From: Novipirellula artificiosorum
Lineage (GTDB): Bacteria; Planctomycetota; Planctomycetia; Pirellulales; Pirellulaceae
Length of the DNA: 64,000 nt
NCBI RefSeq assembly: GCF_007860135.1
Contig: NZ_SJPV01000021.1
Coordinates: forward strand, 1 to 64,000
Reading direction: 5' to 3'
Part shown: piece after piece, positions 1 to 64,000 of the stretch
Layout: the number at the start of each line of letters is the position of its first letter
How positions within the stretch are numbered: position 1 is the first letter of the stretch
The notes under the pieces: model-generated
What the model saw: only the letters and a program-made list of their open reading frames with translations
Database searches by the model: none
Told to the model about the DNA's origin: nothing
Position numbers and translations under genes: made by a program

Positions 1-116
1 ACTTGGGCCATCAGAGCTCGGATAGAAGAATGGGGAACCGGATCGTTTAAACGCAAACTCAATCAACAACCACCCCAACACAACAGTCACTTGACAGCAG
101 CAAACATTTCATAGAA

Positions 117-165
117 GTGGACGAGGCTACGAGTCCTTCCGGCTGGGACTCGTAGCCTCGTCCAC
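117..165. repeat. Perfect 20-bp stem-loop downstream of the GH43 gene
   Basis: Arms 117-136 and 146-165 are perfect reverse complements (GTGGACGAGGCTACGAGTCC) around a 9-base loop. It lies 34 bases past the 3' end of the minus-strand GH43 gene, so it could terminate transcription, but there is no clear T-run and it looks more like a palindromic intergenic repeat. The rest of 1-198 shows no gene. Confidence 0.75.
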
Positions 166-198
166 TACGAAGTTCGACACCGATCTTTCGCTCGTTCA

Positions 199-3100
199 TT
201 ACTTGGGCCGCAGACGGTCCGCCGACACGATCTGCGAGCGACGAAGCAGTTCGTCGTGGATGCGTTGCGACTCATCGCGAAACTTCTTTTCGTTTGCCGC
301 CTCGATTTCCGCTGTGTTGACGCCGTCGGGTCGAAGGTCGTTGAGGCCGACTCCGTGGGTTCCCAGCAGGGCCCAGTACGTGGCCGAGTCGGAGTGGTCG
401 ACGCCGTTGTGCACGAACTTCCCATCGACAAAGATCTCGCCCAGTCGGCTCTTACGGAATTGGTCAAAATAATCTCGACCCTTGGGGCCTCCGCTGACGA
501 TGCCGTGTTGGCCGATTGCGCCACATTCGTGGAAGATGATCTTACCCTCCGCGGCGACTTGCTTCATGTAGCGACAAGCGGCGGCGTCTTCACGGCAATT
601 GGCGACATTTTCGGGATGCTCTTTCGAGCCTTGATGAAGAGGCGAATTGGTCCAGTGGGCAATGAAACGTACCCGCTTGAGAATGTCGTCTTTGCCGGTC
701 GCCAAACAATAATTGACTAGAATCGCTGGCTCGGTCAGCGAGCCCCAACAAACCACGTTGAGCGGTTCGTCATCCCGCAGCATTTCTGCAGTCGCAAGCA
801 GCCCCGCGATCGTGTCGTAATCGTCGAGCGAAGTGTAGGTGCGATTTGGCTTGAACTTTTCGGCCGTCTCTTTGATGCAAGATTGCTGGAAGGAAATCGT
901 CTCCGGGTATCCCCCAATCGCTTCGTTCAGCGACGCGACGTCGGCACGGTAGGCATCACCGAAAAAATCGTCGGCCCATTGGGCTTGATCGGGTGACGTG
1001 CTGTGTTGGCTTCGATGCGTGCTGGCGACGACGATCCCCAGCGTGTCGAACTCGTTGGCCATCAACAGGTAACCCGCCATTGCGGAAATGTCGTCGGGAT
1101 CGTTCACGCTGCCTTCGCGTTCGTTGCCATTCAGGCGTTTGTCGCTCATGTCGGTGATGATCCAAACCTTGGGTCGGTTCAACGTCCCAAGGTCATTCAA
1201 TTCTTCATTCACCTCGATCTTGCCGCCTTCTTCGCTAACGATCAGTTCTCCCAATCGCTCGACGCCGTCAATCTTGACATGCGATTTATCTTCGGCACGG
1301 AAACGCACTCGGTTCACGGAGATGTTGGTCGCTTCCAATGATGCATTGCCTTTCACGTTGGCTTCGCCGATTTCGTTTTCGGGTTGCCAAGTCATTGGAC
1401 GTCCGAAATGAACTTGGTTGGCGATCAGCTTGGCGTCGTTTGACAATTCCAATGTGGTGCAGCCAAACGTCATGTCTTGCGGTTTGTCGATACCCTCGAC
1501 TCGGACAGTTCCAGCTCCCTGCATCCATTCACAAATGTGTGTGCGACCCTTGATCGTCGCATCGGTTTCGTCGCCGGAAAAGTACATCGCATACATGGAG
1601 ATGCCGGCCGGATCGTCACCGGATCGTTTCAACGTCAAGTTGCCGATCGACAGCGGCTCGGCCAAATCATTGGTCAGCGTCGTTTCGCCTTTCAAGTTGT
1701 GAACGAACAGCGACACGATCATGTCTTTGGACGCGGCGAGCGTGACTTCCGCGGGAGGCTGCCAACTACCGATGCGTCGCAAAAAAAGGAACCAGCGTTC
1801 AACTCGCGTGTTGGTCATCTTTAAACGCCAATTCACGCCCGGCAACAAATTATCGCGGTCATAGGTCGCCGTGATGGAATCGCCCGGCAACAGCTCGAGC
1901 TTCGTCTTACCGCCTTGGTTGCAGTAAACGCCCAGACCGATTGGAAAGTCCGAGTCGACCAGTTCGACGTCGGCTTCGCCCGAAAGGATGATCGCATCGG
2001 GACGCGGACCGGCTTTCAATCGCTTGCCTCGAAGGACGCCTTTGCCCGTCTCCCAATGAAAACTGATGCCGTAGGAATAGGAGACGGTTGTGTCGGTGGC
2101 TTCCCAGAGTCCGTCGAAGAGATGGAAAACGGTGTGGATCGCGGTGCCATCTTCGTTGACAAAACCACCGACTCCGCAGTTCTTCGTGACCAGCGTGCCG
2201 CCCCGCCATTCGACGCTGTGCTGCCGCGAGTAGTCGCCGGTGATTTCCAGCGTGCAGTTTTCCAGCGTCAGCTTGGCGTCCTTCGGAAGAATCAACGTGC
2301 CGTCAAGCCGAATGCGTTTGTCGCGGATGGTCTCGTTTCCGTTGACCACCCAATCTCCGCTTCGCTGCTCAATCGAATCCGCCACCGAATCGGCAACGGG
2401 CTGCGTTGTGGTGGCGAAGCTCACGCCCGTCTCGGTCGGCTCAACCATCTGGATCGTGCCGTCATCGTTGAAGTTCAGGTACTCAGCGCGAAGTCGTCGT
2501 TGATGATCGGGATCGTTCTTTACCCACTCGTGATAGAAGATCACCCATCGGCCTTGGTACTTCACGATCGAGTGGTGATTGTTCCCGCCGTAGGGTTTCA
2601 TGAACTCGCCACGAAACTCGAACGGCCCGGTGGGTGATTTTCCGGTGTAGTAGATCAAGTTGTTCCAACCACGCGCGATCGTGAAGTAGTACAGATCATC
2701 GCGTTTGAAAACGTAGGCGGCCTCAAACTTTTCGGGGCGATATTCAAGGTTCAGATTGGTCGGGCCGGACTTCAGCGATTTCATGTCGTCGCCGAGTTCG
2801 TAAACGGTGTCTTGCAAGTACAACCAAACTCGCCCGTCGTCGTCCGCGAACACGGCTGGGTCATGGCCACGGCAAAGTCTTTCCGGGGTCAATTCGCGAA
2901 ACGGCCCTTCGGGTTGATCCGCCACTGCGACACCGACGCCACCTTTACCGCCACCGCCGTTGTTGAAGTAGTAATAGAAGTAGTATTTTCCATTTCGCTT
3001 GATGACATCGGGTGCCCACGCTTTGTTGACACCCCACTGAGAATCTTCGTTGGAAAAGATGACGCCGTGATCGGTCCAATCGGTCAAGTTGTCGCTGGAG

Positions 3101-3318
3101 TAGCACGACCAGCCGAATTGCTTCTCCCAATCACGATTGTCGGTCGTCGGGAACAAGAACAATCGGCCATCATCGGCCACAACCACCGACGGATCAGCAC
3201 CATAGAAGTCGTGCCCGTCGACTTTCAAGGGATTGTTGCCTTGTTGCGGCGTCGGCTCTTTTGCGGACGTGTTGATGCAAGTGAAGAAGAACAACAGGGC
3301 GATGGCGATGGGTTTCAT
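199..3318 (-). CDS. Secreted GH43-type glycosidase with beta-helix and DUF1593 domains
   Basis: A three-part secreted protein of about 1039 residues. A signal peptide (KPIAIALLFFFTCINTSA) leads into a five-bladed GH43-like domain (about 35-310) with the usual acidic residues: YGADPSV near the start (base Asp), WAPDVI, and KFEAAYVF (acid Glu). Residues about 320-710 are Gly/Asp/Asn-rich short strands typical of a right-handed beta-helix. Residues about 720-1010 (VWIITDMSD, NDPDDISAM) match the DUF1593 nucleoside-hydrolase-like family. It probably cleaves arabinose- or xylose-containing glycans outside the cytoplasm; exact substrate unknown. The ATG at 3318 is preferred over an in-frame TTG at 3330. 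Minus-strand neighbours suggest a carbohydrate island. Confidence 0.8.
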   Translation of the reverse strand: MKPIAIALLFFFTCINTSAKEPTPQQGNNPLKVDGHDFYGADPSVVVADDGRLFLFPTTDNRDWEKQFGWSCYSSDNLTDWTDHGVIFSNEDSQWGVNKAWAPDVIKRNGKYYFYYYFNNGGGGKGGVGVAVADQPEGPFRELTPERLCRGHDPAVFADDDGRVWLYLQDTVYELGDDMKSLKSGPTNLNLEYRPEKFEAAYVFKRDDLYYFTIARGWNNLIYYTGKSPTGPFEFRGEFMKPYGGNNHHSIVKYQGRWVIFYHEWVKNDPDHQRRLRAEYLNFNDDGTIQMVEPTETGVSFATTTQPVADSVADSIEQRSGDWVVNGNETIRDKRIRLDGTLILPKDAKLTLENCTLEITGDYSRQHSVEWRGGTLVTKNCGVGGFVNEDGTAIHTVFHLFDGLWEATDTTVSYSYGISFHWETGKGVLRGKRLKAGPRPDAIILSGEADVELVDSDFPIGLGVYCNQGGKTKLELLPGDSITATYDRDNLLPGVNWRLKMTNTRVERWFLFLRRIGSWQPPAEVTLAASKDMIVSLFVHNLKGETTLTNDLAEPLSIGNLTLKRSGDDPAGISMYAMYFSGDETDATIKGRTHICEWMQGAGTVRVEGIDKPQDMTFGCTTLELSNDAKLIANQVHFGRPMTWQPENEIGEANVKGNASLEATNISVNRVRFRAEDKSHVKIDGVERLGELIVSEEGGKIEVNEELNDLGTLNRPKVWIITDMSDKRLNGNEREGSVNDPDDISAMAGYLLMANEFDTLGIVVASTHRSQHSTSPDQAQWADDFFGDAYRADVASLNEAIGGYPETISFQQSCIKETAEKFKPNRTYTSLDDYDTIAGLLATAEMLRDDEPLNVVCWGSLTEPAILVNYCLATGKDDILKRVRFIAHWTNSPLHQGSKEHPENVANCREDAAACRYMKQVAAEGKIIFHECGAIGQHGIVSGGPKGRDYFDQFRKSRLGEIFVDGKFVHNGVDHSDSATYWALLGTHGVGLNDLRPDGVNTAEIEAANEKKFRDESQRIHDELLRRSQIVSADRLRPK

Positions 3319-3338
3319 GGGATTTCGCAAGGAAGAAT

Positions 3339-3435
3339 GGGCAAAAAATTTTGGCTGGTAAAAAAATGTTCTGGGGAAGGATTCGCTTCACAGATCACGA
3401 GCAACCATTTTTCTGCCCACCAATCTTTTTGCCCC
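3339..3435. repeat. Imperfect inverted repeat with A/T tracts
   Basis: The left arm (from 3339, GGGCAAAAAATTTTGGCTGG) and the reverse complement of the right arm (3402-3435, GGGCAAAAAGATTGGTGGGC) resemble each other, both continuing into an A-rich tract ending ATG. The element fills most of the gap between the two flanking minus-strand genes. It could be a dispersed intergenic repeat or a terminator-like structure. Confidence 0.5.
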
Positions 3436-3452
3436 CATCTCGATGATCTCGT

Positions 3453-5717
3453 TCACTTGGCGGCCCCCACAGCGATGCTTCGCAGCGCCGCTTGTTTCTG
3501 CGGTGAGGGCGTTTGAAAGTCGAACGCGCGTAAGTAACGAGTGACTTGATCCGCTTCGACCGATGACGTTCTGATCAGGATCTTGGACAGTAAGTCGGGT
3601 GTCGCTGAACCACGGCTACGCCACACGATGTCACGACCGGATCGTGAATCCCAATCGTCGCCCACGTCCGATAGCCATTGATCCAAACACGCATCCCAAT
3701 TGCCCGATGCGGCGATCCCCAACGCCTCCAAGTACCAGCGGTCTTCGCCGTCATGCTGCCCGGCTAATCGCGACCAGACCTTTGCAGCCGCCTCGGACTT
3801 CTCGCCGTGCAACAGCAACGCCGCTTCGCGTCGAACTTGCGGTGAAGAATCCTCGACAAACCGCGCGGCCACTTCCACGACGTTCACGCCAGATTGACTC
3901 GCGATGCGCAGTGTGACACAACGAACGCGTGGGTCGGAATCTTCTCCCGCCAACTCGATCGCTCGACCGGAAGACAACGCGGCCAACGCCCACAACGCTC
4001 GGGCTCGGTAGCGCGGGCGCTTTGATTCAGCGATGAACTGTTCCAGTGACGATGCGGCTGATTGTCCGATTGTCTTTAAACGTTGCAACGCCAGAAATCG
4101 CGTCGAGACGTTCGGGCTTTGCAATGCACGGATAGCACCCTGAACCGTTGAAAGCTCCGCCGCCACGAACTGGTACGTTTCGGCATGACCGGCGGGGGCG
4201 ACCCGAAAGATCCGTCCACGCTCGGTATCGCCCATGCGATGGCCGCCCACGCCGGGGTCGTACCAATCGGCCACCATCAACGAACCGTCCGGCGCGGCGC
4301 AAACATCGACGGGTCGAAACCATCGGTCTCGGCTGCCCGTCATCACAGGCTGTGTCGTGCCCGCGTACCCCGCACCGTCGTTTTGCAGCATGTAGGCGCG
4401 AACCGAATTGGGACCGGGATCGCAATGAAGCAGTTGACCGTGATAACGCTTCGGCAGCAATTCGCCTTCGTACGTCATGATCCCGGTCGGCGAACCGGCA
4501 CCGGTTTGGACGACGTTGGGAATGACGCCCGGATCGTTCAAGTGCCAATGCCGGAGCGAAACGTCCGAGTGCATGCCGGTTCGTGGCACCGACCATGTCG
4601 ATTGATCCAGTTCGCTTCGGTAACCGTAATTGCCATACGGCATCACATAATTGATCCGCGTCGCCCGGTTTCCGTCGTCGTCATTGTCCGATTGCCACAT
4701 CGTTCCAAACGAATCGACGCAGACCTCCCAGTTGTTGCGAAAATTCCACGCGAGTGTTTCAACGTTCGTGCCATCGACGTCGCAGCGAAAAACCATGCCC
4801 TGTTGATAGGGTTTACCGTGGTCACGAACTTCGCGACCCGACTGATCGACGACGATGTTTCCTGCGGCGTCTTTGAGTTGGTGCCCCTCGTTACCAAAGT
4901 TGAAATACAACTTGCCATCGGGACCGGGAACAAACGCGTGAATCCCGTGATCGTGATCGACGCCACCAATGCCGGTGAACAGCAGGTCCTTGGCGTCTGG
5001 TTTCAGGTCGCCATCTTGATCGACGAATGAAATGACGCGATCGCCCGCTGAAACAATGACGCGTTCGCCGAGCACGCAGATTCCGTGCGGCGAATTGATG
5101 TCAGTGCCTTGATAAAACACGGTCTTCTTATCTGCCTTGCCGTCGGCATTGGTATCTTCCAAAACCAAGATCCGATCGCCTTCGTCGCGAACCGGGTTGT
5201 ACGGGTTTCGGAAGTGCCGGTAGTTGACGACTTCGCAAACCCAAACGCGTCCCAAGTGATCGACGTCGATATTGCTGGGGCTGTAAAGATCTGGCTCGCC
5301 CGAAAACAGCGTCGCCGTCAAACCGTCGGCCAAGTCGACGCCGTCGGTCGCGCTGCTCGGATCCCGTGGGTCGATGGTCGTCGCTGATTCGGATGCCTTG
5401 TCTCCGTAAACGTGAAAGCCCGCTTGCTCTTTGTTCTTGAGCAACATCAGGTAATCGACCAAATCGAGCAGCTCCTGCACCGACATCAACTGATGCAAGT
5501 TTTCCGGCATCAACGAAGTCGTGCTCTGGTTGAAAATCTCGACGTCGTCTCGAGCCACCTTGCGAACAACACCTTCGCTGGTCTTGAGGGTGATTTCATC
5601 TTCGTTTTGGTTCACCAGCAATCCATTGAGCACCAATCCATCGACGGTCAACAACATGTACTGCTCGTAATTGTGACTGATGCCACGGGTCGTTGGGATA
5701 GTGAAGGTGTCCGGCAT
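3453..5717 (-). CDS. Cytochrome-associated membrane-bound dehydrogenase with HEAT repeats, 5' end lost
   Basis: The first recognisable segment (about residues 12-90) is the C-terminal end of the planctomycete heme-binding domain, with LLTVDGLVLNGLLV and TSLMPENLHQLMSVQELLDL. It is followed by a large beta-propeller dehydrogenase domain (NIDVDHLGRVWVCEVVNYR, PHGICVLGERV, GNEGHQLKD) and C-terminal HEAT-like helices (about 530-740). Such proteins are thought to oxidise sugars or alcohols and pass electrons to an attached cytochrome; no CxxCH motif survives here. The N-terminus comes from a foreign reading frame inside a truncated sulfatase, so no native start exists. The ATG at 5717 is only the nearest in-frame ATG. 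Expression is uncertain. Confidence 0.75.
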   Translation of the reverse strand: MPDTFTIPTTRGISHNYEQYMLLTVDGLVLNGLLVNQNEDEITLKTSEGVVRKVARDDVEIFNQSTTSLMPENLHQLMSVQELLDLVDYLMLLKNKEQAGFHVYGDKASESATTIDPRDPSSATDGVDLADGLTATLFSGEPDLYSPSNIDVDHLGRVWVCEVVNYRHFRNPYNPVRDEGDRILVLEDTNADGKADKKTVFYQGTDINSPHGICVLGERVIVSAGDRVISFVDQDGDLKPDAKDLLFTGIGGVDHDHGIHAFVPGPDGKLYFNFGNEGHQLKDAAGNIVVDQSGREVRDHGKPYQQGMVFRCDVDGTNVETLAWNFRNNWEVCVDSFGTMWQSDNDDDGNRATRINYVMPYGNYGYRSELDQSTWSVPRTGMHSDVSLRHWHLNDPGVIPNVVQTGAGSPTGIMTYEGELLPKRYHGQLLHCDPGPNSVRAYMLQNDGAGYAGTTQPVMTGSRDRWFRPVDVCAAPDGSLMVADWYDPGVGGHRMGDTERGRIFRVAPAGHAETYQFVAAELSTVQGAIRALQSPNVSTRFLALQRLKTIGQSAASSLEQFIAESKRPRYRARALWALAALSSGRAIELAGEDSDPRVRCVTLRIASQSGVNVVEVAARFVEDSSPQVRREAALLLHGEKSEAAAKVWSRLAGQHDGEDRWYLEALGIAASGNWDACLDQWLSDVGDDWDSRSGRDIVWRSRGSATPDLLSKILIRTSSVEADQVTRYLRAFDFQTPSPQKQAALRSIAVGAAK

Positions 5718-6234
5718 AGTGGCTGACGTAACCAAAGAATTCGTCAAAGCCACGCTTGGTCGGATACGCGGGCCAATCCGCTGGCGTGCCGGTTTGTTGC
5801 TTCTCTTTCGGGCCGCCTTGCAAACCGAACTTACCGATCATGCAAGTTCGGTAACCGGCTTCGCGGAGCACCGAGCCGAGCGTGTGATTGTCTTCGAGAG
5901 CTTTGTCGAACTGGTTGTTCCGCACCACCGCGTTGCCTTGATGAACGCCGGTTAACAGCGACGAACGGCTGGGAGCACAAACCGGTGCCGGGCAGTGATG
6001 GGCTCGCATTTGCAAGCCGCCCGCGGCGAGTCGATCGAGGTGTGGGGTCTGGTGCGTTTTGTCGTGCTTGGATTCGTTCTGATAGAAGACGCCGAGATCG
6101 CCCCAGCCCAGATCGTCGGTAAAGACGAACACGATGTTGGGTTGGGACGCTTGAAGCGTTGATCCGAAACCGAGCAGCAACGTGAGGCAAACCGCAGCGG
6201 AGAAACGGGCGATGTTGGTGTGGGATCGTGTCAT
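5596..6234 (-). pseudogene. Sulfatase, N-terminal third only
   Basis: Starts like an intact secreted sulfatase: signal peptide, metal-binding FTDDLGWGD, and the formylglycine motif CAPSR with Cys86, followed by LLTGVHQGNAV and MIGKFGLQGG. Similarity stops near residue 185 (HYAGHLHYPNDP). The remaining 27 residues are the wrong frame of the adjoining dehydrogenase gene. Intact sulfatases are 450-550 residues, so about two thirds, including the C-terminal metal and substrate residues, is missing. The break at about 5684 joins it to another 5'-truncated gene on the same strand, as a simple deletion would. Confidence 0.85.
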
Positions 6235-6289
6235 GGATGCGGCTGGCTCAGGGGGCGTGTTATTCTAAATTGCGGGGTCAACCAATGAT

Positions 6290-6351
6290 GTAGCGGAACT
6301 CGTCAAGAAATTCGATTGCTGCCGACCGAAAGTCTCGACGAATTCCGCTAG
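6290..6351. repeat. Palindromic intergenic repeat, copy 1
   Basis: Left arm GTAGCGGAACTCGTCAAGA and right arm CTCGACGAATTCCGCTAGC are imperfect reverse complements. Related copies lie at 17880-17941 and 19329-19398. It sits between two minus-strand genes. Confidence 0.75.
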
Positions 6352-6368
6352 CGAAATCAACTGGCGAA

Positions 6369-7754
6369 TTACGACGGCAATTCCCAACCTTTGCGGCGTT
6401 CACGACTGAGCAGCTTGTTGCCTTCGTCGCAATTCGTGAAGCGTTCCGTTTTCGGATCCCACTTCAACTCCTCGCCAACTCTTCCGACGGCGCGGGCGAT
6501 GTTCAGCAAGTAGCAGATCGTGGTGCTGCGATGTCCGATCTCGATATCTGCGTTGGCAGTTTCGCGACTTTTGACACAGTCCGCAAAATTCTGAAGGTGC
6601 GGATTGTTTTCGGAGCCCTTGTTCGGTCCTGGGTTTTCGGGGCTATCTGTCAGCTCCTTCGGGTTGGAGGCAACTTTGTTGCGGTTGATCTCGATCTTAC
6701 CCTCAGTACCCTCGAACACAGCGCCGAACGAAGGCCCCTGTTCGTTTCGTAGCGAGAAATCAATCTCGGTACCATTCTCATAACGCATGACACAGCGTCC
6801 CACCGGTCCTGAAATCTTCTTAGGCTCATCCGCCAATGTCGCAGCGGGATCGTCATCGGTCGGGCGATGAAAGTCGCTCATGCCAGTATCGAAATGGTGA
6901 ACGTCTTCCATCAACGTAATACTTACGGGCCCTGTCAAACTTGTGCCGAGGCCGTTTTGAATTTGATCGTAAGCGTGTGCACCCCAGCCAGTCACACCAA
7001 AGCTGCGACCGCCACCGTCGTAGTCGAGGTAGTTGATCCAGTTGTAAAACAGATTCGCATTGTACTCGTGAAATTCAGCTTGATTGGTCCAGACATCCCA
7101 CCACTTCGCACCATCGGAACCTTCGGGCATCGGATGCTTGGGCATGCCACCGGGGATTGGAACCGGGCCGACGAAGTTCATGGTTTTAACGCGTTTGACC
7201 GTACCGATCTTGCCATCCTGAATCAGCTTGCAGGCCCAGTTCGTCATGGCCATGGACCGCTGTTGTGTGCCCACCTGAGTAACACGATTGTGTTTGCGAG
7301 CACACTGCACCATTTCGCGACCTTCGGCAATCGTCAACGACATCGGCTTTTCGATATAGGCATCCATACCCGCTGCCATGGCGTTGCACGCGATCCAAGC
7401 ACGCTGGTGCGTGGCCGTTTCGATCATCACCGCATCGAGATTTTCCTTCTCGATCATTTCGCGAAACTCGGTGTAACGTTTCCAAGTCGCATCGGGGTTG
7501 ACCGCAGCAGTGAACGTGTCCAACCGCGACGGCAGACAATCGCTGACAGCGGCGATGTTGATCGAGGGAACATTCTTCAGCGTATCACCGGCAATCCGGC
7601 GACAACGTGCCCCCAGCCCAATCAAACCGACATTGATCCGTTCACTGGGAGCGACCGCACCGTCTTTGCCCAGTGCGGTTGCAGGAATGAACATGGGCGC
7701 TGCAATCGCAGCAGCGGTTGCCTTTAGGGCGCTTCGTCGAGTCACGAGGTTCAT
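6369..7754 (-). CDS. Gfo/Idh/MocA-family oxidoreductase, Tat-type leader
   Basis: A complete 461-residue NAD(P)-dependent oxidoreductase of the glucose-fructose oxidoreductase/inositol dehydrogenase family. The N-terminus carries paired arginines and a hydrophobic stretch (TRRSALKATAAAIAAPMF), a Tat-like leader usual in planctomycete members. The nucleotide-binding loop VGLIGLGAR follows, then the EKPMSL motif that supplies the catalytic lysine, then the C-terminal beta-sheet dimer domain (DYDGGGRSFGVTGWGAHAYD). It probably oxidises or epimerises a sugar or cyclitol; the substrate cannot be read from sequence. It ends near the xylA fragment but in a separate repeat-bounded unit. Confidence 0.88.
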   Translation of the reverse strand: MNLVTRRSALKATAAAIAAPMFIPATALGKDGAVAPSERINVGLIGLGARCRRIAGDTLKNVPSINIAAVSDCLPSRLDTFTAAVNPDATWKRYTEFREMIEKENLDAVMIETATHQRAWIACNAMAAGMDAYIEKPMSLTIAEGREMVQCARKHNRVTQVGTQQRSMAMTNWACKLIQDGKIGTVKRVKTMNFVGPVPIPGGMPKHPMPEGSDGAKWWDVWTNQAEFHEYNANLFYNWINYLDYDGGGRSFGVTGWGAHAYDQIQNGLGTSLTGPVSITLMEDVHHFDTGMSDFHRPTDDDPAATLADEPKKISGPVGRCVMRYENGTEIDFSLRNEQGPSFGAVFEGTEGKIEINRNKVASNPKELTDSPENPGPNKGSENNPHLQNFADCVKSRETANADIEIGHRSTTICYLLNIARAVGRVGEELKWDPKTERFTNCDEGNKLLSRERRKGWELPS

Positions 7755-7774
7755 GGGGATTTCCTTTTCGTAGT

Positions 7775-7860
7775 CCAGGCGGCCAGCCTGCGGGAGATTG
7801 ATTGATGATTAGGTTGAATGGGTGGATTGAGTTCAATGTTGTTGCAGGCAGGCCGCCTGC
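7775..7860. repeat. Inverted GC-rich repeat pair upstream of the oxidoreductase
   Basis: Arm 7775-7791 (CCAGGCGGCCAGCCTGC) and arm 7844-7860 (GCAGGCAGGCCGCCTGC) are reverse complements with two mismatches, separated by 52 bases. It lies in the gap between xylA and the oxidoreductase gene and may be a dispersed repeat or a weak terminator of xylA. Confidence 0.55.
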
Positions 7861-7875
7861 ACTTCGCAACGTTGA

Positions 7876-8232
7876 CTAGGCAATGTCGATGTAGCGATTG
7901 ACGATGTTTTCGAGCAATTCCTGACGACCACTCGTGTTGGCACTCGCCTCGCCTTTGTCGAGCATCAGGGTTTCCAACTCGGTAAACGAGGCCTTGCCCG
8001 ACTCGATCTTCTTTCCGAGGTCGCTGTCCCAACTGCGGTACCGGTCGTCAACGATCTTGTTCAACGCCCCGTCTCCCATGATCTTCGCGGCAATTTTCAA
8101 ACCACGAGCAAAAGCGTCCATGCTGCCGATGTGGGCGTAAAACAGATCGACCGGCTCGAAACTCTCGCGTCGTACCTTGGCGTCAAAATTAACGCCGCCT
8201 GAACCAAGGCCGTACTTCAACAGTACAAGCAT
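7876..8232 (-). pseudogene. xylA: Xylose isomerase, C-terminal fragment
   Basis: The 118 codons match the last quarter of xylose isomerase, the enzyme that converts xylose to xylulose: [12 protein letters not shown], the metal-binding [28 protein letters not shown], and the C-terminal [11 protein letters not shown]. Full-length enzymes are about 440 residues, so the catalytic His and most metal ligands are missing. The cut at about 8233 abuts the 3' part of a xylR-like gene on the opposite strand. The likely original arrangement was a divergent xylA-xylR pair whose shared promoter and 5' ends were deleted. Confidence 0.9.
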
Positions 8233-8235
8233 GGT

Positions 8236-8894
8236 TTGTGTCGTCAGGTATCGGAGCTACCTCGTCCGGTTGCCATTATGGGCTGCTACGATTTCAAAGC
8301 ACAACAGGTGCTGGACGCTTGTCGTCAACTTAACATCGCCGTACCAACTGAAGTCGCTGTGCTGGGGGTCGACAACGATCGCCTGATCTGCGAACTGTCG
8401 GAGCCCACGCTCTCGAGCGTGATTCCAGACACAAAGCGTACCGGTTATGAAGCGGCTGATTTGCTCAACCGTATGATGTCAGGCGAACACGTTGGCACCG
8501 AGACTCGCCTGATCACGCAGCCATTGGGGATTCAAGTACGTGAATCTACCAACACTCTAGCCATTGACGACGAGGAAGTTGCCAAAGCGCTCCACTATAT
8601 CCGACGACATGCAACATCCAACATTCGGGTGTCGGACATTCTGCGACAGGTGACGCTCTCGCGTCGTGCTCTCGAGCATCGATTCAAGAAGTTGCTTGGG
8701 CACACACCACACGAAGAAATTCAACGAGTCCGTATGAATCGAATCAAGGAACTATTGTCGGAAACCGAATTAAGCGTCCATGAAATCGCTAATCGAGCCG
8801 GCTTCGAGTACGACGAGTACATGGCTGCTGCTTTTCGGCGAGAAACGGAATAACGCCGACCGAGTATCGAACGAGAATGCAGCCGAAAAGGTGA
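8236..8894 (+). pseudogene. xylR: XylR-type AraC regulator, 5' truncated and frameshifted
   Basis: It keeps the end of the periplasmic-binding-protein-like sensor ([26 protein letters not shown]) and the AraC helix-turn-helix pair (VSDILRQVTLSRRALEHRFK, LSVHEIANRAGF). Such regulators are near 400 residues, so about the first half is missing. The frame stops at 8853 after FRRETE, but a neighbouring frame continues with TPTEYRTRMQPKR to a stop at 8892-8894, the expected C-terminus. One missing G near 8847 explains this. It could be a sequencing error or a further lesion. Confidence 0.85.
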
Positions 8895-9010
8895 CACTAC
8901 AGTCTTGCTTCTATGGCATCGTGCGTTTAAGACTGGGGCCATTGTCGGGCGGAATGGACTGTTGCCAATTCAACTGCGCCTCACAAAGCTGGCTCCTATA
9001 CCCACGTACT

Positions 9011-9475
9011 TTAGAACTTCTGTGCTTCATCGGGACCCGGGTTCGCATACGCAGTATCTTTAGCGCGAATGAGCATCTCAGCCATTGTGGCGCAGTCATC
9101 TCGCAATCGCCCCAAATAACCAGGGCATTTGTTTTCATCAGGTTTGTTCGTCGTGAAGTCGCCGATGCCTGCCTGCGTCGGATAAAGTCCCGTCATCAAC
9201 GACGCACGCGTCGGGCAGCAGCGAGCTGAGTTATACATTTGCGTAAACCTTGCACCACCTTTCGCAAGAGCATCGATATGCGGCGTGGGGATCTCGCCGC
9301 CGTAACAACCGAGGTCGGAATATCCCAGGTCATCGGCCAGAACAACGATGATATTTGGACGATCCGCTGCGAAGGTACAAGCCTGAACGGCAGCCGCAGA
9401 TGAGCTGACAAAAACGGACAGCATCAGGAACAAGGTGGTCAAAGTTGATTTCATCATTTGCGAATTGTGCTTCAT
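9011..9475 (-). pseudogene. Sulfatase, N-terminal fragment
   Basis: 154 codons: a long hydrophobic leader, the metal-binding VLADDLGYSDLGCYGG, the formylglycine motif CCPTR with Cys86, and LMTGLYPTQAGIGDF. After the conserved ATMAEMLI the sequence leaves the family and stops. About 300 residues with the remaining active-site residues are absent. Divergent from the intact sulfatase that starts at 9770. The non-coding stretch 8895-9010 beyond its 3' end shows nothing recognisable. Confidence 0.85.
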
Positions 9476-9769
9476 AGGAATTTACTTAACGCTTTATCTT
9501 ATCTAATCTTCATGTATCGCTTCGAAAAGCGATCGCTCATCAATGATCGGTATCTGCGCGATGGCGAAAGAGAGACCGATTGTAATCAAGTGAAGCCAAG
9601 CCAAACACTTGATCTGATCATTGAAGTGTCGATTTTGGCTTAATCGACTGCGTCTGGCGGGGACGAGGAAAGCCACAAGGCATCACCCCTACAGACTTTA
9701 CACCCCATGGTATACTGGAAAGACCTCTTCTCCGATTTGCCTTCCGCCAAACCCGCCTGGAACCTCCTC

Positions 9770-11152
9770 ATGATGCGATATCGATTCCCATCACACTTGA
9801 AGCTTTGCTTCATACTTTTCTCGCTGGCATCAGCGAGCCTCTTGGCTGCAGAGAAGCCCAACGAGAAGCCCAATATCATCGTCATCGTTTCCGACGATAC
9901 CGGGTATAACGAGTTCTCGATGAACGGCAGCAATCCACTATTTCCCACACCGCGTATCGATTCGATCGCATCTAATGGAGTTCGCTTTACCAACGGCTAT
10001 GTTAGCGGTACTGTTTGTAGCCCGACCCGCGCAGGCCTTTTGACTGGTCGATATCAGAATCGCTTCGGACATGAATACAATGTCCCTCCCGTCTACAGCG
10101 AAGACAATGGACTCTCCTTAAAAGAGACCACCATCGCCGATGTGTTGAAGTCCGCTGACTATCGAACCATTGCGCTAGGTAAGTGGCATCTTGGCTACGC
10201 ACCCAAGTTTCACCCGATGGAGCGAGGCTTCACCGACTACTACGGATTTCTGCAAGGCGCACGAAGCTACTTACCGCTGAAGAAGCCGTCGGTTTTGAAT
10301 CGATTGCTCCGAGATCGGGAACCCGTCGCCGAGAAATTCGATTACATGACTGATGAATTGGGGCGTGCCGCGGCCGATTACATCGCGAAGTCTAAAGACA
10401 AACCATTCTTTATCTACTTGGCCTACAATGCCACCCACGGCCCCAACGAAGCAACCGAGTCCGACTTGGTAACCGTCAAGGGAGGTGGTGGAAATGAAAA
10501 ACACCGAGCAATGACTTTGGCCTTGGATCGCTCCGTGGGAATCGTGCTGGACGAACTGCAAAAGCAATCGCTGACAGACAACACGCTTATCTTCTTCGTC
10601 AACGACAATGGTGGAGTCGCAGGGCACGACAACACTCCGCTGCGCGGTTTCAAAGGCAGCACATGGGAAGGTGGGACACGAGTACCGTTTGCGATTCAGT
10701 GGCCAGCCGTATTGCCAAAGGGCAAAGTACTCGACGCTCCGGTGATCTCGCTCGACATTTTTCCAACCGCGATGGCTGCTGCAGGTGTGACTACGTCGCC
10801 CCCGCAACCCTTGGATGGCGTAAATCTTTTGCCCTACATGCTGGATCCAACGAAAGACCGTCCTCATCAGACGCTGTACTGGAAGAATGGCAACAAGTGG
10901 GCGGTTCGCGACGGCGACCTGAAGGCGGTTTCTGGAAATTCAGAACCAACCGCAGTAAAAGTGAAGAATGTAAAAAACGGCAATCCTTCAAACGAAGTAT
11001 TGCTCTTCGATCTCTCCAAGGACATTAGCGAATCCAATAACTTAGCTGCCTCACGCCCGGAAGATGTCGACCGATTAAAGAATCTTTACACTGAGTGGAA
11101 GAAGGATTTTCCTACACCAACTTGGGGCGGAGAGACTAAAAAAGAGGAGTAA
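9770..11152 (+). CDS. Secreted sulfatase (type I, arylsulfatase-like)
   Basis: A complete 460-residue sulfatase. Signal peptide about 1-26, metal-binding VSDDTGYNEF (Asp42-Asp43), formylglycine motif CSPTR (Cys83), LGKWHLGYAP, and the C-terminal metal-binding FFVNDNGGVAGHDNTPL. It hydrolyses a sulfate ester on an exported or extracellular substrate; substrate class unassigned. Two adjacent ATGs (9770, 9773) sit just before a good signal peptide, which rules out the upstream in-frame codon at 9707. It leads a same-strand group with the LamG-like gene and a second sulfatase, with gaps of 234 and 92 bases, so joint transcription is possible. Confidence 0.93.
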   Translation: MMRYRFPSHLKLCFILFSLASASLLAAEKPNEKPNIIVIVSDDTGYNEFSMNGSNPLFPTPRIDSIASNGVRFTNGYVSGTVCSPTRAGLLTGRYQNRFGHEYNVPPVYSEDNGLSLKETTIADVLKSADYRTIALGKWHLGYAPKFHPMERGFTDYYGFLQGARSYLPLKKPSVLNRLLRDREPVAEKFDYMTDELGRAAADYIAKSKDKPFFIYLAYNATHGPNEATESDLVTVKGGGGNEKHRAMTLALDRSVGIVLDELQKQSLTDNTLIFFVNDNGGVAGHDNTPLRGFKGSTWEGGTRVPFAIQWPAVLPKGKVLDAPVISLDIFPTAMAAAGVTTSPPQPLDGVNLLPYMLDPTKDRPHQTLYWKNGNKWAVRDGDLKAVSGNSEPTAVKVKNVKNGNPSNEVLLFDLSKDISESNNLAASRPEDVDRLKNLYTEWKKDFPTPTWGGETKKEE

Positions 11153-11386
11153 GAATCTGTCTCCCACGTGGAGCTTCTGGGAGACCTTGCGGAACTGTGC
11201 CTACTTTCGCGGATCTCGTCGAGCTGATTCCCACGAGGGTCTAGATGGTGACTCGATTCTACCGAAGTTGTTGGCTGATCGCGATGCGCTGAGAGCTCAT
11301 TGAAAAGCACATCTCGAATACCGCAAACTTACGATTCAAACCGAAAAATCTGAAAAGCAATTAACATCCCAAACTATAGTAACACC

Positions 11387-12103
11387 ATGAAATCAAGCCT
11401 GACATTTGCGATCCTTGCCTTATTCTCGATCAGCGAACTTGTCGCTGACGACAAAGGCAAACTTATTTTTGAAGACTCCTTTCAACGAACGGAATCGCAA
11501 GAGAAAACCGACGAGCCGGGTAACGGTTGGGGGACAAACAGCAAGAGCCGAGCCCAGGGACACAAGCAAGTCGATCTCCGTGATGGTGCCATGTATATCT
11601 TCACTCATGAAGAGGCAGATCACGCAGCGTCGGTTACGCACCCCACCGAATTCAATAATGGGTCTGTGAAGCTGCGATTCATGCTCGAGGATGAACGTGA
11701 TAAGCTTGGGCTGAATTTCGCCGACTTACAATGCAAAGAGGTGCATGCAGGGCATCTCTTTATGACTCAGATCAGCGTTAAAGAAGTGCTGCTGCAGGAC
11801 CTGAAGACAGGTAACATGCGGCTTGACATTCGGGAAGCTCGACAAGCCAAGAAGCCGTTGTCCGCCGAGCAATCGTCGGCCTTGGAAGGCAAGAGCAAGA
11901 AGGTTTCACATAGCCTACAAGTCGGCAAGTGGTACGAAGTTGAAGTGACAATCAAAGGCGATCAACTTTCCGTGGCGATTGATGGCAAGACCATCGGCAC
12001 TCTCTCGTCACCTGGAATCGCTCATCCAACGAAAAGCATGTTAAGGCTAGCCGTGCCACGCAACGCTGTCGTTGATGATGTGAAAATCTGGCGCAACCAA
12101 TAA
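11387..12103 (+). CDS. Secreted LamG/DUF1080-like beta-sandwich protein
   Basis: 238 residues with signal peptide (LTFAILALFSISELVA). The body resembles a concanavalin-type jelly roll: an opening FEDSFQR, GNGWGTNS, VGKWYEVEVTIKGDQLSVAIDG and a final NAVVDDVKIWRNQ, a pattern seen in planctomycete DUF1080/3-keto-disaccharide hydrolase-like proteins. I see no clear catalytic signature, so it may be a binding or hydrolytic domain. It sits between two sulfatases on the same strand and could act on the same glycan. Confidence 0.65.
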   Translation: MKSSLTFAILALFSISELVADDKGKLIFEDSFQRTESQEKTDEPGNGWGTNSKSRAQGHKQVDLRDGAMYIFTHEEADHAASVTHPTEFNNGSVKLRFMLEDERDKLGLNFADLQCKEVHAGHLFMTQISVKEVLLQDLKTGNMRLDIREARQAKKPLSAEQSSALEGKSKKVSHSLQVGKWYEVEVTIKGDQLSVAIDGKTIGTLSSPGIAHPTKSMLRLAVPRNAVVDDVKIWRNQ

Positions 12104-12195
12104 GCCTTTGGATATCGCCTTCGATCCTTCATCCCAAATGGTAGTGGAGGCTCAGGGAGCCCAACGAACAACAACCAACAAAAGGGTGCAAATAG

Positions 12196-14049
12196 ATGAG
12201 GATATCGCGAACTTTAACGTTACTGTTCTTCTTCCAACTTGCGATCGTTGTGCACGCTGCGCCACCGAACATCGTGTTTGTGATCACCGATGATCAGGGT
12301 TACGGTGACGTTGGCTATACAGGCAATCCGATTATCAAGACGCCGAACATTGATCGTCTTGCCGGTGAGTCGTCGCAGCTTACCGACTACCATGTCGCGC
12401 CCACCTGTTCGCCAACGCGTGCGGCCTTGCTAACAGGTCACTGGACCGACCGCACCGGAGTTTGGCACACGGTTAATGGCCGATCGATGTTGCGCGAAAA
12501 CGAAGTGACTCTCGGTCAAATGCTCAAAGATGCTGGCTACGCAACGGGTATGTTTGGCAAGTGGCATCTTGGCGACAACTTTCCTTATCGACCCGAAGAC
12601 CGTGGATTCACCGAAGTCTATCGACATGGCGGCGGTGGGGTAGGGCAGACGCCAGACTTGTGGGACAACGCCTACTTCGATGGAAGCTACTTTCATAACG
12701 GCAAAGTTGTACCAGCCAAGGGGTTTTGTACTGACGTGTTCTTTGCAGAGGCGCAGCGTTTCATTCGGGAGTCTGCAGCCAAGAAGCAGCCATTCCTTGC
12801 TTACATCGCACTCAACGCACCCCACGGTCCATTGCATACGCCGCAAAAGTATCTCAACCTCTATTCAGACCAGCCTCCAGCCATTGCTGCGTTCTTCGGA
12901 ATGATCAGCAATATTGATGACAATGTAGGCGCGACGCGAGCATTGCTGCGTGAGCTTGGTATCGAACGCGACACTCTGTTCATCTTCACCACGGATAACG
13001 GCACTGCAACTGGCGCCAAGATTTTCAACGCCGGAATGCGAGGAGCCAAGGGAAGCGAATACGAGGGCGGACATCGTGTGTCATTTATCGCACACTGGCC
13101 CGCCGCTGGCTGGGACAAGGAACGAGTCAGCGACACGCTTTGTCACGCCGTAGATGTCGTTCCCACGCTTCTCGAAGTCACCGGTGCAAAGCAACCTTCC
13201 AATGTGAAGTTTGACGGCAGGTCGATTCGAAGTTTATTAGATCCTACGAAGACTGCGGAAGCCTGGCCGCACGACCGGATGCTCATCACCGATTCTCAGC
13301 GAGTGCGTGATCCGATCAAGTGGAAACAAACTGCCGTCATGTCCAATAAGTGGCGGTTGGTTAACGGAACTGAGCTTTACGATATCAAGGCCGATCCCAG
13401 CCAGGAGCACAACGTAATCGCCGAACACCCGGCACAAGCCGATCAGATGCGATCCTTCTACGACTCGTGGTGGGCAGAACTTGAGCCAACGTTTTCTCAG
13501 ACCACTGAGATTCATATCGGGGCCGCCGATCACCCGATTGTGAGCTTGACGGGACACGATTGGATTCAAGAGGCGCTGCCTCCTTGGAATCAACAACACA
13601 TTCGAGAAGCCGATGGTTATGGCGTTAAAAAGACGAGTCAGAAAAACACTCCAAAGACTAATACGGAGAATTTGAAACCTGTTGAAAAGTCTGTCCATCA
13701 AGGCCACTGGGCGGTGAAAGTTGTCACTGCGGGCAAGTACCAATTCAGTCTCCGTCGCTGGCCCCTGGAAGCTGATATGCCGATCGCCAGTTCACTCGCT
13801 CCAGGCGAGGACGTTCCCGGCGCAACCCAAGCCTTCCGAGCTCGACCCGGAATCGCGATTCCAGCGACCAACGCCACGCTACGGATCGATGGCAAAGACC
13901 TTGAGAGCAAGCCTATCCAGCCAGGTGACAAAGAAGTCACCTTCACTGCTCAACTTACCGTTGGCTCACATCAACTCGCGCCGCTATTCAAGGACGAAGC
14001 CGGTAACGAAATTGGAGCCTACTACGCCATCATCACTAGGCTCCCATGA
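12196..14049 (+). CDS. Secreted sulfatase with C-terminal accessory domain
   Basis: 617 residues. Signal peptide, metal-binding TDDQGYGDVGY, CSPTR formylglycine motif (Cys71), FGKWHLGDNF, and C-terminal metal site FTTDNGTATGAK. The catalytic part ends near residue 430, after the strand that lists substrate residues (YDIKADPSQEHNVI). The last 190 residues form a beta-rich domain (GHWAVKVVTAGKYQFSLRRW, GSHQLAPLFKDEAGNEIGAYY) found in a subset of planctomycete arylsulfatases and perhaps used for substrate binding. Convergent with the GH67-like gene on the other strand. Confidence 0.93.
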   Translation: MRISRTLTLLFFFQLAIVVHAAPPNIVFVITDDQGYGDVGYTGNPIIKTPNIDRLAGESSQLTDYHVAPTCSPTRAALLTGHWTDRTGVWHTVNGRSMLRENEVTLGQMLKDAGYATGMFGKWHLGDNFPYRPEDRGFTEVYRHGGGGVGQTPDLWDNAYFDGSYFHNGKVVPAKGFCTDVFFAEAQRFIRESAAKKQPFLAYIALNAPHGPLHTPQKYLNLYSDQPPAIAAFFGMISNIDDNVGATRALLRELGIERDTLFIFTTDNGTATGAKIFNAGMRGAKGSEYEGGHRVSFIAHWPAAGWDKERVSDTLCHAVDVVPTLLEVTGAKQPSNVKFDGRSIRSLLDPTKTAEAWPHDRMLITDSQRVRDPIKWKQTAVMSNKWRLVNGTELYDIKADPSQEHNVIAEHPAQADQMRSFYDSWWAELEPTFSQTTEIHIGAADHPIVSLTGHDWIQEALPPWNQQHIREADGYGVKKTSQKNTPKTNTENLKPVEKSVHQGHWAVKVVTAGKYQFSLRRWPLEADMPIASSLAPGEDVPGATQAFRARPGIAIPATNATLRIDGKDLESKPIQPGDKEVTFTAQLTVGSHQLAPLFKDEAGNEIGAYYAIITRLP

Positions 14050-14155
14050 AGTTTGCTCTTTGACCTAACGACCGTTTCCTATTGCCCTAATTTAATGAGC
14101 TGTTCTTCGGGGATGAGACTTACTTGTGTTCTGTTTTGCATTCCTCTTCGCGAGG

Positions 14156-16375
14156 TCATTCCTTTGTCTGCCAATCAGGCTCCTGGATACCGCCGAGGTC
14201 GTAATACTGCTGTAGAACAACTTCATCGTAGGCATGCCAGTCGGGGAAGGATCGGTTTCGCTGCAAGTCCACGCCGATGTAGAGTGCATCCATGATGTCT
14301 GTGTATCGGCGCCAGGCACAGTATGCTTTGCCCATCGACTGCTTCGCCTTCTCTTTCTCGCCCTGCAGGTCGTAGATCACCGCGCGAAACTTTTCGGCAT
14401 TGAACTGTCCCATGTATGCTTGCGCGGTCAAATCTCTCAGAGTGAGTTGCAACTCGACATTCTCACCGGGCTTCAGAGTTGCCAGTATCTCCAAGGCCTT
14501 CGCCGATAGCGTATCGATCTTTTCAATGTTATCCCAAGCAGACACTTTTTGGCCGGCTTTGCCATCGGCTGTCTCCCGCAAAGACGCGAGCTTGGAGCCT
14601 GCAAAAGGAGTCGCTTCTTTCGTGTCATCCACGGAGAAGTGGCGTCCAGCCTTTCCTTGCCACATGTCACCCGTCCAGAGCTCAGGCCAGAAATCGGCAT
14701 CGAACTGCCATTTGCCAGTGACCTGTTCGTTAGCGAGCCGGATCGCACCTGACGCACAGCTCCAAGCTTCGAAAAGTTTATCGGACGGCACCTCGGGAAA
14801 CCTACTAGCAAGATGTTGCTTGAAATAGTCGTCGGAGATCGATGGATTGTAGGAGATCCGTCCCCACAGCTTCTGCATGTACCAAGTGCGCTGGACGCTC
14901 AGCGCATCCCGCTCCGTGTAGTAAGGGTTCTTGCTAGCGAACTCCTTGCCAAACACCCAGCCATCCGCGCCGATGTAAAAGCCCGTTACATACTTGTCGA
15001 TCGAAGGAAAGCCACTGATATAGTCGCGAACAAACTGCGGCTCCGCCCAGTGCAGGAAATAGAAATCGTCGTTCCGCACGGTCAACCACGACTTGATGCC
15101 GAATTTGCTAAGCCCTCGCTCCATTCCCGTCCGATGCCAGCGCGCCGGAGTAACGGTGGAATGAGCGTGCGCCTCGGAATACTTACACGACAAGTCCATT
15201 CGCACGTTGGGGAGATCGTTCAACTGGGCGAAGTGCTTTAAGATGTGGTCAATATCGCCGTCGTGCTGGCGATGGATGAACACGATGTCTCGCGATGGGT
15301 TTTCCTTTGCATATTGCATGACGCCTTTGCCGAAGGAATCCCAGGCCCATTCTTCCTTTTGACTGGCATCCAGTTTCCCCATTTTTTCTCCCACCGTGAT
15401 GCCAAACCCCTTGAGGTCAGGATAGGTCTGAAAGAGTTGATGCACTGCTTTCCTCAGATACACCCTGGTCTTTTCATTATCCGTCTCGTCTGTAAGGCCA
15501 TGCTTTCCCTCGGCGGTCGAAAGGAAAACGCTCCAATTACAGATGTAGATATCAAAGCCACGTTCTCGGCCATACTTCATCACTTCGCGCCAATACGCAA
15601 CCTTTTCATCAATCGTCAAGTCGTTCACTTTGACACGCTTGCCCGCCGCGTCAAAGCCAGTCACACCTTGGATGGCGATACCGGGATACTCGTCCTCCAT
15701 ATTGACCATTGAGGTAAATGGGTGGGGTGACCAAAGTGACAAAACGTTGTAGCGATGCCGCGCCATTTCATCGAACCATGTCTTCCAGAATCCCAGGTCC
15801 CAGACATCCTTGATGGCCAGCTTATGAGATGTGCCGTTGTGGCCGTAAAAATAAGTAGGGGATTCTTTGTCCAGCGGGATGTTAAACTTGATGCCACGAT
15901 TCTTGAGATGCGGTGATTCCTCTTCATCGTAGGCGCGGGCGAGGTCATGGAACTGGATGTATTCCGCCAACTGCAAACCACCATACATCGCGCCGTTGGG
16001 GTCGCCTCCCAGCACCCAGTAGCTGATGTCTGGTTGGGTTGTGGTGCGGAGGGCGTAGGCTTGCGCAGCCAAAACATTAACAGGCTTGCCACCTTGGGCT
16101 GAAAGCAGGGAAGCGGCGGCTTCGTCAGTGGCGACAGCGAGGACGATCTTCTTGCCCGCACCGGCTTTTGCCACCTCTGCCAAATCGTGCGTCTCAACTC
16201 TGTGGCTTTGCTTTTCGAGAGCCGCCTTGATGTCGCTAGCAGCAAAGGCGATCTGTGGTACGCCTGGATCATAGTAAAGTCCAACGGCATCCGCCCCTAA
16301 GCAGGCGAAGGAACCCGCGAACGTAAAGAGCAACCAGGCGACAGTGGCGATTTGATTTAAGGACTTGCTTTTCAT
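14156..16375 (-). CDS. GH67-like (alpha-glucuronidase-related) secreted protein
   Basis: 739 residues with signal peptide. An N-terminal alpha/beta domain (QIAFAASDIKAALEKQ, ISYWVLGGDPNGAMYGGLQLAE) resembles the GH67/GH20 non-catalytic domain. A TIM-barrel-like region follows: NRGIKFNIPLDKESP, ARHRYNVLSLWSPHPF, GFGITVGEKMG, SWLTVRNDDFYFLHW. It contains several conserved Glu/Asp but I cannot name the catalytic pair. It has a close architectural paralogue at 35145-37355, of almost identical length. An alpha-glucuronidase-like role on acidic glycans is plausible, not shown. Its start lies directly beside the left end of an IS element, which may have displaced its promoter. Confidence 0.7.
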   Translation of the reverse strand: MKSKSLNQIATVAWLLFTFAGSFACLGADAVGLYYDPGVPQIAFAASDIKAALEKQSHRVETHDLAEVAKAGAGKKIVLAVATDEAAASLLSAQGGKPVNVLAAQAYALRTTTQPDISYWVLGGDPNGAMYGGLQLAEYIQFHDLARAYDEEESPHLKNRGIKFNIPLDKESPTYFYGHNGTSHKLAIKDVWDLGFWKTWFDEMARHRYNVLSLWSPHPFTSMVNMEDEYPGIAIQGVTGFDAAGKRVKVNDLTIDEKVAYWREVMKYGRERGFDIYICNWSVFLSTAEGKHGLTDETDNEKTRVYLRKAVHQLFQTYPDLKGFGITVGEKMGKLDASQKEEWAWDSFGKGVMQYAKENPSRDIVFIHRQHDGDIDHILKHFAQLNDLPNVRMDLSCKYSEAHAHSTVTPARWHRTGMERGLSKFGIKSWLTVRNDDFYFLHWAEPQFVRDYISGFPSIDKYVTGFYIGADGWVFGKEFASKNPYYTERDALSVQRTWYMQKLWGRISYNPSISDDYFKQHLASRFPEVPSDKLFEAWSCASGAIRLANEQVTGKWQFDADFWPELWTGDMWQGKAGRHFSVDDTKEATPFAGSKLASLRETADGKAGQKVSAWDNIEKIDTLSAKALEILATLKPGENVELQLTLRDLTAQAYMGQFNAEKFRAVIYDLQGEKEKAKQSMGKAYCAWRRYTDIMDALYIGVDLQRNRSFPDWHAYDEVVLQQYYDLGGIQEPDWQTKE

Positions 16376-16530
16376 TGTTATTACTAGGCTTTGTTTCTAA
16401 AGTGTTGAGTCGTAGCGGAAAGGAAGCGTCCGAAAAATTGTTGAAAGTTGAAAGATGGTCTCCCGGAGGGCAGAATCTGCCCTTCGCAATCTTTCAATTT
16501 TCGTCGGCTGGAACCGACGGGGAGACCATC

Positions 16531-17739
16531 ATGAATGAAGTTAGTCTTTTGCAATCGCTCGGGCAAGTTTCTGCGTCCGAAACCGGTCAAGTCTTTCGAG
16601 ACTTCTTGCGTGGGCACATCCGCGAGATGATCTGTGAAGTCATGGCCGCTGAAGTCACCGAGCTTTGCGGTCCCAAGCATGCTCCGTCGGGAGGCGATCA
16701 CTACCGAGCAGGGAGCAGTCCCGGTCGGGTTCTCTACGAAGGTGAGCGTGAGCAGGTCGTTCGTCCTCGTGTCCGCTTGAAGTCTGAGGATGGCAGGAGT
16801 CAAGAAGTTGAATTGGCCAGCTATCGAATCGCCAAGGATCCCGAACAGCTCCAGTCGCAAATCGTTCAGGCGATCGTCTCGGGCGTGAGTACTCGCGGTG
16901 TCGAAGAGATCAAGCCGAGTTCCCCTGGTGTCAAACGATCCAATGTGTCGCGATTGTGGCAAGAAGCCGGTAGCAAGTTCGTCGAACAACTGCGAAGCAA
17001 AGACCTAGCTTCGACGACCTGCTGTACGTTGATGCTCGATGGCATTCGGCTCAGTAGTGAGCAGACCGCCGTGGTGGCATTGGGAATCGACAGTGACGGT
17101 CACAAGCACGTGCTCGATTTCTCTCTCGGAAGCAGTGAAAACCTGGAAGTTTCGCGTGAATTGGTAGGCCGCATCGTGACTCGTGGATTCGGTTGCGAGC
17201 ATCGATTGTTTGTCGTGCTTGACGGCAGTGATGCGTTACGTGGCGCGGTCAGGGAGTTCTTTGCTGATGCAGTCGTGCAGCGTTGTTTGGTGCACAAGGA
17301 ACGGAACATCAAGGGCAAGCTTTCGAAATGTCACTGGGGCGAGCTGTCGCGTCTGTTCACACGTCTTCGCAGCGTCCAGGGGATCGATGCTGCCGAAGAA
17401 GTGTTCTCCGAGCTGAAGGGATTCCTCGAGCCGATCAACGCAGAGGGGTACCGGAGCTTGCATGAAGCGGGCGATGACCTATTGGCGCTGCACCGACTGA
17501 ATGTTCCCAACACGCTACATCGTTCGCTGCTGAGCACCAACGCGATTGAGAATTCATTCTTGAACACGAAACGCAAGCTGGGTCGCGTGACACGTTTTCG
17601 GGCAGACACGGACCAGGCAAGTCGCTGGCTCTCGTGCGCGCTGCTGGAGGCAGAGAAAGGGTTTCGAAGGATCTCCGGCCACCACTCACTGAAGCATCTG
17701 ATCGCGGCCCTGCAACGCCCCGGAGGCATCACTAAGTGA
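16531..17739 (+). CDS. IS256-family (mutator-type) transposase
   Basis: 402 residues from the ATG at 16531, which has a GGGAG ribosome-binding site 7 bases upstream and matches the family's usual start. The DDE triad is visible: Asp170 in LMLDGIRL, Asp231 in VVLDGSDALRG, Glu340 in STNAIENSFLNTKRK. The Cys-Leu-Val-His-Lys motif (QRCLVHKERNI) between the second Asp and the Glu is also typical. The frame is uninterrupted, so the element may be active. An in-frame extension to 16375 exists but overlaps the inverted repeat and is rejected. Confidence 0.93.
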   Translation: MNEVSLLQSLGQVSASETGQVFRDFLRGHIREMICEVMAAEVTELCGPKHAPSGGDHYRAGSSPGRVLYEGEREQVVRPRVRLKSEDGRSQEVELASYRIAKDPEQLQSQIVQAIVSGVSTRGVEEIKPSSPGVKRSNVSRLWQEAGSKFVEQLRSKDLASTTCCTLMLDGIRLSSEQTAVVALGIDSDGHKHVLDFSLGSSENLEVSRELVGRIVTRGFGCEHRLFVVLDGSDALRGAVREFFADAVVQRCLVHKERNIKGKLSKCHWGELSRLFTRLRSVQGIDAAEEVFSELKGFLEPINAEGYRSLHEAGDDLLALHRLNVPNTLHRSLLSTNAIENSFLNTKRKLGRVTRFRADTDQASRWLSCALLEAEKGFRRISGHHSLKHLIAALQRPGGITK

Positions 17740-17746
17740 TCGGCTT

Positions 17747-17788
17747 CGCCGCGCTCTTTCATCGCCTAGGCGATGAAAGAGCGCGGCG
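17747..17788 (+). terminator. Perfect 42-bp palindrome after the transposase
   Basis: CGCCGCGCTCTTTCATCGCC, then TA, then its exact reverse complement. It begins 8 bases after the transposase stop and is inside the IS right end. It could act as a bidirectional terminator or block read-in transcription. Confidence 0.75.
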
Positions 17789-17879
17789 AGCCATTGAAAT
17801 CTGAACTGTGTAATTCTAAGTTTTGACAAGCGAGACCATCAAGAGTTTCAACAAAGAACCGGACATCCCCAGCGGGGGG

Positions 17880-17941
17880 GGGGAATCGTCAAGATTTTCG
17901 TCAATTCGCTTCAATTCGAAATGCTTGACGCATTCCGCTAC
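17880..17941. repeat. Palindromic intergenic repeat, copy 2 (left arm shortened)
   Basis: The right arm TGCTTGACGCATTCCGCTAC and the inner part of the left arm (GGAATCGTCAAGATTTTCG) match the family. The outermost GTAGC of the left arm is replaced by the poly-G tract. Confidence 0.65.
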
Positions 17942-18240
17942 GAGTTTGAAACAAAGCCTAGCTTCCTTGGTGCAAAGGTGATCCGCGCTGTGAAGTATAT
18001 CGAGCGGCGGCGGAAAGCCGCGGTTCAGCTCTTGGCATTGTACCCGCATTATCGCTTTCTTCTTCGCCATCGCAGCATTTACTGTTTGCCCGAGTCGTTA
18101 GGCGGAACCCAGCGAGGAAGTTCGTCGTCAGAATCGCCATCAATAATTGCATCGCTGGCCCCTGCGCAGCTTCAACAACTTCTAAAGTAACTTATGATCG
18201 TAGCGTTGGGATGTGACCAGAGCATACGGACGGCTTTGGT

Positions 18241-18249
18241 TGCTATAAT
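18241..18249 (+). promoter_or_regulatory. Extended -10 promoter for the DUF6807 gene
   Basis: TGCTATAAT matches the extended -10 consensus TGnTATAAT and lies about 52 bases before the ATG at 18301. The -35 region is weak, as expected for an extended -10. Confidence 0.55.
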
Positions 18250-18300
18250 CACAACCCAATTGGAATGAATCGGAAGCCGTTTGAGCATTAGGTGGAACTC

Positions 18301-19287
18301 ATGAGAAGCATGTTTTTGATATTGTTTTTGACAACGGCATTTTGCCAAGTCCAAGCGTTTGCTCAGAAATCGTCCGAAGCGTTTCGCTTTGTCGAATCGC
18401 CAGGTGAATATGTCGATCTGAAATTCGGCGACCGAAATGTGCTTCGGTTTATCAATCGCCCCCATGACGGAAGCACCGGCGATTCGCATTACATGAGTTT
18501 TAAACCTTTCCATCAAGTCTTCGATCCGAAATCAGGGACGATTCTGTTGTCGAGCGGAGTCCACCCAAAAACTAACGAGTTCAAGTTCCCCCATCATCGC
18601 GGACTGTTTTTTGGTTTCAACCGAATCAGCTTTGGCAATGGACAAACGGCAGATATCTGGCATGGAAACAAAGGAGTATTTAGCAACTGTAACGCGATCA
18701 CGAATATGACCGCAGATGAAAAGAGCGCGGCGCACACGGCAGCGATTTCTTGGCATGCAGAGGATGGGAACACATTTGCGGAAGAGATTCGCAAGGTAAC
18801 GGTCTACAACATTTCCGGAGGAACTCAGCTCGATTGGTCGACAACCTTGACAACCAAGTTGGATTTGGTGCGATTGGATGGTGATCCACAACATGCTGGC
18901 TTTCATTTTCGAGCAGCCCAAGAAGTGGCTCAAACAACGGCGAAACAAACTTACTATCTTCGTCCGGATGGGAAAGGCAAAGAGGGTGAGACTCGCAATT
19001 GGGACTCTAAGAAAAAGGATGAGCGAACCATCAATTTGCCTTGGAACGCCATGAGTTTTGTGGTCCAAGGAAATCGTTATACAGCCCTGAGAATCAACCA
19101 TCCGGACAATCCGAAAGAGACACGGGGGAGCGAACGAGATTATGGGAGGTTCGGAGATTATTTCGAATTCGAACTGACTCCCAGCCATCCCTTGAATCTT
19201 CGATATCGGATATGGATTCAAGAGGGAGAAATGACGAAGGAGCAATGCGAAAAGATGGCTCAGGACTTTGTTGCATCGAAATCTTAA
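18301..19287 (+). CDS. Secreted DUF6807 (PmoA-like) family protein
   Basis: 328 residues. Signal peptide (FLILFLTTAFCQVQAFA), then the hallmark regions of the DUF6807/PmoA family: FINRPHDGSTG, GVHPKTNEFKFPHHRGLFFGF, DIWHGNKG, and a C-terminal HPLNLRYRIWI. The HHRG and DIWHG histidines suggest a metal or small-ligand site. The biochemical role is unknown; members are common beside planctomycete sulfatases and Gfo/Idh genes. ATG 18301 is preferred over a GTG three codons upstream. Confidence 0.75.
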   Translation: MRSMFLILFLTTAFCQVQAFAQKSSEAFRFVESPGEYVDLKFGDRNVLRFINRPHDGSTGDSHYMSFKPFHQVFDPKSGTILLSSGVHPKTNEFKFPHHRGLFFGFNRISFGNGQTADIWHGNKGVFSNCNAITNMTADEKSAAHTAAISWHAEDGNTFAEEIRKVTVYNISGGTQLDWSTTLTTKLDLVRLDGDPQHAGFHFRAAQEVAQTTAKQTYYLRPDGKGKEGETRNWDSKKKDERTINLPWNAMSFVVQGNRYTALRINHPDNPKETRGSERDYGRFGDYFEFELTPSHPLNLRYRIWIQEGEMTKEQCEKMAQDFVASKS

Positions 19288-19313
19288 AGCGCTAGCCTTA
19301 AAGCGTTAAAGCG
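19284..19313. repeat. Three copies of TTAAAGCG
   Basis: Octamers at 19284-19291, 19298-19305 and 19306-19313, the first overlapping the DUF6807 stop codon. A short direct repeat of unknown meaning. Confidence 0.6.
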
Positions 19314-19709
19314 GCTTCGCTGGAAAATGTAGCGGAAGTCGTCAAGACTTTCGGACCGCGCCGCCTTATTGAACGAAACTCTTGACGAGTTCCGCTACGA
19401 CGAAATCGCTGGAGGATCGCATGAAGTGCAGCGATAACTGATGTAGAGAGCGTTTTCGGAAGTACAATGCAGCGATTGGAATGTCGGCTCGGGACCAATG
19501 GCCGAAACGGTGCGGTTGGCCAATATTGCCTATCGTGAGCAAACCAACTTCACATTCAGGTAATCCTGAGCGGAGTGGCGCTGGCCACCGGTATCGTCGA
19601 GCTACGTTTTCCCATGCAAGAACGGCGGCTATCGCCGTGCCGCTCATTAACCGGTAGCATAACCTCACCAACCTTCCTCCCTGTCGGCTCAACACAAAGA
19701 CACTTGTCA
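19314..19709. other. Non-coding gap before the FAD-sulfatase gene
   Basis: No credible gene. It contains the third copy of the palindromic repeat (19329-19398). The later part has a possible -10 (TACAAT near 19466) but no clear -35. Confidence 0.5.
19329..19398. repeat. Palindromic intergenic repeat, copy 3
   Basis: Left arm GTAGCGGAAGTCGTCAAGAC and right arm CTCTTGACGAGTTCCGCTAC are near-perfect reverse complements around a 30-base centre. This is the best-preserved of the three copies in the window. Confidence 0.8.
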
Positions 19710-22679
19710 ATGAAAAGTATGTTGTTCGCGTTCCTCCTCTGCCTCACTCTACCCGTGTTTTGTGCAAACGCTCAGAGCAAGCCAGACTTGGCACCTGCAG
19801 AAGGCGATAAGTTGACGTACGACATTGTGGTGTACGGCGACTCATCGGGAGCGGCGGTGGCGGCGATCGCTGCCAAGCGCGAAGGGCGTTCGGTCATCTG
19901 GTTGAACCCCACCGGTTTCGCGGGCGGCATGAGTTCAAGTGGACTCGGTGCGACGGACTTCCTTAGCTATCGAAGTACTTTCGGCGGCATTTCCTCTGAG
20001 TTTTACGATGACGTTGCCAAAGCCTATGGAACCGACTTTGTTCGAAGCTTCGAGCCCCACGTTGGCAAGGACGTCTTTGATCAAATGATCGCGACGGCGG
20101 GCGTCAATGTGATTTACAACGAGATGCTCGACCGCACTTCAGGCAAGGGCGTGACGATGAACGGCAATCGAATCACGGCGATTACCATGCTTAGTGGCAG
20201 GACATATCACGGCAAGATGTTCATCGACGCGAGCTATGTCGGCGATCTGATGGCCGCAGCGGGAGTGACTTACACCGTGGGTCGAGAACCGGAGAGCCAA
20301 TACGGTGAGGACATGGCAGGCGTGCGCCGGGGAGATACAAACCCGCGAGTCCACTATGGCCAGAAGGACAAAGATCACTTTGTGAAAGACGTTGATCCCT
20401 ATGTAACACCAGGCGACTCCAGCAGCGGATTGTTGCCACATGTCCATCGCATTGAGGGACTCAAGAACGGCACGGGCGACAAGAAGATTCAAGCCTACAA
20501 CTATCGAGTGTGCTTGACGACCGATCCGAAGAACCGCATTCCCATCGACAAACCTGAGGGCTATCGCGAGATCGATCATGAGTTGCTGCTGCGAAACTTC
20601 GATGCAGGTGACATGCGTCTGCCAGCGTTAATCGAACCGCTCGCAGGAGGTCTAAAGGTCGATTGGAACAACATGCATGCCGTCGGTTCCGATTATGTTG
20701 GAACGAATTGGGACTATCCCGAAGCAAGCTATGAACGCCGTCGAGAAATTGAAAAGGAACACGAAACCTATATCCGTGGCTTTCTCTGGACGATGGCGAA
20801 CAACCCGCGTGTACCGGAGAGCATTCGCAAGAAGACAGCGGCATACGGTTTGCCTCGCGATGAATTCACGGACAATGGCGGCTGGCCATGGATGATCTAC
20901 ATTCGTGAATCGCGGCGCATGGTTGGCGACTACGTGACGACTCAGCTCGACTGTTCGGGCGTTCGGAAGGCATCGGACCCGGTGGGACTTGGTTCGTTCG
21001 GCATGGACTCGCATTGCGTGCAACACTTCGTCACAGACAACGGCAAGGTGCAGAACGAAGGGGTCATTTGGCGGACGCCACCGCGTCCCTACGGCATTTC
21101 CTACCGCTCCATTGTTCCAAGAAAGGGTGAGTGCGAAAACCTATTTTCTCCGATTTGCCTGTCGGCAACTCATGTCGCCCATGGTTCGATTCGGATGGAA
21201 CCAGTCTTCATGGCCTTGAGCCAAAGCGCGGCAATCGCCGCTGGACTTGCGATCGACAAAAGCGTCAGCGTGCAGGATGTGCCCTATCATGAACTACGCG
21301 ATAAGCTCGAATCGGCCAAGCAGATCGTGCGTCCTGAAACATGGAAACGGGCACCTGCTCAAAAGAAGCCTGCTGTAAAGGCGGAACCCGGAGAAGTGAA
21401 GTCCCAGGAAGTGCAGCCTCAGGAAGAATCGGCACGAAGTCCCGCGAAACAACCCAACGTAGTTCTCATCCTTGCAGATGACCTGGGCGTCGAGTGCTTG
21501 TCGGCTTACGGTGGAACTTCACATCGAACTCCCAACATCGACCGGCTTGCCAAGGAAGGAATGCGGTTCACGCGTTGCTTCAGCAATCCATTTTGTTCGC
21601 CTTCGCGAGGTTCGTTACTAACCGGCAGATACCCTTTCCGAAATGGGCTGAAAGTTGTCTTGCATAGCAAAAGCCAGGAGGACCTTTATTTGCGTCCATC
21701 CCAACCTAGTTTTGCGAGGCAACTCAAACAGCACGGTTACGCCACGCAAATCGTCGGCAAATGGCACGTTTCACTCGAGCACAAACACAACACAATCAAC
21801 CAGTTTGGTTTCGATCACTACCAGACTTGGCAGATTTTTGATGACAAGGGCTCGAAAACGACGCGGTACTGGAAGCCGTATCTCTCTCGAGACGGAAAAC
21901 CGCTTTCTGAAGAAATCAGCAACCGTTATGGTCCCGATGTAGACCTAGAAGTCTACCTTGACTTCATCAAGACCAGTGCAAAAAGCAACACGCCATTTCT
22001 TGCATACTATTCAACCTGCCTACCCCATTATCCGTGGGAACCGACGCCGGATAGTGACGTGCAAGACTATCGTGCGCCTGAGGTAAGGCACAAAGGCGAC
22101 CCGAAATTTTTTCCTGACATGGTCGCCTATCTCGATAAGCAAATCGGTCAAATGCTACAAACTCTCGATGACCTTGGCATCGCCGAAAACACGATTGTTA
22201 TTTTCCTTGCTGACAACGGAACCGACAGCGATCTGGTCAATACGTGGGGTGACGGCAAACGCATTCCTGGCGGCAAAGGGACTATGACAGACCGAGGCAC
22301 TCACGTGCCACTGCTCGTGCGTTGGCCTGGTCGTATCGTCGCCGGGACTTCTTGCGAAGATCTAGTGGATCTCTCGGATTTTCTTCCCACGATCTGCGAG
22401 CTTACCGGTGCGAAGCTGCCTGAGGAATCCATTCATGGACGCTCATTCGCACCTCAACTCTTTGGAAAGTCAGGCAATCCTCGTCAGTGGATTCACCGTC
22501 AAAACGCTGACCTTCGCCAAGTCAGAAACGATGAGTACATGCTTGACAATAAAGATCAACTGCGACGAGTCGTTCCGTTGTGGGAGGAGCCTACACCAAA
22601 AGATTTGAAGAATGATTTGAGTAAAGAAGCAGCCGCTCGCGAGACGTTGCAAGCCGTTTTCGATTCATTCGGACAATGA
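19710..22679 (+). CDS. FAD-dependent oxidoreductase-sulfatase fusion
   Basis: A 989-residue secreted protein with two complete enzymes. After the signal peptide (1-22), residues about 30-545 are a FAD-dependent oxidoreductase of the FAD_oxidored type: YDIVVYGDSSGAAVA nucleotide loop, GGMSSSGLGATD, IDASYVGDLMAAAG, and a final VFMALSQSAAIAAGLA. A Lys/Pro/Glu-rich linker (about 548-580) leads to a sulfatase (about 582-985) with LILADDLG, CSPSR (formylglycine Cys629), VGKWHVS and FLADNGTDSD. The clean linker argues for a real fusion rather than a deletion product. It may oxidise and desulfate one sugar in sequence, but this is inference. ATG 19710 is chosen because the signal peptide starts there. 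Confidence 0.88.
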   Translation: MKSMLFAFLLCLTLPVFCANAQSKPDLAPAEGDKLTYDIVVYGDSSGAAVAAIAAKREGRSVIWLNPTGFAGGMSSSGLGATDFLSYRSTFGGISSEFYDDVAKAYGTDFVRSFEPHVGKDVFDQMIATAGVNVIYNEMLDRTSGKGVTMNGNRITAITMLSGRTYHGKMFIDASYVGDLMAAAGVTYTVGREPESQYGEDMAGVRRGDTNPRVHYGQKDKDHFVKDVDPYVTPGDSSSGLLPHVHRIEGLKNGTGDKKIQAYNYRVCLTTDPKNRIPIDKPEGYREIDHELLLRNFDAGDMRLPALIEPLAGGLKVDWNNMHAVGSDYVGTNWDYPEASYERRREIEKEHETYIRGFLWTMANNPRVPESIRKKTAAYGLPRDEFTDNGGWPWMIYIRESRRMVGDYVTTQLDCSGVRKASDPVGLGSFGMDSHCVQHFVTDNGKVQNEGVIWRTPPRPYGISYRSIVPRKGECENLFSPICLSATHVAHGSIRMEPVFMALSQSAAIAAGLAIDKSVSVQDVPYHELRDKLESAKQIVRPETWKRAPAQKKPAVKAEPGEVKSQEVQPQEESARSPAKQPNVVLILADDLGVECLSAYGGTSHRTPNIDRLAKEGMRFTRCFSNPFCSPSRGSLLTGRYPFRNGLKVVLHSKSQEDLYLRPSQPSFARQLKQHGYATQIVGKWHVSLEHKHNTINQFGFDHYQTWQIFDDKGSKTTRYWKPYLSRDGKPLSEEISNRYGPDVDLEVYLDFIKTSAKSNTPFLAYYSTCLPHYPWEPTPDSDVQDYRAPEVRHKGDPKFFPDMVAYLDKQIGQMLQTLDDLGIAENTIVIFLADNGTDSDLVNTWGDGKRIPGGKGTMTDRGTHVPLLVRWPGRIVAGTSCEDLVDLSDFLPTICELTGAKLPEESIHGRSFAPQLFGKSGNPRQWIHRQNADLRQVRNDEYMLDNKDQLRRVVPLWEEPTPKDLKNDLSKEAAARETLQAVFDSFGQ

Positions 22680-22730
22680 GACTAAACGCCATACGCATTC
22701 ATGCATCTGCCTACCTTCGGATTCGCCAAT

Positions 22731-24137
22731 ATGAAACCCCAATTTCTACTCTTCGCCATAGCTGCCTTCATTTGCTATACAGCTCAAGCGGCTGATTCGA
22801 AACCAAACTTCATCGTAATCTTTACCGACGACCAGGGTTACGGTGACGTTGGGTGCTTTGGTTCAACAACGATTCGCACACCCAACCTCGATCGAATGGC
22901 GAAAGAGGGGCGTAAGTTCACGAGCTTTATGGTGGCTTCATCGGTTTGTTCACCCTCACGCGCGGCGCTCATGACCGGTTGCTATCCGAAACGCGTTGGC
23001 ATGCACAAAGGTGTGCTCTTTCCAGGCTCAACGACTGGTTTGAATCCGAACGAACACACCATTGCTGACCATTTGAAACAGCAGGGTTATACCACCGCGT
23101 GCTTCGGTAAATGGCACCTCGGACACCATCCCGAAGTGCTCCCGCCGTCGAATGGCTTCGACATGTATTTTGGAATCCCCTACTCCAATGACATGAACCA
23201 TCCCAAAAATGAAGGAAAGCCCGAGGGCGGTCCACAAGGTATGGACGAGCTTTGGAAAGACCCAGAATCGACGCTCACAAAATGGAATACGCCGTTATTC
23301 GAAAACGACAAGATCGTAGAACTGCCCGTAGATCAGAGAACGATCACGCGACGATGCACCGATCGTGCGGTCAGCTTCATTGAGCAAAACCAAGGACGCC
23401 CCTTCTTTGTGTATCTGCCCTATTCGATGCCTCACATCCCGCTGTATGTGCCCGACGACGTTCGCGACCCTGATCCAAAGCGAGCGTACATCAACACGAT
23501 CGAGCATCTCGACTCCGAAATCGGACGATTGTTCGAAAGCTTGCGTCGACTCAAGCTCGCCGAAAACACGTACGTCATTTTCGCCACCGACAATGGGCCA
23601 TGGCTGCCCTTCAAACATCACGGAGGTTCCGCTGGCCCACTGCGTGACGGCAAGATGAGCACGTTTGAAGGTGGCCAACGAGTGCCCTGCATCATGTGGG
23701 CTCCCGGTCGAATTCCGGCGGACACCGCATGCGATTCACTCGCATCGACCATCGACTTGCTGCCCACGATCGCCGCCCTGACCAGCACGCCGCTTCCCGA
23801 CGATCGATCCATCGATGGCGTCGATATTTCATCCTTGTTGTTTGGCGGCGCTAAGTCCCCACGCGAAGAGTTTCTTTATTTCAACAAGGGTGGACGCCTT
23901 GAGGGTATCCGCATCGGGGATTGGAAGTTGCTGATGAAGCAACCCCAAGATAAGCAAGACGGAGATCTTGCGAAGTCCGAAGTAATGCTATTTGACCTTG
24001 CGGCTGACCTTGGCGAACGCAGTAACCTCGCAGCCGCCAATCCGGAAATCGTCGAGCGTCTGCGTTTGCGGATGATCGAACTGGATGCTGGTATCGAAGC
24101 GGCAGCAAGGCCGGTTTGGCGAATCCCACCACCGTAA
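22731..24137 (+). CDS. Secreted sulfatase (arylsulfatase A-like)
   Basis: 468 residues. Signal peptide (FLLFAIAAFICYTAQA), metal-binding TDDQGYGDVGCFG, formylglycine motif CSPSR (Cys73), FGKWHLGHHP, FATDNGPWLPFKHHGG and a substrate-contact Lys in DWKLLM. The pattern of GSAGPLRDGKMSTFEGG is typical of arylsulfatase A/N-acetylgalactosamine-6-sulfatase-like members. It starts 51 bases after the FAD-sulfatase fusion, so the two are probably co-transcribed. Confidence 0.93.
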   Translation: MKPQFLLFAIAAFICYTAQAADSKPNFIVIFTDDQGYGDVGCFGSTTIRTPNLDRMAKEGRKFTSFMVASSVCSPSRAALMTGCYPKRVGMHKGVLFPGSTTGLNPNEHTIADHLKQQGYTTACFGKWHLGHHPEVLPPSNGFDMYFGIPYSNDMNHPKNEGKPEGGPQGMDELWKDPESTLTKWNTPLFENDKIVELPVDQRTITRRCTDRAVSFIEQNQGRPFFVYLPYSMPHIPLYVPDDVRDPDPKRAYINTIEHLDSEIGRLFESLRRLKLAENTYVIFATDNGPWLPFKHHGGSAGPLRDGKMSTFEGGQRVPCIMWAPGRIPADTACDSLASTIDLLPTIAALTSTPLPDDRSIDGVDISSLLFGGAKSPREEFLYFNKGGRLEGIRIGDWKLLMKQPQDKQDGDLAKSEVMLFDLAADLGERSNLAAANPEIVERLRLRMIELDAGIEAAARPVWRIPPP

Positions 24138-24229
24138 AACTTGTCACTGGCGAAGCAAAACGTCCGTTTTCGCTAGGAATTCCTGATTTCTTGTGACCGA
24201 CATGGCTCGCAGTGGAATATACGGACACC

Positions 24230-24751
24230 ATGGAATCCAATCTGCCTAAGACAAAGTTCATTGAAGCGTTAACGCTGTACCAGCCGGCTTTGGAAGCGTT
24301 TTGCCATGCGCAGTTGGGCCAACGTCAAGACGTTCAGGAAGCGTTGCAGGCGACTTGCGTGAAGCTGTGGGAAAAGTCCGGTGAGTGGAACCCTGAAACA
24401 GAGTTTCTGCCATGGGCGTTTGCCGTAGCAAGATTCACGGTCTTATCGCAAATTCGGGATCGAATGCGAGATCGTCTGGTCTTTGACGAAGATGTCGTGC
24501 GGGCGATGGCGACGGATGCCGAGTTGGCAGCGGGACAATTTGAAGACCGCCGAGAGGCACTGGGAATATGCCTTCAGAAAGTCAAGTCGGACCAACGCGA
24601 GCTGCTCCAAGAACACTATGTCACAGGTCGTAGTATCCGCGAATTGTCTTCTTCGTCGGGGCGAAGCGAAAACGCCGTGAAAATGATTTTGCTGAGGCTT
24701 CGTGAACAGCTCAGCGATTGTATCGAACGTCAACTTCGGCTTAACTCATGA
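24230..24751 (+). CDS. ECF sigma factor, Rhodopirellula/Verrucomicrobium type
   Basis: 173 residues with sigma region 2 (QDVQEALQATCVKLWEKS, FLPWAFAVARFTVLSQIRDR) and region 4 (LQEHYVTGRSIRELSSSSGR, AVKMILLRLREQL). These sigma factors normally pair with a membrane FecR-like anti-sigma gene directly downstream, and such a gene follows here with a 4-base overlap but is truncated. The sigma factor may therefore be unregulated or itself non-functional. ATG 24230 gives the usual MxxxxKTKFIEAL start. Confidence 0.88.
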   Translation: MESNLPKTKFIEALTLYQPALEAFCHAQLGQRQDVQEALQATCVKLWEKSGEWNPETEFLPWAFAVARFTVLSQIRDRMRDRLVFDEDVVRAMATDAELAAGQFEDRREALGICLQKVKSDQRELLQEHYVTGRSIRELSSSSGRSENAVKMILLRLREQLSDCIERQLRLNS

Positions 24752-25023
24752 ATGAACAATCAGAATCGCTAGCCCCTCGATTGCTCGCGCTGCTTCAATC
24801 AGTACGAGACTCGCACGACGAGTCCGCGCGATTAGCGCTTAATGAACTGCTTCGCAAAGACGCCGCTGCGCGAGCCGTGATGGCTCGCTTGTTGGTGGAT
24901 GAGCAAGCTCTGGTTAGTCGACTGAGGGACGACAGAATCGTTTCACTGTTAGAGCCGACTAAACCAGCTCCAATGCCAGCCTTTGTGGTACCTGCGCGTT
25001 GGCAGCCTTGGCGTCCGCTCTGA
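24748..25023 (+). pseudogene. FecR-like anti-sigma, N-terminal fragment
   Basis: The start ATG overlaps the sigma stop (ATGA). About 80 codons of a helical N-terminal region (RLLALLQSVRDSHDESARLALNELL, AARAVMARLLVDEQAL) fit the cytoplasmic anti-sigma part of a planctomycete FecR-like regulator. It then runs into unrelated sequence and stops without the transmembrane or FecR domain. The break lies near 24985-25020. Confidence 0.7.
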
Positions 25024-25475
25024 GTCGGTCGCTTCGCTCAAGCCGCACCAGAAAGACTTCACGATCTTTTCGGGACTCGATCACGGCGTCAAAGGCGGCC
25101 ACTTTGCGATGAGTTCGTTCCTGAGCGGAGTCCGAACGGCTGACGCGAAGGGGATGCCCGAGGGGAACATTACGTTGGACCAGAGAGCAGCCGAAACGCT
25201 TGGCGGAGCAACTCGATTCCCATCGCTCACGCTCGGCTCAGAAAGCGGCATTCACGGAGGCTGCCTCATGTCATGGACACGAAGTGGCACGCGTGTCCCT
25301 CCCATCAGTACACCGCGCGATCTGTTTCGAAAACTCTTTGTCACAGATAACGGGTCGGACCTTGCGGCTTCTTTAGATCGCTTGGATTTGAAGGACTCGA
25401 TTTTGGACGCCGTCCAAGGCGATGCGAGATCTCTGCAGCGCCAGTTGGGTCAACGCGACAAAGAGAAGCTATTGA
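25020..25475 (+). pseudogene. DUF1552 family protein, internal fragment
   Basis: A stretch of about 150 codons matches the central part of the DUF1552 secreted family: SLKPHQKDFTIFSGLDHG, FLSGVRTADAKGMPEGNITLDQRAAE, SLTLGSES, STPRDLFRKLF, RRQLGQ-like QLGQRDKEKL. Both termini are missing. It is joined in mid-gene to the anti-sigma fragment on its left and to a DUF1592-type fragment on its right. Intact members exceed 400 residues and are usually encoded just after a DUF1592 gene, so local context hints at an original pair. Confidence 0.8.
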
Positions 25476-26136
25476 CGGATTCAAGGATGGCGTACCAGCA
25501 GATGGCGTCTATGAGATTAAAGCACTCGTCAAGGCCATGAACCGTGAGCATCCGTACGACCCTGAGATTTTTGGAACTGATTCACGAGAGCCCTTCAGGC
25601 TAGGGATCGTTCCCGGAGATGAGAGAACCGGCCCGCTGGACCTTCCGCAGCCTATGCAACCGATATTGGCAGAGGTCGCACTCGAAGATGGTGAGCCAGC
25701 GTGGCAAACAATGAATGTGTGGCTCGATGCCGGACAAACTCCGCGTTTCGTTTTCCCTAACGGGCCCAAAGAAGGTCGCATCATTTGGATGAAAGTCGCC
25801 GAATACCACAAGGACTTGTGGCCTAGGTTCATGAGTGAAGGAGACCGAAAGAAAGGTAAGATCGGTATCGTCGGCGCGAAACAACTTACGCTCAGCATCG
25901 CGAAGTTCCCACATATTCGAATTGATGAAGTGAAAGTCCGTGGACCGATTTCCAAGAACGGTTACACGACGATCTCATGCGGAAAGATCTTTCACAAGCA
26001 TGAGACCACAACTGGTTTTGACGCTGGCCAATGGGCTTTCGATGTTTGGCATGATGAGCTCAATCGTGGAGGCGAAAAGCCAGAGACTGTCGACCTCCTT
26101 AAATCGCCTCGCGCAAAAGGCTCAATAGTTTTGTGA
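25466..26136 (+). pseudogene. DUF1592/DUF1587-type cytochrome protein, internal fragment
   Basis: About 215 codons covering the carbohydrate-binding-like middle part of the large DUF1587/DUF1592 secreted cytochrome family: DGVYEIKALVKAMNREHPYDP, EPFRLGIVPGDERTGPLDLPQPMQP, and the conserved VWLDAGQTPRFVFPNGP. The N-terminal cytochrome and C-terminal DUF1592/1588/1624 parts, several hundred residues, are absent. Its final codons overlap the 3' end of the convergent LysR gene. Translation could start at ATG 25537 but no function is expected. Confidence 0.8.
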
Positions 26137-27031
26137 GGGCTTGGGTGGGGATTCGACCCTTGCGGTGGGCGGCGACCACGTGCACGAGACCTATTTCGGC
26201 GGAGAGTGATCGTGTTGCTGCGCGCTTGGTTAAGTTGCCGTTAGGGCGACTAGCGATGATGCCTACTCCCATGCCGGCTTGAACACAGCCGATCGTGATG
26301 GCGCTGTTGTCAGTCTCCGCAACCAATCGTAGCGGCTCGTTGATTCCAAGACGAAAGCGGGCTTGGTCGAACATTTGCCGGACGATCGTGTTTGGATTTC
26401 CCAGGATAAGTGGTTCGTTGATTAAGTCTGCGATCGTGACCTTCGTTTGCCGAATGAGCGGATGACGGCGTGGGAAGGCGACCAGGTACTCAAGTGGATA
26501 GAGTCGCTCGTAGTTCAACTCTGACTGGATCATCGATTGCGAGGGTTCGATCAAGAGTGCAAGATCCGCTTTACCTTCCAAGACAAACTCTTGAGCCGTG
26601 GCATTGTCGGCTGACATGAGACGCAAGTTCGAATCGGGATAGATCTTGCTAAACGCTCGCAGAGGTGCCCCGAGTTCTTCCAGCATCATCCGGACACCGG
26701 TCACCAATTTTATTCTCTGTGCGGCTTCGTTGGTCTCCTCGGCAAGCCTTTGGAAAGTAGATTCGACAGATGCCATGATTGGCCTGAGCATTTCGTAAAG
26801 TACTTTGCCAGCAGCCGACGGGCGAATATTGCGACCTGCTCGATCGAAGAGCTTTGTTTTGTAAATTTTCTCGAGCGACCTCACTTGCTCCCAGATCGTT
26901 GGCCCTGCTAGCCCCAACGATTCCGAAGCGGCTGCGTAGCCGCCGTGTTCATAAACCTGGCAGAAAGTGATGATTTGCTGCATCGTTAGCGACTCAGCAG
27001 AATCAGCGAGTTGGTGGAAAAAAACGTTCAT
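26099..27031 (-). CDS. LysR-type transcriptional regulator
   Basis: 310 residues. Winged helix-turn-helix at the N-terminus (FCQVYEHGGYAAASESLGL, WEQVRSLEKIYKTKLFDRAGR), then a LysR substrate-binding domain (ADLALLIEPS, LYPLEYLVAFPRRHPL, GCVQAGMGVGIIAS). Either ATG 27031 or the internal ATG at 26983 (MQQIITF), which fits the usual family start better, may be used. It is divergent from the MFS-led operon, and a perfect palindrome lies in the shared promoter region. It most likely activates that operon in response to the transported acid sugar or a derivative. Confidence 0.92.
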   Translation of the reverse strand: MNVFFHQLADSAESLTMQQIITFCQVYEHGGYAAASESLGLAGPTIWEQVRSLEKIYKTKLFDRAGRNIRPSAAGKVLYEMLRPIMASVESTFQRLAEETNEAAQRIKLVTGVRMMLEELGAPLRAFSKIYPDSNLRLMSADNATAQEFVLEGKADLALLIEPSQSMIQSELNYERLYPLEYLVAFPRRHPLIRQTKVTIADLINEPLILGNPNTIVRQMFDQARFRLGINEPLRLVAETDNSAITIGCVQAGMGVGIIASRPNGNLTKRAATRSLSAEIGLVHVVAAHRKGRIPTQALTKLLSLLREAI

Positions 27032-27040
27032 TCAACTTAA

Positions 27041-27056
27041 CCTAATGGACATTAGG
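27041..27056. promoter_or_regulatory. Probable LysR operator
   Basis: CCTAATG-GA-CATTAGG is a perfect 7-2-7 inverted repeat in the divergent gap, ten bases upstream of the far LysR start and 11 bases before the -35 of the opposite promoter. Its place and dyad symmetry fit a LysR activation or autoregulation site. Confidence 0.6.
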
Positions 27057-27066
27057 AACTATACAA

Positions 27067-27094
27067 TTGATCCGATTGATTAATCCAGTATACT
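27067..27094 (+). promoter_or_regulatory. Sigma-70-type promoter of the MFS operon
   Basis: -35 TTGATC (27067-27072) and -10 TATACT (27089-27094) with a 16-base spacer. Located about 105 bases before the MFS start. Confidence 0.55.
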
Positions 27095-27198
27095 CAGAGC
27101 CAAGATAGAGGGGGAGGTCAACCAATGCTTGCGGCTCTTGTGGTCGCAAATGACGTCAATTGCAACGAAGCCAATCACAAGAAGTCGTTGACAGAAAT

Positions 27199-28455
27199 AT
27201 GCTTATTCCAATGCGGGCCGTCTTGGTCGTCTCGACCTTTCTGTTGTCTATGTTGCTGTACGTCGATCGCGTTTGTATTTCAGCCGCTAAGAAAGATGTG
27301 GCGGCTGACCTATCGCTCAGTGATATCCAAATGGGCTGGATCTTCTCCGCGTTCTCGCTGGGATATGCCTTGTTTCAGACTCCCAGCGGATGGATGGCCG
27401 ATCGATTTGGCCCTCGCCGCGTACTGGCCGCGATTGTTGCCATTTGGTCTGTGTTCACTGGGCTGACCTCGATGGCGTCATCATTTGTGTCCATGATTGT
27501 CGTGAGGTTTTTTTTCGGCGCAGGCGAGGCAGGCGCGTTTCCGGGGATTTCGCGGGCCGTGTACTCTTGGATCCCCATGCAAGAACGCGGCGTGGTGCAA
27601 GGCGTAAACTTCTCAGGTTCGCGGATCGGCGCAGCAATCGCGTTGCCTCTGATTACCTGGACCATCGCGGAAATGGGATGGCGTCCCACGTTTGTCTTAT
27701 TGATGTTCGTGGGTCTTATCTGGGCCGCGTTTTGGGTTCTTTGGTTTCGCGATGACCCCGTGGATGCCACTTGGCTCAGTTCATCGGAACGCGATTACAT
27801 TTTGGCTAATCGCCAACCGCAATCGGTTCAATCCAGCAAGCTCGGTCGAGCACATCTGTTTCAATCTCGCACGGTTTGGGCCCTGTGCGGACAATACTTT
27901 GCCTCCAACTTCATTTTCTTCTTCGGTTTGACTTGGTTCTTTCCACAGTTGATGAAACGCTATGGACTGAGCGGCCTTGATGCGAGCTTCTATGCAGCGG
28001 TGCCGATGATTTTCGGTGCCCTTGGAAATTGGACTGCGGGATGGTGGGTGGATCGTTTGTATGGAGCGAATCGGTGGCGGTCCTCTAGAAGGCTGCCTGC
28101 GATGACGGGATTCGGCTTAGCAACCATCGGCATTCTTGGCTGTGCGTATGCAACGACTGCATGGACCGCATCGATTTGGTTTAGTTTGTGCATCTTTGGC
28201 GCCGACATGACACTTTCGCCTTCCTGGAGTACCAGTGTCGATATCGGCAAATCAAGAGCGGGATTGGTCTCAGGTACGATGAACATGGCCGGCAATGTCG
28301 GAGCTTTTTTAACGGGTCTGGCTTTCCCGTACCTTTTGGAATGGTCCGGGTCACCGCTTCCGTTCTTCTATGTCGCTGCACTGCTCAACCTAGTGGCAGT
28401 CGGTCTTTGGCTGGTAATCGATCCGACCGTTGCCTTGGAGGAGTCCTCAGCATGA
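27199..28455 (+). CDS. MFS sugar-acid transporter
   Basis: 418 residues with about twelve hydrophobic segments. The loop 2-3 motif of the anion:cation symporter family is clear (GWMADRFGPRRVLAAI) and the second half carries WFFPQLMKRYGLSG and GWWVDRLYG. The early DRVCISAAKKDVAADL also fits the hexuronate/glucarate/tartrate group. It probably imports an acid sugar by proton or sodium symport. First gene of a four-gene operon: it overlaps the next gene by ATGA. ATG 27199 is preferred to an upstream TTG. Confidence 0.88.
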   Translation: MLIPMRAVLVVSTFLLSMLLYVDRVCISAAKKDVAADLSLSDIQMGWIFSAFSLGYALFQTPSGWMADRFGPRRVLAAIVAIWSVFTGLTSMASSFVSMIVVRFFFGAGEAGAFPGISRAVYSWIPMQERGVVQGVNFSGSRIGAAIALPLITWTIAEMGWRPTFVLLMFVGLIWAAFWVLWFRDDPVDATWLSSSERDYILANRQPQSVQSSKLGRAHLFQSRTVWALCGQYFASNFIFFFGLTWFFPQLMKRYGLSGLDASFYAAVPMIFGALGNWTAGWWVDRLYGANRWRSSRRLPAMTGFGLATIGILGCAYATTAWTASIWFSLCIFGADMTLSPSWSTSVDIGKSRAGLVSGTMNMAGNVGAFLTGLAFPYLLEWSGSPLPFFYVAALLNLVAVGLWLVIDPTVALEESSA

Positions 28456-30188
28456 CCCATACAATGAAAATGGAATTCGACGAGCATTCCAAGGTATACC
28501 GTGGCTTGCTGATCGGAGCGGGCTACTTCAGTCGCTTTCACCTTGATGCCTGGCAGCGTCTTGCCAACGCAGAAATTGTCGGCATCTGTGATTTTGATAT
28601 CGAGAAAGCTCATGCCGCAGCCAGCGCATACGGCATCCCTTCCGTTTTCGCTGACGTTGGCCAAGCACTGCAATGCGATGACCTGGACTTCGTAGATATT
28701 GCGACTCAGCCGCAAGGACGATTTGAGATTGTGCGACAGGTGGTTACTCGCGGACTGCCGATGATTTGTCAAAAGCCGATTGCAGATGATTTCGCGGGCG
28801 CGAGTCGACTGCTCGATTGGATCCAAACCCAACAGTCAGTCTTCATGGTCCATGAAAACTTTCGGTTTCAGCCTTGGTACCGCGAAATCAAACGAATGCT
28901 CGAGGCCAATGCAATTGGCGATCGGTTGCATACCATCACCATGCGCACTCGCATGGGAGATGGCTGGGGCGAGGATGCGTACCTCAACCGTCAACCCTAT
29001 TTTCGGACCATGCCCCGCATGTTGATGCACGAAACGGGCATTCATTTTGCCGATACCTTTCGCTATCTGGCGGGCGAAGTCAGCCAGTGTTCGGGAGATC
29101 TTCGTCGGCTCAACAGCGATATCCAAGGCGAGGACACTGGCGCGTTTATGCTCCGATTTGCCAGCGGTGCGGTCGGTGTTTGGGATGCGAGTCGCTACAA
29201 CGAATCGCTTTCGGAAGATCCACTTTATACCTTTGGTGAATTGTCCGTCGAAGCCAACGGCGGCAGTTTGTGGATGGACGGCCAAGGCAACATTACGATC
29301 AAGCCTTTGGGACAACCTGCTTACATGCATCCCTATGAGCGATCCCAGCTTGGTTTCGCAGGCGATTGCGTTTATGCGTGCCAAAAACATTTCTTGGATG
29401 TCTTGGCAGGCAATGCAGCATGCGAGACATCACCGTCGGAATACTTGAAATCTTTACGAGTCATCGAGTCCGTTTACGAATCAGCTCGCCACGATTGTTT
29501 TGTGCCGGTCGATGCCCTGAAGAGTACGAGTCGTCGGCCACAGCGAACGGTCATTGATCTGAGTTTGCCGGTGGACAACGACATGCGAGGCGTCGCGATC
29601 AAGCCTGCCAAGACGATCGAGAAAGAGGGTTGGAACGCGACCACGCTGGAACTCTATTCGCATGCCGGAACCCACATGGATGCACCAGTGCATTTCGTGC
29701 ACGGCGGAAAGACGCTCGATCAGCGAGATCTATCTGTTTGTTGTGGACCAGCTCGAATCGTAAATTTGGCGCCCGCGAGCCCTCGCCAATTGCATACGAT
29801 CGACGATATTACTCGAGCGATCGGTGAAGTTTACCCCGGCGATCGACTCTTGTTCCGGACGGATTGGTACAAACGATATGGGACGCCTGAGTATCGTGAC
29901 GAATTGCCTCGCGTGTCTATCGAGCTGGCACAGTGGTTGGTAAAGCAGCAAGTCGCGATGATCGGCGTCGAGCCACCTTCGGTCGCTGATGTCAATAACA
30001 TAACAGAGCTGACCAGCGTTCATCAAACATTGTTTCATGGAGGTGTGTTGATTGTCGAAGGACTGGCCAACCTTGATCGGCTCACTCAACCTGAAGTTGA
30101 GTTCATTGCACTTCCGCTGTGCATCATCGGAGGCGATGGTTGTCCCGTTCGAGCCATCGCGATCGAGGAAGATGAGGCGAACTTATGA
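28452..30188 (+). CDS. Gfo/Idh/MocA oxidoreductase-cyclase fusion
   Basis: 578 residues. Residues about 15-355 form a Gfo/Idh/MocA enzyme (LLIGAGYFSRFHLDAW, ICQKPIADD, MLMHETGIHFADTFRYL). Residues about 364-575 form a cyclase-family (kynurenine formamidase-like) metallohydrolase with the signature SHAGTHMDAPVHF, plus RTDWY and IGVEPPSV. Both domains look complete and meet at their natural ends, which supports a true fusion. A plausible scheme is oxidation of an acid sugar to a lactone followed by ring opening, but this is inference. Coupled by ATGA overlaps at both ends to the permease and the kinase. Confidence 0.87.
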   Translation: MTHTMKMEFDEHSKVYRGLLIGAGYFSRFHLDAWQRLANAEIVGICDFDIEKAHAAASAYGIPSVFADVGQALQCDDLDFVDIATQPQGRFEIVRQVVTRGLPMICQKPIADDFAGASRLLDWIQTQQSVFMVHENFRFQPWYREIKRMLEANAIGDRLHTITMRTRMGDGWGEDAYLNRQPYFRTMPRMLMHETGIHFADTFRYLAGEVSQCSGDLRRLNSDIQGEDTGAFMLRFASGAVGVWDASRYNESLSEDPLYTFGELSVEANGGSLWMDGQGNITIKPLGQPAYMHPYERSQLGFAGDCVYACQKHFLDVLAGNAACETSPSEYLKSLRVIESVYESARHDCFVPVDALKSTSRRPQRTVIDLSLPVDNDMRGVAIKPAKTIEKEGWNATTLELYSHAGTHMDAPVHFVHGGKTLDQRDLSVCCGPARIVNLAPASPRQLHTIDDITRAIGEVYPGDRLLFRTDWYKRYGTPEYRDELPRVSIELAQWLVKQQVAMIGVEPPSVADVNNITELTSVHQTLFHGGVLIVEGLANLDRLTQPEVEFIALPLCIIGGDGCPVRAIAIEEDEANL

Positions 30189-31198
30189 GCCAGCCTTTGT
30201 TGGGATGCATTGCGGATGATTACACTGGTGCCACGGATGTGGCGGGGATGTTGTCGCGAGCGGGACTGAACGTAATTCAGTGCTTTGGAATCCCTTCCCA
30301 GTCAGATGACTTGCGCGATGCCGATGCCATCGTGGTCGCGCTGAAGTCTCGTTCGATCGCTCCTGCCGAAGCAGTCAAGCTCTCGCTGGAGGCTTTGGCG
30401 TTTTTGCAGACTCTTGGCGCGGAACGGATCTTCTTCAAATACTGTTCGACGTTTGACTCAACGGCTCAAGGGAATATCGGCCCGGTAGCTGATGCACTGG
30501 CAAGCAAACTGGACGCCAAGCAAGTTTTGTTTTGTCCTGCGTTTCCCGAAAATGGGCGAACGGTTTACTGCGGCCATTTGTTTGTTCACGGTGTCCCTTT
30601 GCATGAAAGCGGCATGCAACATCATCCGTTGACACCGATGACCGATAGCAATTTGGTAAGGGTATTGCAGGCACAATCACAGCGAAAGGTAGCCACACTA
30701 TCGCTTCAAGAAACGTTGCCGAATCCTGACGCACCGGCGCACTTCATGGTCGATGCGATCACCAATGTCGACTTGCAGCGGGTGGCTCAGTTGGCCACCC
30801 ACCACCGATTGTTGACAGGCGGCTCGGCAGTCGCCTCTCTTTGGGCAAAGACATTGTTAGGGCGCCGCTTAGAGAAACCCGATCCGAGAACCCCATCAAG
30901 GCCCGTCTCGAGTCATCAACACGATCGTTGCATCGTGCTGGCTGGCAGTTGCTCGGAAGCAACCCGAAATCAGATTGCGGAATTTGAGAAGTCTTATCCT
31001 GTATTGCATCTCGATTTGGCTTCGTTCGCAAGCGTCGAAGCGGTCGTTGCGGCCGCTGTCCTCTACGAAACCTATGTAGACGCTCCAGCGTTTGACATCC
31101 ACCGCGAAACGACTCACTTTGCAGAGTTCAATGAAACGGTAACCCCTTGGGTGCAATCGAAAGAAGTTCGGCGACTGACACTGTTGGAAGGAGTTTGA
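30185..31198 (+). CDS. OtnK-like four-carbon acid sugar kinase, C-terminus replaced
   Basis: 337 residues. The N-terminal domain is a DUF1537/OtnK kinase: LLGCIADDYTGATDVAGML, KYCSTFDSTAQGNIGPV, VLFCPAFPENGR, LLTGGSAVA. The C-terminal nucleotide domain starts (CIVLAGSCSEATRNQI) but then loses the family's GGETSG and SGNFG motifs. From about 31055 the frame continues with VLYETYVDAPAFDIHRET and PWVQSKEVRRL, which resemble the C-terminal half of an antibiotic-biosynthesis-monooxygenase domain. This looks like an in-frame deletion joining two operon genes. Kinase activity is unlikely. Confidence 0.8.
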   Translation: MSQPLLGCIADDYTGATDVAGMLSRAGLNVIQCFGIPSQSDDLRDADAIVVALKSRSIAPAEAVKLSLEALAFLQTLGAERIFFKYCSTFDSTAQGNIGPVADALASKLDAKQVLFCPAFPENGRTVYCGHLFVHGVPLHESGMQHHPLTPMTDSNLVRVLQAQSQRKVATLSLQETLPNPDAPAHFMVDAITNVDLQRVAQLATHHRLLTGGSAVASLWAKTLLGRRLEKPDPRTPSRPVSSHQHDRCIVLAGSCSEATRNQIAEFEKSYPVLHLDLASFASVEAVVAAAVLYETYVDAPAFDIHRETTHFAEFNETVTPWVQSKEVRRLTLLEGV

Positions 31199-31199
31199 A

Positions 31200-32303
31200 A
31201 TGAATCGTTATCGAATCGCTGGTCTTCCGGGCGACGGAATCGGACCGGAGTGTTTTGAAGCCGCACTTTTGGTGATGCGAGCCGTCGAAAAACAACACGA
31301 CTTGAAGTTAGACATCGAAGCTTTCTCGGCGGGTGCCGAGCACTTTCGCAGTCACGGCGAAGCTTTGCCCAAACATGTTTTAGATGAGTGCTTGAAAGCC
31401 GACGCAGTGCTATTGGCTGCGATTGGCTTGCCCGATGTGCGTCGACCCGATGGCACCGAAGTGCAACCCGAAATGATGATGGGTTTGCGTCGAGCATTGG
31501 GACTGTATGCTGCCGTGCGACCAGTGAAACTTTATCCAGGAGTGAATAGCCCACTCAACACGGCGACGCACGGAATCGACATGGTCATTCTGCGCGAAAA
31601 TTTGGAAGGGTTGTTTGCATCGTTTGATGGAGGCTGCATCCTGAACGATACCGTCGCCAGCGACACCCTAATGATCACTCGCGAGGGGACTCAGCGCGTG
31701 GTGGACTTTGCTTTTCGACTGGCTCAATCTCGCCAGGGACGACCCAGCGATGGTAAGCGAAAGGTGACGTGCGTCGACAAAGCCAACGTGTTTCGAAGCT
31801 TTGCGTTCTTCCGCAAAGTGTTCTTCGAAGTGGCCGAGTGTCATCCCGACATTGAAGCCGATGCCGTATATGTAGACGCGATGAGTTTGTTCATGGTCAC
31901 GTCGCCCAGCCAATGGGACGTGCTTGTCATGGAAAACCAATTTGGTGACATCTTGTCCGATTTGGGCGCCGGCATCGTCGGCGGTCTCGGTCTAGCGCCG
32001 TCGGCCGAGATGGGTGACAAACATGCTCTGTTTCAACCGTCTCACGGTTCGGCACCTCAACTTGCCGGCAAGAACGTTGCCAACCCGCTGGCAACGATCC
32101 TTTCCGCTGGCATGATGCTGCGATACTTAGGCGATCGGCATTCGGATCCCAAAGCAGACGCTGCTGGAAAGGCGATCGAATCTGCGGTGATGAGATTGCT
32201 TGCCGAGCAAAAACATCGCACGGCAGATTTGGGAGGAACATCGTCAACTTCCCAAGTTGCACAGGCAGTGGTGGATCAACTGGCGCATGGGAATGCGTCG
32301 TGA
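31200..32303 (+). CDS. Isopropylmalate/tartrate dehydrogenase-family enzyme
   Basis: 367 residues. A metal- and NAD-dependent beta-decarboxylating dehydrogenase: GLPGDGIGPECFEAAL, the substrate Arg loop (VILRENLEGLF), Lys in DKANVFRS, the metal Asp in VENQFGDILSDLGAG, and the nucleotide-binding HGSAPQLAGKN. Its closest functional kin by motif are D-malate/tartrate dehydrogenases of acid-sugar pathways, not leucine biosynthesis, given the operon. Starts one base after the kinase stop. It would supply the oxidative decarboxylation step after the fusion enzyme. Confidence 0.87.
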   Translation: MNRYRIAGLPGDGIGPECFEAALLVMRAVEKQHDLKLDIEAFSAGAEHFRSHGEALPKHVLDECLKADAVLLAAIGLPDVRRPDGTEVQPEMMMGLRRALGLYAAVRPVKLYPGVNSPLNTATHGIDMVILRENLEGLFASFDGGCILNDTVASDTLMITREGTQRVVDFAFRLAQSRQGRPSDGKRKVTCVDKANVFRSFAFFRKVFFEVAECHPDIEADAVYVDAMSLFMVTSPSQWDVLVMENQFGDILSDLGAGIVGGLGLAPSAEMGDKHALFQPSHGSAPQLAGKNVANPLATILSAGMMLRYLGDRHSDPKADAAGKAIESAVMRLLAEQKHRTADLGGTSSTSQVAQAVVDQLAHGNAS

Positions 32304-32424
32304 CCACACATTGATGAACCCAAAGGCGATTGAGCAATCAATCGTAGCAAAGACCTCAACGCGTTCATCGCATGCTTGATGAACTTCACATCACTGACTT
32401 TTTCCAATTTTTGAGATCACTACC

Positions 32425-35088
32425 ATGAAACGATTTGCAACCACTTTGATCGCCTTAGCGGCGATGGTGATGGGAACGAAGACTTATTCCGATGAATTCA
32501 CATCACCGATTGCGACTGCCGACCTGGTTTTCGAAGAGGTGGATGGCGTCGTTGCCGTCGAGGCTGAACACTTTTACGAGCAAAAGGTCACCGACAAGCG
32601 AGCTTGGTACATCACGTCTTCAAAGAAAGCGCCCGATCTGAAACCCGACGCGGATGATTCGCACGCCGCCGGCGCGAGTGGCGGTGCTTACGTGGAGACT
32701 CTGCCTGACACTCGGAAGAACCATGGAGAGAAGCTGATTTCGGGCGAGAACTTTACGGACAAGGCCGGGCTGCTAGCGATCCTCAGTTACAAGGTTCACA
32801 TCAAGAATCCGGGTCGTTACTACGTTTGGGTTCGTTCGTATTCAACAGGTTCGGAAGACAATGGCGTGCATGTTGGGCTCGACGGCCAGTGGCCTGAATC
32901 GGGCAAGCGCTGGCAAACCGTCAAAAAGAACAATTGGGAGTGGGAATGCAAGCAGCGGACGCCTCAAGTCCACACCGGCGTGCCCATGCAATTGTTCCTA
33001 GACATTGATACAGCAGGTGAACACGAAATCTTGTTTTCGATGCGCGAAGATGGTTTTGAAATGGACAAGTTTGTGTTGGCAAGCGACAAAAACTTCAAGC
33101 CTGAAGGTCAAGGTCCCCAACTCAAAGTGAAATCCGGCAAGTTGCCCGACGCCTTCCCGGAAGTGGCTCAAGAGACTGCTGCCAAGAAAGAGAGCTTCGT
33201 TTTGGGAGCCCCACTTACCCTGCCACGCCAGAGCGATGGCAATGGCGAAGTATCGATCAGCGGCGAGCTCAAGCAATGGCATAAGGTAACGCTTACTCTA
33301 GACGGTCCGTTCGCTAATGAACGCGACGCACAGCCCAACGCGTTCACGGACCTCGCCTTCAATGTCACTTTTACACACCAGTCTGGTTCGCCGAGTTACA
33401 CGGTTCCGGGTTACTTTGCCGCCGACGGAGACGCAGGAAACAGCGGGGCCGATTCGGGTACCAAGTGGCGAGCCCATCTCTCGCCCGATAAGACGGGAAC
33501 TTGGAAGTATGCGGTCTCGTTTATGCAAGGCAAGAATGCCGCACTGGATGGCAGCGGTGAAGCCTTAAAAGCGTTTGACGGAGCTAACGGCAGCTTCGAT
33601 GTATCCGAGTCGGATAAGTCCGGTCGCGATTTTCGTAGCGAAGGAAGACTTCAATACGTTGGCAAGCACCATCTGCAATTCGCTGGATCGAAGCGGTACT
33701 TTTTAAAGGCTGGGCCCGATTCGCCGGAGACGTTATTGGCTTATGTCGATTTCGACAATCATCCCACTGATCAACGAAAAAAGGTACCGCTGAAGACTTT
33801 CAAACCACACCTGGCGGATTGGAAGTCGGGGGATCCGTCTTGGGGAGCTGGCAAGGGCAAGGGACTCATTGGCTCGCTGAATTATCTCGCCGACAAGGGC
33901 GTCAATGCCTTCTCGTTTCTCACCTACAACGCATCGGGGGATGGAGATAACGTGTGGCCCTTTATTCAGCGCGATGCCAAAATGCACTACGATTGCTCGA
34001 AGCTCGATCAATGGGCTGTAGTGCTGGATCACGCGACCAACCTGGGTTTGCACCTCCATTTCAAACTTCAAGAAAATGAAATGGACGACAACCGACTCGG
34101 ACCGGAACGAAAGGAACGCAGCGTTCCCGAATCGCTTGACGGCGGAAAGCTGGGGCCCGAACGCAAGTTGTATTGCCGTGAAATGATCGCCCGGTTTAGC
34201 CATGAACTGGCACTGAACTGGAACATCGGCGAAGAGAACACTCAAAGCAGCGAAGAGATTCGTGACATGGTTCAGTACCTGAATGACACGGATCCCTACA
34301 AACACAACATCGTCATTCATACGTTCCCGCCACAGCAAGAGAAAGTGTACAATCCGCTTTTGGGAAACAAGTCACAACTAACGGGCGTCTCGTTGCAGAA
34401 TTCATGGAATAGGGTTCACCAGCAAACGTTGCATTGGCTACGAGCTTCGAAATCGGCCGATCGTCCTTGGGTGGTTGCAAACGACGAGCAAAATCCGGCC
34501 GGGCTAGGTGTGCCTGCCGACCCTGGTTACAAAGGTCATGACGGCGTTGCTCAGGAAGAAAACACCAAGGGCTCGAAAGCGGAAGGCAACTTCAAGTCCA
34601 AGCCGTATAACCTTCACGACATTCGAAAGCTCACGCTGTGGGGCAATCTGATGGCCGGTGGCGCGGGCGTTGAATACTACTTTGGTTATTCGTTGCCAGA
34701 AAACGATCTCAAGCTGGAAGACTTTCGCAGTCGCGACAAGAGCTGGGATTACTGTCGTATTGCTCTTCAGTTCTTCTCTGAAAACAAAATTCCTATTGCC
34801 GAAATGGTCAGTAGCAATTCGCTCATTGGTAACGATGACGATGACAACTCCAAGTATTGCTTGGCAAAATCCGGAGAGCTCTACCTGGTCTATTTGCCCG
34901 GTGGTGGCACGACCGAGTTGAACCTAGCCGATGCCAACGGTTCATTTCGAGTCGACTGGTACAATCCGCGTGAAGGCGGACCACTCGTCGGTGGCAGTGT
35001 CACCAAGGTAAATGGCGGAAGTAAGGTATCGCTCGGAGCGCCACCCGCGGACGCCGATCAAGACTGGCTTGTCATGATTCGGCGTTGA
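32425..35088 (+). CDS. Secreted DUF5060 glycoside hydrolase-like protein
   Basis: 887 residues. Signal peptide, a carbohydrate-binding-like beta-sandwich (about 35-215; YYVWVRSYSTGSEDNGVHVGLDG), a DUF5060 domain (about 280-400; KQWHKVTLTLDGPF), a TIM-barrel region (about 425-780; KRYFLKAGPDSPETLLAY, GVNAFSFLTYN, LNWNIGEENTQ, PWVVANDEQNP), and a C-terminal collagen-binding-like domain (about 830-885; FRVDWYNPREGGPL). Glu residues in WNIGEEN and NDEQNP are candidate catalytic residues. Probably cleaves an external polysaccharide; substrate unknown. The next gene starts 56 bases later. Confidence 0.78.
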   Translation: MKRFATTLIALAAMVMGTKTYSDEFTSPIATADLVFEEVDGVVAVEAEHFYEQKVTDKRAWYITSSKKAPDLKPDADDSHAAGASGGAYVETLPDTRKNHGEKLISGENFTDKAGLLAILSYKVHIKNPGRYYVWVRSYSTGSEDNGVHVGLDGQWPESGKRWQTVKKNNWEWECKQRTPQVHTGVPMQLFLDIDTAGEHEILFSMREDGFEMDKFVLASDKNFKPEGQGPQLKVKSGKLPDAFPEVAQETAAKKESFVLGAPLTLPRQSDGNGEVSISGELKQWHKVTLTLDGPFANERDAQPNAFTDLAFNVTFTHQSGSPSYTVPGYFAADGDAGNSGADSGTKWRAHLSPDKTGTWKYAVSFMQGKNAALDGSGEALKAFDGANGSFDVSESDKSGRDFRSEGRLQYVGKHHLQFAGSKRYFLKAGPDSPETLLAYVDFDNHPTDQRKKVPLKTFKPHLADWKSGDPSWGAGKGKGLIGSLNYLADKGVNAFSFLTYNASGDGDNVWPFIQRDAKMHYDCSKLDQWAVVLDHATNLGLHLHFKLQENEMDDNRLGPERKERSVPESLDGGKLGPERKLYCREMIARFSHELALNWNIGEENTQSSEEIRDMVQYLNDTDPYKHNIVIHTFPPQQEKVYNPLLGNKSQLTGVSLQNSWNRVHQQTLHWLRASKSADRPWVVANDEQNPAGLGVPADPGYKGHDGVAQEENTKGSKAEGNFKSKPYNLHDIRKLTLWGNLMAGGAGVEYYFGYSLPENDLKLEDFRSRDKSWDYCRIALQFFSENKIPIAEMVSSNSLIGNDDDDNSKYCLAKSGELYLVYLPGGGTTELNLADANGSFRVDWYNPREGGPLVGGSVTKVNGGSKVSLGAPPADADQDWLVMIRR

Positions 35089-35144
35089 GCGCGAATCGTC
35101 AACCAAGCAATCACCGTCGAACCCACGCTAACCAGACAAAACCA

Positions 35145-37355
35145 ATGATATCAAGACTCCTACTCCTGCTCCTCATCGCTTGTGCATCCCCGGCAATGGC
35201 GTCTCGTATTCAACTCACGAACGCTGAGTCCACCGGTGCGCCGGGGAAATTTGCCTCAGCAGAGATTCGACGGGAGGCTGCGGCTAGCGGGATGACCATC
35301 GGCGAGGATGCGGAGGCGCCGAGTATAACGCTCTCGGTCGACAAGGACGCCAAGGCTGCGCCACAGAGCTATCAGATTCGCGTTCGCAATAGTGGGGGGC
35401 GTCGCGTGATCGAAGTCACTGGAGCAGATACAGTCGGTGTGATGTATGGCGGGCTCGACGTCGCCGAGGCGATTCGCACGGGCACGCTTGATTCATTGAA
35501 AGACTATGAGAAATCCCCGCATATTGCGAAGCGTGGAATCAAGTTCAATATCCCGCTCGACCTTCGCACACCGAGCTACACCGATTGCTCTGACGCTGCT
35601 CAGGCCAACATTCCTGAAGTGTGGGAGCGAGAGTTCTGGATCGACTACCTCGATGCGATGGCCCGGCATCGCTACAACGTGCTCTCGCTGTGGAGTCTGC
35701 ATCCATTCCCTTCGATGGTGAAGGTGCCGGAGTTCCCTGAAGTAGCTTTGGACGATGTCTGGCGCACGCGAATCAAGCTAGACGATCAATTTAGTTTTGC
35801 GGGCAATGATATGGTGCGTCCCGAAATGCTCGCCGACTACGAAGTGGTCAAGCGAATGACCATCGATGAGAAGATTGAATTCTGGCGGTGGGTCATGCAG
35901 CAAGCTGCCGATCGCGGTATCACCATCTATGTCTTCACCTGGAATGTCTTTACTTTTGGAGCAGAAGGTAAACATGGCATCACCAATGACATGGGCAATG
36001 AAATCACGAAAAAGTACTTTAGGGCCACCATTCGGGAAATGGTGAAAACCTATCCGCTGCTGGGCGGCATGGGAATCACTGCGGGCGAAGGAATGCCGCA
36101 TGACATGGATTCAAAGGTCAAAGAAGCCTGGCTGTGGGACACGTATGGCGAAGGTGTCCGCGATGCATTGAAGAGTGAACCCCAGCGTGAGTTCAACATG
36201 ATTCACCGGTTTCATTGGACGGCTCAAAGCGACATTCTTGATGCCTTCAAAGACTATCCGGGTACATTTGATTTCAGCTTCAAGTATTCGGTTGCCCATA
36301 TGTATTCGATTACCAAGCCCCCTTTCATCCAGCCATTACTTGAGAATATTGCTCCTGGCCGTAGGACTTGGCTCACCGTCCGCAACGATGACATTTATTC
36401 CTTTCGCTTCGGTGACCCGGCCTACATTCGCGAGTACGTTTTGAACATGCCGCCACAAGACAAGATGGCTGGATTTTACATGGGACCCGATGGGTATTGC
36501 TGGGGGCGTGATTTCCTGGAACGTAACCCCACTACCGGTAAGCGACCTCTTGTGATGGAGAAACAGTGGTACTCGTTTATGCTCGTCGGCCGATTGGCCT
36601 ACGACCCGTCTCTTCCTGATTCGCACTTTGAGCGAGCTCTTGCTTCGCGGCACCCTGATGTTTCATCGGAGCAACTATTTCGTGCTCTACAAGGCGCCTC
36701 GCAAGTGATGCCTCTGACGACGCGGTTCTTTTGGGGTGACATTGACTTGAAGTGGTATCCGGAGGCTTGTCTCTGCCATCGCCTAAGTAAAGGACAAGGC
36801 TTTTACACCGTGAAGCATTTCATGGAGGGGTCCGCGATGCCTGGAGCCAGCGTATTATGTATCCGCGATTGGCGAGCTCGCCTCAACGCTCGTCAACCGA
36901 TGACAGAGACCACTCCGCTTGAAATCGCGACAGCTCTCGACGGAGCGGCAGCGGAGACGTTTGCAGCGATCGCTGAGTTGCGCAACACTGCAAGAGACGA
37001 TCGTGAACTGCAAAAGACTATTCACGATTGCGAAGCACTTGGCTGGCTCGGAAACTACTACGCGGCGAAGATTCGTGGAGCCTGTGCGTTGGCTCTCTTT
37101 GACTCCACTGGCGACTCGTTCGAACACGACTCTGCGATACGTCATCTGAACGATGCTCTCTCGCATTGGAAAGCCTACGCCGCAATTCGAGACGCCCAAT
37201 ACGTTCCGGCTCTCTACAATCGCGTCGGTTATGTCGATGTGACCGCACTCACGGAGAAGGTAGCAACGGATATCGACATTGCTCGCAATTGGAAACCATA
37301 TTCGCTGAAGGATGACGGCAAGCGATCAGGTTCCGAGAAAGGGTTTCGTCAATGA
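35145..37355 (+). CDS. GH67-like secreted protein, paralogue 2
   Basis: 736 residues, colinear with the protein at 14156-16375: signal peptide, N-terminal alpha/beta domain (GADTVGVMYGGLDVAEAI), then KRGIKFNIPLDLRTPSYTD, ARHRYNVLSLWSLHPFPSM, ITIYVFTWNVFTFGAEGKHG, GGMGITAGEGMP and TWLTVRNDDIYSFRF. The two conserved acidic clusters (WNVFTFGAEGK, TAGEGM) are candidate active-site parts. Likely an alpha-glucuronidase-like or related exo-enzyme. Follows the DUF5060 gene closely and could be its operon partner. Confidence 0.72.
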   Translation: MISRLLLLLLIACASPAMASRIQLTNAESTGAPGKFASAEIRREAAASGMTIGEDAEAPSITLSVDKDAKAAPQSYQIRVRNSGGRRVIEVTGADTVGVMYGGLDVAEAIRTGTLDSLKDYEKSPHIAKRGIKFNIPLDLRTPSYTDCSDAAQANIPEVWEREFWIDYLDAMARHRYNVLSLWSLHPFPSMVKVPEFPEVALDDVWRTRIKLDDQFSFAGNDMVRPEMLADYEVVKRMTIDEKIEFWRWVMQQAADRGITIYVFTWNVFTFGAEGKHGITNDMGNEITKKYFRATIREMVKTYPLLGGMGITAGEGMPHDMDSKVKEAWLWDTYGEGVRDALKSEPQREFNMIHRFHWTAQSDILDAFKDYPGTFDFSFKYSVAHMYSITKPPFIQPLLENIAPGRRTWLTVRNDDIYSFRFGDPAYIREYVLNMPPQDKMAGFYMGPDGYCWGRDFLERNPTTGKRPLVMEKQWYSFMLVGRLAYDPSLPDSHFERALASRHPDVSSEQLFRALQGASQVMPLTTRFFWGDIDLKWYPEACLCHRLSKGQGFYTVKHFMEGSAMPGASVLCIRDWRARLNARQPMTETTPLEIATALDGAAAETFAAIAELRNTARDDRELQKTIHDCEALGWLGNYYAAKIRGACALALFDSTGDSFEHDSAIRHLNDALSHWKAYAAIRDAQYVPALYNRVGYVDVTALTEKVATDIDIARNWKPYSLKDDGKRSGSEKGFRQ

Positions 37356-37410
37356 AAAACGCTGCCGCAATTTTCTGTAACGTCAAACCGAATTTTCAGG
37401 CCTGCATGAT

Positions 37411-38442
37411 TTGAAAACATCGAACGTTATCACGTGGTTCCTGGCAGTCTTTCTACTTCCGCTTGCTGGTGTATTCGGTGGTGAAGAGAAGCTGGTCCGT
37501 GGAAAAGACCGCCTTGATACACCGGCAGTTGCAACAGGTCTTTGCGTCCACAATCTCTTTCAGTCGAGCATGGTTATACAGAGAGACAAGCCGATCCAGA
37601 TCTGGGGCTGGGCGGCTCCCAATGAAAAAGTCACCGTGACATTGGGCGACGAGTCACGCTCCACAACTGCTGCCTCTGATCGATCATGGAAGGTCGAACT
37701 GCCAGCGATGCCAGTGAGCGCTGAATCGCAAACGATCACAGTACAAGGTTCGGATGAAGGAAACTATATCCGAGAAGTCCACTACCAAATGTTTTTGAAC
37801 TTGCGAGAAGCTGGCGACAACAACATCGGCTATGCCAGTTGCTTCGACCTCCACCGCGCGTGGTATCATCCGCAGATCAAAGTGCCGGTAGGCGAGCGAA
37901 TTGCCAAGTGGGCATTGGCGACGCAATACAGCAAGAACATTCGTTGGCTGCCCCCTCAACTTCAAGAAGTCAGAGCAAACGATGGAAAGCTGTTTCTCAA
38001 GCTGGATACATGGGCGATCCCGTTCAACGATGGCCCGATCGTGGGATTCGCCATTGCGGGCAAGGATGGTCGATTCCAACCTGCACAAGCTCAGTGGCTT
38101 GACAAGAACGCGGGTAAAGGGGAACCGAGTTGGGAGCGATCCACGATCGTTCTCTCAAGTGTATTGATACCAGAGCCTGTTTACTTCCGTTATGCCTGGG
38201 CCAGAAATCCGCTTGAGAATTTGAAGTCATCTGATAACGCGGGGCTCCCGTTCGACACGCAACGGAACGATCCCTTTTCGCTTGCTGACATGTATCAGAT
38301 CTATCTCGGCAAAGGCCCCTCGACACCCGGAGTTTTGAACAATGGCGACAAGAGCGAGCTTATTCAGTCGCTCAAAGCCGAGGATCTGAAGCGGCGCCTC
38401 GATGAAGCGCGGACTCTGCTCAACAACCAAGAGAATCAATAA
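37411..38442 (+). pseudogene. Sialate O-acetylesterase with internal deletion
   Basis: Signal peptide, then the family's N-terminal beta domain (HNLFQSSMVIQRDKPIQIWGWA, KVTVTLGDESRSTTAASDRSWKVELP), which breaks off at VQGSDE (about 37756). It resumes in frame in the late catalytic and C-terminal part: IREVHYQMFLN, a DxxxxxxHP stretch, VGERIAKWALA. The central SGNH block with the nucleophile (GQSNM) is gone, about 250-350 residues. The start is a TTG. The product cannot deacetylate sialic acid, though the order of the remaining segments is correct. Confidence 0.82.
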
Positions 38443-38462
38443 CCTGACTTGCAATATTTCTG

Positions 38463-39119
38463 AAAGCAGCCAATGTCGATTGGAACATGTGGCTGGGGCC
38501 AGCGCCATGGCGTCCATATAACAAGGATTACGTTGCGGGCAATTGGCGAGGGCAATGGGATTTCGACTCCGGGGCCAGATTGCTGGACTGGGGAGCCCAT
38601 ACCATGGATTTGTGTCAGATGGCCAATCAAGCCGACGACACGATGCCGATTGAGTACAAGCCAACACCCAAAGGCATCGATTGTCGTTATGCCAACGGCC
38701 TGCTACTCGAAATTGACTTCCTCAAAGATCCGTTCGGCGAGCGTCCTGGTTGGATCCAGTCAAACGGAACATGCCCGGTTCGTTTTATCGGCGAGAAGGG
38801 TTGGGTGGAGACGGGAGATGGAGGCGAAGTTCACCTGGCACTCGACGGAAAGGCAACCGAGGTCAAGAGCGATGGCAAGCCGGCTCGCGGGGTCGACGTT
38901 GTCAATCACTTGCGCAATTTCTTCGACTGCGTGAAAACTCGCAAGCCAACCGCAGCGAATTCCACCGTCATGCGTCGTTCTCATATCGCCTGTCATGCGG
39001 CTGCGCTGTCATGGATCTTGCAACGACCACTGAAGCTTGATCCGACCACCGAGAGTTTTATTAATGATGACGAAGCAAATCGTCTCAAGTCGCGTCCACA
39101 ACGTACGGACTGGGTGTGA
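38463..39119 (+). pseudogene. Gfo/Idh/MocA oxidoreductase, C-terminal fragment
   Basis: About 215 codons of the substrate-binding half of a Gfo/Idh/MocA enzyme: MWLGPAPWRPYN, WRGQWDFDSGARLLDWGAHTMDL, CPVRFIGEKGWVE, VVNHLRNFFDCVKTRKP. The N-terminal Rossmann domain with the nucleotide loop and EKP motif is missing. An ATG at 38487 could start translation, but homology already runs in frame upstream of it (AANVDWN), which shows that the 5' end was lost. It begins 20 bases after the gutted esterase gene. Confidence 0.82.
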
Positions 39120-39158
39120 GCCATCATTATCACCAGAAAGCCATTGGAGAGATAAATC

Positions 39159-40067
39159 ATGTTTAGAATTAGAAACGTCTTGGCTGCGTTGCTGTTGACG
39201 CTCGTGGGCTTGGAGGTGATTCAAGCAGAATCACCTCAGAGCGATTCGAGAGAAAGCGGCAGTAGTACCCAACATAGCATGGGGGCCCAATTTGCTGTCC
39301 GTATGGAAGGCTTGTTAGCACGACTAAAGTCGACCAGCTATCAGCACACGACGGAGATTGACGAGGGCAAAGGGGTGGTCAATTGTGACTGTTCGGGGAT
39401 CGTGGGGTTTGTCTTGCGACAGGAATTTCCGGAGGCTTACCTTTCGTTGCAAGGCAAAGAAGCCTCGTGGCGAAAGCGACCTCTTTCTGTAACGTTTTAT
39501 GAAACATTTGTGGCTGCTTGCGAGGATGGAACCGGGACTTGGAAAAGCGTCGACAAGCTCATGGATGTCCTCCCTGGCGATATACTCGCTTGGCGAAAGA
39601 AGAATCTCGACGCCGACTCGACGACCGGTCACACGCTGATGATTGCCGGGAAGCCGGAACTGGTGGGAGTTGGTCGAGTTCGAATCCGCGTGATCGATTC
39701 AACGCGATCACTGCACGATGATGACACTCGTCCGGCTGGTACAAATGGTATGGGAGCTGGATACATGACGTTTCTGGTGGATGACAGCGGCAAGTGTTCC
39801 GGTAATCTCGTCGATGAACGCCCCGTCATAGCTATGATCGCAGTCGGGCGCTTGGTTCAAGCGACTGCGGCGACATCCCATCCTGAAGACTTGGAATTCG
39901 TTGGCTTGACGAAAGCCAATGCTATCGCCTTAGCTACAAAAAACCGACGAACTTCGAGGGTCATCCGCGAGGACGGCAAACCGGAACCGTTGAAGTTAAG
40001 CAGCCAAAACGGTCGTCTCAATTTTGTCGTGGCCAACGGAAAGGTCGTTGGCGTATTCCGTGGTTGA
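39159..40067 (+). CDS. Secreted NlpC/P60-like protein with I78-like C-terminus
   Basis: 302 residues. Signal peptide, then a papain-like fold resembling NlpC/P60: catalytic Cys78 in NCDCSGIVGFVLR, His158 in TTGHTLMIAG, and an intervening VLPGDILAWRK loop. The last 55 residues (GLTKANAIALATKNRRTSRVIREDG, LNFVVANGKVVGVF) resemble the I78 peptidase-inhibitor fold. The pairing suggests a self-restrained peptidase or amidase, perhaps acting on cell-wall peptide or glycopeptide. It overlaps the next gene and heads a run to 45462. Confidence 0.68.
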   Translation: MFRIRNVLAALLLTLVGLEVIQAESPQSDSRESGSSTQHSMGAQFAVRMEGLLARLKSTSYQHTTEIDEGKGVVNCDCSGIVGFVLRQEFPEAYLSLQGKEASWRKRPLSVTFYETFVAACEDGTGTWKSVDKLMDVLPGDILAWRKKNLDADSTTGHTLMIAGKPELVGVGRVRIRVIDSTRSLHDDDTRPAGTNGMGAGYMTFLVDDSGKCSGNLVDERPVIAMIAVGRLVQATAATSHPEDLEFVGLTKANAIALATKNRRTSRVIREDGKPEPLKLSSQNGRLNFVVANGKVVGVFRG

Positions 40068-40075
40068 GTGAATCC

Positions 40076-41161
40076 ATGTACGTTAAACCGTTTTCCATCG
40101 CCATCGCGTGCCTCCTTGCACCGGCATTCAGCCCAACGCTTCACGGGCAGGAGGTCGCACCTATTATCGTCGACCAATACGCGGTTGAAATCCCAGACGT
40201 AAGCCGTGTAATTGCCATTCGATTTCCACTCGAGTCGCCCGGCGGAATCGGTGTACTCATAACCCGAAACGGCGAGGTCATTCATCGAATGGGTTACGGC
40301 TCGCTGAAGGGAAAGCCCATGACGGCGCAGACACCACTGAGGCTGGCCTCGATTTCAAAACAGTTCGCTGCCATGTGTGCGGCGATACTGATGGAGGAAG
40401 GCAAGCTGGACCCGAAAGCCAAGGTTTCAAGCTATCTTCCCGAAGTGAATCTTCCAGTGAAAGGTCGCGAGCTGCTCGTGCAGGATCTGGTGTGGCATGT
40501 CAATGGTTTGCAAAACTTCATCAACAAGAAGGAACAAGCCTCCATTGCCGAATTTCGCGAACTGCGAGGTTTGGGTTTTCTCACCAATCAGACACACGCT
40601 GATTGGCTCGCAACAATGAGTCCAGTGCGCGAGCCAGGGAAGCTCTGGGAATACACCAACTCGGGTTATGTGCTGCTGGCCCGCATCATCGAGGTCATCG
40701 CCGGCGAACCGTTTCACCAGTTTCAGAAGCGACGCATTTTTGACGTGCTGGGAATGGCGGACACCACAGATAGCGAACGATTCAACGGATCGGGCAATAT
40801 GACGACGACGCTGAATGATTATGCGATATGGGACCGAGCGCTGTGGCAAGAGGATAAGCGTCTGCTATTACCGATAACATACCGAATGCTCTTCACGCCG
40901 GGCACGCTCGATGATGGCACGCGGATTGACTATGGTTTTGGATGGCACTTGAACTACGAAGGAGATCGATTGGTTTCAGTGGATCACGGTGGCGGGGGAA
41001 GCGGAACCACTGCGGCTCGCAACTTCGTGCGACGTCATCTTTCCGATCGGACCACGATCGCGTTCTTCGCGCAGGAACGTCCGACTCTCGACCTGGAAAA
41101 ACGGAAGAAGCTAATCGCAGAGGTTTACAAGGCTCAGCATCCAGAGGAAGTTAAACAATGA
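40076..41161 (+). CDS. Beta-lactamase-family serine hydrolase
   Basis: 361 residues from the ATG at 40076 (a GTG at 40064 overlapping the previous stop is also possible). Signal peptide, then the class C beta-lactamase/D-aminopeptidase fold with SxxK (Ser92-Ile-Ser-Lys95), YxN (Tyr193-Thr-Asn195) and a C-terminal HGGGGSGT. Such secreted relatives act as esterases or peptidases; substrate unknown. Overlaps the sulfatase fragment gene at 41158-41161 by ATGA, so it is part of the same transcript. Confidence 0.87.
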   Translation: MYVKPFSIAIACLLAPAFSPTLHGQEVAPIIVDQYAVEIPDVSRVIAIRFPLESPGGIGVLITRNGEVIHRMGYGSLKGKPMTAQTPLRLASISKQFAAMCAAILMEEGKLDPKAKVSSYLPEVNLPVKGRELLVQDLVWHVNGLQNFINKKEQASIAEFRELRGLGFLTNQTHADWLATMSPVREPGKLWEYTNSGYVLLARIIEVIAGEPFHQFQKRRIFDVLGMADTTDSERFNGSGNMTTTLNDYAIWDRALWQEDKRLLLPITYRMLFTPGTLDDGTRIDYGFGWHLNYEGDRLVSVDHGGGGSGTTAARNFVRRHLSDRTTIAFFAQERPTLDLEKRKKLIAEVYKAQHPEEVKQ

Positions 41162-41649
41162 TACAACAGCTCAGTGCTCTCGCGATTTTTCTCTGCCTTG
41201 TGAGTAATAGCTTTGCCTCAGACCGGCCCAATGTTCTGCTGATCATGGCGGATGACTTTCGAGACTACGGAGGAGCGTTCACAAAGGCTGTCGTCAAAAC
41301 GCCGAACCTCGATCGACTGCGCAGCCGTGGTACGACGTTTGAGCGGGCCTATGTTCAATACCCTGTGTGCAATCCGAGTCGCTGCAGCATGATGAGTGGG
41401 CTGCGGGCCGATCCCACCGCCAGCATCAAAGACGCTGCTTTTACTCTTCTTACTCGTAGTCCGAAACTCCACGCCCAAAGCATCCGCACCGCTGGCTGGC
41501 GATTCACTCTTTGGAGTGATGGCCAAACTGAACTTTACAACCACGATACCGATCCCGAAGAACTGAAAGATGCCTCCTCGCATCATGCAGACGTAGTCGC
41601 AGATCTCAAAGCTCGAATCAACAGCTTGCCACGCTTTCGTGCCGAATAA
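41158..41649 (+). pseudogene. Sulfatase with large in-frame internal deletion
   Basis: Only 163 residues. The beginning is a normal iduronate-sulfatase-like enzyme: signal peptide, IMADDFRDYGGAF, CNPSR (Cys71), MMSGLRAD. At about codon 84 (near 41410) it jumps in frame to a C-terminal tail (FTLLTRSPKLHAQSIRT, WSDGQTELYNHDTDPEELKD). About 300 residues, including GKxH and the C-terminal metal site, are missing. No stop or frameshift marks the join, so the fragment is translatable but cannot be an active sulfatase. Confidence 0.85.
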
Positions 41650-41683
41650 TAACAATGACACAACCAGCATATTTAAGGACACT

Positions 41684-43321
41684 ATGAGACACTTTCACTT
41701 TATGCTCGCGGCCCTCCCACTGGTTTTGGTTTCCTCCCTTTACGCCGAAGACACAACCAAGCCCAACGTTGTCTACATCATGGCTGACGATCTCGGCTGG
41801 GGCGATTTGCGCTGCTACGGCAATCAAGTCGTCGACACGCCCACGCTGGATGAATTGGCGAAGACAGGAGTTCGGTTTACTGATCATTACTCGCCGTCAC
41901 CGCTCTGCGCACCAGCCCGCGCGGGGTTTCTCACGGGACGCTTCAATCATCGCACGGGCGCTGTGGATGTGCCGAGCAATCGCGGGCTCGACCGGCTTGA
42001 TTTGTCAGAGAAAACTTTCGGCGACTACTTCCGTCACGCTGGCTATGCGACGGCGCTCATCGGCAAGTGGCACAACGGCGCGTATTCCCAGGACTACCTG
42101 CCGCACCGTCGCGGGTTCGACCTCTTCTTTGGCTTTCCCAATGGCGGACAGGATTACTGGAAATGGAACCTGCTCCGCAACGACGACGCCATGCCGCACG
42201 ATGGGCGATATCTCTCGGATGCGCTCAACGACGAAGCCATCGCGTTCATTCGCAAGCAAAACGCACAACCATTCGCGCTGTGGCTCGCGCATCATGCGCC
42301 GCACAGTCCACTCGCCGCGCCCGAAGTGTTGGTGAAAAAATACCGCGAGCGTTTCGGCCAGGACGCGAGCGAGACGGTGGCTGTCATCTACGCGATGATC
42401 GAGGCGATGGACACCGGCCTGGGCCGCGTGTTTCAGACACTAAAGGAGGAGGGCCTGTGGGAAAAGACGGTCATCGTGTTCACCAGCGACAACGGGCCCT
42501 GGCTCGCCAAAGATTCCGAACTCGGCTCTCAGAAGCGATTCAACGGCGTCTTTTCGGGCCAGAAACAGGATGTATTGGAAGGCGGCATTCGTGTGCCCTG
42601 CATCGTCGCCTGGCCCGGCCGCATTCCCGCCGGCCAGGTGATCGACACGCCGGTGCATGGCTGTGACTGGCTGCCGACCCTCTATGGCCTCACGAATGAA
42701 TCCGCGCCTGCCGGCGCCAAACCGTTCGACGGTCTCGACGTGATGCCGCTGCTTCTGGGCAACCCTGCACCCGCACTCACGGCGCGTGCGCTGCCCTTCC
42801 AACGCAACCGTTACGCCCCGGTTCAGCACTGCAATGCCGCCATCCGCGAAGGACGCTGGAAGCTCTACTGGCCGGGCGAAAAAGCATCGTTGAAAAAGGA
42901 CTCCGGGCGGGACAATCCTTCTTACCTGCGCGGCATCGCGCAACCGCACTGGGAGATGCCGCTCGACCGCCAGCTCGATCCTGCCACCACCGCGCCGCAA
43001 CCACCGCCGCGACTCTACGATCTCGATGCCGATCCTGCCGAGAAACATGACCTTGCTGCCCAGCATCCCGAAATCGTGCAGTCACTCGCACAGAAACATG
43101 ATGCATGGTTCGCGGAGATCATCCCTCAATGGCAGCAGTCGCGTGCTCACATCGTCGAGCAGGACCGAGCATACTGGAAGGACCGTACCGCGCCCGATCC
43201 AGCCGCCTTGTTCAAAGACTACTGGCAATGGAAAGCCGCCCCGAAAGGCACCAACCCAACAACCGCCGACCCTCTGCAGGTCTTCAGCGGCTTCTGGAAT
43301 AACGATCCAACAAACCAATGA
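41684..43321 (+). CDS. Secreted sulfatase, GC-rich
   Basis: 545 residues. Signal peptide (FMLAALPLVLVSSLYA), metal-binding MADDLGWGDLRCYG, formylglycine motif CAPAR (Cys75), IGKWHNGAYSQDYLP, FTSDNGPWLAKDSE. Ala for Ser/Thr at position 4 of the CxPxR motif is an accepted variant. GC content at third positions looks higher than in the flanking genes, a hint of horizontal transfer, probably from a relative with higher GC such as a verrucomicrobium. ATG 41684 precedes the leader; 34 bases after the previous fragment and 13 before the sialidase fusion. Confidence 0.92.
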   Translation: MRHFHFMLAALPLVLVSSLYAEDTTKPNVVYIMADDLGWGDLRCYGNQVVDTPTLDELAKTGVRFTDHYSPSPLCAPARAGFLTGRFNHRTGAVDVPSNRGLDRLDLSEKTFGDYFRHAGYATALIGKWHNGAYSQDYLPHRRGFDLFFGFPNGGQDYWKWNLLRNDDAMPHDGRYLSDALNDEAIAFIRKQNAQPFALWLAHHAPHSPLAAPEVLVKKYRERFGQDASETVAVIYAMIEAMDTGLGRVFQTLKEEGLWEKTVIVFTSDNGPWLAKDSELGSQKRFNGVFSGQKQDVLEGGIRVPCIVAWPGRIPAGQVIDTPVHGCDWLPTLYGLTNESAPAGAKPFDGLDVMPLLLGNPAPALTARALPFQRNRYAPVQHCNAAIREGRWKLYWPGEKASLKKDSGRDNPSYLRGIAQPHWEMPLDRQLDPATTAPQPPPRLYDLDADPAEKHDLAAQHPEIVQSLAQKHDAWFAEIIPQWQQSRAHIVEQDRAYWKDRTAPDPAALFKDYWQWKAAPKGTNPTTADPLQVFSGFWNNDPTNQ

Positions 43322-43334
43322 AAGCTGCCGCGCG

Positions 43335-45293
43335 ATGAAACCCACCCTCACACTGCTTAGCGTCCTGTTGCTTGCGCCACTGGCCGTGCTGCACGCTGCC
43401 GACCCCGTGCCGCTCTGGGACGGACGCGTGCCTTTGCTTAAGACGGACGAATTGCCGGTGCTTAAGGATGTCCGATTCTCCGTGATTAAGCCTTACGAAT
43501 TCGATAAAGATGGCTACCGATTCCTGCACGGCGTGGGACTTTGTTTTCACAAGCGGCATCTGTACGCGTCGTTCGGCCATAACCAGGGCGGCGAGAACAC
43601 CGACACTGAGCAAGCTCGGTTTTGCGTGAGCGACGATGAAGGCAAAACATGGAGTGACGTCCGCACGATCGACTCCGGAGACGGACCGGTCGGCGTGAGC
43701 CACGGCGCATTCCTGTCGCACAAAGGAACGCTCTGGGCTTTTCAGGGAGCCTACACCGGCACGATGAGCGGCGTTCATACGCGGGCTTATGTCTTTGATG
43801 AGGCCAGCGATCAATGGAAGTCCAAAGGCACCGTCATCGAAGACGGTTTCTGGCCTATGCAGCAGCCTCAGCAGATGGACGACGGCAACTGGATCATGGC
43901 CGGGCTCAACGTTGGTGAAGGCAACCCAGCCATCGTTGCCATCAGTCATGCCGATGATTTTTTAAAGTGGGACGTTGTTCCCATCCCGCAAGCGAAAGAC
44001 ATCAAGAAGATGTGGGGCGAATCCACTGTCATCGTGAGCGGCAAACAGGTCACGAACATTTCTCGCTACGGGGACAAAGCGGAAGCACTCGTCGCGACCA
44101 GCGAGGATTACGGTCGCACCTGGAGTGAGATGCGCCCCGGCAACCTGCCGATGACCACCAGCAAACCGATCGCTGGTACGTTGAGCAGCGGCCAGCGTTA
44201 CCTCGTCTGCACCACCACAGCGGACAGCGGCAAGCGGCGTTCGCCGCTGACCATCGCTGTCAGCAGGCCGGGCGAGACCTTGTTCAGCAAAGTGTTCGTC
44301 ATCCGCCATGCCGAATTCCCCGACGGCCCCGGCGAGTCACACAAAGGTGCCGCACTCTCTTATCCGTATGCAATCGAGCACGATGGCAAGCTCTATGTCG
44401 GCTACTCAAACAGCGGCGACATGTCCACTCGCGTCGGCATCGGACGCGAGCTTTGGAACAACAACAGCGCCGAACTCGCCGTCATCCCGATCGATCAATT
44501 GCGTACCGACGAAGGGGCGCTTTCGCAAACGGAGCCAACAAACGCCACAGAAGCTGCCGCGATGAAGGCTCGCGAAGAAGCGGAATTGGACCAGAAGTAT
44601 CAAGCCTGGGTGGCAAAGCTGACGCCCGCCCAGCAAGCATGGGAGAAAACATTGCAGGCGGAGTTGGGCGATTTCTATCTGCCGATTCACAAGCGCGAGA
44701 AGGTTGCCGGGAGGTCCAACGCCTGGGACTTCGTCGAAGACGATCCAGGCTTGCCGCGAGTGCTGCTCATTGGCGATTCAGTTTCACGCGCCTACACGCA
44801 AACTGTCCGAAAGGAACTTGCGGGATTCGCCAACGTGCATCGAGCTCCAGCCAACTGCGGTCCAACATCGACCGGGCTGAAGAGGATTGACGTGTGGCTG
44901 GGCAACGGCAAGTGGGACGTCATCCACTTCAATTTTGGAATCCACGATCGTGCGACACCGTTGGCGGATTACGCAACTCGGCTTGAACAACTTGTCGAGC
45001 GAATGCAGCAGACGGGGGCGAAGCTGGTATGGGCCAGCACAACACCGATTCCTGATGTCGCCGACAAGTACACCGCCGAATCGATTATCGAGCGCAACGC
45101 AGCAGCCGCTGAAGTGGTGCAACGACACGCAGTCGCCATTGATGATCTCTTCACAGCAATTACGCCACGACTGGCCGAATTGCAAAACCCGAATGATGTA
45201 CACTTTACTGGGCCGGGAAATGAATTTATTGGTGAGCAGGTAGCGTCGTTTCTCAAGTCAATGATTCCGATTGTGTCCGAACCAGGAAAGTGA
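43335..45293 (+). CDS. Sialidase-SGNH hydrolase fusion
   Basis: 652 residues. Signal peptide, then a six-bladed sialidase-like propeller (about 30-385) with Asp boxes SDDEGKTWSD and SEDYGRTWSE and an N-terminal YRFLHGVGL. It ends naturally at AELAVIPIDQLR. A charged helical linker (KAREEAELDQKYQAWVAKL) leads to an SGNH/GDSL hydrolase (about 465-650): VLLIGDSVSRAY (Ser482), NFGIHDR and NDVHFTG (His623). One protein could remove O-acetyl groups from and then release sialic acid, or act on another acylated sugar; this is inference. In operon with the GC-rich sulfatase. Confidence 0.85.
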   Translation: MKPTLTLLSVLLLAPLAVLHAADPVPLWDGRVPLLKTDELPVLKDVRFSVIKPYEFDKDGYRFLHGVGLCFHKRHLYASFGHNQGGENTDTEQARFCVSDDEGKTWSDVRTIDSGDGPVGVSHGAFLSHKGTLWAFQGAYTGTMSGVHTRAYVFDEASDQWKSKGTVIEDGFWPMQQPQQMDDGNWIMAGLNVGEGNPAIVAISHADDFLKWDVVPIPQAKDIKKMWGESTVIVSGKQVTNISRYGDKAEALVATSEDYGRTWSEMRPGNLPMTTSKPIAGTLSSGQRYLVCTTTADSGKRRSPLTIAVSRPGETLFSKVFVIRHAEFPDGPGESHKGAALSYPYAIEHDGKLYVGYSNSGDMSTRVGIGRELWNNNSAELAVIPIDQLRTDEGALSQTEPTNATEAAAMKAREEAELDQKYQAWVAKLTPAQQAWEKTLQAELGDFYLPIHKREKVAGRSNAWDFVEDDPGLPRVLLIGDSVSRAYTQTVRKELAGFANVHRAPANCGPTSTGLKRIDVWLGNGKWDVIHFNFGIHDRATPLADYATRLEQLVERMQQTGAKLVWASTTPIPDVADKYTAESIIERNAAAAEVVQRHAVAIDDLFTAITPRLAELQNPNDVHFTGPGNEFIGEQVASFLKSMIPIVSEPGK

Positions 45294-45303
45294 CGACAAG
45301 AAA

Positions 45304-45462
45304 ATGGGCGACAGAAAAGTGAAATGCACGCTTACACTTTTCATTGCTGCGATACTTCTGCAGTACACAGCGTTTGCTGCTGACAAACCACCTCAGAGCG
45401 TGGCCGAAATCTGGTCCGATTTCGATTTTCGTGTAGAACCGCTGGAGGTCGTTGTGCGGTAG
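45304..45462 (+). pseudogene. Secreted esterase-like protein, N-terminal stub
   Basis: 52 codons: a signal peptide (CTLTLFIAAILLQYTAFA) and [23 protein letters not shown], which resembles the mature N-terminus of planctomycete secreted acetylxylan-esterase-like hydrolases. The frame then runs into the 3' end of the convergent AraC/XylR gene and stops. The catalytic part is absent. It starts 11 bases after the sialidase fusion, so it was once the next gene of that operon. Confidence 0.6.
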
Positions 45463-46586
45463 CTTCCAGGTGTGATTCCAAAGTGCTGTTTGAAAATGCG
45501 GCACAGGCTATGGGCGGTTTGAAATCCGGTTTGCTCAGCGATCTCCGTGACCGTTAAATCGGTTTCTCGCAGCATCGACATGGCTCGTTGCAAACGCACG
45601 CGTCGGAGTTCTTCCATTGGGGCGCGGACAAAGTGCTCGCGAAAGGCTTTTTCCAACCCGCTCCGCGAGATGTCAACATGCGCCGTCACATCGACCATCC
45701 GTATCGGTTTGTGTGCATGGTCGTGAATAAAACGAAGGGCAGCGGCGACTGCGGAGTGCTCAACCGCTAGACCATCAGAACTACGGCGACGGACAATCCC
45801 AATGGGAGCTATGTATATGGGATTCAGTGGTGGTCGTTCACCAGACAACAAACGGGACAACAGGGCGGCGCCCTGATAGCCAACTTCTTCCAGATTGGGA
45901 TCAATGCTCGATAGTGGCACGCGTAAACAGTCGCAGATCATTTCGTTGTTATCGACGCCAAGAACCGCGACTTCGTCGGGCACGCTGATCCCCGCTGCCA
46001 CGCATGCTTCGATGACTTCAACCGCTTCCACATCACGAACCGCAAAGACCGCGAGCGGCTTTTTCAGCTTCGACAATCGCCGCATCAGCCATCGGTGTCG
46101 CTTTTGTCGCGTGTCAACCTGATCACCGCGTTCACGTTGCCACGACATCACTTCACAGCCATGACCTTCAGAGTTGACGGTCGATTGAAACGCATCACAG
46201 CGACGACGGCTGACACCCAGTTCCCAACGATGGCAGACAGCAAAGTGGCGATAGCCCGATTCCAGAAAATGCTCGGCGGCCATCCTGCCGATCGCCACGT
46301 TATCCATCGTGACTCGGGGCAACTTGATGTTGGGTCGACTCTCGGCCAAATCGACGACGGGAACCTTCAATCGGCGGAGTTGCCGCCAGTGATTGTGCCG
46401 TGCGCCCAACAGCGCGATCACCCCATCGCCTTGCCAGTGTGTGGGTATCGGATCGTCAAAGTCAGCGGTCACGTGCCAGCCATGATCGCGTGCAAAGCGG
46501 GCCACGCCACGATGCATCTCCGGGTAATACCAGCCGAGGGACAGAAGCACGTTCGTGATGTCGTTCGATGATGTTCGTTTCGTCAT
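45393..46586 (-). CDS. XylR/AraC-family transcriptional regulator
   Basis: 397 residues. A periplasmic-binding-protein-like sensor ([59 protein letters not shown]) and an AraC double helix-turn-helix ([52 protein letters not shown]). The family normally ends at about PGSYR; the last 20 residues ([12 protein letters not shown]...) are antisense to the esterase stub and were added by the junction. Probably an activator of a neighbouring sugar operon; sugar ligand unknown. ATG 46586 is preferred to upstream TTG/ATG-like codons. Confidence 0.9.
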
Positions 46587-46644
46587 TGTGGGATTTCTCA
46601 ATGAAGACAGGGCTGCCATGCAGAGTATTCAAAATGCCAATTGT

Positions 46645-46692
46645 ATTGTTCGTGTTGAACATTTTACGCAAGTCGTAGCTGGGTGCTATGAA
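46645..46692 (+). promoter_or_regulatory. 48-bp motif shared with 56331-56378, copy 1
   Basis: ATTGTTCG, CATTTTACGCAAG and GGGTGCTATGAA align with the second copy at 39 of 48 positions. It lies between the divergent AraC/XylR and TetR genes. The -10-like part here is TGCTAT, weaker than the TACAAT of copy 2. May be a promoter with an operator, or a relic repeat. Confidence 0.45.
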
Positions 46693-46694
46693 TT

Positions 46695-46710
46695 CGCGGC
46701 GAAAGCCGCG
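46695..46710 (+). other. Small GAAA-tetraloop hairpin
   Basis: CGCGGC-GAAA-GCCGCG, a perfect 6-bp GC stem with a GNRA loop, three bases after the shared 48-bp motif. If the motif is a promoter this hairpin would lie near the start of the transcript. Confidence 0.4.
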
Positions 46711-46745
46711 TGGAACTTTTCAGGAACCCAGCATTCTTCAAGAGC

Positions 46746-46773
46746 TTGACAAATGTAACGGAAACGTTACCGT
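46746..46773 (+). promoter_or_regulatory. TetR promoter with palindromic operator
   Basis: -35 TTGACA (46746-46751) and -10-like TACCGT (46768-46773) are 16 bases apart. Between them lies the perfect inverted repeat GTAACG-GAAA-CGTTAC (46755-46770). A repressor bound here would block RNA polymerase, fitting autoregulation by the TetR gene at 46828. Confidence 0.6.
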
Positions 46774-46827
46774 CATCTTTTTAGTGGACGCAAACTTCGT
46801 TATTGAACATGAGGAAAGCACGGCGAT

Positions 46828-47493
46828 ATGACACGCAGTCCCGTGGTGAAGCCCGGCAAGTCCGCAAAAAAAGCGACACACGTCAAAGACTCCGAAGCCG
46901 TTACCGCCACCGGTGGAACGAATTCGGTCAACGCAATCCTGATGGCCGCTGTCGAAGAGTTCTCCGAGCGTGGATTCGAGGGAGCGAGGATGGAAGCCGT
47001 CGCCCAACGCGCTGGGTACAACAAATCGCTCGTCTATCGCCACTTCACAGACAAACTAGGACTGTTCGAGGCTGTGCTTCGTCACAAAATCGAACAACGC
47101 ACGGATATGGCACATCGCATGCCGGACGAATTGGCGGCCGCGCTCGAGTACTGGTTCGAGCAGACATTTGCAGATCCATATTACCTGCGACTACTCATCC
47201 GTGAAGCGCTCAACGATACCGGAGGCGAGATCGTCGAGGAGACCTCGCGGCGCGAATACTACCAGGAACTGACGATGGCGATCGCAAAGCTCCAGGAGAC
47301 ACAACAAGTTTCGCAGCAATACGACCCGGCGATGTTGAACCTAGCCATGACCGCTCTGGCTTTGTTTCCCACCGTGTTCCCACAGTTGACGCGTTTGATT
47401 ACTCACCGCGCACCCGATTCGCGCGCGTTCAAACGTGAGTGGAAGAATATCCTTCGCCAACTCGCCGAAAATTTGACGGTGCCCGAGGCATGA
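46828..47493 (+). CDS. TetR-family regulator
   Basis: 221 residues. The N-terminal 45 residues include a Lys-rich tail, then a standard TetR helix-turn-helix (ILMAAVEEFSERGFEGARMEAVAQRAGYNKSLVYRHFTDK... seen in consecutive segments). The helical C-terminal half (about 100-215) would bind an unknown effector. It leads a run with the alpha/beta hydrolase 49 bases later, so it likely represses its own operon through the palindrome upstream. Confidence 0.9.
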   Translation: MTRSPVVKPGKSAKKATHVKDSEAVTATGGTNSVNAILMAAVEEFSERGFEGARMEAVAQRAGYNKSLVYRHFTDKLGLFEAVLRHKIEQRTDMAHRMPDELAAALEYWFEQTFADPYYLRLLIREALNDTGGEIVEETSRREYYQELTMAIAKLQETQQVSQQYDPAMLNLAMTALALFPTVFPQLTRLITHRAPDSRAFKREWKNILRQLAENLTVPEA

Positions 47494-47542
47494 CTGCGAC
47501 ACTCGCGCTCATGCGATAGTTCATTTTGTTAGAGGTTTTGAA

Positions 47543-49039
47543 ATGAAGACGACGAATCATGCGACGAATCGAGCCTTGTACTCAAACCCGAAGCCTAGAA
47601 CCCAACTTACAATCGTGACCTTTGCCGCCCTGATTGGTTTGACGTCGGCTTCGGTCATAGAGGTCAATGCACAGGAGAAAACGATGCCAGGCGCCACGTC
47701 GATCAAGCTTCCGCGTCCGAGAACGCAGGACATTCGAGACTTGATTAAGAAGCTTCCACAAGCAGGTCGCAAGGAAGCCATCGCTGCGTTTTATGAGCAG
47801 ATCGGGAAACCGTATCTGAACAAGACTCGTCATCAACCCACTTACCGGCCGCCCGCAATGAAGGACGCGGATACGTGGGAGTTTGTTTTCAAAAAGGTCC
47901 CGGGACGAGACCTGAAGCTGTTCGTTGATTATCCGGAAGATTGGCGGGCAGGCGACCAACGACCCGCCATCATCCTTTGGCATGGCGGTGGTTTTACGCA
48001 GGGCGATGCCGGCCAGTTTTATCATCAAGCGAACTACTTCACCCAGCGAGGTGCGGTTTGCTTCCGTCCTGAGTATCGTATCCGTGACGTGGACCACACG
48101 CTGCCGGTCTTTGCGGTCGAAGATGGCATCAGCGCGGTCCGCTGGATCAAGAAGCGAGCTGAGGAATTTGGTATCGATCCGGAAAAGGTCGCAGTCGGGG
48201 GCGGTTCAGCCGGAGGTTGCATGGCGGGAGCTGTGGGGACGGTGGATGCCGACAAACTTGCTGCACTTGGTTTTTTTGGTAAGGAAGATGATCAGACGAT
48301 CGACACGAAAGTTGCGGCCATGATTCTCTACAATCCGTTCCTCGACTTTTTCGAGCCGACACACCCGCGACAAATCGAAGAAGAATGCCTCTTTCTCGGT
48401 AAGGATCCCGAAGACTATCGCGAAGCGCTGCACGCGATTTCCGCGATTGAAAACGTGACGAAGGATTCGCCGCCAAACATCATTCTGTTCGGGACCAAAG
48501 ATGCCTTTTACGTTTCCGCACTGCGCTGGATCGTGAAGTGCCGCAAGCTTGGGACCGTGTGCCACGATTTCGTTTACAAAGGCGAAGTCCACAGTTGGTA
48601 TAATAACTCGCCGCACCTGGAGTACACGACGCACAATGTGAACGAATTCCTGATCGACATCGGCTTTCTCGATCGACAGCCCGTGGTGCCGATGCCTCAC
48701 AAGGAGATCAACGACAACCGCTCTGAAATTCAGGAAGAAAAGTACGGCGGTAAGAAAGATTGGGACGAGATTCCCATGTATCGAAAGTACGTCGAGGATC
48801 ACAGCATCACCTTGATCCCGTACAAACACTACGAGCAGCAAGCGCAGGAACCAGCGAAACCGTTGTCCGGACGGCTTGCACGTCAGGACGCAAACTCGGA
48901 CGGCAGGCTGCAGGCCAACGAACTCCCGGCCGAGCTTCGCGACGAGATTCTAGGGGAGCTCGACAAGGACAAGAACAACGTCATCGAAGGCCCGGAAATC
49001 GAAGCGCTGATCGAGAAATACTTTCGTTCGCGAAAGTAG
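47543..49039 (+). CDS. Secreted alpha/beta hydrolase with EF-hands
   Basis: 498 residues. A leader (QLTIVTFAALIGLTSASV), then a carboxylesterase/BD-FAE-type alpha/beta hydrolase: oxyanion HGGGFTQGDAG, nucleophile Ser222 in GGGSAGGCMAG, late FGTKDAFYVSA (Asp) and KGEVHSWYN (His). The C-terminus carries two EF-hand loops: DANSDGRLQANE and DKDKNNVIEGPE, which would bind calcium or dock to a partner. Planctomycete secreted esterases often have such EF-hands. Probably deacylates a glycan or lipid handled by the downstream sulfatases; inferred from position. Confidence 0.87.
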   Translation: MKTTNHATNRALYSNPKPRTQLTIVTFAALIGLTSASVIEVNAQEKTMPGATSIKLPRPRTQDIRDLIKKLPQAGRKEAIAAFYEQIGKPYLNKTRHQPTYRPPAMKDADTWEFVFKKVPGRDLKLFVDYPEDWRAGDQRPAIILWHGGGFTQGDAGQFYHQANYFTQRGAVCFRPEYRIRDVDHTLPVFAVEDGISAVRWIKKRAEEFGIDPEKVAVGGGSAGGCMAGAVGTVDADKLAALGFFGKEDDQTIDTKVAAMILYNPFLDFFEPTHPRQIEEECLFLGKDPEDYREALHAISAIENVTKDSPPNIILFGTKDAFYVSALRWIVKCRKLGTVCHDFVYKGEVHSWYNNSPHLEYTTHNVNEFLIDIGFLDRQPVVPMPHKEINDNRSEIQEEKYGGKKDWDEIPMYRKYVEDHSITLIPYKHYEQQAQEPAKPLSGRLARQDANSDGRLQANELPAELRDEILGELDKDKNNVIEGPEIEALIEKYFRSRK

Positions 49040-49082
49040 AGATGACGCAGCAATCTCAAGACCCTAATCGAGGATTTGCACC

Positions 49083-50192
49083 ATGCTCCGATTCATCGTT
49101 TTTCTGGTTGCCGTTTGCGTGATGATTACGGCTCGCGCTGCTGAACGCCCCAATATCGTCATGATCTTCGCTGACGATATGGGCTATGGCGATCTGGGTT
49201 GCTTTGGGCATCCGACGATTGCCACCCCGAACCTCGACCACATGGCCGCCGAAGGGATGAAGCTAACGCAGTTTCATTCCGGTTCAAGCGTTTGTACGCC
49301 AAGCCGGGCGGCCCTACTGACCGGACGGCTTCCCATCCGCAGCGGTTTGACCCACGTCTTCATTCCACAATCCACAGGCGGAATTCCGGATGAGGAAATA
49401 ACGATCGCGGAACTGCTCAAAGGCACGGGTTATACATCAGCTTGCATCGGAAAATGGCATTTGGGACGGGCCGACCAGTATTTGCCTCTCAATCACGGCT
49501 TCGACCATTACTTCGGTATCCCTTATTCCAACGACATGAGTCCCGAGACCCAGCCGGACAACCCGCTGTTTGCCGAGCAGCCTCCATCGCCGCTGATCCG
49601 CAACTTCACGGTCACCAACCCTGATCGCGAGCCAGACCAGCGCTACCTGACGAAGTGGTACACCGAAGAGGCAGTCAAGTTCATGCGTGAGAGCACGGAA
49701 GAAACGAAGAAGCCGTTCTTTCTGTATCTCGCGCACACCATGCCGCACGTGCCACTTTTCGCCAGCGAGCAGTTCGCTGGAAAGAGCCGCCGCGGTCTGT
49801 ACGGCGACACGGTCGAAGAACTTGACTGGTCGTGTGGTGAAGTGTTGCGGGCTGCCAAGGAACTAGGCATCGAGGACAACACGCTCGTGTTCTTCACCTC
49901 CGACAACGGGCCATGGCTAGGCAAGCAGCTCGATGGTGGCTCGTCGGGACCGTTCCACGAAGGCAAGGTCAGCACGTGGCAAGGCGGATACCAAGTCCCC
50001 GCCATCGCGCGCTGGCCGGGTCAAGTCCCCGCAGGAGTGACCAACCCGTCGTTCGCCACCACCACCAGTCTGCTCGCCCACGCGAGCAGGGTTGATGACA
50101 GGCCGATACCCGATTCGCTATGGGCTGATGCGTGCCGTACTTCCGCCGTGGCGTCGAGGCGGACTCGATGTTGCAGAAGTCACGATGCCTGA
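49083..50192 (+). pseudogene. Sulfatase, C-terminal part lost
   Basis: Starts as a complete sulfatase: signal peptide, IFADDMGYGDLGCFG, CTPSR (Cys71), IGKWHLGRADQYLP, FTSDNGPWLGKQLDGG and SGPFHEGKVSTWQGGYQVP. It leaves the family at about residue 323 (TNPSFATT), just where the last 100-150 residues should begin. The remaining 45 codons are the wrong frame of a second sulfatase. The catalytic residues seen so far are present, but loss of the C-terminal subdomain should prevent folding. Same strand and adjacent to the second, 5'-truncated sulfatase. Confidence 0.83.
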
Positions 50193-51345
50193 GGTTCTCG
50201 CCCAGGCGGGATACAAGCACCGCGGGATCTTTGGCAAGTGGCATCTGGGACACTCCGACGTTCAATACCATCCACTCCGCCGCGGCTTCACCGAGTTCGT
50301 CGGCCACTACAACGGAGCGATCGACTATTTCACGCACCAGCGAGATGGGATGCTCGACTGGCACCGCGATCATGAGCCTAACCGCGACGAGGGCTATTCG
50401 ACCGATCTGATCGCAGAGGCTGCCGTCCAGTTCATCAACCGTCATGCTGGTGATGACTCACCACTGCTGTGTTATGTACCCTTCAATGCGCCGCACAGTC
50501 CGTTGCAAGCGAAGGATGAGGACTTAGCGCGCTATCGCCATCTTACCGACGTGGAACCGAGGCTTTCTCAGCCACCAGGACGGGCAGCCCAAGTCAACGG
50601 ATCGTACGGTGCTCGCGACGGTGGGAAAAACCAACGGCAGACGTTGGCGGCGATGATTTCGAGTATGGACCAGGGGATCGGCCGTATTCTGGAGGCGCTC
50701 AAGGCCAACGGCATCGACGACAATACGCTCGTGTGGTTCTTTTCAGACAATGGAGGTGTTGCTCCAGGTGATAACCGGCCTCTACGCGGCGCGAAAGCTT
50801 CAGTGCTCGAAGGCGGCGTTCGAGTGCCATCCGCAGTGCGCTGGCCCGATCGAATTCCGGCCGGGGGCAAGATCGACACGCCGCTGGCCTATATCGACGT
50901 ACTGCCGACGCTGATGCGGGTTGCGGGAATTGAAGCTCACGGCGGCAAGCCGCTGGACGGGATGGACGTGTTGGATGTACTGACCGGCCAGCGCGAGGAA
51001 CTGCGGCGGGAACTTTACAACTACATCGGTCAGCAAGGCGAGGCGGACGAGCAGCTCGCGCTGATCGACTCGCCCTGGAAATTGATTGTCAGCGGCATGG
51101 ACATCCGAAACAAAAGCGTTCCTCAGCCAGAGCGAGAAATCCTGCTGTTTCAGATCAATATGGATCCGTACGAAGAACACAACGTCGCCGATATGCACCC
51201 TCAGATCGTGGACCGCATGTGGGACAAACTGGTTGCGTTCCGCGAGCTGCAACCGGCCGGCGCAGTGCCGCCGTACAACTCTCGAGAAGACCGATTCGAG
51301 CCCTTGCCCGACTGGAAGATGCCTGATCACATCCGATCGAAGTGA
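50065..51345 (+). pseudogene. Sulfatase, N-terminal end lost
   Basis: In-frame homology begins at the PVCSPTRAG motif (Cys codon 50071-50073) with no start codon upstream; the first ATG (50095) lies after the active-site Cys. The rest is a full sulfatase body: IFGKWHLGHSDVQYHP, NAPHSPLQAKDEDLARY, WFFSDNGGVAPGDNRP, SPWKLIVSGMD. The missing first 55 or so residues include the signal peptide and first metal Asp pair. The frame is +1 relative to the preceding sulfatase, so only a frameshift could make a hybrid. It is 88 bases before the ceramidase-like gene. Confidence 0.83.
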
Positions 51346-51433
51346 ATGGCGTCAAATACTTTCCCAAACGGTGAGCCGACGGCGCTCGCCGCGGGTAGTT
51401 CCTACTATTACGAGCAACTCCCAGGAGATATCG

Positions 51434-52807
51434 ATGGTCAGACTGATTCGACGCATGTTCCTTCTGGTGCTCACACTAGCGACCGCGCCCCAGTTGAACG
51501 CGCAGCAAACGGCATGGAAGGTGGGCTTGGCTCAGACCGAGATCACTCCCGAGCAGCCCATGCTGATGGATGGCTATGCCGGCCGGCGCGAGCCTTTCGA
51601 GAATGTGGAAAGTCCTATCCACGCTAAGGCGCTTGCCCTGGCAGATGGCTCCGGCACTCGTGCTCTGCTCGTGACTGCTGATATTCTCGGGTTTACCAAC
51701 GAAGTTTCGGAGCGCATAGCGCGGCGGCTGGAGACGTCGAGCGGCCTGCCCCGTGAAGCCATCCTCTTCAATGCCTCCCATAATCACGCCGGTCCTATGG
51801 TGATGTCATATCCGGGAGTAAACGTGCCGGAGAGCGAGCGCGAGAACGTTGAGCGCTACGTTCGCTGGCTGGAAGACAGGATCGTGGGCATCTCGGAGAG
51901 AGCCCTCACTGAGATGTCGGAGGCGAGAATCTCCTGGGGAATGGGCGTTGCGCCCTTTGTGTTCAACCGCCGCGAGTTCACAGCCAATGGAGTGATCCTC
52001 GGACTCAACCCGCGAGGTCCGGCAGACCGCGGCGTGCCCGTCATGCGAATCGAAGATCCCTCCGGCAAACTGCGGGCGGTGGTCTTTGGAGCAGCGTGCC
52101 ACTGCGTGTGTCTCACTCAAAAGAACCGCAGCATTCTGGGTGACTACGCGGGCTATGCCCAGGATTTTGTGCAGCGACAGCATGCCGGAGTTCAGGCGAT
52201 GTTCGTGACCGGCTGCGGCGGGGACGCTAGTCCGTCCCCCCGCGGAACGCTCGAGTCCGCCCAACTGCATGGGGCTACTTTGGCATCCGAAGTCTGCCGA
52301 GTGCTGGAGTCGCCACTAGCGCCTGTGAACGGATCGCTGAGAACCATCTTCCAGCGCGTCGATCTCCCGCTGCAAGTACTCACCGAAAATCAGATTGAAA
52401 CGATGGGTGAGGGTGCCCCCGGTTACCGGCGTTTCTTCACGGATCTTGCTCTCGAAATGTTGCGGCGAGGAGAACCGCTGCCGAAAACCTATAACGCTCC
52501 GCTAGCCCTTTGGCAGCTCGGAACTGACCTGACCATCGTCGGATACAGCGGAGAAACACTTGTTGACTACGTTGCTATCGCCGAAATGACACTCGGCCCG
52601 CAGAAGCTTTGGGTTGCAGGTTATTGCATCGATGTCTTCGGATACCTGCCAACAGCTCGCGTGTTAAATGAAGGCGGTTACGAGACGCGGGGCTTGTACA
52701 CCGGCGTAGGCCTTTTCGATCCAACGGTGGAGCATGTGGTGCAAACGGCCGTCCGCGAGATGGGGGTTGCCGCGGGGCGCATCGAAAACACGGAGGCCAC
52801 GAAATGA
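51434..52807 (+). CDS. Neutral ceramidase-like secreted hydrolase
   Basis: 457 residues. Signal peptide (MFLLVLTLATAPQLNAQ) then the N-terminal domain of neutral/alkaline ceramidase-like proteins: AQTEITPEQPMLMDGY, LLVTADILGF, the zinc-binding NASHNHAGPM, AACHCVCL and GCGGDASPSP. Family members amidate-cleave ceramides, but many planctomycete copies are unassigned and may act on sugar amides. The ATGA overlap with the isomerase gene (52804-52807) indicates one transcript. Chosen start fits the leader. Confidence 0.8.
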   Translation: MVRLIRRMFLLVLTLATAPQLNAQQTAWKVGLAQTEITPEQPMLMDGYAGRREPFENVESPIHAKALALADGSGTRALLVTADILGFTNEVSERIARRLETSSGLPREAILFNASHNHAGPMVMSYPGVNVPESERENVERYVRWLEDRIVGISERALTEMSEARISWGMGVAPFVFNRREFTANGVILGLNPRGPADRGVPVMRIEDPSGKLRAVVFGAACHCVCLTQKNRSILGDYAGYAQDFVQRQHAGVQAMFVTGCGGDASPSPRGTLESAQLHGATLASEVCRVLESPLAPVNGSLRTIFQRVDLPLQVLTENQIETMGEGAPGYRRFFTDLALEMLRRGEPLPKTYNAPLALWQLGTDLTIVGYSGETLVDYVAIAEMTLGPQKLWVAGYCIDVFGYLPTARVLNEGGYETRGLYTGVGLFDPTVEHVVQTAVREMGVAAGRIENTEATK

Positions 52808-53772
52808 CGCGACGTCGATTTCTCAAAGCGATTTCATTCTCCGCCTTGGCCTCTTCCCTCCTTGCTTGTCCCGCCAGCCAATCCTGGCTCTGGGGCCAAA
52901 GCCAATCCAACCACCGTCGTTTCCGCCTTTGTTTGGATCACCGACTCCTCGGGATCCAAGCAAGCGTGAAGGAACTAATGCGACTGGCGAACGAACATGG
53001 CTTTGAATCCATTGTTCCAAACCCACGAGAGCTCTCGCAATATTCAAGAGACGATCTACAGAGCCTGCTCGAAGAAATGCGGTTAAGTAATCTCCAGTGG
53101 GGAGCCTCTGGGTTAACCGTCAACATGCGAACCGACTCTGAGGAGGAATACGGAAGCGGCATCAACGAGCTCCCCAAAGTCGCAGAAGTGCTGAGCAGTG
53201 CGGGAGCCAGTCGAATCCGAACTTTTATCACGCCACGCCACGATCACTTGACCTACCGCATGCTCTTCCGTCGCTATGTTAAAAGAATTCGGGAGGTAGC
53301 AACAATTCTTGATGACGCCGGCTTGCGGCTTGGACTTGAGTATGTGGCCCCCCGGCACCTGAGGACGTCGGGCCGTTATACGTTCATCTTCACGCTGGCT
53401 GAAACGATGGAATTGATTGAGGAAGCTCGGAAATCCAATGTGGGAGTTGTCCTCGATTCGTTTCATTGGCATAACGCGCGAGAAACGGCGGCAGATATCC
53501 TTCGGTTAAAAGGATCGGATGTGATTGCCTGTGACCTGGAGGATGCTCCTGCCGGAATACCGATTGACGAACTGACCGATGCGCCACGAGCCCTCCCAGG
53601 GGCTACGGGTGTCATTGATCTGAAGACTTTCCTCGGCGCGTTATTGCAAATCGGCTTTGACGGCCCCGTCCAGGTCGAGCCTATGTTGGAGGAGTACAAA
53701 ACAATGCCTGCCGAAACCGTGTTGAAGCAAGTAGCAGTCTCTCTGAGTCAAACACTTTTGCTCATCGAGTAA
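52804..53772 (+). CDS. Sugar phosphate isomerase/epimerase-like TIM barrel
   Basis: 322 residues. Leader with RRRFLKAISFSALASSLLAC, a Tat- or lipoprotein-like signal. The body fits the xylose-isomerase-like TIM barrel (AP endonuclease 2 family): RFRLCLDHRLLG, GLRLGLEYVAPRHL, GVVLDSFHWHNA, IACDLEDAPAG and VQVEPMLEEY. Glu and His residues at EYVAP, DSFHWH and VEP would bind the divalent metal. It probably isomerises a sugar product released outside the cytoplasm. Translationally coupled to the ceramidase-like gene. Confidence 0.83.
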   Translation: MTRRRFLKAISFSALASSLLACPASQSWLWGQSQSNHRRFRLCLDHRLLGIQASVKELMRLANEHGFESIVPNPRELSQYSRDDLQSLLEEMRLSNLQWGASGLTVNMRTDSEEEYGSGINELPKVAEVLSSAGASRIRTFITPRHDHLTYRMLFRRYVKRIREVATILDDAGLRLGLEYVAPRHLRTSGRYTFIFTLAETMELIEEARKSNVGVVLDSFHWHNARETAADILRLKGSDVIACDLEDAPAGIPIDELTDAPRALPGATGVIDLKTFLGALLQIGFDGPVQVEPMLEEYKTMPAETVLKQVAVSLSQTLLLIE

Positions 53773-53888
53773 GTAGTCCAGACGCAAAGCGACAAAATTT
53801 CGACTACAATGCGGCCTTCGATTGCAGAATTAGGATTAGGCCGGTCACGAGGCAAGTCATCACACTCCCAACCGCGACCAATCACAAC

Positions 53889-55025
53889 ATGAATCGCCGT
53901 CACTTTCTCACCAGCGCCGCCGTTACCGTCCTCTCGCCCGCGCTCTCACTACGCGCCGCATCGGAGGGAAGTTTTTTCACGCTTGCGCGGCGTAGCGGTC
54001 GCTGGTGGTTCGTCACGCCGGAAGGCAAGCCGTTCTTCTCGATCGCGCTGAACCACATTGATCCCGCGCCGTTGCGTTACACGACCAGCGGCGATCTGTG
54101 GTCGCGAAAATACGGCAACTCCATGGAGCGCTGGCTCAAGGAGGCCGTCGCACGCGACCTGCGCGAGTGGGGCTTCAACAGTGTGGGGTGGACGCAGGAG
54201 GTTGTCACGCGTGGACTGACAAATCACCGTCACTCGCGAGCCTTTACCTTCGAGGAATACCAGTGGCTGGGGCTGCCGTATTGCCATCAGTTACCCTTCG
54301 CCGATTTCCATCAATGGGAGATGGAAACTCGCAACCCTGATTTCCACAGCGCCGAGTTCGCCGAGTGGTGCGATTACGTGGCGCGCGAACACTGTGCCCG
54401 AATGGCGGGGGACCCGAAGCTCATCGGCTACTTCTACATCGATTGCCCGACGTGGATTCACACGCGTCCGGGCAACGAGTGGAAGGGGCCGCTGTTCGAT
54501 CCCGGGAAGCTCGAGACCGACGCCGGCCGCCGCGAACTCAGCTCGCTGGCGACCAAATGGTATCAGGTCACGCATGACTCCATCCGCCGCTACGACAAGC
54601 ATCACCTCATCCTTGGTGACCGCTACGAGGCCAGCGCTCCCATCGCCGAGGAAGTCGTGCGCGCCGCGCTGCCGTATGTGGACGTGCTGAGCTTCCAGCA
54701 TTTCAAGCAACCCCACGAAGTCGCCGCCAACCTTCGCAAATGGCATGACCTCACCGGTAAGCCGGTGTTGCTGGCCGACCATGCGATCGCCATCCGCCAA
54801 CCCGATGGCGTCCTACTGCACAATGGCGCGGGCTACGCGGCCACGCTTTCTGCGCTGCGCGAATTGCCTGGCTGCGTCGGCTACCATCTGTGCGGCGCGT
54901 ATCTCCGCAACACTACCCGCAACCGCGCCTTGCGCGGCGCGGACGAAACCCCCGACGCCGCTGCGCTCACGGCCATCGCGACTGCCAACCGCGAGGCGGC
55001 GGAGTGGATGAGAACGCAGGAATGA
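53889..55025 (+). CDS. Agarase-like glycoside hydrolase
   Basis: 378 residues. Tat-like leader (MNRRHFLTSAAVTVLSPAL). The TIM-barrel body resembles beta-agarases: RRSGRWWFVTPEGKPFFSIALNHIDP, DLREWGFNSVGWTQE, IGYFYIDCPTW, HLILGDRYEASAP, SFQHFKQP, VLLADHAIAI. Conserved acidic residues (Asp in FYIDCP, Asp/Glu in GDRYE) are candidate catalytic residues. GC-rich third positions set it apart from both neighbours and suggest transfer. Target may be agar or a related marine galactan. Confidence 0.7.
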   Translation: MNRRHFLTSAAVTVLSPALSLRAASEGSFFTLARRSGRWWFVTPEGKPFFSIALNHIDPAPLRYTTSGDLWSRKYGNSMERWLKEAVARDLREWGFNSVGWTQEVVTRGLTNHRHSRAFTFEEYQWLGLPYCHQLPFADFHQWEMETRNPDFHSAEFAEWCDYVAREHCARMAGDPKLIGYFYIDCPTWIHTRPGNEWKGPLFDPGKLETDAGRRELSSLATKWYQVTHDSIRRYDKHHLILGDRYEASAPIAEEVVRAALPYVDVLSFQHFKQPHEVAANLRKWHDLTGKPVLLADHAIAIRQPDGVLLHNGAGYAATLSALRELPGCVGYHLCGAYLRNTTRNRALRGADETPDAAALTAIATANREAAEWMRTQE

Positions 55026-55145
55026 CACACTGCGAAGCCGAACAACTCTACGAGTTAAGTGTGGCTCCCATGGCCAACGATACAATGGTTTTCGCTGCCG
55101 GCTACCCACTGACTGACACTGTCGCGCCTTTAACGAAGGATCACT

Positions 55146-56204
55146 ATGAATAGTTCAAGATGCTGGTGGCGAATGAATACCTCTCTTGCGGTTGCTGTGA
55201 CGGCAATCCTGGCCGCGCAGGCGCAGTGCAGCGAAACTCGCTTCTCCGGAGATGCGATCCAACTACAGGAGACGATCGACAAGTCGCCCTCCGGTGCAAC
55301 GATCGTCTGTGACCGTCAACAAGAGCTTGTCATCTCGGAGACCATTCGTATTAGCCGGCCAATCACGCTGAGCGGTTTACGGGCTCGCTTACCCGATGGG
55401 CTGGGAAAAACAGCGATGATCATTGTCGCGGCCCCAGACGTAGTCCTGTCAGACATCCAACTGCATGGCAACTACGCGACGGTGACACAGGAGAATCGAG
55501 CGCCGATGATTTGGCTGCAGCAAGGTCGATTCGACGTCCGGAACTGTAAGTTTTATGACGGGAGTAAAGATGGAATTATGGTCACGCCGTTGGACGGCGC
55601 CGGCGACATTGTCGGCGGGCGGATCGGTAACATCGAAGCCTTTCGCATGGCTCGAGACGCTGTCTCCATTTCGGGCGGAAATAAGGGGCAACGCGTGCGA
55701 GACGTGACCGTGGAGAACGTGTCGCTCAAGCGGGGTTATTTGCGCGGACCGGTCGAAGTGAGCGATGGTACCGACAACATCACTGTACGTAATGTCTACG
55801 CAGAAGACGCGCGGTACGCCATCGACGTTCAGGACCATCGCGGAGATAGTGGCGCAAATACAAACGTCAAGGTGGAGAACGTTCAGGCAGTTCGCTGCAA
55901 GCACCTGATTCGCACCGCAAACAGCTCACGAGGTCACGCGCACTTGGTACTACGCAATATGATTGCGCGAAACTGCGAAGAGCCAGTGCGCATTTCCAAT
56001 ACAGCCGACGTCGTGGTCGAAAACCTGATCATCGAGTGTCAGGCAGAGGCTAATGCGCCACCAATCGCCCTCAACAATTGCCAACAAGTCCAATTCCAGA
56101 ACCTCGTTCTCGTTGGCTTACCCGAGGGCGTCCAGCCGACGCTTCAAGTTGACTGTTCCGCAGTGGTCCTCAACAACGTGAGTTTGCCACTTTCCACTTT
56201 CTAA
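55146..56204 (+). CDS. Right-handed beta-helix protein
   Basis: 352 residues. Leader (LAVAVTAILAAQAQC), then repeating short strands: SGATIVCDRQQELVISETI, IVGGRIGNIEAFRMARDAVSI, VRDVTVENVSLKRGY, DNITVRNVYAEDARYAID, VKVENVQAVRCKHLIRTANS, VVVENLIIECQ. The pattern is a parallel beta-helix of the pectate-lyase/polygalacturonase type. No catalytic signature is obvious. It may bind or cleave a polyuronate. Confidence 0.75.
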   Translation: MNSSRCWWRMNTSLAVAVTAILAAQAQCSETRFSGDAIQLQETIDKSPSGATIVCDRQQELVISETIRISRPITLSGLRARLPDGLGKTAMIIVAAPDVVLSDIQLHGNYATVTQENRAPMIWLQQGRFDVRNCKFYDGSKDGIMVTPLDGAGDIVGGRIGNIEAFRMARDAVSISGGNKGQRVRDVTVENVSLKRGYLRGPVEVSDGTDNITVRNVYAEDARYAIDVQDHRGDSGANTNVKVENVQAVRCKHLIRTANSSRGHAHLVLRNMIARNCEEPVRISNTADVVVENLIIECQAEANAPPIALNNCQQVQFQNLVLVGLPEGVQPTLQVDCSAVVLNNVSLPLSTF

Positions 56205-56220
56205 CTCGGCACCTAGCAGC

Positions 56221-56241
56221 GACTTTTCCAGTTGAAAAGTC
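56221..56241. terminator. Hairpin after the beta-helix gene
   Basis: GACTTTTC-CAGTT-GAAAAGTC is a perfect 8-bp stem with a 5-base loop, 17 bases after the stop codon. The stem is AT-rich and there is no T-run, so termination is uncertain. Confidence 0.4.
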
Positions 56242-56330
56242 TTCCCGCGGGTGGAATTTCAACGAGTCGCGCGTTGGTCTTCATCAAGGGAGACAGCGGT
56301 ACCACGCCGAGTATGCAAATTGCCCATGTG

Positions 56331-56378
56331 ATTGTTCGCGATGTACATTTTACGCAAGGCAAAGCCGGGTACAATGAA
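56331..56378 (+). promoter_or_regulatory. 48-bp motif, copy 2, with probable promoter of the sialic acid operon
   Basis: Matches copy 1 (46645-46692) at 39 of 48 bases. Within it TTTTAC (56348-56353) and TACAAT (56370-56375) are 16 bases apart and read as -35 and -10. The lyase ATG is at 56453, giving a leader of about 72 bases. Confidence 0.5.
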
Positions 56379-56452
56379 GTCACTCGTGAAAACAGCATTC
56401 AGCTATTGTCGTGCCTTGTTCTTGATTCATCGTTTCTTAGCTAAACCTACCT

Positions 56453-57394
56453 ATGTCCTCAACCATTGCTCCGCTCCAAGGTCTCGTCGCTGCGACGTTT
56501 ACTCCGCTTCACGAGGATCGGTCGCTGCATCTCGAAGCGATCCCACCGATGGTCGACCGACTTGCTGACCAAGAAATTGCAGCGCTGTATGTGCTGGGCA
56601 GTACCGGCGAAGGTGCCTCGCTAACCTTTGACGAGCGGTGTGCAGTGGCCGAGTCGTTTGTCAGCGCGGCCAGTGGCCGATTGCCCGTCATCGTCCAGGT
56701 CGGCAGTGAGAGTCTGATGCAGGCTCGACACCTGGCCGCCCATGCCAGTCGCGTTGGTGCTGATGCGATTTCGGCAGTCAGCCCGGTCTACTTTAAGCCT
56801 GACTCGGTGGAAACGCTGGTCGCATCGATGGCGGAAATTGCCGGGGGCGCGCCAGAGTTGCCGTTTTACTACTACCACATTCCGGCGGTGACAGGCGTTG
56901 GCGTGAGCGCTGTCGAATTCTTGAAGTTGGCCGAACAGCGGATCGAGAACTTGCGCGGCGTCAAATTCACGTCGCAGAACGTGTTCGAGTTTCAGACTTG
57001 TGTCGAGTACGCACAGGATCGACTGCAGATTTTTTGGGGCCTCGATGAGATGCTGCAGTACGGACTTGCTGCCGGTGCTGTTGCGGCCGTCGGCAGCACT
57101 TACAACTTTGCGACAGCAGTCTATCAGCGATTACTGACGGCATTTGCTGCCGGCGACATGGAGACGGTTCGACAAGAGCAGTTGCGATCGCAAGCCATCG
57201 TGCGAGCGTTCTTGCCGTACGGGCCTCGCGGTGCCCAGAAGGCGATCATGAAAATGATCGGCTTGGATTGTGGGCCCTCTCGATTACCAGTCCCAACGTT
57301 GACACAAACTCAATATGCTGCGCTGGAGCGAGAGTTGCAGGAGATTGGATTCTTCGAGTGGATCCAACCGCTCGCGGAGACATCATTGCCGTGA
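56453..57394 (+). CDS. nanA: N-acetylneuraminate lyase-like aldolase
   Basis: 313 residues of the dihydrodipicolinate synthase/neuraminate lyase family. The Schiff-base Lys171 is in GVKFTS, Tyr141 in [11 protein letters not shown], and the pyruvate-binding loop is STGEGASL. The YYYHIP..TG signature is closer to sialic acid lyases than to DapA. No signal peptide, so it is cytoplasmic and would split imported sialic acid into ManNAc and pyruvate. The downstream mutarotase-symporter and sialidase genes support the role. The symbol is given by function inferred from context. Confidence 0.82.
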
Positions 57395-57412
57395 AGGTAC
57401 GACATTTCTACC

Positions 57413-57469
57413 GTAGTGGGATTCGCCAGAATTCCAATATGCGAAAGGAATTCTGGCGAATCCCACTAC
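57413..57469. repeat. Near-perfect 23-bp stem hairpin covering the next gene's start
   Basis: Arms 57413-57435 and 57447-57469 are exact reverse complements (GTAGTGGGATTCGCCAGAAT at the left outer end) with an 11-base loop AATATGCGAAA. The loop contains the ATG of the mutarotase-symporter gene. Looks like an intergenic palindromic repeat that now supplies a start codon. Confidence 0.85.
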
Positions 57470-60057
57470 ATCGGGTACTGCTCGCACTCGCCCTGACATT
57501 GATTGGTTCTGAGCAGTTGTATGCGGTAAGCGATGCCACGCTGGACTGGCGATCGCTTCCCGCATTGCCAAACGAGATTGGCGTAGCTGGGCCGTTCGTT
57601 GGAGTCCACCAAGACGTCTTGATCGTCGCTGGCGGAGCCAACTTTGCTCGCCCGGTTTGGGAAAGCGAAAAGCAATGGCACGACCAGATCGATGTGCTTC
57701 AGAAAACGTCGTCTGGTTACAAGTGGATCGATGGTGGAAAGCTTCCCAGGCCCATGGGCTACGGCGCAACCGTTTCGACCTCGGATGGCGTCGTGTGCAT
57801 GGGTGGCAACGATGCGGGTGCAACCTTCGATGCGGTCTTTGCGTTGCAGTGGGACACAAGCACTGAGACGGTCCGGACCGTCGACTATCCCTCTCTGCCG
57901 CGACCTTGTGCCTACGGTCAGGCGACGTTGGTCGGGAACGTGATTTTTCTCGCTGGTGGGCAGAGTGGCAGTGACATTGCTTCCGCGATGAATAATTTTT
58001 GGTCGCTGGATCTTTCCCAAAAGAACAATCCCGACGCGTTTGTTTGGCGAGAGTTGTCAACCTGGTCCGACGAACCTCGTGCGTTCAATATCACCGCGAC
58101 GCAGCACAATGGCTACGAAGATTGCGTGTATGTGATCAGCGGGCGACGCCCGGGTCATCAGGGCATTGAGTTCCTTCGCGACGTTTGGCAGTACACGCCG
58201 CGAACGGACACTTGGCAACCGAGGCAGGATGTGCCGCGCAGCATGTGCGCCGGGACGGGCATTGGTTTTGGTCAAAGCCATCTATTCGTGCTTGCTGGAG
58301 ACGATGGTGCGCTATTCGACAAGACGGACGAACTGAAAGACGAACATCCCGGTTTTCCCAAAGAAGCTTTCGCATTTCACACCATTACCGATACTTGGAC
58401 GTCTCTCGGTGCGACTCCATCGAATCAAGTCACCACGACGGCGGCTCGCTGGAATGATCGGATCGTGATTGCCAGCGGTGAAGTGCGACCTCGCGTTCGC
58501 ACTCCGGCCGTGTGGAGCATCGCGCCGGTTGCCCGGCAATCGGGCTTCGGTGTTATCAACTACATCGTGCTGGGTGGCTATCTATTGACGATGGTCGGTG
58601 TGGGTGTTTATTTCGCTCGCAAGAACAAGACAACGGACGACTATTTTCGTGGCGGTAAGAGTATTCCATGGTGGGCGGCCGGATGCAGCATCTTTGCGAC
58701 CATGCTCAGTTCACTGACCTTCACTGGTTTGCCCTCCAAAGCCTATGCCCAGGATTGGGTCTACGCGGTCGGTAACTTGATGATTCCCGTCATCGCTATT
58801 GTGGCCGTCTTCGTCGCCTTGCCCTTCTACCGCAGGATTGATGCGACGAGTGCCTATGAGTATTTGGAAAAGCGATTCAATCGTAGCGTACGGTTATTCG
58901 GCAGTACCAGCTTCGCCATGTTCCATTTGTTTCGCATGGCTGTCGTGATGTCGTTGACTGGTTTGGCGCTGGCGGTCGCGACACCGTTGACTCCGGCGCA
59001 GTCGGTTCTACTCATGGGTTTGCTGAGCATCGCCTACAGCACAATGGGAGGCATCGAAGCTGTGATCTGGACCGACACGATTCAAACCGTGGTGCTGCTT
59101 GGCGGTGCGGTCTTGGCCTTGTTCATGTTGCTCAGCGGTAGTGGAGGCGAGCACGGATTCGGCCGCGCATTGCAAGTCGCATTCGATTCGGACAAGCTGC
59201 GCCTGGCGAATCTGCAGTGGCAGGGAACCGGATCGCAAGTTGCGTTTTGGGTGATTGTGCTGGGCGCGGCAGGCCATCATCTTTCGTCATACACGGCCGA
59301 TCAAGCGGTCGTGCAGCGTTACATGACGACGTCGAGCGAGAAGCTGGCAGCGCGTTCGATTTGGACCAACGCTGTGCTATCGATTCCGGCAACGTTGCTG
59401 TTCTTTGCGATTGGAACGGCGCTGTTCATGTTTTATCAATCGCACCCCGAACGGCTTGACCCAACGATCACGACCGACCAAATCTTTCCGTTGTTCATCG
59501 CTCGTGAGATGCCAATCGGGATCGCAGGCTTGGTGGTCGCTGGTGTTTTCTCAGCAGCTCAATCGACCGTCTCAACCAGCATGAATTCCATGGCCACGAC
59601 GATCGTGACCGACTTCCTGAGACCTCTCGGAATATGCACGACGGACCGCCAGTATCTCCGTGCGGCTCGTTTGATTACGTTCAGCGTCGGCGTCCTCGGT
59701 ACGGTGTTGGGGCTGTTTTTCATCGCCCCAGAAATCACCTCGCTGTTTGACACGTTCATCAAAGTCGTCGGCCTGTTCATGGGTATGCTGGGAGGACTGT
59801 TTCTACTGGGCGTACTGACTCGGCGGGCCAACGCCTACGGTGCTTTTACGGGCGCGGTGGTTGGCGCACTCGTGATGTGCTGGCTGTTCGTTTACTCCAG
59901 TGTAAACGGGTATCTCTACATCACGATCGGGATGTCGACGTGCATCATTGTCGGCTATCTCGTCAGTTGCTTAGTTCCATCCACCCGCGACTTGAGCGGA
60001 CTCACAATCTTCACACTCGATCCTCATCCGACACCATCAAGGCCGACATTAACATGA
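57439..60057 (+). CDS. NanM-type mutarotase-sodium symporter fusion
   Basis: 872 residues from the ATG in the hairpin loop. A signal peptide ([17 protein letters not shown]), then kelch-type blades (about 30-360): [49 protein letters not shown], like a cyclically permuted sialic acid mutarotase. From about 370, twelve or so membrane segments form a sodium:solute symporter ([53 protein letters not shown]). The protein would rotate sialic acid anomers outside the membrane and import them. ATGA overlap with the next gene. Start and N-terminal codons ([10 protein letters not shown]) are encoded by the repeat. Confidence 0.85.
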
Positions 60058-61562
60058 GAGCCATAGCACTTCTCCTTTTCTCTCAACTACTTTTTTTAAA
60101 CGCCGCCTACGCTGCTACCGCAGATCGCCCGAACGTATTGTTCATCGCGATCGACGACCTTAGGCCGGCGCTGGGGTGCTACGGCGACCCGCTCGCGAAG
60201 TCTCCACACATTGACCAATTCGCAATGGGTGCCCGGCGGTTTGACCGGGCTTACACACAGCAGGCCGTGTGTGGACCCTCGCGCACGTCGCTACTGACCG
60301 GACGGCTGCCGGACCATACGCGGGTCTGGCATAACCGGAATCGGTTTCGCGATGTGGCGTCCGATCTCGTGACGCTGCCGCAGCTCTTCAAGCAGAGCGG
60401 CTACCAGGCCGTATCGCTCGGAAAGATTTTTAGCGGCAACGAACAGGAACTTGACCCGGTTTCGTGGTCCGTTCCTGAGGTTCTAAAGGTGACAGGTTGG
60501 AAGAATTATCGACTGCCGGAGAATCAGAATTCCGGCAAACAGGCCGCTTGGGAGGCGGCGGACGTGGACGATGAAGCCTATTCCGACGGCAAACTAGCGT
60601 CCTTGGCGATCAAGAGGCTCGACGAACTTCATCGCGAGCAGCAGCCGTTCTTTCTGGCAGTGGGTTTCTTCAAACCGCATCTGCCGTTCAATGCTCCAAA
60701 GAAATACTGGGATCTATATGACCCGGATCGGTTTGTACTTGGGAATGATGAGCGACCGGTCCAGGGGGCTCCAGAACTGGCATCGCACACGCACCGTGAA
60801 CTCGGCGGCTACCGCGGCATACCAGAGAACGAGCATGTTGATGCACCGGATGTGCGTCGGCTGCGTCATGGCTACTACGCGTGTGTCAGTTATGTCGACG
60901 CCCAGGTCGGCAAGCTGCTTGCTGAACTGGAGCGAATGAAGCTGGATCGTCAGACCATCGTTGTCTTGTGGGGCGATCACGGGTTCTCGCTGGGAGAAAA
61001 CGGCCGCTGGTGCAAAGGGACAAACTTTGAATGTGACACGCGGGTCCCACTACTGATTCGGACGCCGGGTCTGGCTCGGCCGGGCGTTGCCACCAAATCA
61101 CTCGTCCAGCTAGTGGACCTGTACCCGACGCTCGCAGACTTAGCCGGTTTGACACCACCGGACAACCTCGATGGCCAGAGCCTCGTGCCGATCCTGAACG
61201 ATCCGCAGGCCCCGGGACGAGACTTGGTGCTCAGCCAATTCAACCGTCCCTGGAAGGCGACTACCCCAGAGCAGATGGGCTACTCCATCCGTACCGCCGC
61301 GCACCGCTACACGCGCTGGGTCGACTGGAACACCCGCGCGACGATGGCGGAAGAACTGTACGACTACACCGATCGTGAGAGTGTACGGCCCCAGGATGCC
61401 CATCTGTTTGAGCAGAAGAACGTCGTGGATGATCCCGCGAGAACCACTTTGCGCGACCGTCTGCGGCAGCGGATGGATCAGACCATGACTACTCCACCCC
61501 CGCTCCGTTCTCCGAGCGAATCCTCGGATCCGAATCGCAAGAAGAAAAAGAAACGGCCATGA
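60054..61562 (+). CDS. Iduronate-2-sulfatase-like sulfatase
   Basis: 502 residues. Signal peptide, metal-binding [15 protein letters not shown], formylglycine motif CGPSR (Cys73), [13 protein letters not shown] (the Lys of the usual GKxH motif), [17 protein letters not shown]. The IDDLRPxLGCYG motif marks the iduronate-2-sulfatase-like group. The Arg/Lys-rich C-terminal tail (about 30 residues) is probably flexible. ATGA overlaps with both neighbours place it in the sialic acid operon, where it may remove a sulfate that shields a sialoglycan. Confidence 0.92.
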
Positions 61563-62818
61563 ATAAGCGTCGAATTTGGGAAGCACAAGACGGATTCACC
61601 CGGATCAGGCGTATTCGCCAGATCTCTGGGGTGTTGATGATATTCGCGATTGCTTTCACGGACTACTGCGCGAGCGCCGAGCCTTCGATCGAGCGGGTAA
61701 CACTGTTCGAAGAAGGACGCGATGGCTTTACCCTATACCGCATTCCTGGCATCGTGGTGACATCGCGCGGCAGCGTGCTGGCGTATTGCGAGGCACGGAA
61801 ATTTTCGACGGCGGACCGAGGGGAGATCGAGATTCACCTTCGCCGCAGCACCGATTGTGGCCGCACCTGGTCTCCGCCGCAGCAGGTCGCGCACCTGGGG
61901 GAACGTCTCCCGCGCAATCCTCATTTGCCGCCGGGGAAGCAGGCTAAGGACTTCGGCGGACCAGAGGAGCAAACCGTCAACAACCCGGTTGCCATCACTT
62001 GCCGGAATGGAACCGTCCATCTCCTGTACTGCGTGGAATACATGCGTTGCTTTCACATTCGCAGCGACGACGATGGGCTCTCCTGGTCGAAGCCGGTGGA
62101 GATCACCACGGCATTTGAAGCGTTCAGGTCAACAATCGACTGGCAGGCGATGGCAACTGGGCCGGGACATGCGATTGAACTGCAGAGCGGACGACTGGTG
62201 GTTCCATTCTGGATGTCGAACTACGATCCGGGCGTGAAGCAAGGCAAAGGAGTGGGCGTCGTCTTCAGCGATGACCAGGGTGTCACGTGGCTGCCTGGGG
62301 AGCTCTCGCTTTTTGACGCTGGTGAACCGAACATCGCCGAGCTGCCCGGCGGCGGCGTACTGCTGACCGCCCGCAATGGTGATGCTCGCTCTCGGCGAAT
62401 CTCAACAACCAGCTCTAACGGTGCGACAAACTGGTCGACTCCGCGATTCATTGATGAACTGTATGAGCCGGGCTGCATGGCCGGCATGGTGAGTCATCCA
62501 GGAGTGGACAATCTCAAGGGACCGCTGCTTCTGTTCTCCAATGTGCAGACGACCGAGCGGGCGCACTCCAGCCGCCGTAACTTGACCATCCACCTGAGCC
62601 GCGATGGGGGTGCAATCTGGCCGGTCAGTCGCGTGCTGGAACCAGGTCCCAGTGCTTACAGCGACTTGGCGGTCCTGCCGGATGGCCAGGTTCTCTGCTG
62701 CTTTGAAGATGGGAGCGGTGAACCTGTCCAGAAACGCAAACGTGACTGGGCCTACACTCGGATTACTGTGGCCCGCTTCAATCTCCAGTGGCTTCTGCAA
62801 TCGGGATCAGCTCCATGA
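61559..62818 (+). CDS. Exo-alpha-sialidase (GH33-like)
   Basis: 419 residues. Leader near 22-40 (SGVLMIFAIAFTDYCASA). Sialidase features: the YRIPG catalytic-arginine strand, Asp boxes STDCGRTWS, SDDDGLSWS, SDDQGVTWL, and C-terminal YSDLAVLPDGQVLCCFE with the expected catalytic Tyr/Glu region. Releases terminal sialic acid from glycans in the periplasm or outside. Fully embedded between two sulfatase genes by ATGA overlaps, which suggests joint action on sulfated sialoglycans. Confidence 0.92.
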   Translation: MNKRRIWEAQDGFTRIRRIRQISGVLMIFAIAFTDYCASAEPSIERVTLFEEGRDGFTLYRIPGIVVTSRGSVLAYCEARKFSTADRGEIEIHLRRSTDCGRTWSPPQQVAHLGERLPRNPHLPPGKQAKDFGGPEEQTVNNPVAITCRNGTVHLLYCVEYMRCFHIRSDDDGLSWSKPVEITTAFEAFRSTIDWQAMATGPGHAIELQSGRLVVPFWMSNYDPGVKQGKGVGVVFSDDQGVTWLPGELSLFDAGEPNIAELPGGGVLLTARNGDARSRRISTTSSNGATNWSTPRFIDELYEPGCMAGMVSHPGVDNLKGPLLLFSNVQTTERAHSSRRNLTIHLSRDGGAIWPVSRVLEPGPSAYSDLAVLPDGQVLCCFEDGSGEPVQKRKRDWAYTRITVARFNLQWLLQSGSAP

Positions 62819-64000
62819 ATAGATGTTTTCTCTCACGACTGTTGTGCTTCGCAGTGATGTTTTCGGCGGGAGTTACTGACGCCGCGCAGCCGAACATCTT
62901 GTTGATTGTCTCGGAAGACAACGGACCGGAACTGGGTTGTTATGGCGATGTTTATGCAAGGACCCCAAATCTTGACAAGCTTGCCGATGAGGGCATTCGC
63001 TTCAATCGAGCTTTTGTTGCCCAGGCCGGTTGTAGTCAATCGCGCGCCAGCTTTCTGACCGGACTTTACCCTCATCAACATGGACAGATCGGATTGGCGA
63101 CTTGGGGGTTTCGAATGTATCGCGAAGACACTCCTAATCTTCCCCGCAGTCTGAAAGCCGCTGGTTATCGAACGGGAATCATCGGCAAACTACATATCAA
63201 TCCTGAGTCCGCATTCCCGTTTGACTTCCACGAGATTCCCACCGCGAATTTCAGTCGCAAGGATCTATCGAACTATGCCAACTACGCTGGGACTTTCTTT
63301 CAAGCGGCGGACGAACCATTCTTCCTCAGTGTCAACTATCCCGACGCGCACGATCCCTGGATTCGCCAGGTGGATGGATTACCGAAGTCGCCGCAAACCG
63401 GTAGCGAAGTGAAGGCGATGGCTTACATGGGCATCGATCCGCCAGAAATGCGAGCGATGGTCGCTGACTATTACAACTGCATCAGCCGTCTGGATTCGTT
63501 GATCGGAGATTTGCTCTCAACCCTCGAGCAATCGGGAAAGGCCGAAAATACGATAGTGATTTATATCGGTGACCATGGTGCTGACATGTTGCGCGGCAAA
63601 CGAACAAGTTACGAGGGCGGAGTCCGTGTTCCGATGATCATGCGATGGCCAAATCAAATCAACCCGCATGTGGAAGAAGCACTTGTCTCAACCGTCGATC
63701 TCATGCCGACTGTGTTGGAAGCCGCAAAAGCGTCTCCGGTCGCGGGACTCCCTGGTCGTTCTTTGCAACCGCTGATGAGCGGCGAGCCAGTTACTTGGCG
63801 CAACCACTTGTTTACGGAGTATCACACGCATGCCGCGGCACCGAATTATCATCCGCAAAGGGCCGTCCGGAATGATCAATACAAGCTGATTGAAAACCTG
63901 TTGCCCGATACATTAAACCCAGACTACGCGAATACGATTCGCAAGCTTGAAGCCGATGCGACGAGTCGCGGGGAAAAAGGTTTTTCAGGTGGTCTTCACA
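62815..64000 (+). CDS. Sulfatase with CSQSR active site (runs off window)
   Basis: At least 395 residues; the frame is open to the end of the window. Signal peptide, metal-binding VSEDNGPELGCYG, GKLHINPES, YIGDHGADMLRGKRTSYEGG. The active-site motif reads CSQSR (Cys73), with Gln at the position usually held by Pro. The rest is typical of heparan-N-sulfatase-like members. Overlaps the sialidase gene by ATGA, so it is the last visible gene of the sialic acid operon. Confidence 0.88.
   Translation, partial: MNRCFLSRLLCFAVMFSAGVTDAAQPNILLIVSEDNGPELGCYGDVYARTPNLDKLADEGIRFNRAFVAQAGCSQSRASFLTGLYPHQHGQIGLATWGFRMYREDTPNLPRSLKAAGYRTGIIGKLHINPESAFPFDFHEIPTANFSRKDLSNYANYAGTFFQAADEPFFLSVNYPDAHDPWIRQVDGLPKSPQTGSEVKAMAYMGIDPPEMRAMVADYYNCISRLDSLIGDLLSTLEQSGKAENTIVIYIGDHGADMLRGKRTSYEGGVRVPMIMRWPNQINPHVEEALVSTVDLMPTVLEAAKASPVAGLPGRSLQPLMSGEPVTWRNHLFTEYHTHAAAPNYHPQRAVRNDQYKLIENLLPDTLNPDYANTIRKLEADATSRGEKGFSGGLH

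Follow-up and report, generated by a model that had tools for sequence, protein, structure and literature searches.

A single open reading frame in the planctomycete Novipirellula artificiosorum joins a predicted FAD-dependent oxidoreductase to a predicted sulfatase, and on sequence grounds this fusion is natural and recurrent. The gene lies in a 64,000-nucleotide stretch at the start of contig NZ_SJPV01000021.1, the whole of which was analysed and is called the window here. We put a probability of roughly 0.55 on the reading that its product is an exported bifunctional catabolic enzyme that breaks down a sulfated glycan or another sulfated organic compound, with the two halves presumably acting on one substrate.

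The fused gene (19710..22679, + strand; 989 aa) is defined by its open frame, by Pfam and by fused homologues, and runs from an ATG at 19710 to a TGA at 22679 without a stop or frameshift; an in-frame GTG lies upstream of this ATG at 19575. The only Pfam matches on the protein are FAD_oxidored, Sulfatase, Phosphodiest and SGSH_C. FAD_oxidored (PF12831) covers residues 38-533 (19821..21308) and is matched over profile positions 1-416 of 416 (E 9.4e-100, 335.2 bits against a cut-off of 27), and Sulfatase (PF00884) covers residues 582-901 (21453..22412) over positions 1-301 of 301 (E 1.8e-49, 169.1 bits against a cut-off of 25), the chain continuing to residue 989. NCBIfam names neither half over a cut-off. 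The initial annotation had described an uninterrupted frame encoding an FAD oxidoreductase and a sulfatase, and the 989 codons with both Pfam profiles at full length confirm this. It had also spoken of two complete secreted enzymes. Both domains are indeed complete, but the one signal-peptide-like stretch is N-terminal (residues 1-22, 19710..19775, assigned by eye on the translation, with no twin-arginine seen) and no other precedes the sulfatase half. The product would therefore be a single secreted chain that carries both domains in full.

Profile and motif assign the second half as a type I sulfatase with putative sulfate ester hydrolase activity. Its CSPSR motif (residues 629-633, 21594..21608, read from the translation) is present in 7 of 7 fused rows of the alignment and is taken here to be of the formylglycine type (C/S-x-P-x-R). 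Residues D590, D591, C629, R633, K684, H773, D835, N836 and K856 are identical in all 22 aligned sulfatase rows, with D590, D591, D835 and N836 presumably the metal-binding Asp/Asn residues. Residue 686 (window 21765-21767) is His in 10 of the 22 sulfatases, including that of the window and six of the seven fused rows, and Gln in the other 12, including those of loci L119 and L152; it is a possible specificity marker.

The first half is predicted to adopt a dinucleotide-binding flavoprotein fold, with putative FAD binding and redox activity. Across 32 rows, residues G43, G72, G73, D83, D179, R192, E193, R399, E400, S434, H435, R495 and E497 are invariant. A model of residues 34-545 has a mean pLDDT of 93.6 and matches flavoproteins with Z up to 17.4 over about 190 of 512 residues; Foldseek returns an E-value of 3.8e-9, with TM normalised to the model at or below 0.38 among the best 50 matches. 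Compared by sequence with solved structures, the FAD part gives nothing significant (best E 0.12). Since fold searches give general flavoprotein relatives only, the substrate of the flavin half is not readable from structure. The full-length AlphaFold2 model (pLDDT 86.3, pTM 0.59) has both domains well modelled and a relative orientation that is unusable.

Homologues were collected by scanning six peptides from the fused protein, three of them from the linker or sulfatase and so outside the FAD domain, against 84,980 species genomes, which yielded 50 loci. Four of these carry both domains in one frame. L080, from a Verrucomicrobia metagenome-assembled genome (MAG), has a fused frame of 990 codons stop to stop and is 77% identical over its whole length; L116 and L117 are two fused copies in the named isolate Neorhodopirellula pilleata Pla100; and L119 comes from a planctomycete MAG. 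A search of 241 genomes of the window's family adds two more fusions, in G585 and in G610, the latter a genome in a single 9.7 Mb contig. Among the matches listed, the fused frames were the window's, G610's and L119's in 397 genomes of the class, the window's only in 392 sampled genomes of the phylum, and L080's only in 387 sampled genomes of Verrucomicrobia. These family, class and phylum searches scored two to three candidates per genome under strict E-value limits, so the set of fusions may be incomplete; additional long frames from among the matches listed were inspected by sequence and contain no FAD-sulfatase fusion. No plasmid record matches with 80% cover, and the 10 plasmid matches listed are to the FAD domain only. 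With the window's own, at least seven intact fused genes are counted, spread over six genomes. The domain order of the initial annotation is thus found in six further intact genes from five genomes and two phyla, and homologues are not always encoded as two genes. Judged by the whole-length 77% match to a single frame in another phylum, together with purifying selection on the FAD part relative to its nearest relative (dN 0.031, dS 0.388, 506 codons), the fusion is beyond chance.

That nearest relative, L081 (also found as G475), has an FAD part 95% identical in protein to the window's. Its protein continues through a similar linker into TKPNIVL, the first residues of the sulfatase domain, and then into unrelated sequence; at L081:4129-7647 the fused-type gene enters a long opposite-strand frame just past the sulfatase start. 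We read L081 as the same fusion, broken later by rearrangement or by assembly. The upstream neighbour of the fused gene, a DUF6807 gene (PF14100 by Pfam; 18292..19287, + strand), is likewise upstream in L081, with 94% DNA identity between the two. L081 has a whole Gfo/Idh/MocA gene between the DUF6807 and FAD genes, and comparison with it identifies two Gfo/Idh/MocA-type remnants of 43 and 68 bases in the window (19443..19555, + strand). A transposase-like gene, recognised by eye, occupies window positions 16375-17739 between a glycosidase-like gene and the DUF6807 gene, near these remnants.

The linker (about residues 545-578, 21342..21443), delimited by sequence, pLDDT and alignment, is rich in Lys, Pro, Glu and Gln, and residues 551-578 are predicted to be disordered in the full-length AlphaFold2 model (pLDDT below 50). 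Conservation of the linker, which the initial annotation had raised as a check, is ruled out by the alignments and by an identity of 41-47% across comparisons: between the window and L080 the FAD part is 83% identical, the sulfatase 75% and the linker 41%. In the N. pilleata-type fusions L116, L117 and L119, Pfam places a Golvesin_C domain (PF25275) in the linker space, and in the alignment L150 and L151 carry an insert of the same size as those fusions; the same search finds no Golvesin_C between the enzymes of the window protein. These comparisons suggest a tether that is preserved as a tether and not as a sequence.

Split forms of the pair are common, so the fusion is one of several arrangements. 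The window-type sulfatase and the FAD oxidoreductase are separate same-strand genes in L083 (where the sulfatase frame is broken in two), L091, L121 and L122. L152 has the same gene order as the fusion, with the FAD stop followed about 30 bases on by the sulfatase ATG; its sulfatase is 57% identical to the window's, and its FAD protein belongs to another subfamily (38% identical). In L139 a 53%-identical sulfatase sits beside an FAD gene 42% identical to the window's, and in G849 the FAD gene and sulfatase are on different contigs. In a sulfatase tree of 29 rows, 7 of them fused, a single fused clade is rejected with p-AU 2.7e-97 for a group that was named after the loci were known. On an FAD tree with 76 rows three changes of state are required, of which starred branches force two, and many of its forks are open. 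With fused and split forms mixed among one another in the trees, the genes have joined or separated on more than one occasion. A single ancient fusion inherited unchanged is unsupported; a single fusion followed by several splits would still be compatible with these trees. In both trees the window clusters with L080, L083, L091 and L121, and L122 branches outside them, but agreement between them is only partial, the exceptions being L119 and L152: the L119 sulfatase pairs with that of L152, outside the N. pilleata and Verrucomicrobia groups, and the L119 FAD part groups with N. pilleata.

The FAD subfamily is frequently found next to sulfatases even where it is not fused. Of the 50 scan loci, 24 are fused or have a sulfatase within 5 kb, although the share with a sulfatase nearby may be inflated by the three scan peptides from outside the FAD domain. 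Among the unfused sulfatase frames within 5 kb, 32 of 34 are on the strand of the FAD gene, two of the 34 being pieces of one broken gene. Within 1 kb, the subfamily shows 4 fused, 15 same-strand and no opposite-strand sulfatases (n=50), whereas other FAD_oxidored loci show 0 fused, 3 same-strand and 3 opposite-strand (n=55). The difference (19/50 vs 3/55) gives a Fisher p of 6.3e-5, and 4.9e-4 when only unfused loci are counted (15/46); each set contains 12 loci with a flank shorter than 1 kb, and the comparison set includes L035, which entered through its sulfatase. The neighbouring sulfatases belong to at least three unrelated subfamilies, at most 33% identical to one another, and most near neighbours fall outside the window's sulfatase subfamily, eight of them in one subfamily (55-94% identical) and four in another (69-97%). 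Adjacency to sulfatases is much commoner for unfused members than for the remaining FAD_oxidored genes, which indirectly supports a shared pathway, and the conclusion that flavoenzyme and sulfatase work together is well supported. The flavoenzyme does not need a sulfatase partner, as 31 of the 50 loci have neither a fused nor a same-strand sulfatase within 1 kb, with the same 12 short flanks among the 50.

Other domain combinations occur around this flavoenzyme. L084:2410-6816 and L086:5806-10302 combine a same-clade FAD_oxidored with LamG in frames of about 1,470-1,500 codons. In L091:5959-8337 and L121:3-1850 the frame of a same-clade FAD_oxidored continues into a prolyl-oligopeptidase-like serine hydrolase domain, and L130:3768-6935 (- strand) holds a GDSL lipase/esterase, a more distant FAD_oxidored and Golvesin_C in one frame. 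As far as domain assignments can tell, the common theme is a flavoenzyme placed with ester-removing enzymes.

The genomic surroundings are consistent with the breakdown of a sulfated glycan that probably derives from plants or algae. The window contains further sulfatases at 9707, 12196, 22701 and 41639, of which the one at 22701..24137 (+ strand; Pfam) is a separate gene that starts 21 bases after the stop of the fused gene, as well as a GH43, a Gfo/Idh/MocA gene and a weak alpha-galacturonidase-like match. Elsewhere, a GH10 follows both fused copies of N. pilleata, unfused copies have TonB-plug receptor clusters nearby (9 and 5 loci), L083 and L091 contain SASA esterases, and in L105, L109 and L118 the sulfatase is followed by an MFS sugar transporter (one cluster; Pfam run on L109). 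Of 452 called genes, 10 bear CxxCH; they lie in 8 loci close to unfused FAD genes, and one of them, in L112, encodes DUF6797 and a cytochrome c. None is listed at the fused loci L080, L116, L117, L119, L150 and L151, so cytochrome c as the electron acceptor stays a suggestion. A 302-aa protein with no Pfam match is encoded at window 39159-40064, about 16.5 kb downstream of the fused gene and beside a serine-beta-lactamase-like gene (40064-41158); its relatives lie directly upstream of the fused gene in L117 (a short one), L150 and L151. The window's genome also carries, at C19:108014-110566 (- strand), a frame of 1198 codons that FAD_oxidored matches four times, each time in part; it may encode a tandem flavoenzyme.

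In the proposed mechanism, the sulfatase half would hydrolyse a sulfate ester after conversion of Cys629 to formylglycine, and the flavin half would dehydrogenate that molecule, or the intermediate that follows it, at an alcohol or sugar position and hand the electrons to a periplasmic acceptor. Outside the cytoplasm, the tether would keep the two activities together and at a constant ratio; no observation points to direct channelling from one active site to the other. A stricter version, which we consider rather unlikely, is a relay within one protein in which the sulfate ester is removed and the uncovered or a neighbouring hydroxyl is immediately oxidised by the flavin half, where a keto group at the neighbouring hydroxyl could help to break the next bond. 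If true, planctomycetes and Verrucomicrobia would have a redox branch in their breakdown of sulfated glycans, one that draws on several sulfatase subfamilies and is encoded in some cases as one chain and often as neighbouring genes.

Alternatively, neighbours in one degradation cluster could have been joined for convenience by loss of the intervening stop codon and secretion signal. The halves would then act on separate bonds within one polymer and gain nothing beyond matched expression and shared export. We regard this tentatively as possible. The interleaving of fused and split forms in the sulfatase tree (7 of 29 fused) and the three changes needed in the FAD tree favour it, as do adjacent split pairs in the same order such as L152, distant though its FAD protein is, and the unconstrained linker; the recurrence of the fusion and the 19 of 50 subfamily loci that keep a sulfatase joined or near argue against it. 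It is improbable that the flavin half is no longer an enzyme and now serves as a binding or structural module: its nucleotide-binding glycine motif is a variant (G-D-S-S-G), but the low dN relative to dS and the many polar residues invariant across 32 rows weigh against this.

Even less probable is a flavin half that acts as a built-in maturation domain and converts the formylglycine cysteine of the attached sulfatase by oxidation. The occurrence of an oxidoreductase with several sulfatase subfamilies, fused or adjacent, is also what a general maturation role would produce. However, 17 matches to FGE-sulfatase (PF03781), 16 of them above the cut-off, are present in the window's genome and could include the needed maturase, and when coordinates are compared only 1 of the 151 listed sulfatase matches, the fused gene, shares a frame with a listed FAD_oxidored match. 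Moreover, sulfatases 47-54% identical to the window's, with the same motif or CSPTR, occur with no FAD gene in five 14 kb stretches (L168-L172). A sequencing or assembly artefact, in which a stop or frameshift in the linker was missed, is barely credible. Breaks such as those in L081, cut within the first sulfatase residues, and in the sulfatase frame of L083 do occur in this group, but six other fused frames are intact, among them both copies of the isolate N. pilleata Pla100 and one from a genome assembled as a single contig, and the sulfatase has no second signal peptide or start region in its sequence. For the relatives, these independent fused homologues rule an assembly artefact out.

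The closest known parallel is P36 of Formosa agariphila, a multimodular GH78-S1_25 ulvan enzyme (PDB 6hr5) whose two domains have been shown to catalyse successive steps in a single pathway (PMC8511951). In P36, too, a sulfatase of this superfamily is fused to another enzyme, there one that acts on glycans; unlike P36, the window protein has a flavin oxidoreductase in place of a glycoside hydrolase, belongs to another phylum and, as far as known, uses another sulfatase subfamily. Pfam finds no GH78 domain beside the sulfatase of the window protein. Within planctomycetes, FAD_oxidored proteins with a C-terminal Golvesin_C (for example L130, L131 and L139) are of the same FAD family and have no sulfatase; the N. 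pilleata-type fusions share Golvesin_C with them, whereas the window protein is without it. Stand-alone sulfatases of the same clade (L139, L168-L172; 47-54% identical) carry CSPSR in five cases and CSPTR in L172, and are separate genes with Gln at residue 686, unlike the His of the window and most FAD-linked relatives. No flavoenzyme-sulfatase fusion is described in the titles and abstract openings of the literature searched, which was largely without subscription journals. In kind, the window protein resembles known enzyme-sulfatase fusions such as GH78-S1_25; the new element, as far as that literature goes, is the flavin oxidoreductase as partner.

The sulfatases of this genome, at least 150 in number, say almost nothing about which sugar each of them serves. 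A sulfatase that is joined to, or repeatedly found beside, one flavin oxidoreductase subfamily offers a testable lead, namely that oxidation is tied to desulfation. Fusion and adjacency also point to a function for one clade of PF12831, a family for which the sequence search gave no relative with a solved structure. Together they suggest that the two enzymes act jointly on sulfated organic matter, from a joined protein in some bacteria and from side-by-side genes in their relatives.
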